The translations under genes were made by a program, and so were the position numbers. Below are positions 1 through 64,000 of a stretch of DNA of 64,000 bases, one piece after another. Within the stretch, counting starts at the first letter, position 1. The number at the start of each line of letters is the position of its first letter. The notes below the pieces were generated by a model, which was not told the DNA's origin, searched no databases, and saw nothing but the letters and a program-made list of their open reading frames with translations. Source of the DNA: Strigamia acuminata (taxonomy: Eukaryota; Arthropoda; Chilopoda; Geophilomorpha; Linotaeniidae); assembly GCA_949358305.1 (NCBI GenBank), contig OX442315.1, forward strand, positions 3,596,001 through 3,660,000, given 5' to 3'.

Positions 1-290
1 AACAAAGTTCGCGTTCACCATGTTTGATGATGAAAATGTCGCAAAAACGTAACTTTTTGCATCGATTTTAAACGTTTTGATGACGTTTTCATCATCAAAA
101 CATTCATTTTGATCACTTTTTGCAACGAAAACGGCGAAAACAGCCGTTCAAGTTCATGAACTTGAACTTAGTTCACTTTGAAAAAAATTGTAGTGAACGT
201 GAACGTGAACTAGTTCACACGGTGAACGCAAAACTTGAACTAGTTCTCGATTTGGTCAACGAGATACAACACCGACAATTTCCATCAATT
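1..290. repeat. GTTCAC/GTGAAC-rich inverted-repeat stretch
   Basis: No gene is supported here. Bases 150-260 are dense in short inverted words of the GTTCA / TGAAC type, for example a palindrome of the form GTGAACTAGTTCAC near 204-217. This would lie in an intron of the AGBL5-like gene, whose later exons must be beyond the left edge. It could be a degenerate MITE or simple local repeats; I cannot tell which. Confidence 0.4.
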
Positions 291-343
291 AATTCAAAAA
301 ACCGATCAGTTGTTTATCGCAATTTCTACGCAACCCAAACAAC

Positions 344-1316
344 CTTTTATCACTCAGATATCGACAATGGCTGAAGCGAGTATCCAAACTTCCCAAATAT
401 CTTTGCAACTTCTCATAAGAATACGGATAAGTAAAAGCGAAATAAGTGAAAACCGAACTGCTCGCCGGAGTCACGTGTATGAATGACATAAAAAACTGCT
501 CTCCGTCTAACTATAAAAACAAAAATAAATCACAAAAGTTACTACGTTTGCGCGGTAAGTTTTCCAAATAAGTGAAAATTCGGATTTTATTTATCCGGTT
601 AACCGGATGTGTTTACATGACGTTAGTTTTCTGGTAAACTTGAGGTCATATTACCCATAATGCATAAAACTATGAAATACATCATTTTTGTTTATAATTG
701 GTGCCATTTTTAATAAGGGGTACGAAATATTACGGTCAGTACGGCACTTTTCCGAATAAGTGCGTCTTTTCTGGAAAACCGGTTTGTTTACGTGATCAGT
801 TTTCCAGAAAAGTAATATTTTCTAGATAAGTGAGTACATGTAAACGTGGTAATTGCAATTCACCCAAAACCAAGGCTGGTGCGGAATCCGCTCGTACTCG
901 TCACTTCCGGGTTTATTGGAAAAGACGGGCGCCATTCCTTGCGCGTACAGCCGCATTTGCTTATTCAAATTTTGCAAAACATATTGAACGACACAACTGC
1001 GCCGTCGTGTTTGCACCGCGAAATGAAACCACGTCCGGTTGGAATTCTCAAATGCTGTGCCGGCCGCGTCCGGTTTCGTCCACAAATGAAACCGGTATTC
1101 CGGTCGCAAGTTCGGGTACAATTCCGCCCCGTTATCCGGCGAGTTTGAGCTATAGAAACTCGAAAAATATCTCAGTATTTCGTGCAAAGGTTTTTTTATG
1201 CGATTTTACTCGATTTTATACTTAGTCGGGCCGCAAAATTTGATGGATTGCACTTTGGCTAAATTTCCAGAATCAAATTTAGACGTGAAATAGAAATCGT
1301 CGATTTCTGCTTCCAT
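344..1316 (-). CDS. AGBL5: Cytosolic carboxypeptidase 5-like (AGBL5), 5' part
   Basis: This is the start of a tubulin deglutamylase of the M14 metallocarboxypeptidase family, which acts on glutamate side chains and branch points of microtubules. Exon 1 (1316-1222) starts at an ATG and encodes the FDSGNLAKV motif typical of the CCP5 N-terminus. Exon 2 (about 1158 or 1170 down to 864 or 846) encodes LWTKPDAAGTAFENSNRTWF and then NKQMRLYAQGMAP, matching the N-terminal beta-sandwich domain. Exon 3 (495 to about 344) encodes FMSFIHVT and FAFTYPYSYEKLQ. The zinc-binding catalytic exons would be beyond position 1, so the gene is partial. The exon 1 donor (1221/1220) fits in phase; the exon 2 acceptor and donor and the exon 3 donor each have two candidates. 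It is divergent with NME6, 241 bp away. Identification is strong; exact exon ends are moderate. Confidence 0.85.
500..845. repeat. MITE-like segment in AGBL5 intron 2
   Basis: The intron holds several copies of a word of the type TTTTCCNAATAAGTG (near 560, 750 and 820), two copies of GTTTACRTGA (near 610 and 790) and a palindrome ATCCGGTTAACCGGAT near 595-610. The symmetrical arrangement suggests a small non-autonomous transposon or its remnant. I found no clear target duplication. Confidence 0.35.
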
Positions 1317-1557
1317 TTTTAATCATCGGTCGATTTCTGCGAAAAGATTTCATCGGTGTGAGCAAATGTTTTTATTCTGTCGTTTCATTTACCACAACGT
1401 AATTTGCATGTTCCAATTTCGGATACCGGATGTTTTGGGATAGTAATTAGGTGTTTTTCGTCTCCGCCTTCCGCTTCTTCCGAGTTTCCATTAGCAACAT
1501 GATGTCACTTCCGGTTGCCATGAGCTGCGGCTCGGTTTGGGATTTTCGTGAGCAGAA
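1317..1557. promoter_or_regulatory. Divergent AGBL5/NME6 promoter interval
   Basis: These 241 bases separate the AGBL5 start codon (minus strand) from the NME6 start codon (plus strand), so they must hold both 5' UTRs and very likely a shared bidirectional promoter. No TATA box is evident. The role is inferred from gene layout only. Confidence 0.5.
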
Positions 1558-3037
1558 ATGCGTTTACAGTTGACTTTGGCCATAATCAAGCCGGATGTTT
1601 GCATCGATTCGTCGAGATTACAAGTATTTATTGTTTTTTTTTGTTCAGAGAAATTAAAATCGACATTTATTTTGAAAAATACGATTTTTTTTATTTTTTT
1701 ATTTTTCAGTTTGTGCGGCGATTATTATTGAAAAATGGCTTCCTGGTCGTGCGCAGTAAAAAAATGCTTTTGGATTTAAAACAGGCGGAAATATTCTACC
1801 AAACACACAAAGGTGATTGATAATTTGATAATTTTCTTGTCAGAAATTAAATATATATTTTTTTTTTGTAGATAAATTCTTCTATAACCGGTTGGTCACT
1901 TACATGTCGAGGTATAAATTGGATAAGCAACAAAAACGTGATAATTAGATGGTTTATAAATCGTGGAAATTACAGTGGGATATGTTACGCGCATATTTTA
2001 GCCAGGGAAGACGCGATAGCAACTTGGAGGAGACTTATGGGACCAACAAAAGTTTCTAGGTTGATATTTTGAAGTGCAGACATGCACGAAAATGTACATT
2101 TTCACACAATTGATGTGTAAAAATGTACAAAAATCAATAAAATGTACAAAAATGTGGAAAAATGCACAACAAAAATCCGTAAAAATGCACAAAAATGTGG
2201 AAAAATGCACAAAAATGTGGAAAAATGCACAAAAACGTTTAAAAATGCTCAAAAATGTTTAAAAATGCTCAAAAATGAGTACAAAAATGTACATTTTTAC
2301 ACAATTGATGTGTAAAAATGTACAAAAATCAATAAAATGTACAAAAATGTGTAAAAATGCACAACAAAAATCCGTAAAAATGCACAACAATAATCCGTAA
2401 AAATGCACAAAAATGTGAAAAATGCACAAATATGTGTAAAAATGTTTAAAAATGCTCAAAAATGAGTACAAAAAGCAAGAATATGTTCATTTTTTTACTG
2501 AGAATGCACGAAAATGTGTAAAAGTGTACGAAAAATGTGTAAAATTGTACAAAAATATTCATTTTTCACTAAGAAACGAAAATTGACATTTTTCTGCGAC
2601 AAAGTGTAAAATGATGCATAAAATAAGTTAAAAATCCACTCAAATGGCCATTTATTCGCAAAAAAATGCAAAAATACTCTAAATCCATTTCTCGATAAAT
2701 TTGTTGCATTTCCACACGAATTTCACCTAAATTCTCATCCCCAGAGCGATTTACGAAGCCCCGAACACCATCCGCGGCTCGATCGGGCTCTCAGACACGA
2801 GAAACTGCACCCACGGATCAGGTACGCTCGAATTAGGGTTAAACCTTAAGCCTAATTCTCCGCACTTTGATCTCCCTAGATTCGCCCGACTCCGCCGGCC
2901 AAGAAATGCACTTTTTCTTCCCGCGATTCGACGCGAGCGAGTGGCACCGTAACAAAGAAGCGAAATTCCGACGGAAAAAACTCGTTTTCGACGCCATTAA
3001 TTTCATTCATCGGCCAATTCTGCAAAATAAAACTTAA
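1558..3037 (+). CDS. NME6: Nucleoside diphosphate kinase 6 (NME6)
   Basis: Six exons: 1558-1623, 1710-1812, 1872-1911, 1976-2059, 2745-2821 and 2880-3037, giving 528 nt and 175 residues. All joins keep phase and use GT-AG borders. Exon 1 reads MRLQLTLAIIKPDV, as in the NDPK N-terminus. Later exons give NGFLVVRSKKM, KFFYNRLVTYMSS, EDAIATWRRLMGPTKV, IRGSIGLSDTRN and CTHGSDS. The active-site histidine that carries the phosphate is His121, inside NCTHGSDS. The closing segment EMHFFFPRF matches the NME6 tail. Group II NDPKs such as NME6 are linked to mitochondria, but I see no clear targeting peptide. The gene converges with TGS1, whose stop codon lies only 176 bp away, so the 3' UTRs probably meet. 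Confidence 0.93.
2085..2480. repeat. AAAATGYAC minisatellite in NME6 intron 4
   Basis: Intron 4 of NME6 (2060-2744) is filled by short units built from AAAAATGCAC, AAAATGTGG and AAAATGTAC. A longer block of about 200 bp (2090-2270) recurs at 2285-2470. The open frames on both strands here are a by-product of the repeat and not genes. Confidence 0.85.
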
Positions 3038-3212
3038 AATGGTGAAATTCATGTGAAAATGCATCAAATTTACGTCGAATTGGAGGTTTTTTGTATTTTT
3101 TTTAATTTTTATTTACAATTTGGTTGATCAATTGGCTTAAAACTAGTCAGATAAATATTTAGAAAAAAAATAAAATATGCGAATGAATTTTTGTTGAATT
3201 TGTGGTTGATTT

Positions 3213-6537
<3,325 letters not shown>

Positions 6538-6787
6538 CTTGGATCGCCAACTCACGGCGCTCCGGAAATAAATCGTAGCGAAATGTATTTGAATTAATTA
6601 TTCGTTTATCCCGTAATTTTTCATTTATTAATTAAAATTTCTTGACGTAAAATTATTAACGTTAAGTAATATTTCTAATAATTATTTATTACAATTTGGC
6701 CACTAGTCGTCGTTGCTTCAAAATGCTCGATGGCGCCATTTTGAATCGACATCAACTCGCCGCGTGTACCTCAAACAAGAAGAATTA
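6538..6787. promoter_or_regulatory. Divergent TGS1/GKAP-like promoter interval
   Basis: These 250 bases lie between the TGS1 start codon (minus) and the ATG chosen for the GKAP-domain gene (plus). The part from 6590 to 6700 is AT-rich. A shared promoter is inferred from layout only. Confidence 0.45.
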
Positions 6788-7398
6788 ATGGAGGGAAGCA
6801 AAATTAACATATTTAAAGACGATATGGCGTGTGAGAAGAGTCGACTTCTTAGTTTGGCGAAGCAATGGCGGTGTAAGAAGGAGGAAACGTCGGATTTACC
6901 CGAAGAAAGTGAATTTTTTCGACATTTTAAACCGTTTTTTTGCAAATTTTTCGCGTTTTATTTATTTTTCCGTTAAAAACGACTAAAATTCATTTAATTG
7001 CAGTTTGCGGCCACATTCTATCGGCGGTGGGCAAAGCGAACTTGCTCGTGGACCAACGATTCACCCAATTTTCCAAATTAATCAACGATTGCGAATTTCA
7101 AAATGGCAGCCGGAAAACAACGACGGACGATTTGCAAGGATTTTGGGACATGATTTCGATGCAAATCGAAGACGTGGTCAAGAAATTCGACGAACTGGAC
7201 GAAATGGAGAGGAATAATTGGCGGATCGAAGACAAAGAGAACGAGAAAGTGGAGAAAATGGGGGAAAAAGGCCAAAAAGTGAATGAAAATGGGAAATAAC
7301 GTGGAAATAACGTTGGATTAACGTTGAATTAATGTTTGTTGCAGGTGAAGGTGACGAGGAAGCCTCGTGCTCGCGTGCCGTTGTCGTTGAAGAATTGA
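6788..7398 (+). CDS. Small GKAP-domain (DLGAP/HURP family) protein
   Basis: Three exons, 6788-6908, 7004-7278 and 7345-7398, give 149 residues. The joined frame reads SLAKQWRCKKEE, LPEEICGHILSAVGKANLLV, QRFTQFSKLINDCEF, TTTDDLQGFWDMISMQIEDV and KKFDELDEMERNNW. These are the core motifs of the guanylate-kinase-associated domain found in DLGAP1-4 and in the spindle protein DLGAP5/HURP. The exon 1-2 join creates the family motif IPEEI/LPEEI. The last exon adds a basic tail, VTRKPRARVPLSLKN. Family members are usually several hundred residues; this one is close to a bare domain. The first in-frame ATG was taken as start; an upstream exon cannot be excluded, but TGS1 lies only 250 bp away. An alternative donor near 7248 would shorten exon 2. 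Confidence 0.75.
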
Positions 7399-8654
7399 TG
7401 AGTGGATTTTTGTGGTTTTTTGCACCTGAGTGTTTTACAATTCGTGTTTTGTTTTTGTTGTTTTTATGGCAGTTTTTTTCGGGTTTGTTGATTCGTTGCA
7501 TCATGTCAGTATTAATAAATTATTTATATTTTTCTTTTCGGGTAATTTAAAAAATATATTGTTTATTATTGCTCGGTTAGTTGAACATTTTTCACATATA
7601 AATAATATATAATATAAATAATATCGCGAGATTTTTTTTTTTCATTTTTATGGTTAAATGCGTTTGGAAAAAAATGACATTTTGATGAATTTTCAATGAA
7701 AACAAGCAGGCATTTGTAATGCAGGGAAGCATTACATATTAGACTTCTAAACCCTGTCTCTCTGTCCCTAAATAAAACACCAAAATAAAAGAAAATAAAG
7801 TAAATAAATACAAAATAAAATTTTTGGCCAAAATAAAGCAACAACAAACATTATTAAGAATGTTGTAAACAACACATGGCAACCATTGGCTGATTCGGGG
7901 GCCAAAAAATTTTCCAGTTAAAGTCCACAGAAGTTCTGTGGAAATTAGGACATTTCGGCTGCATTTGAGTACTCAAACGCGGCCGAAATGTCCTGAAGTT
8001 TGCGTCCAAAATAACTTCGAAGCAATTTCACACACTCGGCCGCAGAAATTAGGACATTTCGGCCGCGTTTGAGTACTCGAATGCAACCGAGTGTCTAAAT
8101 TCTGGAGGACTGAAAATCAAGAAAACTTAATTAGATGTTCGTTAGAATTCGCGTACACGAACGTACGGGTGACACAACACATACGTCTAATTTGGTGTAA
8201 ATTTCCCCTTCGGTCGCCGATCGTAATGCTACTTTTTTTCGACCAAATAAAAAAAAAATATATACAGGCTGGTGCAGATTTCGATTTGGAATCGAATGAG
8301 CATAGTTTCAAAATTTATAAACCTAGTTTTGATATAGAAAATAGTATTTTACATATCGCGACGAAGATTTCATGGCTCACGGGATCCGCCAGGTGGCGCT
8401 AGTACAATGTTACAACTTCCTGTGCAGGACGGAAGTAGTATTATTAGACGGCTAAAAGTGCACTAAAACCGGTTTATTAATTCAACCGGAGGTCCAAGAA
8501 ATCTGAAAATACCTTACAATAATAATATAAGCATGCTGAATTTAATGCCGTTGTCCGTTTTGCTCTAGCTGCTATAGTTTTTGCGGAATCGTTGACGACG
8601 GACGGACGGACGGACGGACGGACGGACAGACAGACAGAACCGTTTCATGAGACT
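7399..8654. other. Intergenic, palindromes and a GACG microsatellite
   Basis: No gene is supported. At about 7946-7995 there is a hairpin of roughly 22-bp arms with the centre GAGTACTC and arms AGGACATTTCGGC / GCCGAAATGTCCT. Related half copies follow at 8050-8095. At 8594-8640 a run of GACG changes into GACA units, of the kind seen at the tails of some non-LTR elements. The interval is otherwise AT-rich with stop codons in all frames. Confidence 0.5.
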
Positions 8655-9600
8655 TTCTAAACATCAGGTTTAGAAGTCTAAAAATGAAAAAATTGATGGA
8701 ATTTCCACGATTTTCAATGAAAAAAATGAAAAAATTGATGGAATTTCCAGGATTTTCAATGAAAAAAATGAAAAAATTGATGGAATTTCCAGGATTTTCA
8801 ATGAAAAAATGACATTTTGATGGAATTTTCAATGAAATTCTTTTGAAAAAAGCAAAATTTGATTAATTTTTCATGAAATTTATTGGAAAAATGCTAATTT
8901 TGATTAATTTTCCACGCAATTCCTTGGAAAAATGCTAAATTTGATTGATTTTCGGAGATATTCATTGAAAAAATTGCCCAATTTGATTAATTTTCCACGA
9001 AATTGATTGGAAATATACAAAATTTGACTAATTTTCCGTGAAATTGATTGGAAAAATACAAAATGTGATTAATTTTCCACGAAATTGATTGAAAATATAC
9101 AAAATTTGACTAATTTTCCGTGAAATTGATTGGAAAAATACAAAATTTGATTAATTTTCCATGAAATTGATTGGAAATATACAAAATTTGACTAATTTTC
9201 CGTGAAATTGATTGGAAAAAATACAAAATTTGATTAATTTTTCATGAAATTGATCGGAAAAATACAAAATTTGGTTAATTTTCCATGAAATTGATCGGAA
9301 AAATACAAAATTTGATTAATTTTCCGTGAAATTGATTGGAAAAATACAAATTTTCATTCATTTTTCGTGAAATTGATTGAAAAAATACAAAATTTGATTA
9401 ATTTTCCATGAAATTGATTGAAAAAATACAAAATTTGACTAATGTTCCATGAAATTGATTGGAAAAATACAAAATTTGATCAATTTTCCGTGAAATTCAT
9501 TGAAAAAATTCAAAATTTGACCGATTTTCCACGAGATTCATTGAAAAAATTCAAAATTTGACCGATTTTCCACGAGATTCATTGAAAAAGGCCATTTCCA
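8655..9600. repeat. 41-bp satellite block
   Basis: Two related tandem families. Bases 8675-8815 hold three copies of a unit with AAAAATTGATGGAATTTCC. Bases 8815-9600 hold about 18 copies of a 41-bp unit with TTGATTAATTTTCC, GAAATTGATTGG and AAAAATACAAAA. It ends about 45 bp before the BPNT2 stop codon, so it may reach into that gene's 3' UTR. Confidence 0.9.
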
Positions 9601-9643
9601 TTCTAAAAAATGAAAAGAAAAAGGTCGAAACGACTAGTTAACT

Positions 9644-11520
9644 TTATTTCGAAACTGATTCAAATGCCTGCAACATTTGTAAATATTTATGATGGTCACG
9701 TGTGGCGCCCAACAGGCCGCCATGATTGACGACATTGGATCCGGGGCTGTAATCGATGGGCTGACCGTCCAGCGTCGTCATTTTGCCGCCGATGCAGTTG
9801 AGTAAGGCGTTCGCGGCGCACAAATCCCACTTTTTGATTTCGGTGATGTGTACGTACGCGTCCACGTCGCCGCTGATCACCTGCAGCGTCTTGTAGCCTT
9901 GAAAATGGACCAAAAATGGATCAAAAATGGAAAATTTGACATTTTTTGCTTTTGTTTTGCTATTTTTGTTACCGGCGCCGCCCGCTGTGATGATGTCGGT
10001 GTCGTTGCCGAATGCTGTGATGACGTCACGCACCATGCCGGCGTGGGAGCGTGAAATGATGATTTTTGGTTTTCGATCTTGGTGATTGGCGCGGGTCAGA
10101 GTTGACGATTTGGCCACGCCGTCCCAGCCCCAAACTGGAATTGGAAGAATGTGTTTTACGCTTAAATTAATTATTTTGCGTGTACAATTTCGATATTTTT
10201 GGAATATTTAAACGATTTTCGAGTTTTACAAATTTCCTCTATTTATGGATTTCGGTTTTTTTAAATTTAATCTGCAACTTCGAGTGAAAATTGACTGAAA
10301 TTTAACAAATTCGAGTAAAAATTGACTGAAATTTAACAAATTCGAGTAAAAATTGACTGAAATTGAACAAATTCGGGTAAAAATTGACTAAAATTTAACA
10401 AATTCGAGTGAAAATTGATTAAAATTTAACAAATTCTAGCAAAAATTGACTGAATTTGAACAATTTCGAGTAAAAATTGACTAAAATTTAATAAATTCCA
10501 GTAAAAATTGACTGAAATTGAACAAATTCGGGTAAAAATTGACTGAAATTCAACAAATTCGAGTAAAAATTGACTGAAATTCAACAATTTCGAGTAAAAA
10601 TTCACTGAATTTCCGTCATTTCAAATGAAATTCACTGAAAAATCACAAAATTTACATCAATTCGAATAAAAATTCACTGAATTTCCACAATTCCCCGTGA
10701 AAATTCACTGTATTTACATAATTTCGAGCAAAATTCACTAAAAAATCACTAAATTTACATCATTTCGAATGAAAATGCACTGCATTTTCACAAATTCCAG
10801 TAAATTTTCACCGAAGCCACAAAACCGCACCGAAAATCCGTCCAAAAATCCATCCAAAATTTGACCAACGAACCAGTTTCCTTATAAAACGGCTTATGAA
10901 TAACCCCAATGACCGGCCTCCCTTTAACCGCCACACAAATCATCGTCGTCACATATTGCAACAGATTCTCCGTAAACTCCTGCGTCGCGTCCAACGGATC
11001 CACCCACACCGTAACGTCCCTCATCAACACATCTTCATCCCCGACATTCTCCACTTCCGCCGGATATTCCGCCGCACTCTCCTCCACAGAAAAACCCGAC
11101 AAATCCGAATTCTCGTCGCGCTCTTCCGATATAACCTGAAACAAACAACAACAATTAGAAGAAAAACTCCATTTTTCTCAATTCTTTCACTCTCACTGTC
11201 AGATGCGGGTACAATTTGTGGAAACCTCGCACGATGGCCCAATGGGACAGCAAATCCGCGTCGGTTTTCGGGTCGTCCGCGCCTTCTTTCGTCTTGCCTT
11301 TGATTTTCACGTTCAGTTGCGACGATTTGTGTACATTTGCCACTTGATGGCCGCCATCTTGGCTCAGCTTGATGGCCAAGACGAGCAGGTTTTTCAGGCT
11401 GATCGTCTCGTTTTCGCTTACTTTCACGTTCCCGCGCCAGTAGAATATTATTAGCACGAGTACCGAGCCGATCAGGACCGCCAATCCTGTTGGGGTCAAC
11501 TTAATCGTCGTTACAGACAT
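9644..11520 (-). CDS. BPNT2: Golgi PAP phosphatase (BPNT2/IMPAD1)
   Basis: This enzyme hydrolyses 3'-phosphoadenosine 5'-phosphate, the by-product of sulfotransferases, in the Golgi lumen. Four exons on the minus strand: 11520-11197, 11135-10874, 10134-9973 and 9897-9644; 1,002 nt, 333 residues (the human protein has 359). Residues 10-28 form a hydrophobic signal-anchor, as expected for a type II Golgi protein. [16 protein letters not shown] and the SEE pair at 111-113 match the first metal-site region. [14 protein letters not shown] carries the DPLDA metal-binding motif at 154-158. Later motifs are [24 protein letters not shown] and [17 protein letters not shown]. All joins keep phase. It is divergent with UBE2W (293 bp). 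Confidence 0.95.
10270..10800. repeat. 31-bp minisatellite in BPNT2 intron 2
   Basis: Intron 2 (10135-10873, minus strand) carries about ten to twelve tandem units of about 31 bp with ATTGACTGAAATTTAACAAA and TTCGAGTAAAA, decaying into more diverged copies after 10600. Confidence 0.85.
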
Positions 11521-11813
11521 GGAATTGTCATTTTTAAATCACGCTTCGCCATTTTTGATGACGTCATTCAATATCGTAATTAATATAACAGCGCGATGTT
11601 TAGTTTATTTTATTAAATTTATTCGTTTTGTTTTGTAAACATCGCTTTTTATTCTTCGATGTTGAATTTTAGTTTAAATAAAATTATTTCGAGATGAAAA
11701 GTCAAATCGTACAAAATGCTCGTTCGTGTTGATATTTGAGATACAATGACGTCACAATCGCGACGACCCTAATAAAAAGATGCGGTTGTTGTAGCCAGCT
11801 GGCTCGCTGCAAG
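11521..11813. promoter_or_regulatory. Divergent BPNT2/UBE2W promoter interval
   Basis: These 293 bases separate the two start codons. They are AT-rich in the centre and contain two TGACGTCA-type words (CRE-like), TGACGTCAT at 11559 and TGACGTCAC near 11748. Transcription-factor use is not shown; the CRE match is to the textbook consensus. Confidence 0.45.
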
Positions 11814-13499
<1,686 letters not shown>

Positions 13500-14009
13500 T
13501 AACGCACAATGAACAGACTTAAAACAATGATATAGACTTAAAATATATGAATGAACATTTTCTTCTTTTTTTTTTTGTTGACCGGTCACGCTCAGGAAAA
13601 AGTGGTCGTGCGATTTAGTTGACTCGTTTCATTTTATTTTTGTATGTAGTTTGAATCTTAGAATTGTTTTTCTTTTTCTTTTCTTTTTTATAAGGAATGT
13701 CTGTCATTTAATCCATTATTTAAGTTTTTGTGACATACACGAGTAGTTAGCGAAGAAAACGTTTATTGTTATTATTTTTATTATTATTATAATTATTATT
13801 ATTATTATTTTGTATTTTAATTTAATTTAACTGGAGCTTTGGAAAAAAAAAATATTTTAAAATAATCACTCGATTTACGATGTAAAATGGAAAGAAAATA
13901 TTAAATTGAACAATTTTTCTTTGATTTTCTACTTAATTTCCACCATTATTACCATTTACTTCGTTAAAAATAAATATTAAAATTGTTTATTTTCCAGACG
14001 GATAGAATC
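13500..14009. other. UBE2W 3' flank
   Basis: Follows the UBE2W stop codon. It is AT-rich, with an ATT microsatellite at about 13768-13808 and several AATAAA-like words (for example near 13970), so it probably contains the UBE2W polyadenylation site. No coding signal is seen. Confidence 0.5.
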
Positions 14010-14500
14010 TCGGCTCAATTTTCGTTAAATCTCACCTCAATTCTCGCTAAATCTCGGCTCAATTCTCGCTAAATCTCGGCTCAATTCTCGCTAAATCTCG
14101 GTTTAATTCTCGTTAAATCTCGCCGCAATTCTCGCTAAATCTCGCCTCAATTCTCGATTTTCAAGTGAAATTCAAGTGTTTTCTCGAGAAAAAAAGGAGT
14201 TTTCAAGTTAAAAAATGGAAAAGAAATGCATTTTCAACTGAAAAAAAGAAAAAAAAATGCATTTTCAACTGAAAAAAAAAAAGAAAAAATGCATTTTTAA
14301 CTGAAAAATGTGTTTTTAAGTGAAAAAAGGAATTTTCACGAGAAAAAAAAATGAGTTTTCAAGTGAAATTGCAGTGAAGAAAATGCATTTTCTCAAGAAA
14401 AATGAGTTTTTACGTCAAGTTCACGTGACAAAATGCTTTTTATTTCAAGTGAAGTTCACGTGACAAAATGCATTTTCAAGTGAAGTTCAAGTGCATTGTT
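14010..14500. repeat. 22-bp satellite (AATTCTCGCTAAATCTCGGC) and GCATTTTCAA repeats
   Basis: Bases 14010-14155 hold seven or eight units of about 22 bp made of CAATTCTCGCTAAATCTCGG. The same satellite recurs at 43880-44130 and 62010-62060. Bases 14155-14500 contain repeated TTTTCAAGTGAAATTCAAGTG and AAAATGCATTTTC words, part of which also follow the copy at 62 kb. Confidence 0.85.
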
Positions 14501-14890
14501 AAATTGAAATTGAAATTTATTTTTAATTATACGAACGTTTGTGCCAAAATGGCAGCGAAAAACATCAAAACCAAACGTTAAAACCGGACATATTCATTCA
14601 TTCATTCCTTCCCACACCACATATATCTTTGCAGCGTATAGATATGTTTGACCTGTCGAATCCTCGTGTATTATATAAGATAGGCCTAGTCAATTTATTT
14701 ATTTTTATTTATTTATTTATATATTTAATCGCACTCCAAAGGAGTAAAAAGAGATAAGATACAAGTGAGTAAAAAATTACAGATGCAAATTTAGACTTAA
14801 AAATTTAGACTTAAAAACGATCGAGTCTCGAGAATTGAAACATCTAATTTTGGGCCTTACTTATCATTCAATCTACATACCTATGACCAG
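14501..14890. other. Intergenic, TTTA microsatellite
   Basis: No gene is supported. A TTTA run at about 14694-14730 followed by sequence with GAGTAAAAAG could be the tail of an old non-coding retroposon. It ends at the 5' LTR of the Gypsy element. Confidence 0.35.
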
Positions 14891-15907
14891 TGTTGTGACC
14901 CGACTGGACCGGGGTCAACGAAGAGTTTCTCTCGTGACCTCGTTTCGGGTGTAAGGGGAGCCGCAAGCGCGTCTCCCTTCCCTCAGTGCATTGACATCTA
15001 GTCAATGGACAGGCGTCTGCCCTGAGGGAGTGGGGATGGCTCGTCCACCCCACCATTGGGTGATTCCGGTCACCTGTCAACCTCGCTTTGTGCAAAGGAA
15101 TGTGCCTTGCACTGAGCGGGCAGAACCAACACAACCATCAAACGAGAAACACACGTAAACCCGTCGTCCTACAAGATCAGGCCCAAGTAAAATATACTGG
15201 GATTGACCAAGGACAAAGGACAATTTACCGTGAGTACGTTTGGTCAGTGTCAAACTCCGCAGAGTAACCTGCGAGATAAGATTACCACACTATTTTAGCA
15301 CACCAGCTAGAAATAGTAAAAACCACTCCAGTTTAGCGAGTTGTGCAGACAAACGGTCGCACAAGCCTAAACTGCAGTTAAACCACGACGAGCGTTCCCG
15401 CCGCTGTGTGATCGCCGGGAGCCAGAAGAGTCCGCCGCTGTGTGATCGCCGGACACCACACAAAAACCTAGACAACAGCCCGAAGTAAGCCTTTTAACTA
15501 AGCATTCACTCGCGCCCGACCAGCGTGAGCCCGAAGGACCAGCCAGAGACGAGCCGAGGACGCCATATTGCCACGCCGGCCCAAGACGACATCGCGTTGC
15601 CACAACGACGACGCCATCTTGGACGCGAACGAAACAACAGACGACCTCGCCGATTCCAGCCAGCTTTCATCATACCTTTACATTTCCATTTCCCTTCACC
15701 CATTCCGATTTACCTTTTACCTACCTTTCATATATATATATAAGATATATCTGTATATTGTCCCACAGAATAAATCTATATTATATTTTACCTTTTATAT
15801 CTGTGTAATCATTTCTTTGGGTAAACCGCTTGAGACAAAGCGGTAGTGAGTTAGTCGAATTAAGTAATCAACCCACGAGTTAGCGACGGTTAGAGTTGAG
15901 CGCGACA
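14891..15907 (+). repeat. 5' LTR, Gypsy element 1
   Basis: 1,017 bp, starting TGTTGTGACC and ending GCGACA. It contains a TATATATATA stretch at about 15731-15745 and an AATAAA polyadenylation word at about 15770, so the promoter and R region lie near the LTR's right end. Short open frames inside it are also found in the 3' copy and are not genes. Confidence 0.95.
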
Positions 15908-15909
15908 CG

Positions 15910-15927
15910 TGGGGGCCTGTCCGGGAT
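15910..15927 (+). other. Primer binding site, tRNA-Pro type
   Basis: TGGGGGCCTGTCCGGGAT starts two bases after the LTR. It matches the well-known proline primer site TGGGGGCTCGTCCGGGAT except at two adjacent positions. The element therefore probably primes minus-strand DNA with tRNA-Pro. Confidence 0.75.
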
Positions 15928-15979
15928 CAAGTTGAATAACTGATTCTAACCTGTGATTACATCATACCCAAAGCAAGAA

Positions 15980-18900
15980 ATGGCAGATAATACTCGAGTA
16001 ACAGACTCCGACTCAGACATTAACAAACGAGCCGGTAGTCGCAAAGGAACCGACTATCATTTGAGGTCGGGAGGTCCTTTGCCCAAAGCCTCAGCGCACG
16101 AGTCTAGGCAAAAACGCCGCAAGGCCAAGCCAGACCGACGAAGCGCTTCGGAGGCATCGCACCCGTCTCACGCCGAGACGAGGCCGCGATTAGACGAGAC
16201 GGAGCGGAGTGAGGATCCGTCCCACCCCAAACCGCCGCGTCCCAATCGTGACGGCGAGACGAGCGGAAACGAGGTTTTATCCCGTAACCAATCGCCTCGT
16301 CTAACGCACGATACCGAGGTGAGCGATCCGAGAGCGACGTCTTCGATACAAAGGACGGCGTCCGACACGACAGCGAATTCAGCGCTAAACACGCCAATTA
16401 CGCACAGTCGACCAGCCTCAGTAATGTCTGAAGGACACAAGTCCAACTCATCCTCTGTCAAGCGTTTTTCGAGCCAGCCTTACAGCGTCTCGGGCACCTT
16501 GATTGATGCGATGCAATTGGCACAGGCGGAAGGAGTGAGATACACCCTTCCGACGGGAAAGATTACAGTGTACGAAACGTTACAAATCGTACGTGCAGCT
16601 TTAAAAGCGCACAGTGTATCCCCACAAATCACCATTGTTGAAGGTGCACACGCTCAACAATTGGTTGATTCCGCTCAATTTGAAGCGGATGCAGAGAACG
16701 AGGCTCGACAAGCCATTCGCGAGAGACGGAGGAACCTGGCGGAAAGAGAAGCGCAAGCTCTCGAGTACGGCAGAACCCAGCCCAATCCGACTACTCCCGA
16801 GGAGGTAGAAATAGTTGACCGAGCCCTGAGAGCACATCGATATGCTTTCCACTCGCAACAAGAAGCAGAGCGAGCATTTATGGCCAGATTGCGACGAGAT
16901 GACCCGAAATCCGTACGCAAACCAGAGGTCAGTTCATCCGAGCTGTCCGACGAGAGCCTAGAGGGAGACCCAAAGCGCACGCCGAAGGCCAAACCCAAAC
17001 CCCAGCCGGAGAGGGCAACACCAGCTACTCCGCGCAAGAGAGATGCGTCGGCCAGAGAACAACAAACTCGGCCCCGCATGCAAGCTCTCGATTCAGCCAC
17101 AAATAATGCGATAACGCGATTAATCAACGCTAATAATGCTAGGCGAAATGAAGAGCAAGCTCTCACAAGCCAACAGCATGATAATCCACAAGGGACTGAG
17201 TGGCAACAACCAGTGCCCATCCTTAAAGACGACGAGTCGTCAAGGAGACAATCGCATGATCGCACCTCTTCGCGAGAAGAAGGCAAACGCGATGAAAGAC
17301 CGAAATATTTTCACTACGGAAATAGTGATTCGTCGTCAGATGGACTGGAGTCAAATGCACCCAGTCATCACGATTCGGAGAGAGGTTCCGGAGAAAGACG
17401 AAGGGAAAGAGAACGCGATGAACGCAGGGAAAGGGAACGTGACGACCGTCGTAGGGGCCGGAAAGAGTCAAACTCTTCACGGCGCAACCCGCCACGCCGC
17501 TCACCGTCTCCCGACCCCAGCTCCGACCCCTCATCCAACGACGACAGACGAAAGGATAAATCAAGTAATCGCCGGAAGAGATCCAACTCTCCGCGCGATA
17601 GAGAGAAACGACGTCGATCGGAAAATAGCGACCACCGACGGGAGGAGTTTCAGGACCTTCCCCGACAAAGCGCGTTTACCGATTCGACGGGTCGGCAGTA
17701 TACGATGGGAGAGCTTGGAAGAGCACTACTTGGCTCGTTAAAAGCCGAGGGAATCGATCTGAGCAAACGAAACGATCGTAATCGTAGCACTGGTGACCGC
17801 GTAAAGAAAAAATACGCTGTCTCCCGACGTGACACCATGAGTGTTACCGGGAATATTAGGTGGCAATTTTATATTCAGAACCGTTTCGACGGGTCATGGA
17901 AAGCGGGAGATCGCTTCCTTGACGAAGTAATTCGAATTAAGACTGCCACTAAAGCCACCGTAGGAGACATGCTCACCCACGGTATTGTCGAGCTAATGAC
18001 AGGCTCGGCACGTGAGTGGTACCAAGGATTGAAAGGCGTCAATTGGGACGACTTTTTAATGAGATTCGACCTGCGCTACGGCGAGACACCCGAAGAGGTG
18101 AGCCGAAAGATGCGAGGTCTTCGCCAGATGCCTGGTGAAACCATAATGGATTACGACATTCGCGCCAGATTGTTGTTCGAAAAGGCCCCGATGGAATTTC
18201 ATGCCACGGGATTCAACCTTTTCTTTCTCGGCGGTTTGTCGGAGTACTCGCAACGGGTGCTACTTGAAGAAAGGGCACCGACAGGAGGTAGCTACGAGGA
18301 GATGAGCGCCTTCCTGTTCGAGAACACGATAGATATCGAGAAGAGATATTATTCCGCTTTACCAGAAGCGGAGAAAGCAGCAACCGCTAAACGTCTCAAG
18401 TTGAGTGCGGAAAGATATGGGGCGACAGATAAGATTATGCGCCCTACTGAATATCTTAGCGGTATAATGGAGCTGGCAGAAGCTAGCGTTGGTTTACAAA
18501 TAAAAAATAAACTGACATCCACGCTGCCTTCCAACCCTTTGGCCGCCCCTAAAAAGGCACCGACAGCGTCAGCCATGCAAGCGACACTGGAGGAGGTCAA
18601 GGAGGGGGAGGAAGCCGAACAAAATGTCGGAAAATCAGACGAAAAAGAAGAAAAAGACGATTATTCGACGGACGAAGAAATACGAAGTTATCGCGATACC
18701 TTATCAACGGGTTGCGATGAGGAAGGACCGCTAGTACATCTCATCCATCGAGATAGAGCGGTAGAAGAATTTCGCGCCAGGTTAAAACCAAATGCCGGCC
18801 GAATTCCGAAGTATTTTCGGAAAAATTACACGCCACCGTCGAAAGCAGACCCTGAAAAGAAAAAATCGACTGAAGCCCCAAGAGACAAATCAAATATTCG

Positions 18901-19063
18901 CTGTTTCAAGTGTAACCAACCGGGCCACTACTCCAATGAGTGCCCAAGAACAGCGAAAGAAGACGCTAAATTTGACGCAATAATGAAGCAAATGGCAGAG
19001 ATTAAACTCGCCATGGCAAAAAACGAGTCAAAAAACGAGTCAGCGCAGGCGGCGAAGAAATAA
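15980..19063 (+). CDS. Gag polyprotein, Gypsy element 1
   Basis: 1,027 residues from the first ATG after the primer site. The first 580 residues are hydrophilic and rich in Arg, Ser, Glu and Pro, with a long RE/RD-rich tract near 480-530. The capsid-like retrotransposon gag domain lies around 630-790 (WQFYIQNRF, GSAREWYQGL, DDFLMRFDLRYGE, MRGLRQMPGETIMDYDIRA). A CCHC zinc knuckle, CFKCNQPGHYSNEC, lies near the C-terminus and binds the RNA genome. It is longer than usual for Gypsy gag. pol begins 24 bases after its stop in another frame, so pol needs reinitiation, bypass or a separate mRNA. Confidence 0.93.
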   Translation: MADNTRVTDSDSDINKRAGSRKGTDYHLRSGGPLPKASAHESRQKRRKAKPDRRSASEASHPSHAETRPRLDETERSEDPSHPKPPRPNRDGETSGNEVLSRNQSPRLTHDTEVSDPRATSSIQRTASDTTANSALNTPITHSRPASVMSEGHKSNSSSVKRFSSQPYSVSGTLIDAMQLAQAEGVRYTLPTGKITVYETLQIVRAALKAHSVSPQITIVEGAHAQQLVDSAQFEADAENEARQAIRERRRNLAEREAQALEYGRTQPNPTTPEEVEIVDRALRAHRYAFHSQQEAERAFMARLRRDDPKSVRKPEVSSSELSDESLEGDPKRTPKAKPKPQPERATPATPRKRDASAREQQTRPRMQALDSATNNAITRLINANNARRNEEQALTSQQHDNPQGTEWQQPVPILKDDESSRRQSHDRTSSREEGKRDERPKYFHYGNSDSSSDGLESNAPSHHDSERGSGERRRERERDERRERERDDRRRGRKESNSSRRNPPRRSPSPDPSSDPSSNDDRRKDKSSNRRKRSNSPRDREKRRRSENSDHRREEFQDLPRQSAFTDSTGRQYTMGELGRALLGSLKAEGIDLSKRNDRNRSTGDRVKKKYAVSRRDTMSVTGNIRWQFYIQNRFDGSWKAGDRFLDEVIRIKTATKATVGDMLTHGIVELMTGSAREWYQGLKGVNWDDFLMRFDLRYGETPEEVSRKMRGLRQMPGETIMDYDIRARLLFEKAPMEFHATGFNLFFLGGLSEYSQRVLLEERAPTGGSYEEMSAFLFENTIDIEKRYYSALPEAEKAATAKRLKLSAERYGATDKIMRPTEYLSGIMELAEASVGLQIKNKLTSTLPSNPLAAPKKAPTASAMQATLEEVKEGEEAEQNVGKSDEKEEKDDYSTDEEIRSYRDTLSTGCDEEGPLVHLIHRDRAVEEFRARLKPNAGRIPKYFRKNYTPPSKADPEKKKSTEAPRDKSNIRCFKCNQPGHYSNECPRTAKEDAKFDAIMKQMAEIKLAMAKNESKNESAQAAKK

Positions 19064-19086
19064 TTTCTCGACCGTCTGCGCCATTC

Positions 19087-22000
19087 ATGAAGAAAAAGGG
19101 GTTTAACAAAGGGTTCGATAAGCCGCCACCAGTCAAAGAAATGGGTAGTGACATAGCTAACGCCCAAATTCAAGACAGGGCCAACAACGCTTTGCAGGTA
19201 ATTACCGCAAACGCTGAGGCTGAGGCGGAAGAACCGAACCTACTGCTTGAAGAATTACCTCAAGTAGTCGAAGACACAGAAGAATTTCGTGTTTTCATGT
19301 GCAACGTGGCGGTCGAATACACCAACCGCCTATGTATGTTGCCCATGACAATAGAACGTGAAAAAATTATGGGACTGCTAGACTCGGGAGCAGATCGCTC
19401 GTTCGTTTCCGAAGATATAGTAGCATCATTGGGTCTCACCGATAAGATAAAAGGCGTTAATAAAAATATACGTCTAAAAACCGCCAACGGAATGGCGCGT
19501 CCAAAAGGAGTTATATTATTGACCATGGAGTGGCTCGGAGGAGTAGAACAGCACCCTTTCCTGGTCCTGCCCACATGCGACAGAATTTTTCTGTTGGGCT
19601 TAGACCTCATGGCGTCAATGGAAATACAACCAAATCCAATAACGAAATCTTGGAATTATATCAGAAATGATAAGGAAAGACCCGCAATTGTCGTGCCACC
19701 AGCTCTTGTAAAAGAAGCGGCCGACAAGACACAGTGGGAGAAAGGCCTAAAGAAATTCGTTCAAGACTACGATTTTAAAGCATTCGTAACAGAATTGCAA
19801 CGGGACAATGTAGTGGAAACGCTTGTCGCCGACGCCGCTTTAGAATTAAACGAAGCGGCAGCCCTACGAAGGGTCCTACTTAAATATGAGGGGATCCTGT
19901 CGAAAAAACCGGGCCGAACGAATAAGGCTATTCACGAAATTAAATTGACGGATAATAAACCTATACGAGTTGCGTATAAGGGAATGAACCCGCAAAAACG
20001 TGAAAGAGTGCAAAAAATGTGCCAAGAAATGCTAGACAGTGGCATTGTCTCCGAGGCCCAGGGAGAATACGCGACGCGAGTTGTACTCGTGATGCGCCCG
20101 GGCTCGGACCCACGCCTATGCATTGATTACCGCCCATTAAACGCGGTGACAGAAATAGATCCCATACAGATGCCGTCTATCGAATCCATTTTGAGAGAGC
20201 TTAGCCCCTTTTCTTGGGTTACGACGATGGATCTGTCGAAGGGATACTGGCAAGTTGAGATGAGGCCAGAGGATAAGATAAAAACAGCATTTTACTCGCC
20301 AATTGGACGGTTGATGTTCAACGTCATGCCATTTGGTTTAGTGAATGCTCCCAGTACCTTTCAGAGGCTAATCGAAAGCGTATTGGGTGATATCCTGCAT
20401 CAGTTTGTATGGGCATACCTAGATGACATAGTTATTGCCTCCAAAACATTCGAAGAGCACATTGAGCACATCGACCAAGTGCTCACCCGGCTGGCAAAAG
20501 CTGGGTTACACGTGCATCCGGGCAAGAGCAAGTTCTGTCGAAAGGAGCTTGCCTTCCTGGGTTATCGCATTGGAGTCAATGGTTTAGCTATTGGCCCCGA
20601 AAAAATCGATGCGATTAATCGTTTCCCACCACCCGAGGACGTTAAAGGTGTCCAACGGTTTATGGGAATGATAAACTTCTTCGGCAGGTTGCTACCGGGC
20701 CTAGCTGAAGTGGCAGCCCCAGTTACCGACCTCCTGAAGAATGAAAACGAATTTGTATGGTCAAATGAGTGCAACATCGCATTTAACGCGATAAAGAGGA
20801 TGCTGACGGAAGTCGGCGTAATGCCTCTACCCGACCTAAACCGGCCGTTCATATTACATACGGACGCCAGCAGAGTTGGGTTGGGAGCCGCGTTGCTTCA
20901 AACACACGTGCGCGACGGAGTCGAACAAGACCTGCCGTGCATGTTTATAAGTCGCAAACTCCAAGGCGCTGAAAAAAATTACAACGCCACAGAGTTGGAG
21001 TGTTTAGCCGTTGTGTGGGCCATAAGGAAATTCAGAGATTATCTCGAATATACCAAATTTGTAGTCCACACAGATCATCAAGCGTTACAATGGCTGATGA
21101 AATTAAAGGAGCCAGCAGGTCGACTAGCCAGATGGCAGTTAGAACTGATGGCATGCGACTTGACCATTCAATACAAGCCCGGCAAATATAACGTCGTGGC
21201 TGATGCTCTGTCACGGGCACCAGTGTCAGATCCTATCGACGCTGACGATGATGGCGAGGATGATTCCCGCATCATTTACTGCCCGACGAGTTGTCACCGT
21301 TGGGATTTAAGGAAGATGAATGAAATTCCCACCGCGTCTCCGGCAGATGTAAAATTCTGTGGATTTTGGACGCGGTTATACCAACCAGCTGCTGACAATT
21401 ACCCAAATGCAAAGAAGGAATTTAAGCTAGAGCGGAGAATAAATGACCCGCTTCTAAGCGCCTTCCACGCTCATGTCGGCAAGCAGATGCAAAGCAATCC
21501 CCCGACAAGGGAGAAAATAATTGTGCAACAAAAATTAGACAAAAAATGTCAGGACAGAGCTAGATTCGTACTGACAGGAAAATATCCGCCCGACTTAACC
21601 AGAAGGCAGAAGCGTCGTTATGCGCACGAATCCATAGATTACCTATTGGATGACGGCCTTTTGGTGAAGCATCACCCAAATCACCAAGATGACTTGAGTG
21701 AATCGGACACCGCAGTAAAGGTAGTAATACCTGCTTCCTTAATCGGTCGCGTGCTGTGGTTGTTACACGGGCACCCGCTTGCGAGCCATGCGGGAGTAAG
21801 CAGAACACTCTATCGTGCTACACAGCTTTTTCACTGGACAGGGATGAAAAAAGATATCGCTCTTTTTGTCCACCAATGTCAGCGATGTCAAGCGTGTAAG
21901 CCGAGGAGAAAATCACCATTCGAAACTATCTTCTTAGGGCCTTACGCGCCTTTTGATTGTTTAAGTGTCGATGTGATGGGCCCAAAACCCGTTACGGGAA

Positions 22001-23157
22001 ATAAAAATGCGTACATTATCGTAATAATGGACGTGGCGACTCGTTGGCCCGAGTTGTACGCCGTCGCTAGACCTTCAGCAGAGAAAATCGTTGAATGTAT
22101 CTACGACGTGGCGTTACGTTACGGATTTCCACGTAAAATAATATCCGATAACGGACCCCAATTTATCTCGAAAATTTGGGGTAAGTTTTGTGAGAAATTC
22201 GGGATTGTGGCGTCACATACCTCGACCTACAATCCCAGAACAAATCCCGTTGAGCGACTCAACAGGGACATTAAATATGCACTAAGCATATTCACTGACA
22301 TCCACAATAGGTGGGATGAATACTTGAGGGAGATCGCGTTCAGCATACGAACAACAGTCTCGAGGACGAGAGATTTTTCTCCGGCCTACCTCAACTTCGC
22401 CCGAGAGCTACGAGTGCCTTGGGACCCACGAGTGGCAGAGTCGGTAAATGTGGTGGACCCAGAGAAACCACATGAGTATGTGTATAAATTGGAGCAAACA
22501 ATTTCGAGCACATACAAACATATGATGGCGCACATTTTTAACATGCGCGACCGCATTTTACAAGATAAAAGCGGTGGAAAATTTGTGAATTTCGAGAACA
22601 ATGATTTAGTGTGGAAGGACACACACATCCTCTCAAATGCAGCGAGAGGAATCACCGCCAGCTTGGCCGACAAGAGAGATGGTCCGTATGTGATCATCGG
22701 CAAGCATGGCGGTAACGCGTATAAATTACGCAAGCTCGAGGACAACACCGAGCATAAGTCGATACAAGTACGAGAGTTAACTCCGTACATTCCGGAATTC
22801 CCGCAAGAAATGTGGGCCAAAGGCCAAGTCAAGTCTAAAACTGACGGCCAAATCGTCGATATGTTCGCTGGCGAGTTGGAAAAAGCACCGCCAAGTGACA
22901 ACGAGGAGTATTTCGACGCCCCTTCACCTCCGGTAAACGAGATAGTTGAATCCGTTCCGGATCCAATTTTGGTCGGGGGGGAAACAGGAGAAACTCCTGA
23001 AACAAACACAAAAAACACGGATAAAAAAGAAAACAATAATGAGGAGGTACAGACACAAAAAACAACAAAAAATATCGTACCTGCCTCGATCCGTAACCTG
23101 CGACCAAAAAGAGATAATCCGTTTATAAAAGGCGGAAAGGTCGTAGGAAAAAAGTAA
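19087..23157 (+). CDS. Pol polyprotein, Gypsy element 1
   Basis: 1,356 residues from an ATG. Aspartic protease with LLDSGADRSFV near residue 97. Reverse transcriptase at about 270-470 with LCIDYRPLNAV and the catalytic YLDD at 444-447. RNase H at about 560-690 with LHTDASRVGLGAAL and ADALSRAP. Integrase with an HHCC zinc site (about 895-940), a catalytic core with VDVMGP and SDNGPQF (from 1020) and the NPVERLNRD glutamate. The C-terminal 150 residues are charged. PR-RT-RH-IN order places it in Ty3/Gypsy (Metaviridae). No stop or frameshift is seen. Confidence 0.96.
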   Translation: MKKKGFNKGFDKPPPVKEMGSDIANAQIQDRANNALQVITANAEAEAEEPNLLLEELPQVVEDTEEFRVFMCNVAVEYTNRLCMLPMTIEREKIMGLLDSGADRSFVSEDIVASLGLTDKIKGVNKNIRLKTANGMARPKGVILLTMEWLGGVEQHPFLVLPTCDRIFLLGLDLMASMEIQPNPITKSWNYIRNDKERPAIVVPPALVKEAADKTQWEKGLKKFVQDYDFKAFVTELQRDNVVETLVADAALELNEAAALRRVLLKYEGILSKKPGRTNKAIHEIKLTDNKPIRVAYKGMNPQKRERVQKMCQEMLDSGIVSEAQGEYATRVVLVMRPGSDPRLCIDYRPLNAVTEIDPIQMPSIESILRELSPFSWVTTMDLSKGYWQVEMRPEDKIKTAFYSPIGRLMFNVMPFGLVNAPSTFQRLIESVLGDILHQFVWAYLDDIVIASKTFEEHIEHIDQVLTRLAKAGLHVHPGKSKFCRKELAFLGYRIGVNGLAIGPEKIDAINRFPPPEDVKGVQRFMGMINFFGRLLPGLAEVAAPVTDLLKNENEFVWSNECNIAFNAIKRMLTEVGVMPLPDLNRPFILHTDASRVGLGAALLQTHVRDGVEQDLPCMFISRKLQGAEKNYNATELECLAVVWAIRKFRDYLEYTKFVVHTDHQALQWLMKLKEPAGRLARWQLELMACDLTIQYKPGKYNVVADALSRAPVSDPIDADDDGEDDSRIIYCPTSCHRWDLRKMNEIPTASPADVKFCGFWTRLYQPAADNYPNAKKEFKLERRINDPLLSAFHAHVGKQMQSNPPTREKIIVQQKLDKKCQDRARFVLTGKYPPDLTRRQKRRYAHESIDYLLDDGLLVKHHPNHQDDLSESDTAVKVVIPASLIGRVLWLLHGHPLASHAGVSRTLYRATQLFHWTGMKKDIALFVHQCQRCQACKPRRKSPFETIFLGPYAPFDCLSVDVMGPKPVTGNKNAYIIVIMDVATRWPELYAVARPSAEKIVECIYDVALRYGFPRKIISDNGPQFISKIWGKFCEKFGIVASHTSTYNPRTNPVERLNRDIKYALSIFTDIHNRWDEYLREIAFSIRTTVSRTRDFSPAYLNFARELRVPWDPRVAESVNVVDPEKPHEYVYKLEQTISSTYKHMMAHIFNMRDRILQDKSGGKFVNFENNDLVWKDTHILSNAARGITASLADKRDGPYVIIGKHGGNAYKLRKLEDNTEHKSIQVRELTPYIPEFPQEMWAKGQVKSKTDGQIVDMFAGELEKAPPSDNEEYFDAPSPPVNEIVESVPDPILVGGETGETPETNTKNTDKKENNNEEVQTQKTTKNIVPASIRNLRPKRDNPFIKGGKVVGKK

Positions 23158-23626
23158 AATAAATTACGAGTCGATGGCGGCACTAAAAATAAATGTAATC
23201 GACCGATAGTGCAAGCCATCACGTCGCAGAAAATTTCGCTAAGTCCAACAAAGCGGATATCGGTCGAATTCGCGTCACGAGATGGCGTGGAAACGCGGGA
23301 CCCGTAGCAAAATTATCGGCACGGGTCGGATACCGCGTGCAAAAGACCCCGTAGCAGCAATCGCGCACGGGAGTGAGAACAAAGGAGACCCGTAGCGTAA
23401 CATGCGCACGGGTAGGTGCGCACTAGTCTCAAACACCCGGGTTCTGGAGTATATTACCCAGAATCCATCGCGATTACCTCGTGTTCACACGGACTTCCGC
23501 TTTTCACAGCTGATCGCTGCATTCGTGCGTGATCCTCGTTTTTAACGTTTTACCGAGTTTTTTTTTGAGATAGTTTTATCATCCTTTTTTCAATCGTGAT
23601 TGAGCTTTTTGTGCGCGCTCCTCGCC
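23158..23626 (+). other. Gap between pol and the third gene
   Basis: Non-coding. Bases 23290-23430 contain three to four copies of CCCGTAGC alternating with GCACGGG-type words, able to form short stem-loops. A good 3' splice site, CTTTTCACAG, lies at about 23502-23511 upstream of the first start codon of the third gene and could accept a spliced subgenomic RNA. Confidence 0.4.
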
Positions 23627-26600
23627 ATGGACGAGGAAGAGAACGACGTGCTTGCCATCGAGCACGATGACGAGGAAAACTGGGACCGCGATGTAAACCA
23701 AGTCCAACCCGATCAGGTAGAAGTCGGCATCGGCACATGAGAATTATTTCCGTGCTGCTGAAAGAGAAATTTTGTTGACTAATACCTGACATGAGTGCTT
23801 TGCACTCGAAATAGTGTATAATTAATTATTAACCGCGATCGCTCACACGATCGTATTTTTTCCTTGTTAATTTGTTTTCGGGGTGCGAGCGCAGACTTCA
23901 CGTCGCCTCGCGTCTCGAAAATTCCTCATGACTTGAGTCACGAGCGAGACAATGGGCTCGAGCCATAAATAATTTTATGACAAGGGGAGAATATTCTGTA
24001 AAAGAATATTTTTCTCCACAAGTAATTTGACGCATCAAATTGATGCAACTTAACATTCGTACGATGAATTTTTCGGTGTGTTGGATGAATTTAATTTGAC
24101 TTTAACTTTTTTAAAAAAAAAATTAGACAAAGTCCGACTTCGGAATAATTCTTTATTAGGTTTATTTATTTAATAAAATTTCGACAAGCACATTTATTGT
24201 GCAATTTTAGTAATAATTTACACCCGACGAATTCTTTTTACGAATGACTGATAATTATTAATTTAATTATTAGTAATGTCCTAATTAATGTTAGAATTAA
24301 TTTGAAGTAAAATCTGATGATAAGAATCCAGATTAAAGGCTCGATTCCGTCTCGCTGTGCGTTTTGGACATGAGACAGATTTTTACGTGATGACTTCTCT
24401 TTTTCTATCCGACGAGGGACAATTCGTCCTACGTTTGCACCGATAGACAGGAATCGGTCTCGACGGACGGCTGCACGTATCGGCAACGTCCCTCGAAACC
24501 AACCATTTATCTACGTATTTAATATTAACTTTTTATTAATCATTTATTTCTCCACCCTTCCAGATGGCATTACGTAAAACATGGGGACCATTAGACCCCG
24601 CTTGCATCACTCGTGGCGGGATATTTCGAGGCGCGCTGCCCGATTTTTACCGACGATGTTTCGGCGAAGACGCCGACCCTTGGCGCCTGCGAATACTACA
24701 TTCCCGATGCATCGCCCGACGTTGGGTACGAGACTGCACGCTCCTGGATACGTTCCCGGAGGGAATGCGCGAAGGCATCGCCACAGAGTTAGCTCGTGAC
24801 GATGACCCGAAATCGCCAATTTTCCACCCCGGATTGTCAAGTCAGTACACTGGCAACCCGGCGGAGGAACACGTGCTGCATGCGTGGCGAGCAGCCGAGA
24901 CAGAAGAGGCCCGTGAGGCCATCTATCAGCATTATAGACAACAGCTGGTGGATACCGCTACGGCAGTGGCCGAGCGCATCCTCCAAAACGAAGGGATGAC
25001 CGCGGATGATATTCATCTGTGGTTTGAGAGGCTGCGATTGGGAGAGAGTACGCCCCAGTGGAGACCTCGGATGGGAATTTTAACATCCCAAGCCGAGATG
25101 TGGCAGCTCCACTACCTGGGGATTTTGGGGCCCAAGAGCAGCTACCCGCGGAAGCGCAAGCGCTCCAAAGGCGCCGGGGACAGCCAGTCGCGTTCCCCAG
25201 CGACAACCAAGAAGCAGCGTGTCGCTCAAAACACGACTGAAGGCAACGAAGCTGGGCCATCCACTAGTACGGTGCGTGACCCTTCGCAGTATTCCCGACC
25301 GCGAATTTTCGTAAACCGTCAGATTAAAGACGGTAAGGAGTACAAGGAGGTTTGGATGTCTGGTGACGAAGAGCGAGTCTCTCGTCCCAGCACTTCTAGA
25401 CGTCCGCTGACTCATCGCGAGCAGCGGAAAAAAGATCGCAAAGAGCGATACTTCGCGAGGTGCGAAGCTCGGGGCCGTCCCATCCCCGAACCCGCCTACG
25501 TCTCCAAGAGAGCGGGTCGACGAAGTGGTAGCCAGTCAGGTGAGCGAAGCGTCCCAGCGGCAGATACGCGGGACCTTCGCGAGATTCTGACTCAGATGAA
25601 GCGGACGAAACTGACACGTTTCGATCCCGCGATGAAACACGCCAGGAAGATGGGTGTTGTCACCGACGGGAAGGTGACCCCACACGAGGTGGCAAGGTGG
25701 CTCGCAGACTACATAAATTCGCGACCACGACCCGATGGCATGCCAACCGCCATCGTGCAGCCTTCGGGCTCCGGACAACATCTCCCGGCGCCCCAAGTCG
25801 CAATGACTGGGGTGCAGACGACGGAGACGCCACCACCGCCGACGCAGCCAACACCACCGCTGCCGACGCCAACGCTGCCGACCAAGACGCAGCCGCCTCC
25901 GAACCTGCCGCCGCCGTCGTTGTTAAATTCGAGCGATCCGCCGGATTTGCACACCGACCGCTCAGTCCCTCTCCCCGTTGGACAGAGCATTGCGCAGGAA
26001 TGTCGAGCCAATTTGACCGGCATTTACAGGCCGAGCCAACCCCGACCCGGTTCCTCGGCCCTGTTTTTCGAGAGGCGAGACGAAGAAGCGCGACTCGCGA
26101 GAGAAGCCGCCAACCCGACTATCTCCGAGCTCTCAGCGTTCCGCTTCGTGATGGAAGACCCAAGAGTCTCCGCACCCGCCTTGCGAGGTGTGGATCAGGC
26201 CCAGCGATATTTCATCGAATGGGCAACGGCGATGATGAGTAAGCTCTCGTGTGCCTTCACTGCGGATTCGGAGCGATCGAATCCAGTGAATCGTCGCAGA
26301 CTACAGCTATCATTGACCAAGGTCATGATGCAGCTGCTAACCCCAGCACTCTTCGGAGAAGGGCGTCAGGCGATGGCCGCATGGTCTGTCGTGGACAGAG
26401 AGGGTGTACAGGTTCCCCGTGCACTCCTCGCAGAGTGGAGCTCCATTCTGCCCGACCCTGTGTTGACTCGGTACGAGCTAACCAGGGATGTGGTAAACCC
26501 CGAATTTGAGGGGTACAAGTTGCGAAGCACGGCGTTTCGCTATACCTCCGCCACCTGGACAGCGGCGCCTACCCAACAACTGCGCGCCTTGACCATCCAG

Positions 26601-27329
26601 ACGGAAGAATCGGCAGAGGATGTAGAAATGGTGATCTCGCCGACGAGCGGAGTTCCGATTCCGCCACCGATGCCTGCGGAGATATCCCCGCAAGGACCCG
26701 CCCTGTTCGAAGTGGCGGGTAAGCCAAAGCGCTTACTGTGCCGAACGCCACCCGTCAGGTCCGTCGAGCAAACGAAGCCGACACCGCCCGGGACCCCACC
26801 GGCCCGAGCGGCGACAACGACGCAAGCCGTGATTCCCGCGGCCACCCAGAAGCCGAAGCCGGCACCGCCTCCACCAGACTATTACGGGCGAATCATCGAA
26901 GAGTTTCCCCATCTTTCGATGACAACGGCGACCAGGAGGTTTATCCTCGCACAACGGGATAAAGGCAAATCAGTCTTCATCTGGCTTCACAACCAGATCC
27001 GGAAGACTAGAGACCTCATCTTCCACCAGAGGTTGCTGAGAGCCCACCGTGTGCCAGTGACGCCAGCGGAAGCCAATGCCATCCGGCATACGAACACCGG
27101 CTTCTCCGCCTACATCCCGAGCGTTTGGTTACACGAGAGGACGCGTGCCCCGCATGAGCCAGTTGACGGCCATGCATTATGCTTCATTACGGAGCATGAG
27201 GACCCCCGAGATCGGTCCTCGGCGTTAGTAGGCGATCTACCCGCGCCACCCGGCACTCAACCGCCTGTCCCTGGAGTGAGTTACGCCCAGGTGACGGACT
27301 CAGTGTCGGGTCCCCCAGGAAAGAAGTGA
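23627..27329 (+). CDS. Third gene of Gypsy element 1, spliced, unknown function
   Basis: The main exon (24564-27329) encodes 921 residues. Its ATG directly follows a strong 3' splice site (TTTATTTCTCCACCCTTCCAG). Upstream, an ATG in good Kozak context at 23627 opens a frame of exactly 30 codons to CAG|GTAGAA (23716/23717), which would join the main exon in phase, with an 847-bp intron (23717-24563). The first exon is very acidic. The main product has an ordered-looking N-terminal part (1-190, with FPEGMREGIATEL and DIHLWFERLRLG), a basic nuclear-signal-like PRKRKRSK near 195, a proline/threonine-rich linker around 400-460, and a C-terminal region with FPHLSMTTATRRFI. There is no signal peptide, membrane segment or furin-like site, so it is not a typical Env. 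I do not recognise the family. Confidence 0.75.
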
Positions 27330-27354
27330 TCGCTCAGCCCCACGGTCTGAGCTC

Positions 27355-27365
27355 GGAGGGGGAAG
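27355..27365 (+). other. Polypurine tract, Gypsy element 1
   Basis: GGAGGGGGAAG sits immediately before the 3' LTR and would prime plus-strand DNA synthesis. Confidence 0.85.
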
Positions 27366-28382
27366 TGTTGTGACCCGACTGGACCGGGGTCAACGAAGAG
27401 TTTCTCTCGTGACCTCGTTTCGGGTGTAAGGGGAGCCGCAAGCGCGTCTCCCTTCCCTCAGTGCATTGACATCTAGTCAATGGACAGGCGTCTGCCCTGA
27501 GGGAGTGGGGATGGCTCGTCCACCCCACCATTGGGTGATTCCGGTCACCTGTCAACCTCGCTTTGTGCAAAGGAATGTGCCTTGCACTGAGCGGGCAGAA
27601 CCAACACAACCATCAAACGAGAAACACACGTAAACCCGTCGTCCTACAAGATCAGGCCCAAGTAAAATATACTGGGATTGACCAAGGACAAAGGACAATT
27701 TACCGTGAGTACGTTTGGTCAGTGTCAAACTCCGCAGAGTAACCTGCGAGATAAGATTACCACACTATTTTAGCACACCAGCTAGAAATAGTAAAAACCA
27801 CTCCAGTTTAGCGAGTTGTGCAGACAAACGGTCGCACAAGCCTAAACTGCAGTTAAACCACGACGAGCGTTCCCGCCGCTGTGTGATCGCCGGGAGCCAG
27901 AAGAGTCCGCCGCTGTGTGATCGCCGGACACCACACAAAAACCTAGACAACAGCCCGAAGTAAGCCTTTTAACTAAGCATTCACTCGCGCCCGACCAGCG
28001 TGAGCCCGAAGGACCAGCCAGAGACGAGCCGAGGACGCCATATTGCCACGCCGGCCCAAGACGACATCGCGTTGCCACAACGACGACGCCATCTTGGACG
28101 CGAACGAAACAACAGACGACCTCGCCGATTCCAGCCAGCTTTCATCATACCTTTACATTTCCATTTCCCTTCACCCATTCCGATTTACCTTTTACCTACC
28201 TTTCATATATATATATAAGATATATATGTATATTGTCCCACAGAATAAATCTATATTATATTTTACCTTTTATATCTGTGTAATCATTTCTTTGGGTAAA
28301 CCGCTTGAGACAAAGCGGTAGTGAGTTAGTCGAATTAAGTAATCAACCCACGAGTTAGCGACGGTTAGAGTTGAGCGCGACA
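27366..28382 (+). repeat. 3' LTR, Gypsy element 1
   Basis: 1,017 bp, equal in length to the 5' LTR with one base difference noted. It ends in GCGACA; the next bases, CCGTGATG, are chromosomal flank. Confidence 0.95.
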
Positions 28383-28838
28383 CCGTGATGTGTTTGATCG
28401 GGACAACAAAATAAGCGCCATTTGCAATGGGCGGAGCTAACAATATAGTGTTCTCAATTCTGATTGGCTGCGCTATATTTTAATTTCGTGTTGAAAACGA
28501 TACACTAAAGATTTTCCCTTACGATATGGCACTAAAATAGTGTATCGTGGAGCAAAATAAGGGAAAAATGCATCCCGCAAACTCTCTAATATCTTTACAA
28601 AAATTGTAGAGATTACATTTTTGCGGATTATTCTAGAATATTTACAAATTGTAAAGCCATATATTTTTTTCCACTGAACTCGACAATGCTTCCCAACCAC
28701 TACCAACCAACCTTCTTTCTGTTTTCTGTGCTTTCGTGACTTCCGTCTTCTTTTTGTTCTCCTCTTGTCTCTTCGACCGGTTGCGGACGGAGGCTCAATT
28801 TTGTTGCGGGTTAAGAAATTGTCGTTGTTGGTATCCAG
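28383..28838. other. Intergenic, inverted repeats
   Basis: No gene is supported. There are short inverted repeats: AACGATACACTA / TAGTGTATCGT (about 28496 and 28539) and TCTCTAATATCTTTACA / TTGTAGAGA (about 28580-28615). These may belong to a small MITE. The right part is the 3' flank of the minus-strand Cys-rich copy. Confidence 0.4.
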
Positions 28839-29211
28839 TCATTGGAACTCTTGTGTTATGTGCTCGGCACTTGCATCGCTTCCGGTCGCGACGGCCCAAT
28901 TGAGAATTTCTTTCAAGTTGACCATACCGTCTTTGGTGACAGTGTCCAACTGGGTGAGAACTTCTTCGTCTGTCATGTTCGTTCCAGACTGCAGTAGGTC
29001 GGAATTGAATCTATTTGACGCTCTGAAGTGGCAATGTGGTTTACAACCACTCCCGGCTTGGCACTTGCAAGAACAACAGGTTAAGATGTCGCATTGTTTG
29101 TCCAAGCAGCACTCCTGGATTGAGCATTCGTTGCACGGAACTTTTTTTGGACAATTGTCAGCTAAGACTAATGTCAAAAGGAAGATGATACACTTGTACT
29201 ACAAGTACATC
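28839..29211 (-). pseudogene. Cys-rich secreted-protein gene copy, left palindrome arm
   Basis: On the minus strand an open frame encodes a hydrophobic leader (IIFLLTLVLAD), then a compact cysteine cluster (CNECSIQECC, LDKQCDILTCCSCKC, GCKPHCHF), then an acidic tail with MTDEEVLTQLDTVTKDG. The only upstream in-frame ATGs (near 29211) are followed after a few codons by a TAG, so this copy has no intact start. Cysteine spacing is unlike families I can name; metallothionein-like or secreted small proteins are possible. The arm pairs with the copy at 29200-29458. Confidence 0.6.
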
Positions 29212-29458
29212 ATCTTCCTTTTGACATTAGTCTTAGCTGACAACAAATGAGAAAAAATGACCAAAAATGTTCCGTGCAACGAATGCACAATCCAGGAGTG
29301 CTGCTTGGAAAAACAATGCGACAGCTTAACCTGTTGTTCTTGCAAGTGCCAGGCCGGGAGTGGTTGTAAACCACATTGCCACTTCAGAGCGTCAAATACA
29401 AGTAGATTCATTTCTGACCTACTGCAGTCCAGAATAACGAACAAGACAGACAGACGAA
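28960..29458. repeat. Near-perfect 0.5-kb palindrome (fold-back) of the Cys-rich gene
   Basis: Left arm about 28960-29198 and right arm about 29200-29458 are reverse complements at roughly nine of ten positions, with essentially no spacer (centre ACTTGTACTACAAGT). A transcript across it would fold into a hairpin of more than 200 bp. Confidence 0.9.
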
Positions 29459-29459
29459 G
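29185..29459 (+). pseudogene. Cys-rich secreted-protein gene copy, right palindrome arm
   Basis: The plus-strand copy keeps an ATG at 29185 and the hydrophobic leader, but a frame break after the leader gives a stop at 29248-29250. The cysteine cluster resumes in another frame (CNECTIQECC, CDSLTCCSCKC). After about 29440 similarity to the left copy stops. It is broken as a protein gene. Confidence 0.6.
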
Positions 29460-29740
29460 AAGTAGTGTGTATTTTGGTATGTTTTCAATTTTTCCTACTT
29501 TATTTGTATTTTTTTTATTGACATTCTCAGTACGCCATCAATTCTTTACTTGTATCATTTTCAGTGCATTGGAGATTAACTGTCCTTTTTGAAGCGTGCT
29601 GATTATTTTTGATGGATTGCTTTGCCGCCTCTTTCAATAGGACAGGAAAGAAAAACAATTGCCAAGCTTTTCTTTCTGTCTGCAAAATTTTTATATTTCC
29701 AAAATGATTACCATAGAGATAATGCATCACTTGACCCTAG
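29460..29740. repeat. Segment repeated at 42.9-43.2 kb
   Basis: This stretch (GTTTTCAATTTTTCCTACTT, then TTTCAGTGCATTGGAGA, then GAAGCGTGCTGATTATTTT) recurs diverged at about 42925-43160 in the same orientation. It follows the right arm of the Cys-rich palindrome. No coding function is evident. Confidence 0.7.
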
Positions 29741-30676
29741 CCTGCCAAGAACTAATCGGCCAATTCTACCAAAAGCACTGTTCTTAGTACTTCCCTTAGG
29801 CCGTAGAGCACGTTTTTTGGGACAAATACGAGCTCAAACGGTCCGAAATTGGTGAAACTACCGCCTGGAACGTGGCGCATTCGTCGGGTGGCTCTAAGAG
29901 GCGATCCAATCGAACCGAAGCCATATAACGATGACGACGGCAGAAAAATACGTTTTTCTATGTGGAAACCAAATAAATCCCGATGGGGATTTAAGTGAAG
30001 GCTAGTGTAGGCTTAAGTTGCCCAAATCAGTGCAGAACAAAGGAAAACAAAGACAAAGCAGCCGACGCCCGCAAAGATTCAAGATGGCGGATCGCCAGAC
30101 TCATCAACTGCTCGCGACCACTTCTAACGTCGTTTTCGGGGTCGTGAGTCCCGAAAACGACCAAACTAAGTAGCGGGATCGACTCCCAGAGGTCGAATTG
30201 GTCTGTGTCGACCGAAAACAGCCCCAACGAACCAACTTTCGAGGAGATAATCGCCTCATTCGACTCATTCTGCTCTGAGCAGACGACGCAACGAAATTGG
30301 CGTGCTGAAACTGGACTTAAAACCATTGGAGAACTAACTTTTAAGCGGATTTGAAGTAAACTGATTTGGCAGACTAACCCCAAATATAAGAGACTAATTG
30401 CTGGGCTTTTGCTAGCCCCAGCGGAATGAAATGAAGGCTGTTTGGACGGCGCATTGACCATTGGCAACACACTATGGTGTGCCAACACGAAACGAACCGA
30501 AATGCGAGTGTTTTGGACTCGAATAAGTTCATGGGTCTTACGGGGTTGAAATAACTAAAGTTTTGGTTATCCCCTAGTTTGTGGTTATTTTTGACAATGG
30601 CAAAAGTGCCCTTTTTGGGTGCAAGTGTGCCCTTTTTGTGTGCAAGTGCCCTTTTCGGGTGCAAAAATGCCCTTTC
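29741..30676. other. Intergenic
   Basis: I see no supported gene. There is a perfect short hairpin CGTTTTCGGG/CCCGAAAACG at about 30132-30160. At 30597-30680 there are four direct repeats of GTGCCCTTTTTGGGTGCAA type. The 154-codon open frame on the minus strand at 30027-30488 has no recognisable motif. Confidence 0.4.
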
Positions 30677-30776
30677 AATGAATTCAGTAAAATTTTGGAC
30701 AAAAATTTAACACATGCAGTAAATTTTGGCCAACTTTCAAGAATTTGCCACTGTGTTTAGAAGAAACAATATGCTG
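30677..30776 (+). repeat. Direct repeat upstream of Aurora hairpin 1
   Basis: About 100 bp beginning GAATTCAGTAAAATTTTGGAC and ending in TTTGCCACTGTGTTTAG recur at about 31592-31690 ahead of hairpin 2. The hairpin loci therefore arose by duplication of a larger unit. Confidence 0.8.
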
Positions 30777-31066
30777 AATACTGTAGTTCTGCATGACCAA
30801 TTACATTATCCAAATAATTTCTTGCAGAAAACGATGGAAGTACGATGACTTCGAGATTTTTCGACGTTTAGGAAGTGCTAATGTTTATCTCGCCCGAGAG
30901 AAATCAACGTTATCTCGGGCGAGATAAACATTTCCATTTCCCAAACGTCGAACAATCTCGAAATCATTGCACTTGCATCGTTTTCTGCAAAAATATAATT
31001 GTGTGAATAATTACAGTTTTATTTCATATTTGGATAATGTAATTGGTCATGCAGAACTACAGTATT
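30777..31066. repeat. Aurora-kinase inverted repeat 1 (hairpin)
   Basis: Left arm 30777-30899 and right arm 30913-31066 are inverted copies of the 3' end of an intron plus the start of an Aurora-kinase exon. Read outward-to-centre, each has an intron end (TTTCTTGCAG or TTTTCTGCAG type), then codons for KRWKYDDFEIFRRLG and ANVYLARE (left) or KRCKCNDFEIVRRLG and NVYLARE (right). The loop is 13 nt. The right arm has about 30 extra bases. Confidence 0.88.
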
Positions 31067-31590
31067 AATTAACCCTAACCTAATGGTTGTTGGCCAAGAA
31101 TGGAAATCCCTCCAAACAATGTCTGCTTGGCAAGATCAGAAACTCCCACTGTTAGAGATGCTAACAGCAAGAATATCTCACAAGTGGCTCTGCACTTTGC
31201 AAGAAAGAGTCTAAATACTCAGGCAATCTTTCACCCAAATCTGCTTGAAGAATTGTGTTTCCCAGGATAGATTTTGATGACTTGTTGCTCTCAGTGTTCA
31301 GTTCAGACTGAGGAGTTTTTTCACTCCTCACAGGAAGTGTTTCCTGCTCCAGGAGGTTGCGGGCTGGTTTCCCTGGCGACCACCCACAATTCCTCCCACC
31401 CTGCCTAACTCCCTTTATCTAGACAGGAAATCATAAAAAATAATACACAATAAAATAAAACAATCTCAAATTAAATATTTTATTTCGGGCTCATTCCCGA
31501 TACTTCATTAGTGACCACTAGGGTCACTACAAGTGTAGTGGCATAACTGAGTGAGTTTCAACAAAACTAGAATATTCTGGACAAATTTCA
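31067..31590. other. Sequence between the two Aurora hairpins
   Basis: It contains a 58-codon open frame from an ATG at about 31099 with no recognised motif. Then comes a GC-richer block (31290-31430), an AATAAAATAAA polyadenylation-like stretch (about 31450) and TTTCGGGCTCATTCCCGA, which together resemble the end of an LTR. I could not define its limits or a partner copy. Confidence 0.35.
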
Positions 31591-31744
31591 ATGAATTCAG
31601 TAAAATTTTGGACAAATTTTAACAAATGCAGTAAATTTTGGCCAACTTTCAAGAATTTGCCACTGTGTTTAGTAACAATATATGCCTCTGCTGAATACAT
31701 CCAAATATGAAAACTTTAATTATTCAAATTATTATTTACTTGTA

Positions 31745-32262
31745 GGTGTCGAAAGGTGTGGATAAAGAAAACGATGTGAAATCAAAAACTGACGTCGCAA
31801 GTAATAAAATGTCAAATGACGGCAACGCTTTGATTAGGGATTCGCCCAACCATGCTGGAAAGACGAACCGAACTGCCTATAGGTAAGGCTTAATAGTTCT
31901 GCACGACAAATTACATTATGCAAATATGAAAAGTTTAATTATTCAAATAATTTTTTGCAGAAAACGATGGAAGTGCAATGATTTCGAGATTGTTCGACGT
32001 TTAAGAAGTGGTAATGTTTATCTCGCCCAAGAGAAATCAACGTTCTCTCGGGCGAGATAAACATTTCCATTTCCCAAAAGTCGAACAATCTCGAAATCAT
32101 TGTACTTCCATCGTTTTCTGCAAGAAATTATGTGAATAATTAAAGTTTTCATATTTGGATAATGTAATTGGTCATGCAGAACTACAGTATTAACCCTTAC
32201 CTAATGGCAGTTCGGTTCGTCCTTCCAGCAGCTTGAACATTATTAGAAGAATCCCTAAGCGG
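31745..32262 (+). repeat. Aurora-kinase inverted repeat 2 (hairpin) with upstream exon
   Basis: A spliceable exon starts after TTACTTGTAG at 31745 and encodes KGVDKENDVKS and NHAGKTNRTAY, ending at a GTAAGG donor (31882). An intron follows, then at 31961 an exon with KRWKCNDFEIVRRL and GNVYLAQE. The left arm (about 31826-32034) is then repeated inverted at about 32045-32262, including the donor and part of the upstream exon. Arms are about 210 bp, the loop about 10 nt. No complete kinase is encoded. Confidence 0.88.
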
Positions 32263-33149
32263 CAACGTGTTTATGTTTAACCTTCCCATAGCCAAGCCTA
32301 GTTTCCACCATTGCTAGCTAAGGTCGGTCAAATCGGCCTTCTTTTAAAATGCTTCTGCGCATGTGCAGAATCACATTTTTCCTGGTGCAATCGCATTTTT
32401 CCTGGTAAAAGCACATGTTTTAGGACTAATTTTAATACGCCACCTAGTGCAAACAGATGGCAAAGCAGTGTACGGCGCTCCCATTAAGGGTGTTTTATGT
32501 TATAAATATTAAATTATCTTAATAATAATTGAAAAACTATTTGTATTTAGACATTATAAAATAAGAAAAAAAAGTTTTTGAGGAATACAAGTTAACCTCA
32601 TTAATTAATTATCAAAAAAAAAAGAATTACAGTGATTTTTCCACTTCTGTAATTTTTTTGACCTACCATGGCTATGGGAAGGTTAATTCAGTCAAATTAC
32701 ACAGGTTAAATACAAAGATAATCAGCCCTGATTGGCTGTTACACAAAACGTTCGCTGGACGTATCAACAATGCGTGTGGAAGGTCCGCGCGCCCTCTTGC
32801 GACGTATTGGCGGCACCCCGCCATCTTCAGAAATAGCAGCACCAACTTAGATAGGCTTTTGCCTGTAAATGACAATTTGTTGCCAGCACTGGAATAATAC
32901 GAATAATGCCAAACGTTAGCCGGCACGTGTGATGTATGAATGGACATTTTTTGTTTTTCGTAGATTCGACGGATGAAAATGTCGATTCTTCTAATTCCTG
33001 TTTCACATACGTTTTAGCAATCTTTCGAATTGCTCGTTCTTTCCTTTTAAGATGCATGCTAGTTGTTTGTGCACTGCATGTTTGCTAGTCTGTTTGTGAA
33101 AATGCATTTTTTGTTGTTGGCTTTGCCTAAAAAACAAATTTCGCAGACA
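32263..33149. other. Intergenic
   Basis: No gene is supported. AT-rich between 32500 and 32640, otherwise unremarkable. It ends with the GACA target site (33146-33149) of the next retroelement. Confidence 0.4.
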
Positions 33150-35050
33150 TGTGACGGTGACGACCACAACTCCCATTTAACAATGGTACCGGGAAGAGAT
33201 CGCAATAAATAAACAGTGAATACAATACGAGATAAATACAAGACAGTTTATTGTTGGTAAACAATAATATCAAGGCTAAATTATACATAGGACTAATGCC
33301 GACATTTGGCAAGTTAAATCAGCTATTAAACTATACAAAGAATTGGCCAACTGGCCCTAGAATAATATCACTACGGGTCTGGAATATGGGAGCGGTTTCC
33401 CCATCGCTCGACCTGATTATAGATGTCATCTTAAGCCGGATGGCTGTGTCCTGGAGTCCGATACGGCTTCGCTGGTTTCCTTGGTTCGCTGTGTAAACTA
33501 TCGCACGTCGATAAATCGAATGATCTGAGCATTGCGGTTGACTTTGTCTGCACCGCCACAACTTTGGGAGGATATTGGTGTAAGTAAATGTATTCATTTA
33601 CTTATCAATATTCCACTTATGAATTATATTTAATTCATATCGTTGTGAATTCTTATTTAGATATTTCGGGAATAAGTTGTCGTCAACTTATCGGTTATAT
33701 TGAGTTCAATATGAGATTAAGTCTTCTGACTTGATTTTGGTCCAACTGGTTGTCGAGTTTAAGTTTTGCTGTTATAAATAAAATGAAGATTAAGCTTCCC
33801 GTCGCAACACACAATTGCCATCGATTAGAATATACGCCTTGCCATGCAGAACGGTATCAAGCGTCCCCGGCGTCGCAGCACGGTCGTCCATCGAGTGGTT
33901 GACGGTACCACGTACACAGGGGTCGATAGCTCGCGGCTCCGCACAGCAGTTTTATCTCTCGCGGTACTAATAATAGACCGACTGCTTTGGCATCGAATAC
34001 CATGAGAATCAGCTTGCCAAACACTTGGTGCTACTCGTGGTTACTGTAAAACAGACTGCTTTGGCACCATCAGGTGAAGGAACCGATTCTCAACAATACC
34101 GATGCTACTCGTGGTAACGGAATACGTTCATACCGAAAAAGACAACTTGGTCCTGTCCGGAGGATACTGAATTGCACAACGGCGGGTTCTCCTTCGGCGT
34201 CGCAACCGTAGACTGTAACATTTATGCAACATAATAATCCCAGCACTTCGACTTCAATTGCCGGCGGTGGCATGATTCTGTAGAATCATGCAACGGTTCT
34301 TTGCGAATAAATCAACAAAGAACCAAAAGGTTTTTTACGTGAACAACGAATCATACTTCTTAAGTAACAATACCAAACAGAAATAATCAAACAGAGCTGC
34401 AGAATGGCCGGTTGTTTGGGTTTATATAACCTGACTGGATTAAGGATTAATCCAGTTATCCAATTGGAACATGGGTTCCACGAATCCCTCCAATCCCGTA
34501 TCACCGGAAGTGGATACGGAGGAACAATGTGCTAATTCTCACCACAACCGGAACTGGATACCCAGGACCGGAAATGGATCCACCAATCAGATCTATTGGT
34601 TGATCGATTGATCACCAAATGTCCTGTCCCGCAGAAAATGGAAGTTACATTGTATTTAACATCACAAGACATTAATATATCTTTATATTAATGTTCACAA
34701 AGCTTCGTTTCATTCTAGTAAATATAGTTTTATATTTATTTACATGTTTTATATTCATATCTTGAATTTGCCGCTAAATCGTAATCGCGCCATCTTGTGG
34801 CAACATTGCGCATTGACAAATGCGGTTTTAGCAGACGACTCTTCGTGATTCGGCCGGAATCCTTTGATATCAAGTAGGAATGAGTGTTTATTCTTAATAA
34901 ACGAACATCTTTGTATTTGAAACATCATAAATAACTTTATTCCAGACATTTATCAGTTTTACACAGAATATCTTCGAGATATCATGATAATGGCGCAACA
35001 GCGCTTCTTTCTAAGAAAATAGGCATTTATAGCCATTGTAAACCGTCACA
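33150..35050 (-). repeat. 3' LTR of the LARD-like element
   Basis: Plus-strand reading begins TGTGACGGTG and ends AACCGTCACA. Short open frames inside are repeated exactly in the other LTR and have no motifs. Confidence 0.95.
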
Positions 35051-35052
35051 CA

Positions 35053-35060
35053 TCCCCCTT
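35053..35060 (-). other. Polypurine tract of the LARD-like element
   Basis: AAGGGGGA on the minus strand lies two bases before the 3' LTR. Exact copies of this 8-mer occur five more times inside the element (35424, 35555, 36763, 37934, 38307). Confidence 0.75.
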
Positions 35061-35645
35061 AATAACACAATTATATAAAATTTTATAGAGTTTTCGTTAT
35101 TCTCCTAATTAGCATAAATGCTATTTTCGGACTTGATGTATCTTGGAGATACCGTGACTTCCAATTTCGAATTTGAGCTTACATAAACTAACTTGAATTA
35201 TCTAAGTTCTGATTTTCTGCCGAAATAATCTTTTCTAATAGCCTAAATTCAAGTCCAGAATTTATTTCCAAGTCTTCTTTTTGAAGAAACTTTCGTCATA
35301 CATAAAATCATCATTTGTGTTATCACAAAATATTTATTTCATATGCCTAGTCAGATGTATCGCTATAAATATACAATAAATAGCTTTTAGATGATAAGAG
35401 TTGACAATTTAAGAATCAAAATGTCCCCCTTAATTGTCATGACCGGAGTCACTTGGTATTCTTTGTACAATTGACTAATTTTAATTTAAACTAGTTGTCT
35501 TTTAATACTGTAATATTACTTTTCGAGAATTGTTAATTTTAACTTTATATTTTGTCCCCCTTTTCTTTAGAAGAGAGGTCATGATTTTTAGAAGAGGATT
35601 TTCTGTTTACACTATAATCGGGGAATCTTTGTGTATCATATCATG

Positions 35646-37127
35646 TTAATCAACATGATTCTTTGCTAAATATTGAGCTCGCATATTTGCGAATTTCCGA
35701 GATCTCTCAGCCTGCTGTACTGATTTCTTTCGACGTTTTTCCTTTGGGCAGTTACATACAGTGTACTGACTTGGCAGTGTAAATGACCGTGACGACCCAA
35801 CTTTTTGTTTTAGGTCATCTCTGGAAAACCATACATGAATGGGACCCTCATTGGAAAACCATACGTGGAAAGGACCCATATTTGGAATTGTGAAATCCCG
35901 CAACAAACGAGGGGATCTATATTTGACTCTAAGTCGTGGAACTGATGATTGGAAACCTGGGTTTTCAGTCAGTTTTTGAACATGTTGGTTTGTATTTGAA
36001 GTTTCTTCATCACCAGCTGGACTTGGTGACCGAAAACGCTTTTTTGAAGTTCTTAATTCCTCTCGTTGAGATGAATTATTCTGGATATTGCAGGGTTGCT
36101 TTCCAGACGCAAATTGTTGTATCTCCGTCAGATTGACGACTGGGACGGGTTTTAGTCGTTGGTTACGGTATTGATTTCGAAATACGAATTGTTGCGCTTC
36201 GTTTATATTTTTAAATTCAGCTGAATTTAACTGGTATTGTTTACAATACTGTTCGAATTGATACCGGATCTCCCGTGGGTTAGTCAAAAAACTTTCTTTT
36301 TTAGGTTTAAAATCATTCTCATTATCGTGTTGGTAATACTTTTTCAAGGGAAAAGTTTGCTTGACTTTTTTTCGATTTGAAATGGGCGTTAGGTAGAATT
36401 GTCTTGGCTGGGGACTCTTCTTGGTAGACAAATCATACGTCCGCAAACATGAGTTTGTGATCGGCGATCGGGCACGTTGTTGTACGTTATTTGACTGCAA
36501 ATGTTTGTTTGGAGTCCGAATATCTTTCCTTTGCGTTGATATTGGTGGCCCAAAACTTTTGTTTACGGTTCCCAATTCTTTTGATAGCGGTAGGTTAATC
36601 GACAGATTAAGGCTAGCCACATATCGTTGTGCTTCAGCTGGATTAGCATATCGAACTGAAATTAGCTGATCTCGATTGTAAACGAGTTTTAATTTGTTCT
36701 GAACAACCGACTGGTTAGTTAACGAACTCTCTGGATGAGAATTATTAGGTTTATAATTCTCTTCCCCCTTATCTACCGAATTAGGTGGTTTAAACTTTTC
36801 TAACTTAGATCCCCTACTGGATGTTTGAAACATAGTATGAGAATCTTGATTCACTAAGTTTCGGCTGTATGTTTGTGGATTCCGTACTGGATCTTGATGT
36901 GAAGATTGAGATTGGGTACGATCTCGCCAGTTCCTAGCTTTTACATAGTCTGAAGCTTCGATTATATTTTTAAACTTGGTTTTATCCAGTCCATGACGAT
37001 TACAATACAGAGTAAAATGATCGGGAATCTTTTCTGTTTGATCGCCAAGTGGTACAGAACTTAAATTTAAGTTTGTCTGCTTATTATTTCCTTTTGGATC
37101 GATCATATTCAATGGTTTTTGAGCCAT
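35646..37127 (-). CDS. Unknown 493-residue protein of the LARD-like element
   Basis: Start ATG at 37127; a possible 3' splice site (AAAATCGTCAG) lies about 20 bases upstream, so it may be expressed from a spliced RNA. The product is basic, rich in Gln, Asn, Ser and Arg, and probably mostly disordered. Two divergent repeats of about 35 residues stand out: HFTLYCNRHGLDKTKFKNI followed by EASDYVKARN near residues 35-65, and QFEQYCKQYQLNSAEFKNI followed by EAQQFVFRN near 280-315. A shorter echo, RYANPAEAQRYVASLN, lies near 170-185. The C-terminus is strongly basic (PKEKRRKKS). There is no zinc knuckle, protease or membrane segment. I do not recognise the family. It sits next to the 3' LTR, where accessory or env genes are found. 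Confidence 0.6.
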   Translation of the reverse strand: MAQKPLNMIDPKGNNKQTNLNLSSVPLGDQTEKIPDHFTLYCNRHGLDKTKFKNIIEASDYVKARNWRDRTQSQSSHQDPVRNPQTYSRNLVNQDSHTMFQTSSRGSKLEKFKPPNSVDKGEENYKPNNSHPESSLTNQSVVQNKLKLVYNRDQLISVRYANPAEAQRYVASLNLSINLPLSKELGTVNKSFGPPISTQRKDIRTPNKHLQSNNVQQRARSPITNSCLRTYDLSTKKSPQPRQFYLTPISNRKKVKQTFPLKKYYQHDNENDFKPKKESFLTNPREIRYQFEQYCKQYQLNSAEFKNINEAQQFVFRNQYRNQRLKPVPVVNLTEIQQFASGKQPCNIQNNSSQREELRTSKKRFRSPSPAGDEETSNTNQHVQKLTENPGFQSSVPRLRVKYRSPRLLRDFTIPNMGPFHVWFSNEGPIHVWFSRDDLKQKVGSSRSFTLPSQYTVCNCPKEKRRKKSVQQAERSRKFANMRAQYLAKNHVD

Positions 37128-37139
37128 AAAAAAATTCAA

Positions 37140-40100
37140 AATCTGACGATTTTAATTCTTTAATTTATAAAGAAGACGAATATAATACACTTTTCAACAA
37201 GAAACACTTCTAAACTTTACTTTTGACAAAATAAAATTAAACTTCGCGTTTGTTTGACACGTGTTAGCTTTTGCAGGTTACACGGCACACAAAATTCGAA
37301 TCGTGACTGAAATCGGGACGGCGTGGTCAAGATGACTCTGGAACACGTCTTCTGGTCTGGTCTGGATGCGAATGATCAGTATCTGATCTGGTCCTCCTTT
37401 AATAGCAGGGGGCTGGGGATCCCTAGATCTCCCAACTTCTGATTGGCGGATGTTAGTGTCGGCCAATGGTATAAAGGACGTTACATCTATTTAGTAGTTC
37501 TCTACTAAGTCCGTTCCCTTCGAGATTCAATTTTACCGATAAAATAAAATTCCTTCGGGAAGACATTCGTAAAATATTGTATTTTTCAAATGAAAATAAA
37601 ATAAACTTACTTCAATCTTCTTGAACTTTGGGATTTTTACCAATCCAAATAATTAAATAACTTTTCTTCAAAAAATATTTTTCTTTTAATTATTCCGTTA
37701 GTGTGTGATATCGTTACAACCACAACTTTAATAAAGTTTTCTCAAACTCTCAATTTTTCTTATTCTTATTCAATTATCGTTCAAATAATCATTCCTTTGT
37801 AATTGAAATCTATTTTCGATTCCCAACATTGTGTATTCATTTCCAATAGGAAGAATAATTTGACCAAGTCTTTACTTTTTCGGGTTTAAATTCCATTTTT
37901 CGAGTGTGAAAAAATAAATTTTCACCATCCATCTCCCCCTTTTTTAACAAATTTTTTTAACAAATAAAAATTCGTTAAAATTCTTTAAATTTGTTTTGCG
38001 AGAAAAATTATCTAATTCTCTAATCTTCCAAAAGAAAATATTCGAAATTTTACTTTAAACGATAAAGTTATTGGTACAAATGTGTACTTGTTTTTCGGGA
38101 GAAAACTATTCGACAATCCTTTAGACTTTTGGGTAAAAATTATTCATCAAATCTTTCTTTTTTGATGACAATTGCTTTGATTTTTCGAAAGAAAATATCT
38201 AGCTAAATTCCACTTTTCCTGAGCGGACAATTGTTTTCACAATTAGTTATTCCTTTGCGATATTTACGAAGGACGTGTCTTTGATTATTCGTTTTAATAA
38301 TTTTCGTCCCCCTTATCTCTAATAACGAGATGTTTTTGCAGAGATCTTTTATCTTTTGAATGAAAGAATATTTAAATCTCAATTGTCGTAAATACCTTCA
38401 TCTGCTGCAGCATTTCCTCAATTTGAACTTTTCAAATGAAAAGGCAAATCTGGAGAACTTTCACTGTCAAACTTCTATTCCTATCGCGCCAAAATTCGTA
38501 ATTCACTGGTTTGGAATTCCGTATAACACGTGACACAATAACAGTATCGATGTCACAATTAAGCAGTTTACTACTCGGTCCGCGCGAGGACATGTAAATT
38601 ACTTTTTTCCGATAAAAATAATTTTTCTTTGAAAAATATTTGAAATTGATTTTTCACAACTACTTTTGAATGAAATAAAATGAAGTTATTCCAACTTTTC
38701 GTTAATTGCTCACACATAACATTCCCTTTACTGTGGGATTTGCATCGAAATTCCATTTTTAAAGAACCTTTCTTTTACTTATCGCAAATAAAACATATTC
38801 AATCGTTTTTCTGATTAAACTTTAACACGTAAATTACGAACGAAATATATGATGACATTCCATTAACCTTTAGGAAAATTGACTAAATTCTTAATTTTTA
38901 GAGAAAAATAATGTATCTAGAATCTTTCCTTTTCCGAATAAAATCTATGTTCAAAATAGAAGATAAATCTTGTGCAATTCTTAGTTTTTTCGAATGGAAA
39001 AATACAACTTTTCATCAGCGGTGATTTATTTGATTTTTCCGAAAGAAAAATAATTACTTTGAAACTTATTTTCTTCGTTTAAATCAGCTATCTGATTTTA
39101 AAGCTTCAATCCAATTAAAAAATATTCGCTCCGTAAATATTTCATGTGGCAAAGTTCATAGCCACAAATGGATTTGTTATTCCGGTTTTAAGAAATCATG
39201 TGGGAAAATGTCCGATTAGATTACTAAAAATATTCGTTGTTTTTCAAACAGCTAAATTTCATTTAGAAATTCTCAAAATTTGGGAGACCCAAATATCGTT
39301 GGAAACTTAAAACACTGTTAAATTTCCGAAAGGAAAGATTGAATGAAATCCTTTTACTTTTCCGAGGGAAAGCGTTTATCGTGATTCGTAACTTTCAATG
39401 TAAAAAATACTATTCTACGTGGTCGGCAACTTCATTCGCCGCCATTTTATATTTTCTTAATTTCCATTGTCCCGAAGGAAAAAATGTACTTTTTGTGAAA
39501 ATAGTTAATTCCTTCAAATAAAGGTAATATTCATTTCGATTTGCAAATCTTTTCTGCGAAATGGAGTGTGTTGTTTTTCTCCAACAACTAAATTATCTTT
39601 GGTACCGATGGCAGTGGAAAAATTAGTTCGCGACACTTAAATAAATCTCTACGAACCTTCTGTAACATTTCTCCGCTGTCTTTTATCTGTTGTCCGCCAT
39701 AATTTCCAAGCATTCGTTCGCACCTTGCGTTGAAGGTTTGAGTAGCTTCCCTGCTGCGTTTGATACGGAGATCGACGCGTATTGCTATGGCGCGTGGTCG
39801 CTGGCTATCGGTGTCGACGTACAGTTACAAGAAACTTAATTTCTTGTAAATATTTCCAAATAGTTGCGGTGTTTTCTTCGTTTTAACTTTTCAGGTGGAA
39901 AGATAAATTCGTAAGAAGTCCGCCTTCTAAACTTGTATGTTTTTAGCTTTTCGAAATAAAACAAACTTCGAAAAAAAATATCTGTATTCTTATTTCACTC
40001 GAAACTTTTTTGATTTCTTATTTAAAATACTTCGTATTCCTTAAATTGTCGAACGAAAATAGTAAAGAGAGTTCACTAAACGTTTCCATTTCGTCAGTTT

Positions 40101-40386
40101 AACTTTTCACATGAAAATATAAACTGAAAATCTATTTGTCTGTTTTAACTAAAATTTTTTAGTTAATATCGGATTCAAGATTCGCTTTTGCAATTCGATC
40201 GAATTAATTTGCAACCTATTTCAGTGATCGTGTGATAGGTCTATAACTTCCGAAATTCCTAGTTAAAGGACTGTTTTGGTGTTTCTCAAGAAAATAAACA
40301 TGGTTTGAAACTTGTCTGTTTTTTAACTAAATCTTTTAGTTAAATATTTATCTCAAAATTCACTTTTACAATTCTATCGAATTTAA
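37140..40386 (-). other. Long non-coding leader of the LARD-like element
   Basis: About 3.2 kb without a supported ORF. It is AT-rich and studded with short imperfect palindromes of the type TTTTC-(3 to 6 nt)-GAAAA, one every 50-150 bases (for example 37586, 38090, 38195, 38425, 38985, 39035, 39320, 39355, 39945, 40105). Confidence 0.6.
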
Positions 40387-40389
40387 TTG

Positions 40390-40886
40390 CAACCTAATCT
40401 CGGTGGGACCTCCACGTGTGAGATTAGGTGGTAGTCTTTGAAATCCCTAAAATCTTCAAACGAAAATAATGAAGGAAAATCTACTACGTATTTCTATTTC
40501 ATCAGTTTAACTTCTTCACATGGAAATATAAACTGAAAATTTAATCTGTCTATTTTTAACTTAAATCTTTTAGTTAAATATTTATCTCCAATATTCACTG
40601 TTGCAATTCAATCGAATTTAATTGCAACCTAATCTCGGTGGGACCTCCACGTGTGAGATTAGGTGGTAGTCTTTGAAATCCCTAAAATCTTCAAACGAAA
40701 ATAATGAAGGAAAATCTACTACGTATTTCTATTTCATCAGTTTAACTTCTTCACATGGAAATATAAACTGAGAATTTAATCTGTCTATTTTTAACTTAAA
40801 TCTTTTAGTTAAATATTTATCTCCAATATTCACTGTTGCAATTCAATCGAATTTAATTGCAACCTAATCTCGGTGGGACCTCCACG
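40390..40886 (-). repeat. 240-bp tandem repeat carrying the primer binding site
   Basis: A unit of about 235-240 bp is repeated, ending at about 40414, 40649 and 40884; a more diverged copy may precede it. Each unit contains AATCTCGGTGGGACCTCCA and TCTTCAAACGAAAATAATG. Confidence 0.85.
40866..40884 (-). other. Primer binding site, tRNA-Gln
   Basis: On the minus strand TGGAGGTCCCACCGAGATT begins two bases after the 5' LTR. It is the exact complement of the 3' end of animal tRNA-Gln(UUG). Two further identical sites lie at 40631-40649 and 40396-40414. Confidence 0.9.
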
Positions 40887-42788
40887 TGTGACGGTGACGA
40901 CCACAACTCCCATTTAACAATGGTACCGGGAAGAGATCGCAATAAATAAACAGTGAATACAATACGAGATAAATACAAGACAGTTTATTGTTGGTAAACA
41001 ATAATATCAAGGCTAAATTATACATAGGACTAATGCCGACATTTGGCAAGTTAAATCAGCTATTAAACTATACAAAGAATTGGCCAACTGGCCCTAGAAT
41101 AATATCACTACGGGTCTGGAATATGGGAGCGGTTTCCCCATCGCTCGACCTGATTATAGATGTCATCTTAAGCCGGATGGCTGTGTCCTGGAGTCCGATA
41201 CGGCTTCGCTGGTTTCCTTGGTTCGCTGTGTAAACTATCGCACGTCGATAAATCGAATGATCTGAGCATTGCGGTTGACTTTGTCTGCACCGCCACAACT
41301 TTGGGAGGATATTGGTGTAAGTAAATGTATTCATTTACTTATCAATATTCCACTTATGAATTATATTTAATTCATATCGTTGTGAATTCTTATTTAGATA
41401 TTTCGGGAATAAGTTGTCGTCAACTTATCGGTTATATTGAGTTCAATATGAGATTAAGTCTTCTGACTTGATTTTGGTCCAACTGGTTGTCGAGTTTAAG
41501 TTTTGCTGTTATAAATAAAATGAAGATTAAGCTTCCCGTCGCAACACACAATTGCCATCGATTAGAATATACGCCTTGCCATGCAGAACGGTATCAAGCG
41601 TCCCCGGCGTCGCAGCACGGTCGTCCATCGAGTGGTTGACGGTACCACGTACACAGGGGTCGATAGCTCGCGGCTCCGCACAGCAGTTTTATCTCTCGCG
41701 GTACTAATAATAGACCGACTGCTTTGGCATCGAATACCATGAGAATCAGCTTGCCAAACACTTGGTGCTACTCGTGGTTACTGTAAAACAGACTGCTTTG
41801 GCACCATCAGGTGAAGGAACCGATTCTCAACAATACCGATGCTACTCGTGGTAACGGAATACGTTCATACCGAAAAAGACAACTTGGTCCTGTCCGGAGG
41901 ATACTGAATTGCACAACGGCGGGTTCTCCTTCGGCGTCGCAACCGTAGACTGTAACATTTATGCAACATAATAATCCCAGCACTTCGACTTCAATTGCCG
42001 GCGGTGGCATGATTCTGTAGAATCATGCAACGGTTCTTTGCGAATAAATCAACAAAGAACCAAAAGGTTTTTTACGTGAACAACGAATCATATTTCTTAA
42101 GTAACAATACCAAACAGAAAATAATCAAACAGAGCTGCAGAATGGCCGGTTGTTTGGGTTTATATAACCTGACTGGATTAAGGATTAATCCAGTTATCCA
42201 ATTGGAACATGGGTTCCACGAATCCCTCCAATCCCGTATCACCGGAAGTGGATACGGAGGAACAATGTGCTAATTCTCACCACAACCGGAACTGGATACC
42301 CAGGACCGGAAATGGATCCACCAATCAGATCTATTGGTTGATCGATTGATCACCAAATGTCCTGTCCCGCAGAAAATGGAAGTTACATTGTATTTAACAT
42401 CACAAGACATTAATATATCTTTATATTAATGTTCACAAAGCTTCGTTTCATTCTAGTAAATATAGTTTTATATTTATTTACATGTTTTATATTCATATCT
42501 TGAATTTGCCGCTAAATCGTAATCGCGCCATCTTGTGGCAACATTGCGCATTGACAAATGCGGTTTTAGCAGACGACTCTTCGTGATTCGGCCGGAATCC
42601 TTTGATATCAAGTAGGAATGAGTGTTTATTCTTAATAAACGAACATCTTTGTATTTGAAACATCATAAATAACTTTATTCCAGACATTTATCAGTTTTAC
42701 ACAGAATATCTTCGAGATATCATGATAATGGCGCAACAGCGCTTCTTTCTAAGAAAATAGGCATTTATAGCCATTGTAAACCGTCACA
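40887..42788 (-). repeat. 5' LTR of the LARD-like element
   Basis: Nearly identical to the left LTR, offset by 7,737 bp. On the minus strand it begins TGTGACGGTTT and ends GTCACCGTCACA, followed by CG and the primer site. Confidence 0.95.
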
Positions 42789-44446
42789 GACACTAATGGG
42801 CACTTCTAGAAAACAAGTTAAATATTAAAATGCAATTAATGCTTTGTTCAAATGTTTAAATTATACTAGTAGGCATGAAAAACAAAATTATTAACAAGTG
42901 GTAAATATAACTTCAAGTAGAATGTATTTTGCTATGTTTTCAATTTTTCCTACTTTATTTGCATCTTCTTATTGACATTGTCAGTACAAATGAATTTTTT
43001 ATTTCTATCAATTTCAGTGTATTGGAGAACTGTCCTTTTTTTGAAGCGTGCTGATTATTTTTGATGGATCGCTTTGCCACCTCTCCTTCAATAAAGCAGG
43101 AAAGAAAAACAATTGGCCAGGTTTTCTTTCTTTCTGCAAAATTTTATTTCCAGATTGATTAGAATACAGATAACGCAACACATTTTGGACGTAGATGTAG
43201 GTTTTAAACAAATAATACACTTGGAAATGATGGAGAACAATCATAGTAATATTAATTCATGATTTTACTTCAGTCCTGGTTTTGTATCGGCTTTTATATC
43301 TTACACTAGATGTAGATATACACACAGACCTGTACTCTGTGTCTTTTATGCTTTTTATACCTTCTCTCCGAAAATGTAGGCTTAAAAACCATTCCCATGT
43401 TCCCACGTTAAGCGCAGAACAAAAACGAATTGTGACGTCACTAACTCTGCTCCCTATTCCGAACTAACACCCTCGCAACAAATCGTCATTCAATCTACTC
43501 TTACGCATTCAAATAGCATTTTTATTTTATTCGTTCAACTTGTACAAATTTGTACATTTTAAACATTATTCATTCGATTCATTCGTTTCGTACGATTGAT
43601 TCCTTGTCTGAATTTATCATCCGAGAAATGAAAACAATATTTATTTTTCAGCCGAAGAGATAGAAATTTCAAATAAAATTAGCAATTTTTTTATAAAATT
43701 TTATAAAAAAAAATTATTTTTTTTAATTTTTAATTTTTTAGTTTTTATTATTTTTTTTAATTTTTAATTTTTTAATTTTTATTATTTTTTTTAGATTAAT
43801 TTACCCCGAGTTCAATTCGTTTTAAGTAAATATTAAAATTGTTTATTTTCCAGACGCATAGAAATTTCAAATAAAATTAGCAATTCTCGCTAAATCTCGA
43901 CTCAATTCTCGCTAAATTTCACCTCAATTCTCGCTAAATCTTGGCTCAATTCTCGCTAAATCTCGGCTCAATTCTCGTTAAATCTCACTCAATTCTCGCT
44001 AAATCTCACCTCAATTCTCGCTAAATCTTGGTTTAATTCTCGTTAAATCTCGGCTTAATTCTCGCTAAATCTCACCTCAATTCTCGCTAAATCTCGGATC
44101 AATTTTCGCTATATCTTGCCTCAATTCTCGCATAGTCTCACGGCAATTATGTACGTTTCGCCAAAAGTGGGATTCGGTTAGGATTCGGTAAGATTTAGTC
44201 GTCTATATGTTGAATATCGCAGCTGCATTATTCAGTTGCTGCCATCTGCAATGTATCGCAATATATTGCTATATGTGATAGTGAGATATTTGCAATATGT
44301 GCGATTTTACGAACGTTTTGCGAATAAAAATGCTTCATCAAAGTTGTCCTAGATGCAATTTCTGAGGAAATATTTGAGGGGAACAGACTTTTGTTCCACC
44401 CTGTATAGTCGAACGTGCACCGTGCTGGGGTGGCTTTTGGGAGCGA
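42789..44446. other. Intergenic with repeated segments
   Basis: Bases 42925-43160 repeat the segment at 29.46-29.74 kb. Bases 43670-43800 are A/T homopolymer-rich and resemble UBE2W intron 3. Bases 43838-44130 carry TTGTTTATTTTCCAGACG and about a dozen units of the 22-bp AATTCTCGCTAAATCTCGGC satellite also seen at 14.0 kb. No gene is supported. Confidence 0.6.
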
Positions 44447-44992
44447 ATGGTGACGTCAACCAAGTCTAGCTTGAAAAAAGTCCTGGCAAAGTCGTCCCTG
44501 GATTTTGAAGAGTTGACAACCATTCTCTCAGAAGTCGAGTCACTCTCCTACGTATACACCGAAGACGAAGATAGTCACCCGATAACTCCGGCTAATTTTT
44601 TGGTCGGAAAACAAAGCTGTACTTTGCCAGACCCCAGTCAAAAAGCGATTCAACAATTGTCATCGACATCAGTCACAATTTTGAAGCGTTGGAAACTCCG
44701 TCAACTGAAGTTAGGGCATTGGTGGACGCGATGGGAACGAGAATATCTCACCGAGTTGAGAGTGCATCGCAAGAATGACAAGAGTTCACGAGAAGTACAG
44801 ACGGGAGATGTCGTACTTATAAAAGAATTAAGTCAGCCCAGGATGACATGGAAAATAGGAAGAGTTGTAGAGATTTTTCGGGGACAAGACGGTTGCGTGC
44901 GTGCATGTGAAGTAAAATTATCAGTCGGGAAGAATTTGCGGCGACTGGTGCAGCGATTGTGCGGGTACCCGTTCCAACGGCGAATCACCTAA
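44447..44992 (+). pseudogene. BEL/Pao integrase C-terminal remnant
   Basis: An open frame of 181 codons encodes the end of a BEL/Pao polyprotein: FEELTTILSEVESL, ITPANFLVGKQ, LKRWKLRQLKLGHWWTRW, EYLTELRVHRK, VQTGDVVLIKE and WKIGRVVEIFRGQDGCVRAC. This is the last part of the integrase core plus the conserved C-terminal domain (DUF5641 type). RT, RNase H and the catalytic aspartates are missing upstream, so it is a 5'-truncated relic. Confidence 0.85.
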
Positions 44993-45450
44993 TGGCGAAT
45001 TTTGAAAATTCGCCATTGGAAAGGTATTTTGACGTTCCAATGGCGAATCTGGGAAAATTCGCCATTGGAAACGTGTGTATTGAAATTCGCCATTGGAAAT
45101 GTTATTTGCGTTTTCAATGGCGAATCTGTGGGCGTCATATCCCACGACTTCCAATTCCTAAGAAGGGCTAACAAGAGGGGGCTGCGCCCCCCCTTGACCC
45201 CCCGCGAACCTAACCTTACTGGTTTTTTTATCCTAAACCATTTTTTTGCGTCAGCTTGTTGCGGCAGATTCATGTCGCGCTCCTGTGGCTAATTTCTACC
45301 AATTCGCCATTAGAAAGGTCCAAATACGTTCCCAATGGCGAATTGGGAGAAATTTGCCATTGGGACTGCTTTTGGACGGAATAAGGTCGAAATTCGCCAT
45401 TCGTCCGAATGGCCAGATTCGCCCTTAGACGATTCGCCGTTGGAACGGCA
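44971..45450. repeat. Array of alternating AATGGCGAAT / ATTCGCCATT palindromes
   Basis: About a dozen copies of a 10-16 bp word (core ATTCGCCATTGGAA) occur in both orientations at irregular spacing: 44992, 45008, 45038, 45057, 45085, 45115, 45301, 45333, 45352, 45391 and others. Adjacent opposite copies form perfect stem-loops, for example 44991-45021. Confidence 0.85.
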
Positions 45451-45482
45451 CCCCGATTGTGCATTTTGGAGGCGCACGATAT

Positions 45483-45993
45483 TGTCACGCGGTTGAGTTG
45501 CGTCGTCTGCCGACCAGCTCAAACCAGCGCTAGAATTGAAGAAGTTGTTAAAAGTTATCACTAGCCAGCGTACGTGATGGTGACATCACGGGCTGGTCAA
45601 TCTGGATTAACTCAGGGGGTGACTCTAGTATAAAAGAGCCACTTTGGCTCTTAGAGCTCAGTCCATCCCGGGCTTCTAAACAGTTAGCACCAGCCAGCAA
45701 ATGGCGTGGTGTGATTGTTTCCCTCCAAATTGAATCAAAGTGTTAATCATATCTTAGAGTATTTATTAGGTTTAGTTTAGATTTAGTTTCACATTTTGTA
45801 TTTATGATTTAAGTGTTTTGATTTAAAGAATAAAGACACTGTATTGTTTTCAATCTTAAACTCTGGCTTTGTTTCATTTCACTCTTAGTTAATTAAGTCA
45901 CTCTTTAGCTCAGCTAGTATTAGTGAAGCTAAAGTAAAGTAAAAAACTAGTAATAAGTTACGTGGTCATTATTGGCCATTTGGCCACGTAACA
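45483..45993 (+). repeat. LTR copy 1, array element
   Basis: 511 bp, TGTCACGCGG to CACGTAACA. TATA box AGTATAAAAG at about 45628-45637; AATAAA at 45829-45834. Its left edge is a genuine insertion border with ATAT before it. Confidence 0.93.
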
Positions 45994-47312
45994 ATATGGA
46001 CGAATTGAGTAGCGTTGTAACTCCGGCCCCAGTGTGAAAACTGGAGTTTTAGAGAAGCGAGCGGTCATACGAGTTCGAGGGGAATGGCACGGTGTAGCGC
46101 AGAGAAGTCAACATGCAGGAGGTGTTTTTGTGCGATTTTAGGTGACGCGTGACCGGAAGTGCTATAAAAGTGTCATGAATTCCTACATTTTGGATATCTA
46201 AAAATGATTTTTTTAGTGTAAAAACTAGGGTTTTAGTGTATTTCAATTTTGTATTAAATTGGTGTTGGGAATATTTGGGTTTTTATTGTAATCTGTTTTA
46301 ATTGCCTTCTGTGAATTTTTGAAGGGAAAACCCGAGTCTTTGTTGTTTCTAATTTTCACCAGATGTGGTGACGTTTTCATATTGTTTTGGGTCTGTGACC
46401 TTTTTGACTTTTTGTTCTCTTTTTCCGAGAACTAATTATTTTGTGTGTTTTGTTCTTGTTTCCAAGAACTAATTATCTCATGTATTTAACATCGTTTTTC
46501 AACGAAAATAAACCAGTACAACATTTTCACTTTACCCAAGCAGGACTGCTCTTGTTGAGCAGTTAGAATTTATTTGTATTCACACACTGAAAAAGAACTT
46601 AGACATTTTCGAAACCTGAACCAACTGAATTTACATCAAAAAGAGAACTTTCAACATTTATAATTTGGGATTTTCACATTTAGTTGTTTTGGCGAAATTC
46701 TGTTTAAAAAAATTTATTCTCACTTGCATCGACATGCAGCACATGCCGTTAAAAACGGGGTATATCGGCATGACGGTATAACTCGCACTATACCGGCATG
46801 CGGCTTAATGTGAGTTAATGCGGTACGGGTATGGAGCATACGATACGATGGACATAACTTTATTAGCTTTTCACGCTTACAAGTTAGTTAATAAGAAAAG
46901 TCCTACGTAAGGTTCAACTGCAAATCCAAATTTTTCGTTTTGACATAACTTTCGATTTCAACAAAAGCTGACGCGTTATTAATATTACTACAAGTACAAA
47001 GTACAAACACGATGAATAATTGATTCAATGCATTTGGCATTTCCAACAATTTCATAATCAAATTGAAAGTAATCAAAGTTAGGGCATGCGCATTCGACTC
47101 AACAAGCACCAAAATTAAATCATCGCAAAATTGTTCACTCAAAAAGACCAATTTTTCTAAACTCTGCACCTGATTGATTAACGATGTAGTTATCGTCTAG
47201 ATCACTTTTTCTTTTGGTTTTTAAGGATCGCAATCGGCGCCATTTTGCCGAAAGTTCATGTTGCCAATAGCGTCATGGCAAAAAGCGTCCATCGTACGTT
47301 TGTCCTGTGACT
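45994..47312. repeat. Captured host block A, copy 1
   Basis: Identical to 52595-53913 and 59196-60514. Its first bases are the target site ATAT. It contains a minus-strand LRR gene remnant, probable host promoter sequence and, at its right end, the first 18 codons of the LRR gene reading frame (ATG at 47258). At 47313 it is joined to gag-like sequence. Confidence 0.9.
46903..47169 (-). pseudogene. LRR gene 3' fragment in block A, copy 1
   Basis: About 88 codons on the minus strand (SLEKLVFLSEQFCDDLILVL, then LITFNLIMKLLEMPNALNQL) align with the C-terminus of the LRR protein at 61.6-61.9 kb (LETLCIVECGIIFDDLISEL, then IIKLLGMPNPMNEL). It is the end of a diverged paralogue, with nothing upstream of it. 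Confidence 0.8.
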
Positions 47313-47616
47313 ACAATACTAACAATAACAATAATAGTAATAATAATAATACTCGATCTTGTGGATGCTATCATCACTTTACTTGCGAGTTTTATAATCC
47401 ACCAAGGTACCAACAGGATAGAGGTGGTACTGCTGGAAGACCAAGAAGACGTAGAAGAGAAGGTCCTAGCACTACAGTCAACACCCAACAACAGACGGAA
47501 AACTGAGAAGTCGGCCACAGAGAGATTGTCACCATCCGAATAGAAGTAAGAAGAAAAAGAAGAAAAGATGGAAAAAGGACAACATTACAATAATTGATAT
47601 AAAAATTTCGGAATCA
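47313..47616 (+). pseudogene. Gag C-terminal remnant, copy 1
   Basis: Downstream of the junction the frame encodes an Asn run, SCGCYHHFTCEFYNPP and a basic tail (RPRRRRREG) up to a stop at 47506. The Cys/His cluster may be a degenerate nucleocapsid knuckle. The rest of gag is absent. Confidence 0.5.
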
Positions 47617-50400
47617 TTGTTGGAAATCCCGGTAATTGTAAAGAATTTGGAAATAAAGGCAGTTATGGACACTGGAGCTAAGAAGAACATTTTGAGTGAA
47701 GAGTTAGCAGAAATATTACAGTTGGATTATCAACCTACACCTAACGTTAGATTACGAGGAATAGGAACTGATTTAATAACTCCAGTGGGTAAAACAAATT
47801 TGAACATTCAAATAGGACAATTGCAGTATTCAGTAGAAGTATTGATAGTTAGAAGTTTCAATTACCAACTTTTATTGGGGGATCCATTTATGACTTTTGC
47901 GAGGTGTGTTGTTGATTACGATTTACAAAAAATCTTTGTGGGCCGAAAAAGTGGATTAGAAGCAGTTTTCCCGATGAATAAGACATATGTGGACCAGAAT
48001 TACGTAGCAAGAATGACAAAAGGTATAGCAATTCCACCAATGCATGAATGTGCAGTTCCAGTTAATTTAAGCACAGCTTTAACGACAGAAATGTTTTTGG
48101 AACCTTTAGGAAATGTAATCGATAGGTTTGGTATTATCTGTTGTAAGACGTTAACAAAGTTTGAAAACGGCAAAGGCGTAATACGAGTGGCAAATCCAAC
48201 ATCTAAGTCCATTTTTCTACAGGAGAAGTCTGCAATTGGTAAGGCACATTATATTATTGATATTGGGTTGGTGGATGAAAAACAAGCAAATTGTTTTGAC
48301 TCTAACTCCCCACGTTCTAAGGTTGTTGAGTTGTTGAATGAAAAACAAGCAAATTGCTTTGATTTTGACTCCGCAATAGCCAAAGATAAGATGACTAAGA
48401 ACCAACAGCAACAATTGAAGCAGTTACTCCAGAAGAATCAGGACAGATTTGCCATGTCAGATAAAGACTTAGGAAGAGTAACCAACTTTAGTCATAAAAT
48501 TGATACAGGTGACCATGAAACTATTCACTTGCAGCCGTATAGACGTTCAATTGCAGAAAAAGAAGTAGAAGCTGAGGAAACCAGAAAATTGTTAGAACAA
48601 GGAGTCATAAGGGAATCAGAAAGTCCATGGAGCGCGCCAGTCTTGCTCATCAAGAAAAGAGACGGTAAATGGAGGTTTTGTGTTGATTGGAGGAGGTTGA
48701 ACGCAATTACAAAGAAAATGGTGTACCCACTACCAAGAATAGATGACACTTTAGATCAACTAGCAGGGGCCCAGTTTTTCTCGATGATGGATTTAATCCA
48801 AGGATACCATCAAGTTGAAATAAATGAACAAGACCGAGAGAAGACAGTGTTCACTACTTCAACCGGACACTATGAATTTAATGTCCTAGGAATGGGGTTA
48901 TGTAATAGCCCAGCCGCGTTTCAAAAATTGATGAATAAAGTATTGGGCAACCTCCTTGGAAAGGTCTGTATAGCCTATCTTGACGACCTTATAATTTTTT
49001 CTAAAACATTTGAACAACATTTACAAGATCTGGACTCAGTCTTTGAAAAACTGCGAATTGCGAATTTAAAGGTAAAGCTAAGCAAATGCACTTTCGGGAC
49101 GGATACCATTAGGTATCTCGGACACGTGATTGATTCAGAAGGCATTTCACCAGATCCACGAAATCTCGAGTCTGTAGCAAAGTTTCCAATTCCATTAAAT
49201 GTGAAGCAGTTAAGGGGATTTTTGGGTTTGTGCTCATATTATAGAAAATTCATTTTAGGATTTGCTGATATTTCCAAACCCTTGGTCAACCTTACGAAGA
49301 AAGACGAGAAATTCGACTGGGGACCGCCTCATGAAGAAGCATTTAAACAACTAAGAACAGCTTTGGTAACAGTGCCAGTTTTGGCTCATCCTAATTTTGC
49401 ACAGCCTTTCATCATATCAACGGATGCAAGCGCTTATGGTTTGGGAGCCATTTTGAAGCAAAAGCTTAACAACCAAGAGCATGTGATTTGTTATGCTAGT
49501 AGGTTATTGAGCAATGCTGAACAGAACTATAACGCGACAGAAAGAGAATGTCTGGCCATATTGTTTGGCATACAGAAATTTCGCCCTTATTTGTATGGAA
49601 AGAAGTTTACCATCATCACGGACCATTCAGCACTTCAATGGCTGAAAAGCGTCAAAAATCCAAATGGTAGGTTAGCACGATGGAGTCTGCAGTTGGTTGA
49701 CTATGATTATGAAGTACAGCATAAGTCAGGCAAGAAACATACAGATGCCGATGCGTTAAGTAGGATTCCGGAGGACATTAGTGAAGAAGAAGTAATTATT
49801 CCTTCATTATTGCTCGAAAATCTCGATTTACCTGCAGAGCAGCGTAAAGATCAGAAGATTATGGAACTCATCACATCACTGCAGACAATAGAGCAACTTC
49901 CGCGCAAAAGAAGACGTCCGCTACAGCAGTACGTACTTCAAGGCGATATTTTGTTTAAGAAGAAGAAATTTAATTCCTTGAACACGGAAGAATTACTGTA
50001 TATTCCACAGCATTTGAGAAAAGATGTTTTAGTAGAAATGCATGATGGTCTTACAGGCGCTCATTTAGGCCTGAGTAGAACTTGGAAGAAAATTAGAACA
50101 CGTTTCTTCTGGCCAAGGATTTATAGGGACGTAAGGAATTACGTACTCTCATGTCCGAAGTGTGCAAGTGCAAAAACCATGACAACACCGCCAAAAGGAT
50201 TGATGCAGCCGTGGTCGACAGTGTCTCGACCATTCGAACGAGTAGCCATAGACACGTTAGGCAGTTTTCCAACATCTGGCACAGGAAACAAGTACGTTTT
50301 CATTATTACGGATTATTTATCACGCACTGCAATAGCTAGAGCAGCACCAGCTTGCACAGCTATTGAAGCAGCGAATGCCCTTGTTTATAAGTCATGCTGA
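47617..50400 (+). pseudogene. Pol part 1 (PR, RT, RNase H, start of IN), copy 1
   Basis: 927 codons; the frame is open upstream without an ATG, so it was part of a longer polyprotein. Protease VMDTGAKKNIL near residues 16-27, RT with FCVDWRRLNAITKK and YLDD at 454-457, RNase H with STDASAYGLGAIL near 600, ADALSRIP, integrase HHCC site from His809, and the first core aspartate in RVAIDTLGSF. It ends at a stop after ANALVYKSC, inside the integrase core. It is a Gypsy family distinct from element 1. Confidence 0.9.
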
Positions 50401-51413
50401 AAGAAGGAAGCCCACGAGAGATTCTGAGTGATAAGGGAACAGAATACAGAAATGAAATGATTAAGGAAATATCTGCATTGTTTAAGTCCCTTCACAAATC
50501 CACTTCCGGATACCATCCAAGAACAAACGGTCTTACGGAAAGATTTAATGCGACAATAGCTAAAATGTTGCAGAGTTATGTAAATAAAGATCATACTGAT
50601 TGGGACGCATTTTTGCCATTTCTTCTTTTCTCTTATAACACTGGAGTCCATGAAACAACAGGTTACACTCCGTATTATTTATTACGAGGTTATGAAGCAG
50701 ATCTCAACGTGGATGCCAACTTAAATCTTCCTCGTAAGGAATTCACTTTGCGAACTTCCAGATTTATCAGGGAGGCAAGGAGAATTGCCAATGAAAGAAT
50801 ACAAGAACAAGGTTTAAAAAGCAAGAAAAGGTTTGATTTGGACAGAGTACATGTGGAATTCGATCCAGGAGAGCTAGTTTATTTGAAAACACCAAATAGA
50901 AAGGTTGGTTTAAGTGAAAAGCTCTTGCCACAATTCTCTGGGCCATATGAGATCGTACGACGAACAGCGCCAAATGACTACGAAATTCGAAGTTCATCAG
51001 GCAAAAAGATGGACATTGTGAATATAGAGCGACTGAAACCGTACAAAATGAGAGAAGAACTTTCAGAAGACATTACGAGGCCTTTAACATCTAAAAAAGT
51101 TACATTTGCGGAGGATTTGAAAGAAGTAGACAGCGGAAATGAAATTATCGTGGACAACAACGTAAATTCGTCAAACAAACCTATTTCTGCAGCTACGGAA
51201 CGTTTCATTGACGACGACGATCAAATATCGTTGCGAGGCTTATTCGAGAACGAACTTCCGGCGGAAAATGAGGAAAATCAACTTCCGAAACCGTCACCAG
51301 GCGTCGCAAGTGCGGTCGACAACGACGCGCATGCGCGACCACCTGAAGTTGGCAGTTTCCGGTCACGCCGTCTACGCAAACAGGCACGGCGCGATTACAC
51401 TACATTCTACTGA
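50394..51413 (+). pseudogene. Pol part 2 (integrase C-terminal half), copy 1
   Basis: 339 codons in another frame, overlapping part 1 by 7 bases. It carries the second and third integrase catalytic residues (SDKGTEY and NGLTERFNA), then a C-terminal domain with FDPGELVYLKTPNRK and FSGPYEIV. The D,D-35-E core is thus split over two frames by a small deletion. The identical break in copy 2 shows that it predates the duplication. Confidence 0.9.
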
Positions 51414-52083
51414 ACTTTTTCAAAGGGAACACAAGCATATTGTTGTGACCGGAGAAAATTTTCAATTGAAGTTAACAACTTGATATTTAGAGAGCTCGTG
51501 TGTGACAGTACGTATTATTAAACAATTGAAATTGAAGATTTAATAGAGCAGAAATTTGGAAAGTTTGTAAACGAAATTAACACGGATAATTTTCAAGAAG
51601 CTATCTGGTGGACCGAGACTACATGCGCCATGCGCATCCAATTCATCTACGCCACCGGATTCTGTACGAGTTGCATCAGAAGGCTTTGGAACCATTCGAA
51701 GAAGAAAAAGAGAAGCTAAAAGCTCCTCTTCCATGAACTTTTAATTTTGAATACTTTGTTTTTTTTTGTGTATTTTAATTTGAGATATAAATCTCATATT
51801 TTTATATAGAAAATGTTAGAAAACCCGAAGAAATAAAAAAGTAATATAAAAGAGTAGAAAAATCCAAAAAGTGTTATTTTGAAGAGTAAAGTGTTGAATT
51901 TCATTGTAATTTTTGTTTTTGGAAAAGTTGAATTTTGTTTTACTTTGTAAAAGATATGATTAACACTGGGGTGGGACTCATATATTTGATTATTTTCTTT
52001 AAGGTATGATTAGCATATAAAATAATTGGCTTAAATTCTAAAGTACTGTGGTTTTTGGAGACCAAAAAATTTAAAGAGGGGGC
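51414..52083 (+). other. 3' non-coding region and polypurine tract, copy 1
   Basis: Contains a short open frame fragment with RHRILYELHQKALEPFEEE-type coding near 51630-51736 but no supported gene. AAAGAGGGGG (52074-52082) directly before LTR 2 is the polypurine tract. Confidence 0.6.
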
Positions 52084-52594
52084 TGTCACGCGGTTGAGTT
52101 GCGTCGTCTGCCGACCAGCTCAAACCAGCGCTAGAATTGAAGAAGTTGTTAAAAGTTATCACTAGCCAGCGTACGTGATGGTGACATCACGGGCTGGTCA
52201 ATCTGGATTAACTCAGGGGGTGACTCTAGTATAAAAGAGCCACTTTGGCTCTTAGAGCTCAGTCCATCCCGGGCTTCTAAACAGTTAGCACCAGCCAGCA
52301 AATGGCGTGGTGTGATTGTTTCCCTCCAAATTGAATCAAAGTGTTAATCATATCTTAGAGTATTTATTAGGTTTAGTTTAGATTTAGTTTCACATTTTGT
52401 ATTTATGATTTAAGTGTTTTGATTTAAAGAATAAAGACACTGTATTGTTTTCAATCTTAAACTCTGGCTTTGTTTCATTTCACTCTTAGTTAATTAAGTC
52501 ACTCTTTAGCTCAGCTAGTATTAGTGAAGCTAAAGTAAAGTAAAAAACTAGTAATAAGTTACGTGGTCATTATTGGCCATTTGGCCACGTAACA
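52084..52594 (+). repeat. LTR copy 2, array element
   Basis: Same as LTR copy 1, shifted by 6,601 bp. It serves as 3' LTR of the first pol unit and 5' LTR of the second. Confidence 0.93.
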
Positions 52595-53913
52595 ATATGG
52601 ACGAATTGAGTAGCGTTGTAACTCCGGCCCCAGTGTGAAAACTGGAGTTTTAGAGAAGCGAGCGGTCATACGAGTTCGAGGGGAATGGCACGGTGTAGCG
52701 CAGAGAAGTCAACATGCAGGAGGTGTTTTTGTGCGATTTTAGGTGACGCGTGACCGGAAGTGCTATAAAAGTGTCATGAATTCCTACATTTTGGATATCT
52801 AAAAATGATTTTTTTAGTGTAAAAACTAGGGTTTTAGTGTATTTCAATTTTGTATTAAATTGGTGTTGGGAATATTTGGGTTTTTATTGTAATCTGTTTT
52901 AATTGCCTTCTGTGAATTTTTGAAGGGAAAACCCGAGTCTTTGTTGTTTCTAATTTTCACCAGATGTGGTGACGTTTTCATATTGTTTTGGGTCTGTGAC
53001 CTTTTTGACTTTTTGTTCTCTTTTTCCGAGAACTAATTATTTTGTGTGTTTTGTTCTTGTTTCCAAGAACTAATTATCTCATGTATTTAACATCGTTTTT
53101 CAACGAAAATAAACCAGTACAACATTTTCACTTTACCCAAGCAGGACTGCTCTTGTTGAGCAGTTAGAATTTATTTGTATTCACACACTGAAAAAGAACT
53201 TAGACATTTTCGAAACCTGAACCAACTGAATTTACATCAAAAAGAGAACTTTCAACATTTATAATTTGGGATTTTCACATTTAGTTGTTTTGGCGAAATT
53301 CTGTTTAAAAAAATTTATTCTCACTTGCATCGACATGCAGCACATGCCGTTAAAAACGGGGTATATCGGCATGACGGTATAACTCGCACTATACCGGCAT
53401 GCGGCTTAATGTGAGTTAATGCGGTACGGGTATGGAGCATACGATACGATGGACATAACTTTATTAGCTTTTCACGCTTACAAGTTAGTTAATAAGAAAA
53501 GTCCTACGTAAGGTTCAACTGCAAATCCAAATTTTTCGTTTTGACATAACTTTCGATTTCAACAAAAGCTGACGCGTTATTAATATTACTACAAGTACAA
53601 AGTACAAACACGATGAATAATTGATTCAATGCATTTGGCATTTCCAACAATTTCATAATCAAATTGAAAGTAATCAAAGTTAGGGCATGCGCATTCGACT
53701 CAACAAGCACCAAAATTAAATCATCGCAAAATTGTTCACTCAAAAAGACCAATTTTTCTAAACTCTGCACCTGATTGATTAACGATGTAGTTATCGTCTA
53801 GATCACTTTTTCTTTTGGTTTTTAAGGATCGCAATCGGCGCCATTTTGCCGAAAGTTCATGTTGCCAATAGCGTCATGGCAAAAAGCGTCCATCGTACGT
53901 TTGTCCTGTGACT
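52595..53913. repeat. Captured host block A, copy 2
   Basis: Identical copy of 45994-47312, again beginning with ATAT and ending at the junction with gag-like sequence. The first 18 LRR codons start at 53859. Confidence 0.9.
53504..53770 (-). pseudogene. LRR gene 3' fragment in block A, copy 2
   Basis: Identical to the fragment at 46903-47169. Confidence 0.8.
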
Positions 53914-54217
53914 ACAATACTAACAATAACAATAATAGTAATAATAATAATACTCGATCTTGTGGATGCTATCATCACTTTACTTGCGAGTTTTATAATC
54001 CACCAAGGTACCAACAGGATAGAGGTGGTACTGCTGGAAGACCAAGAAGACGTAGAAGAGAAGGTCCTAGCACTACAGTCAACACCCAACAACAGACGGA
54101 AAACTGAGAAGTCGGCCACAGAGAGATTGTCACCATCCGAATAGAAGTAAGAAGAAAAAGAAGAAAAGATGGAAAAAGGACAACATTACAATAATTGATA
54201 TAAAAATTTCGGAATCA
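53914..54217 (+). pseudogene. Gag C-terminal remnant, copy 2
   Basis: Identical to 47313-47616; read from the LRR ATG at 53859 it gives the same 82-codon chimeric frame ending at 54107. Confidence 0.5.
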
Positions 54218-57001
54218 TTGTTGGAAATCCCGGTAATTGTAAAGAATTTGGAAATAAAGGCAGTTATGGACACTGGAGCTAAGAAGAACATTTTGAGTGA
54301 AGAGTTAGCAGAAATATTACAGTTGGATTATCAACCTACACCTAACGTTAGATTACGAGGAATAGGAACTGATTTAATAACTCCAGTGGGTAAAACAAAT
54401 TTGAACATTCAAATAGGACAATTGCAGTATTCAGTAGAAGTATTGATAGTTAGAAGTTTCAATTACCAACTTTTATTGGGGGATCCATTTATGACTTTTG
54501 CGAGGTGTGTTGTTGATTACGATTTACAAAAAATCTTTGTGGGCCGAAAAAGTGGATTAGAAGCAGTTTTCCCGATGAATAAGACATATGTGGACCAGAA
54601 TTACGTAGCAAGAATGACAAAAGGTATAGCAATTCCACCAATGCATGAATGTGCAGTTCCAGTTAATTTAAGCACAGCTTTAACGACAGAAATGTTTTTG
54701 GAACCTTTAGGAAATGTAATCGATAGGTTTGGTATTATCTGTTGTAAGACGTTAACAAAGTTTGAAAACGGCAAAGGCGTAATACGAGTGGCAAATCCAA
54801 CATCTAAGTCCATTTTTCTACAGGAGAAGTCTGCAATTGGTAAGGCACATTATATTATTGATATTGGGTTGGTGGATGAAAAACAAGCAAATTGTTTTGA
54901 CTCTAACTCCCCACGTTCTAAGGTTGTTGAGTTGTTGAATGAAAAACAAGCAAATTGCTTTGATTTTGACTCCGCAATAGCCAAAGATAAGATGACTAAG
55001 AACCAACAGCAACAATTGAAGCAGTTACTCCAGAAGAATCAGGACAGATTTGCCATGTCAGATAAAGACTTAGGAAGAGTAACCAACTTTAGTCATAAAA
55101 TTGATACAGGTGACCATGAAACTATTCACTTGCAGCCGTATAGACGTTCAATTGCAGAAAAAGAAGTAGAAGCTGAGGAAACCAGAAAATTGTTAGAACA
55201 AGGAGTCATAAGGGAATCAGAAAGTCCATGGAGCGCGCCAGTCTTGCTCATCAAGAAAAGAGACGGTAAATGGAGGTTTTGTGTTGATTGGAGGAGGTTG
55301 AACGCAATTACAAAGAAAATGGTGTACCCACTACCAAGAATAGATGACACTTTAGATCAACTAGCAGGGGCCCAGTTTTTCTCGATGATGGATTTAATCC
55401 AAGGATACCATCAAGTTGAAATAAATGAACAAGACCGAGAGAAGACAGTGTTCACTACTTCAACCGGACACTATGAATTTAATGTCCTAGGAATGGGGTT
55501 ATGTAATAGCCCAGCCGCGTTTCAAAAATTGATGAATAAAGTATTGGGCAACCTCCTTGGAAAGGTCTGTATAGCCTATCTTGACGACCTTATAATTTTT
55601 TCTAAAACATTTGAACAACATTTACAAGATCTGGACTCAGTCTTTGAAAAACTGCGAATTGCGAATTTAAAGGTAAAGCTAAGCAAATGCACTTTCGGGA
55701 CGGATACCATTAGGTATCTCGGACACGTGATTGATTCAGAAGGCATTTCACCAGATCCACGAAATCTCGAGTCTGTAGCAAAGTTTCCAATTCCATTAAA
55801 TGTGAAGCAGTTAAGGGGATTTTTGGGTTTGTGCTCATATTATAGAAAATTCATTTTAGGATTTGCTGATATTTCCAAACCCTTGGTCAACCTTACGAAG
55901 AAAGACGAGAAATTCGACTGGGGACCGCCTCATGAAGAAGCATTTAAACAACTAAGAACAGCTTTGGTAACAGTGCCAGTTTTGGCTCATCCTAATTTTG
56001 CACAGCCTTTCATCATATCAACGGATGCAAGCGCTTATGGTTTGGGAGCCATTTTGAAGCAAAAGCTTAACAACCAAGAGCATGTGATTTGTTATGCTAG
56101 TAGGTTATTGAGCAATGCTGAACAGAACTATAACGCGACAGAAAGAGAATGTCTGGCCATATTGTTTGGCATACAGAAATTTCGCCCTTATTTGTATGGA
56201 AAGAAGTTTACCATCATCACGGACCATTCAGCACTTCAATGGCTGAAAAGCGTCAAAAATCCAAATGGTAGGTTAGCACGATGGAGTCTGCAGTTGGTTG
56301 ACTATGATTATGAAGTACAGCATAAGTCAGGCAAGAAACATACAGATGCCGATGCGTTAAGTAGGATTCCGGAGGACATTAGTGAAGAAGAAGTAATTAT
56401 TCCTTCATTATTGCTCGAAAATCTCGATTTACCTGCAGAGCAGCGTAAAGATCAGAAGATTATGGAACTCATCACATCACTGCAGACAATAGAGCAACTT
56501 CCGCGCAAAAGAAGACGTCCGCTACAGCAGTACGTACTTCAAGGCGATATTTTGTTTAAGAAGAAGAAATTTAATTCCTTGAACACGGAAGAATTACTGT
56601 ATATTCCACAGCATTTGAGAAAAGATGTTTTAGTAGAAATGCATGATGGTCTTACAGGCGCTCATTTAGGCCTGAGTAGAACTTGGAAGAAAATTAGAAC
56701 ACGTTTCTTCTGGCCAAGGATTTATAGGGACGTAAGGAATTACGTACTCTCATGTCCGAAGTGTGCAAGTGCAAAAACCATGACAACACCGCCAAAAGGA
56801 TTGATGCAGCCGTGGTCGACAGTGTCTCGACCATTCGAACGAGTAGCCATAGACACGTTAGGCAGTTTTCCAACATCTGGCACAGGAAACAAGTACGTTT
56901 TCATTATTACGGATTATTTATCACGCACTGCAATAGCTAGAGCAGCACCAGCTTGCACAGCTATTGAAGCAGCGAATGCCCTTGTTTATAAGTCATGCTG
57001 A
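54218..57001 (+). pseudogene. Pol part 1, copy 2
   Basis: 927 codons, identical in translation to the copy at 47617-50400, including the stop inside the integrase core. Confidence 0.9.
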
Positions 57002-58014
57002 AAGAAGGAAGCCCACGAGAGATTCTGAGTGATAAGGGAACAGAATACAGAAATGAAATGATTAAGGAAATATCTGCATTGTTTAAGTCCCTTCACAAAT
57101 CCACTTCCGGATACCATCCAAGAACAAACGGTCTTACGGAAAGATTTAATGCGACAATAGCTAAAATGTTGCAGAGTTATGTAAATAAAGATCATACTGA
57201 TTGGGACGCATTTTTGCCATTTCTTCTTTTCTCTTATAACACTGGAGTCCATGAAACAACAGGTTACACTCCGTATTATTTATTACGAGGTTATGAAGCA
57301 GATCTCAACGTGGATGCCAACTTAAATCTTCCTCGTAAGGAATTCACTTTGCGAACTTCCAGATTTATCAGGGAGGCAAGGAGAATTGCCAATGAAAGAA
57401 TACAAGAACAAGGTTTAAAAAGCAAGAAAAGGTTTGATTTGGACAGAGTACATGTGGAATTCGATCCAGGAGAGCTAGTTTATTTGAAAACACCAAATAG
57501 AAAGGTTGGTTTAAGTGAAAAGCTCTTGCCACAATTCTCTGGGCCATATGAGATCGTACGACGAACAGCGCCAAATGACTACGAAATTCGAAGTTCATCA
57601 GGCAAAAAGATGGACATTGTGAATATAGAGCGACTGAAACCGTACAAAATGAGAGAAGAACTTTCAGAAGACATTACGAGGCCTTTAACATCTAAAAAAG
57701 TTACATTTGCGGAGGATTTGAAAGAAGTAGACAGCGGAAATGAAATTATCGTGGACAACAACGTAAATTCGTCAAACAAACCTATTTCTGCAGCTACGGA
57801 ACGTTTCATTGACGACGACGATCAAATATCGTTGCGAGGCTTATTCGAGAACGAACTTCCGGCGGAAAATGAGGAAAATCAACTTCCGAAACCGTCACCA
57901 GGCGTCGCAAGTGCGGTCGACAACGACGCGCATGCGCGACCACCTGAAGTTGGCAGTTTCCGGTCACGCCGTCTACGCAAACAGGCACGGCGCGATTACA
58001 CTACATTCTACTGA
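56995..58014 (+). pseudogene. Pol part 2, copy 2
   Basis: 339 codons, identical in translation to 50394-51413. Confidence 0.9.
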
Positions 58015-58684
58015 ACTTTTTCAAAGGGAACACAAGCATATTGTTGTGACCGGAGAAAATTTTCAATTGAAGTTAACAACTTGATATTTAGAGAGCTCGT
58101 GTGTGACAGTACGTATTATTAAACAATTGAAATTGAAGATTTAATAGAGCAGAAATTTGGAAAGTTTGTAAACGAAATTAACACGGATAATTTTCAAGAA
58201 GCTATCTGGTGGACCGAGACTACATGCGCCATGCGCATCCAATTCATCTACGCCACCGGATTCTGTACGAGTTGCATCAGAAGGCTTTGGAACCATTCGA
58301 AGAAGAAAAAGAGAAGCTAAAAGCTCCTCTTCCATGAACTTTTAATTTTGAATACTTTGTTTTTTTTTGTGTATTTTAATTTGAGATATAAATCTCATAT
58401 TTTTATATAGAAAATGTTAGAAAACCCGAAGAAATAAAAAAGTAATATAAAAGAGTAGAAAAATCCAAAAAGTGTTATTTTGAAGAGTAAAGTGTTGAAT
58501 TTCATTGTAATTTTTGTTTTTGGAAAAGTTGAATTTTGTTTTACTTTGTAAAAGATATGATTAACACTGGGGTGGGACTCATATATTTGATTATTTTCTT
58601 TAAGGTATGATTAGCATATAAAATAATTGGCTTAAATTCTAAAGTACTGTGGTTTTTGGAGACCAAAAAATTTAAAGAGGGGGC
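58015..58684 (+). other. 3' non-coding region and polypurine tract, copy 2
   Basis: Same as 51414-52083; the polypurine tract lies at 58675-58683. Confidence 0.6.
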
Positions 58685-59195
58685 TGTCACGCGGTTGAGT
58701 TGCGTCGTCTGCCGACCAGCTCAAACCAGCGCTAGAATTGAAGAAGTTGTTAAAAGTTATCACTAGCCAGCGTACGTGATGGTGACATCACGGGCTGGTC
58801 AATCTGGATTAACTCAGGGGGTGACTCTAGTATAAAAGAGCCACTTTGGCTCTTAGAGCTCAGTCCATCCCGGGCTTCTAAACAGTTAGCACCAGCCAGC
58901 AAATGGCGTGGTGTGATTGTTTCCCTCCAAATTGAATCAAAGTGTTAATCATATCTTAGAGTATTTATTAGGTTTAGTTTAGATTTAGTTTCACATTTTG
59001 TATTTATGATTTAAGTGTTTTGATTTAAAGAATAAAGACACTGTATTGTTTTCAATCTTAAACTCTGGCTTTGTTTCATTTCACTCTTAGTTAATTAAGT
59101 CACTCTTTAGCTCAGCTAGTATTAGTGAAGCTAAAGTAAAGTAAAAAACTAGTAATAAGTTACGTGGTCATTATTGGCCATTTGGCCACGTAACA
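58685..59195 (+). repeat. LTR copy 3, array element
   Basis: Last LTR of the array. It is followed by ATAT (59196-59199), which matches the ATAT before LTR 1, so this is the true right end of the original insertion. Confidence 0.93.
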
Positions 59196-60514
59196 ATATG
59201 GACGAATTGAGTAGCGTTGTAACTCCGGCCCCAGTGTGAAAACTGGAGTTTTAGAGAAGCGAGCGGTCATACGAGTTCGAGGGGAATGGCACGGTGTAGC
59301 GCAGAGAAGTCAACATGCAGGAGGTGTTTTTGTGCGATTTTAGGTGACGCGTGACCGGAAGTGCTATAAAAGTGTCATGAATTCCTACATTTTGGATATC
59401 TAAAAATGATTTTTTTAGTGTAAAAACTAGGGTTTTAGTGTATTTCAATTTTGTATTAAATTGGTGTTGGGAATATTTGGGTTTTTATTGTAATCTGTTT
59501 TAATTGCCTTCTGTGAATTTTTGAAGGGAAAACCCGAGTCTTTGTTGTTTCTAATTTTCACCAGATGTGGTGACGTTTTCATATTGTTTTGGGTCTGTGA
59601 CCTTTTTGACTTTTTGTTCTCTTTTTCCGAGAACTAATTATTTTGTGTGTTTTGTTCTTGTTTCCAAGAACTAATTATCTCATGTATTTAACATCGTTTT
59701 TCAACGAAAATAAACCAGTACAACATTTTCACTTTACCCAAGCAGGACTGCTCTTGTTGAGCAGTTAGAATTTATTTGTATTCACACACTGAAAAAGAAC
59801 TTAGACATTTTCGAAACCTGAACCAACTGAATTTACATCAAAAAGAGAACTTTCAACATTTATAATTTGGGATTTTCACATTTAGTTGTTTTGGCGAAAT
59901 TCTGTTTAAAAAAATTTATTCTCACTTGCATCGACATGCAGCACATGCCGTTAAAAACGGGGTATATCGGCATGACGGTATAACTCGCACTATACCGGCA
60001 TGCGGCTTAATGTGAGTTAATGCGGTACGGGTATGGAGCATACGATACGATGGACATAACTTTATTAGCTTTTCACGCTTACAAGTTAGTTAATAAGAAA
60101 AGTCCTACGTAAGGTTCAACTGCAAATCCAAATTTTTCGTTTTGACATAACTTTCGATTTCAACAAAAGCTGACGCGTTATTAATATTACTACAAGTACA
60201 AAGTACAAACACGATGAATAATTGATTCAATGCATTTGGCATTTCCAACAATTTCATAATCAAATTGAAAGTAATCAAAGTTAGGGCATGCGCATTCGAC
60301 TCAACAAGCACCAAAATTAAATCATCGCAAAATTGTTCACTCAAAAAGACCAATTTTTCTAAACTCTGCACCTGATTGATTAACGATGTAGTTATCGTCT
60401 AGATCACTTTTTCTTTTGGTTTTTAAGGATCGCAATCGGCGCCATTTTGCCGAAAGTTCATGTTGCCAATAGCGTCATGGCAAAAAGCGTCCATCGTACG
60501 TTTGTCCTGTGACT
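59196..60514. promoter_or_regulatory. Host block A in its native place: upstream region of the LRR gene
   Basis: This copy runs without a break into the LRR gene at 60515, so it is the original. It should hold the LRR gene promoter; a TATAAAA word occurs at about 59365. It also carries the minus-strand LRR remnant at 60105-60371, a palindromic GCCGGTATA/TATACCGGC-type cluster at about 59945-60005, and AAGAACTAATTA repeats near 59630-59680. Confidence 0.7.
60105..60371 (-). pseudogene. LRR gene 3' fragment in block A, copy 3 (native)
   Basis: Original copy of the minus-strand LRR remnant. It lies head-to-head with the intact LRR gene, suggesting an old inverted duplication of the gene followed by decay. 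Confidence 0.8.
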
Positions 60515-61932
60515 GGCGCACTACATACGTTTATAAACAATTCATTCCGAGACATTTATCATTCGCATCTACAACTACGGACGACATGCCTCGCAGGAAA
60601 TCAGCCTCGAGTCTTGAAGAATTATGTCTAGATGCGGCAACCACTTATTTTCGAGAGAAAAAAATGCAAGATCAACTGCTAAATCAACCGCGCATGCTAA
60701 TTAATAAGCTCTACGAAAGCCTGTGTACGAAATTTCAACGTAGTGATCGAGATGTGCTTTCAAAAGTATTCATTCATTCCGGCGCGAAATCTCTACACCA
60801 TTTGTACTTATTTAATCCGAACATAATTCCTCTATACGACAGAATCGGCAAAGTGTGTACAAACCTCGTGGAACTAACCTTGGGAAACGATGTCTGCGAT
60901 CCTACACTGTCAATTGCCTCCACAATAGGACTGATTCAACGTTTATCGAAACTCCAACGTTTTCACCTTGACTTGACAGAAAAATGCACGGATCAAGTTG
61001 TCGCTGCGATCGGAAAGAATTGCCCGCTCTTAACATATCTCGACATTTCGTTTAATGACACAGTTACTGACGACGGTCTCCGGTCCTTAAGCAGTTGCGT
61101 CAAGCTGGAGCATTTGGATGTTCAAGAAACTAGTGTCACAGTCGATGGTTGTTTGTTCGTTCTCGACCGACTGCCCAAATTAAGAGTGTTTGTACATGAT
61201 TACTGCCACCAATTGCTTAATATTCTGTTTGCAAAACTGTCGAATGGAAGCCGCACTTATTCTCTCGAAAACATTCACCTGTTAACTGCCGAACATATTC
61301 CCATCCTGACCAACAGTTTTCCTAATTTAAGACACTTGTATGTCCACTCCGCGGATGGAATTCACCTGGATTTGAATAATTTCAGATGGCCCCAGCATCT
61401 GACGAGTGTTTATCTGGAAACAATTCGACCGATCAACATTGAACTTCTGGGTCGAGCTATGCCAATGTTAACGAAATTAACGTTAAAGTATTGTACAATT
61501 GTTAATCAAAGTGATGGTATTGTTAATGCTCCGTTAAAAAACCTCCGTGAACTGCGTTTGTACAGTATATTCGGCACAGTATATTCAGATCCAGTGATTG
61601 ATGAACGAGAAATGAAGAAGTTATTGGTACAGTGTAAGAGATTAGAAACATTGTGCATTGTTGAATGTGGAATAATTTTCGACGATTTAATTTCGGAACT
61701 TGTTGCATCGAATGCGCTACAATGTCTGAAAAGTGTAGAATTTTCGCATTGCAACTTGATAACTTCTACTTCAATCATAAAACTGTTGGGAATGCCAAAT
61801 CCAATGAATGAGTTAATCTTCAGCGAGTGTGCTAGCATTGATATTCTTGCTTATGAGCAAATTGAAGCTAATGTTAAAAGTAAAAACTTAGGTTTAACGG
61901 TTAAATCTATTTTTACATTTCCTGAATTTTAG
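60460..61932 (+). CDS. BC-box leucine-rich-repeat protein
   Basis: A single open frame of 490 codons. The first ATG is at 60460; an ATG at 60586, giving 448 residues, is the more likely start because the conserved-looking part begins there. From that ATG, residues 9-18 read SLEELCLDAA, an exact fit to the elongin BC-box consensus [PST]L-x3-C-x3-[AILV]. A stretch of leucine-rich repeats follows (LHHLYLFNPN, LVELTLGND, LTYLDISFNDTVTDDGLRSL, LEHLDVQETSV, LTKLTLKYC, LRELRLYS, LETLCIVEC, LKSVEFSHCNL). BC-box plus LRR is the layout of CUL2-elongin E3 substrate receptors such as ZYG11/ZER1 and LRR1; that role is inferred. No intron is needed. Confidence 0.75.
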   Translation: MLPIASWQKASIVRLSCDWRTTYVYKQFIPRHLSFASTTTDDMPRRKSASSLEELCLDAATTYFREKKMQDQLLNQPRMLINKLYESLCTKFQRSDRDVLSKVFIHSGAKSLHHLYLFNPNIIPLYDRIGKVCTNLVELTLGNDVCDPTLSIASTIGLIQRLSKLQRFHLDLTEKCTDQVVAAIGKNCPLLTYLDISFNDTVTDDGLRSLSSCVKLEHLDVQETSVTVDGCLFVLDRLPKLRVFVHDYCHQLLNILFAKLSNGSRTYSLENIHLLTAEHIPILTNSFPNLRHLYVHSADGIHLDLNNFRWPQHLTSVYLETIRPINIELLGRAMPMLTKLTLKYCTIVNQSDGIVNAPLKNLRELRLYSIFGTVYSDPVIDEREMKKLLVQCKRLETLCIVECGIIFDDLISELVASNALQCLKSVEFSHCNLITSTSIIKLLGMPNPMNELIFSECASIDILAYEQIEANVKSKNLGLTVKSIFTFPEF

Positions 61933-62185
61933 TAACAATAATCAAACATTGTGCATTGTTGAATGTGGAATAATTTTCGACGATTACGTATATTACGTAT
62001 ACGTAATGCAACAACTAAATCTCGCCTCAATTCTCGCTTAATCTCGCCTCAATTCTCGATTTTCAAGTGAAATTCAAATGATAAACTGTGTTTTCTCGAG
62101 AAAAAAGGAGTTTTCAAGTGAAAAAATGGAAAAAGTGGAAAAATAACTTTATTTATACAGGTAAATGAAAAAAAGTACAGAAAAT
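61933..62185. repeat. LRR gene 3' flank with partial self-duplication and satellite
   Basis: Bases 61945-61985 repeat 61644-61686 of the LRR coding region (ACATTGTGCATTGTTGAATG and onward). Bases 62010-62060 hold two to three units of the 22-bp satellite. Bases 62060-62130 match the sequence that follows the same satellite at 14.15 kb. AATAAA words for the minus-strand mini-gene lie near 62146 and 62190. Confidence 0.7.
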
Positions 62186-62733
62186 TTATTTCACATAATT
62201 AAAATGACAGTTTGAAGTAAAAAGTGGATAAATTATTGTGAAACTGGCTTGACACCGTTGCAATTCTTTATGCATTGCTGCTGCTCCATTACCAGCGTAT
62301 TCCAAAATGAGATAAACTCGGGTCTCGTCGTAAAAATAGCCAAACAGACGAAGGATATTACGATGCCTGTAAAATATATATAATATTGAGATTATTTTAA
62401 TACTACAATGCTGTCTACAGACTTTAAATTTGCCTGGTTTTTGACTTCCCGACGTAATCGATAGTCCGCTTGCGCTTCTTCCAGTTTAATTTTACTTAAC
62501 ACTTTCAACACTACTTTAAATTTTTTTGTATTCTCTCGGGCGAGATAAACATTTTCGGATTTTTCTTTTCCCAAAGTTCGAACAATCTCGAAATCATCCA
62601 ACGTCCATCGTTCACTGGAAAAAATTATTTGAATAATTAAAGTTTTCATATTTGGATGTAAGTTATTAACCCCTTACCTATCGGCAGTTCGGTTCGTATT
62701 TCCAGCAGCTTGAACATTATTAGAAGAAGCCAT
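62186..62733 (-). CDS. Aurora-kinase N-lobe mini-gene
   Basis: Three exons on the minus strand, 62733-62678, 62614-62423 and 62366-62186, with GT-AG borders and continuous phase, give 142 residues from ATG to stop. After a short N-terminus comes [14 protein letters not shown] and NVYLAREN, then [50 protein letters not shown] and KELQRC. These match the Aurora N-lobe from the beta-1 strand to the hinge. The glycine loop GKGKFG is changed to GKEKSE, while the beta-3 lysine and alpha-C glutamate are kept. The C-lobe (HRD, DFG, activation loop) is absent, so it cannot be a kinase. Polyadenylation words follow the stop. Alternatively it is a transcribed pseudogene. Related exon fragments form the hairpins at 30.8 and 31.8 kb. 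Confidence 0.7.
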
Positions 62734-64000
62734 TTAAAGCCTATTTACCGTAACGCAATTCAATTCCACGACGTAGGTCAAGATTATTCCTTAAAAACTT
62801 AAATGAAAACGTTGCTCGCGAAGTGAGCCTAATTAAACACCTGTGTGAAAAAGAACAACCGAGAGCAAAGACAGCCACGGATTCTGATTGGCTGTTGGTG
62901 CTGTTACAAATCCAACTGCTTACGTCACTTCATGTAGCGCGCATTCTGCCGTCAGATCCTATAACTAACGTCACTAACTAACGTATACTAACGTACCTGT
63001 ACAGTAAGTAATGATACATTGCTGTAATAAATGCCTCGTAGATCTCAAATATATAGGAACCGAAGTGTGCCTGGGCACTTCGGTCTTGTGCACTAAATGT
63101 GCGCCGTGAGCTTAATTTGGTGTGGCAATTCTGCACCTGCAGTCTAGGCACACTTCGGGTCTGCGCAGTAAATCTGCGCAATTAGCTTGATTTCGTGCAA
63201 CAAAGGATTTGTTGCACCAAAACGGTTAATTAGCGAGTTCACCCCAGCAAAATTGGGGTGCAATATGCTTGGGGAGTTTTCTCCCCCTTCCCCCTATCAT
63301 ACTTGTAAACTCTATTCCAAAAAGTAATTGAAATACTCCCATTGGTTGGGAGATTCATAACACCAGTATAAATGCATTGAACATCTTCGCACAAGTCTAC
63401 TGGAATCTAAAAACAGCATCATATTCAATACACAACTGAACTAGAGCACCAACCAACCAATGGGAGTATTTCAATTACTTTTTGGAATAGAGTTTAGTAC
63501 AGATAAGCATCAGTCATACAATCCATTGTATGGAGATTTTTCATTCAAGCTTGTTCTTGGAACCCTATTCCTTAAATGTGTCATGGTCTTAGGTAATTCT
63601 ATCCATAAGCTATTAGGAATCCATTTTCCAAAAATTAGTTTTTAACCCCTGTTATATAACAACCAAATTGGCCTGCTTTGAGTTGTTAGCCCTTGTCCTA
63701 TCAATCACAATACTCCTGGTGAATACACCCCATTCAGCCTGGCAAAACTTTATCCCAAGACAAAATCTAATGCGTTTAATTTGTTTAAAGTTCGTGGGCT
63801 GAATTTCGGTCAACCAATGTTAAAATTCATCTAAAACGCTTGTGACAGCACTGCCTTCTGCAGCGCCTTTGCGTATGAATGAACCACTGATTGAATAACA
63901 TTGAAAAGACTGCTTCGTAACTTATTCACTCCAATACCGATTTCCACTATTTCAAGTAAGCACATTTTACACACCATGTATAGAAGTAATGAAGGTTCTG
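62734..64000. other. Right-end intergenic region
   Basis: No gene is supported. Bases 63060-63180 have two related blocks with GCACTTCGG, AGTAAATCTGCGC-like and AGCTTRATTT words. A 44-bp perfect inverted repeat lies at 63306-63349 and 63453-63496. The 61-codon open frame from 63460 overlaps the right arm and has no known motif. Confidence 0.4.
63306..63496. repeat. 44-bp perfect inverted repeat
   Basis: Arms 63306-63349 and 63453-63496 are exact reverse complements (TAAACTCTATTCCAAAAAG against CTTTTTGGAATAGAGTTTA at the outer ends) around a 103-bp loop that contains GTATAAATGC. It could be a MITE with terminal repeats or a small hairpin gene. Confidence 0.85.

Follow-up and report, generated by a model that had tools for sequence, protein, structure and literature searches.

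Pseudogenes formed by inverted duplication are a recognised category. The hairpin RNA (hpRNA) loci of flies are described as inverted repeats of fragments of their target genes, often present in several copies and sometimes adjoining the target, and the targets named include the histone kinase ballchen and its derivative Hun (PMC10317233). The genome of the centipede Strigamia acuminata (237,517,015 bases in 157 contigs) carries inverted repeats of comparable build that are made from an Aurora kinase gene, and two of them lie in the window analysed here, a stretch of 64,000 nucleotides at positions 3596001-3660000 of contig C3. We infer that this location belongs to chromosome 2, an autosome.

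The first-pass annotation had noticed two fold-backs in the window, here called IR1 and IR2, and both inverted repeats are present, far above chance expectation (Table 1). The core of IR1 pairs 30811-30902 with 30910-31001 (92 nt, 85% complementary), and its outer 40 nt (30777-30816 with 31027-31066) are 100% complementary; IR2 pairs 31894-32035 with 32043-32184 (142 nt, 91% complementary) and continues outward (31853-31895 with 32188-32230, 91%) into part of exon 1. The aligned arms of each are separated by 7 nt, in place of the loops of 10-13 nt originally described. Folded as RNA, IR1 (30777-31070) reaches -178.7 kcal/mol (z -25, with none of 200 shuffles as low) and IR2 (31815-32266) reaches -269.6 kcal/mol (z -32, none of 100 shuffles as low); the long inverted repeat folding as an extended hairpin that characterizes hpRNA loci is accordingly present at both as a predicted fold. 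In anatomy, then, the two resemble the hairpin-RNA loci to which they had been likened: a long inverted repeat of a gene fragment with a stable predicted stem. Among the 11 inverted pairs listed for the window (arms of at least 40 nt, distance at most 400), the longest besides IR1 and IR2 is at 29012-29398. No Rfam family matches within the window at gathering score, and a known RNA family was therefore set aside as the identity of the hairpins.

Translated, the left arms give the start of the Aurora kinase domain, preceded by intron sequence. The intron in IR2 retains a GT donor as well as an AG acceptor, the left arm of IR1 holds just part of the intron, and IR1 and IR2 turn back at the same point of exon 2. 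Only about the first 25 codons of the kinase domain are present in the arms; the catalytic part is missing, the glycine loop is shortened and the introns are kept, which are the marks of a duplicated pseudogene. Because intron 1 sequence sits in the arms next to the start of exon 2, they are genomic and not reverse-transcribed; the Aurora origin first proposed holds, and a retrocopy or processed pseudogene is ruled out.

Table 1. Aurora-derived fold-backs, single Aurora copies and neighbouring features (positions in the window unless a contig is named)
Feature	Position	Strand	Content
IR1 left arm	30777..30902	+	partial Aurora intron 1 (30777-30827), then sense exon 2 start (30828-30902)
IR1 spacer, 7 nt	30903..30909	.	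gap between aligned arms
IR1 right arm	30910..31086	-	exon 2, intron 1 and final few bases of exon 1; antisense on + strand
24-nt stretch, IR1 right arm	30913..30936	-	identical in two Aurora genes
Aurora exon 1 in IR2	31746..31882	+	67% protein identity to residues 2-54 of intact gene; splice donor at 31883
Aurora intron 1, IR2 left arm	31883..31960	+	GTAAGG...TTTTTTGCAG
Aurora exon 2 start, IR2 left arm	31961..32035	+	translates as start of Aurora kinase domain
IR2 spacer, 7 nt	32036..32042	.	gap between aligned arms
IR2 right arm	32043..32266	-	exon 2, intron 1 and partial exon 1; antisense on + strand
24-nt stretch, IR2 right arm	32046..32069	-	identical in two Aurora genes
IR3, fold-back (L009)	C3:3.918 Mb		
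IR4, fold-back (L010)	C3:4.293 Mb		
Single Aurora copy L011	C3:24.73 Mb		
Single Aurora copy L012	C3:3.960 Mb		
Single Aurora copy L013	C1:42.681 Mb		
Single Aurora copy L014, decayed	62137..62731	-	within same window as IR1 and IR2
Upstream direct repeat, copy before IR1	30673..30772	+	93% alike to 31586-31681
Upstream direct repeat, copy before IR2	31531..31698	+	found also where no Aurora fold-back exists
Short DNA-transposon-like insert beside IR2	32277..32686	.	perfect 18-nt terminal inverted repeats starting TTAA
Second gene-derived fold-back	29012..29398	.	arms 29012-29198 and 29200-29398; from gene for small cysteine-rich protein

DNA searches of the genome find at least eight Aurora-related places, comprising four fold-backs and four single copies (the queries 30777-31070, which is IR1, and 31700-32300 each returned at least 17 matches, falling at the same eight places), and the fold-back copies thus number at least four where two loci had been reported. 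All four fold-backs lie within 3.63-4.29 Mb of chromosome 2, a span of 0.67 Mb. Three of the single copies (L011, L012 and L013) have open kinase exons, and one (L014) is decayed. L011 is an intact Aurora-A gene, with intron 1 between exon 1 and exon 2 as in the arms. Among animal relatives of the Aurora protein, the one from S. maritima scores best (P0002; 91% identity across 98%), and a second S. maritima name is absent among the 120 listed of 7985 protein matches, some of the listed matches being nameless. L011 and L013 read as six-exon kinases, the start of L013 exon 1 being a guess; exons 2-6 of L012 form a single open frame with AG and GT borders, and no in-frame placement was found for its exon 1. 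L012 and L013 are additional Aurora-A copies with open kinase exons, and L012 differs from L011 by a change of F to S in the glycine loop and of W to C after DFG. A search of the genome with the Aurora protein gave 130 matches (124 scored of 338 candidates), mostly to other kinases, and included two Aurora exon fragments, 71 and 74% identical, at C3:3.234 Mb.

The four fold-backs share a history. A 9-nt deletion in the glycine loop is common to 8 of 8 arms and occurs in none of the 4 single copies. A tree of the core (98-108 positions) divides arms from genes with a support of 96, and the four left arms from the right arms plus the genes with a support of 91; among the right arms, the branching order has weak support (34, 46). 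Because the deletion is in all arms and the left arms group together, it appears that a single copy, altered beforehand, underwent one fold-back and that the hairpin was copied afterwards, in agreement with the original view that the hairpin unit had been duplicated. IR1 and IR3 are the closest pair, their right-arm cores being identical over 99 positions and their left arms differing at 2 of 98. The left arm of IR2 has the right-arm base at three core sites, which suggests exchange between its arms, a reading that so few sites do not make secure.

A plausible sequence of events would begin with a duplicate of Aurora-A on chromosome 2 that lost 9 nt of glycine-loop codons. A broken or stalled end within exon 2 may then have folded back and been copied, which would have produced an inverted repeat whose arms lie 7 nt apart. 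Segmental duplication would later have carried this hairpin, together with some of its flanks, to four or more places at 3.63-4.29 Mb, a pattern that is observed, by a route that we infer; the arms now seem to be drifting apart. Any RNA transcribed from such a locus would form a long stem, a possible substrate for Dicer, and siRNAs of the right arm from one 24-nt stretch could in principle target Aurora mRNAs. We consider it fairly probable that these loci are a decaying fold-back pseudogene family amplified by segmental duplication, in which an Aurora-directed role of the hairpins is most likely no longer kept.

Comparison of the four loci shows how far pairing and coding have been maintained. 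Not one of the 92 pairs of the core has changed on both sides; 74 are invariant, 4 vary on one side and 14 are only broken (4 in one copy, 5 in two, 2 in three and 3 in all four). The core thus holds no compensating change, although four related sequences give little material for a covariation test and such a signal is not required of young hpRNAs. For the full structure of 123 pairs, covariation is not above that of shuffles (406 of 500 reach the observed value, and 500 of 500 do so for pair types); the sole double change, in the outer helix, was given no weight, since IR2 and IR4 align poorly there with the others in their left arms. The true register pairs in 86.5% of cells against 37-44% when slid, as in any inverted repeat. 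The arms within each hairpin have diverged by 9-15%. Several observations count against decay: the predicted stems remain very stable, the outer 40 nt of IR1 are perfectly complementary whereas its core is not, and an exact 24-nt match to two Aurora genes is retained in all four right arms. The perfect outer ends of IR1 and the three right-arm bases of IR2 could be due to inter-arm conversion or to selection.

In the right arms, 0-2 synonymous differences stand against 6-8 non-synonymous overall, and 0 against 6-8 in the comparison with L012. The left arms differ from L011 by 4-5 synonymous changes in about 15 sites and 7-8 non-synonymous changes in about 54 (0.27-0.34 and 0.13-0.15 per site, respectively), and from L012 by 0.13-0.20 synonymous and 0.13-0.15 non-synonymous changes per site; these left-arm rates come from just 2-5 synonymous changes, against 7-8 non-synonymous. 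The codon comparison is low-powered because L011, L012 and L013 differ mutually by only 1-2 synonymous and 1-4 non-synonymous changes. The signal of coding constraint is accordingly mixed, since by count the constraint appears lost in the right arms and its loss is not proved in the left arms. A protein-coding role for the short arm frames is neither supported nor refuted by these mixed counts, and the arms end early in the kinase domain. On balance, the pairing and codon evidence together lean toward drift.

The hairpins could instead be a young hpRNA family, from the transcripts of which a Dicer-2-type enzyme would produce 21-22-nt siRNAs, those of the right arms cleaving Aurora mRNAs, perhaps mainly of the extra copies; we regard this as unlikely. 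Exact antisense matches of siRNA length to a target gene, such as define hpRNA loci, are present: each hairpin matches the L011 transcript over 24 nt, that of L012 over 24-27 nt and that of L013 over 21 nt. Each accordingly holds 4 perfect 21-mers out of 946 for L011, 7-8 out of 866 for L012, the transcript of which was used with a doubtful exon 1, and 1 out of 877 for L013. The first-pass annotation had named arms too diverged to guide cleavage as a finding that would speak against it, and that is not what is found, with exact matches of 21-27 nt surviving to three Aurora genes. In 237.5 Mb of genome, the 24-nt stretch has six exact copies, confined to the four right arms and the L011 and L012 genes, and the reversed control has none. 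When the core differences are shuffled, 1.5-8% of right-arm cases and 1.7-32% of left-arm cases show an equally long run, figures that are not evidence of selection because the 9-nt gap was counted as nine differences and shared descent was ignored. On contigs C1 and C8, three loci encode a complete RNase III domain next to a partial one, as in Dicers, and the form and genesis of the hairpins resemble those described for fly hpRNAs, including the target-gene fragment, the several linked copies and the birth of some near their targets (PMC10317233). Against the hpRNA reading stand the lack of compensating changes in the core and the restriction of exact identity at siRNA length to a single short stretch; among the 98-99 core positions beyond the 9-nt deletion, 8-17 differ between an arm and L011, L012 or L013. 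The location counts against it too: the fold-back locus appears autosomal, and a sex-chromosome link was set aside. About as unlikely is the specific proposition of a lineage-specific centipede hpRNA family, born of a dead Aurora-A copy, that from four loci would silence germ-line Aurora-A (it may be mostly the additional genes of chromosomes 1 and 2) through the 24-nt stretch. RNase III domains also occur on C1, C3, C5, C9, C12, C13, C37 and C145 in nine scattered open frames of 447-588 aa, several of which score identically, as if carried by a repeated element. Both piRNAs and an RNA-dependent RNA polymerase have been reported for S. maritima (PMC11726155, PMC6396948).

We think it very improbable that the hairpins are a mobile element of fold-back or MITE type that picked up part of Aurora and spread by transposition. 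The ends of IR1, perfect over 40 nt, and surroundings rich in transposable elements would suit such an element, but those 40 nt are Aurora intron and continue into exon 1 in other arms, a target-site duplication was not seen at IR1 by eye, all four copies are inside 0.67 Mb of one chromosome, and IR2, IR3 and IR4 have flanking DNA in common. The flank at 32685-33149 is 95% alike next to IR4, and beside IR3 a 129-nt piece of it is 96% alike, with another, 89% alike, about 0.8 kb away from IR3. Terminal repeats of its own, a target-site duplication and dispersal would mark a MITE or fold-back transposon; with arms derived from Aurora, clustered copies and shared flanks, the hairpins were not assigned to that class. 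False palindromes assembled out of fold-back reads are scarcely credible as an explanation: palindromic reads are a known artefact, but the arms of each hairpin differ by 9-15%, and the same junction recurs at four separate loci. The assembly was, moreover, built from HiFi reads and is given a QV of 59.6 (PMC10556566). A decaying pseudogene family copied with its flanks remains the reading that we prefer.

The neighbourhood of the fold-backs contains repeats of several kinds. The same direct repeat was said to precede both fold-backs, and the two copies are indeed 93% alike (30673-30772 and 31586-31681), but the repeat is not specific to the hairpins: in the genome it has at least 10 matches at 9 places, 3 of which adjoin Aurora fold-backs, and the genome search gave no match for it at IR4. 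A common promoter was rejected as its role, since it occurs without an Aurora fold-back and is unmatched at IR4. The transposon-like insert beside IR2 (32277-32686) is absent from the corresponding point beside IR3 and IR4. A 120-bp repeat at 32695-32815 occurs genome-wide, with several same-strand pairs about 3.5 kb apart that resemble the ends of a small retroelement. Elsewhere in the window, three identical copies of a 1514-bp stretch (45799-47312, 52400-53913 and 59001-60514) have pol-type open frames of equal length between them, so that 45799-60514 is apparently a retrotransposon in tandem.

The second gene-derived fold-back of the window, at 29012-29398, arose separately from the Aurora ones. 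It has a 1-nt spacer, pairs over 136 nt at 96% plus 44 nt at 95%, and folds with a z of -39; the open frame at 28839-29198 has no Pfam match. Its relatives give 30 matches at 15 places, of which the other 14 read as single copies, and because four of these relatives, on C3:4.42-4.46 Mb, are 95-97% identical to its left arm, this hairpin is closer to its relatives than the Aurora hairpins are to theirs. A scan of 320,000 bases, consisting of the window and 26 loci (L009-L034) picked as local or Aurora-bearing and not genome-wide, with the 10 kb of L014 repeating parts of the window and of L019, found at least seven short-loop fold-backs: the four Aurora ones, L020 (AT-rich), L029 (transposon-like) and L032. 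This count is a lower bound, since the scan was ungapped and missed the fold-back at 29012-29398. The presence in this region of short-loop fold-backs free of Aurora sequence (L020, L029, L032 and 29012-29398) favours the pseudogene reading. The fold-back of L032 (positions 191-991, C3:3790191-3790991) has 393-nt arms that are 99% alike and a 15-nt loop, and its contents resemble, by eye, a tRNA-derived SINE.

Whichever reading holds, the family catches stages in the birth of a hairpin locus (gene duplication, decay, a single fold-back and copying) while related intact genes are still present, and it lets the fate of becoming an siRNA gene be tested directly against mere decay outside flies, the exact 24-nt match being a specific prediction for small-RNA reads. 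Were the hpRNA reading true, this would be the first hpRNA network known to us outside flies that is directed against a spindle kinase. A published Aurora-derived hairpin was absent among the titles listed in a literature search that used Aurora as a term in part.

Like the hpRNA loci of Drosophila, among which hp58 of D. simulans, the hp-tHMG cluster and hp-CG4068 are described, the Aurora fold-backs are inverted repeats built from part of a protein-coding gene (for hp58, exon 2 of CG17385), and like them they exist in several copies, which in Drosophila may be near the target or far from it (PMC10317233). The Drosophila analogy drawn in the first-pass annotation is limited by the host, a centipede and not a fly, and by a locus that appears autosomal. 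What identifies Drosophila hpRNAs is Dcr-2-dependent siRNAs together with precursor transcripts. The arms of the Aurora fold-backs are 85-91% complementary in ungapped scans, and each hairpin has one exact stretch of 21-27 nt per intact gene. In the pseudogene endo-siRNA loci of mouse oocytes, too, siRNAs directed at a parent gene are described as coming from pseudogene sequence, but there the dsRNA joins a gene transcript to an antisense pseudogene transcript, whereas an Aurora fold-back would fold on itself within one transcript (PMC4335007). With ordinary inverted-duplication pseudogenes, the Aurora fold-backs share an altered gene fragment in head-to-head arrangement, a short spacer and unpaired differences that pile up; unlike them, the Aurora fold-back spread to four loci after folding.
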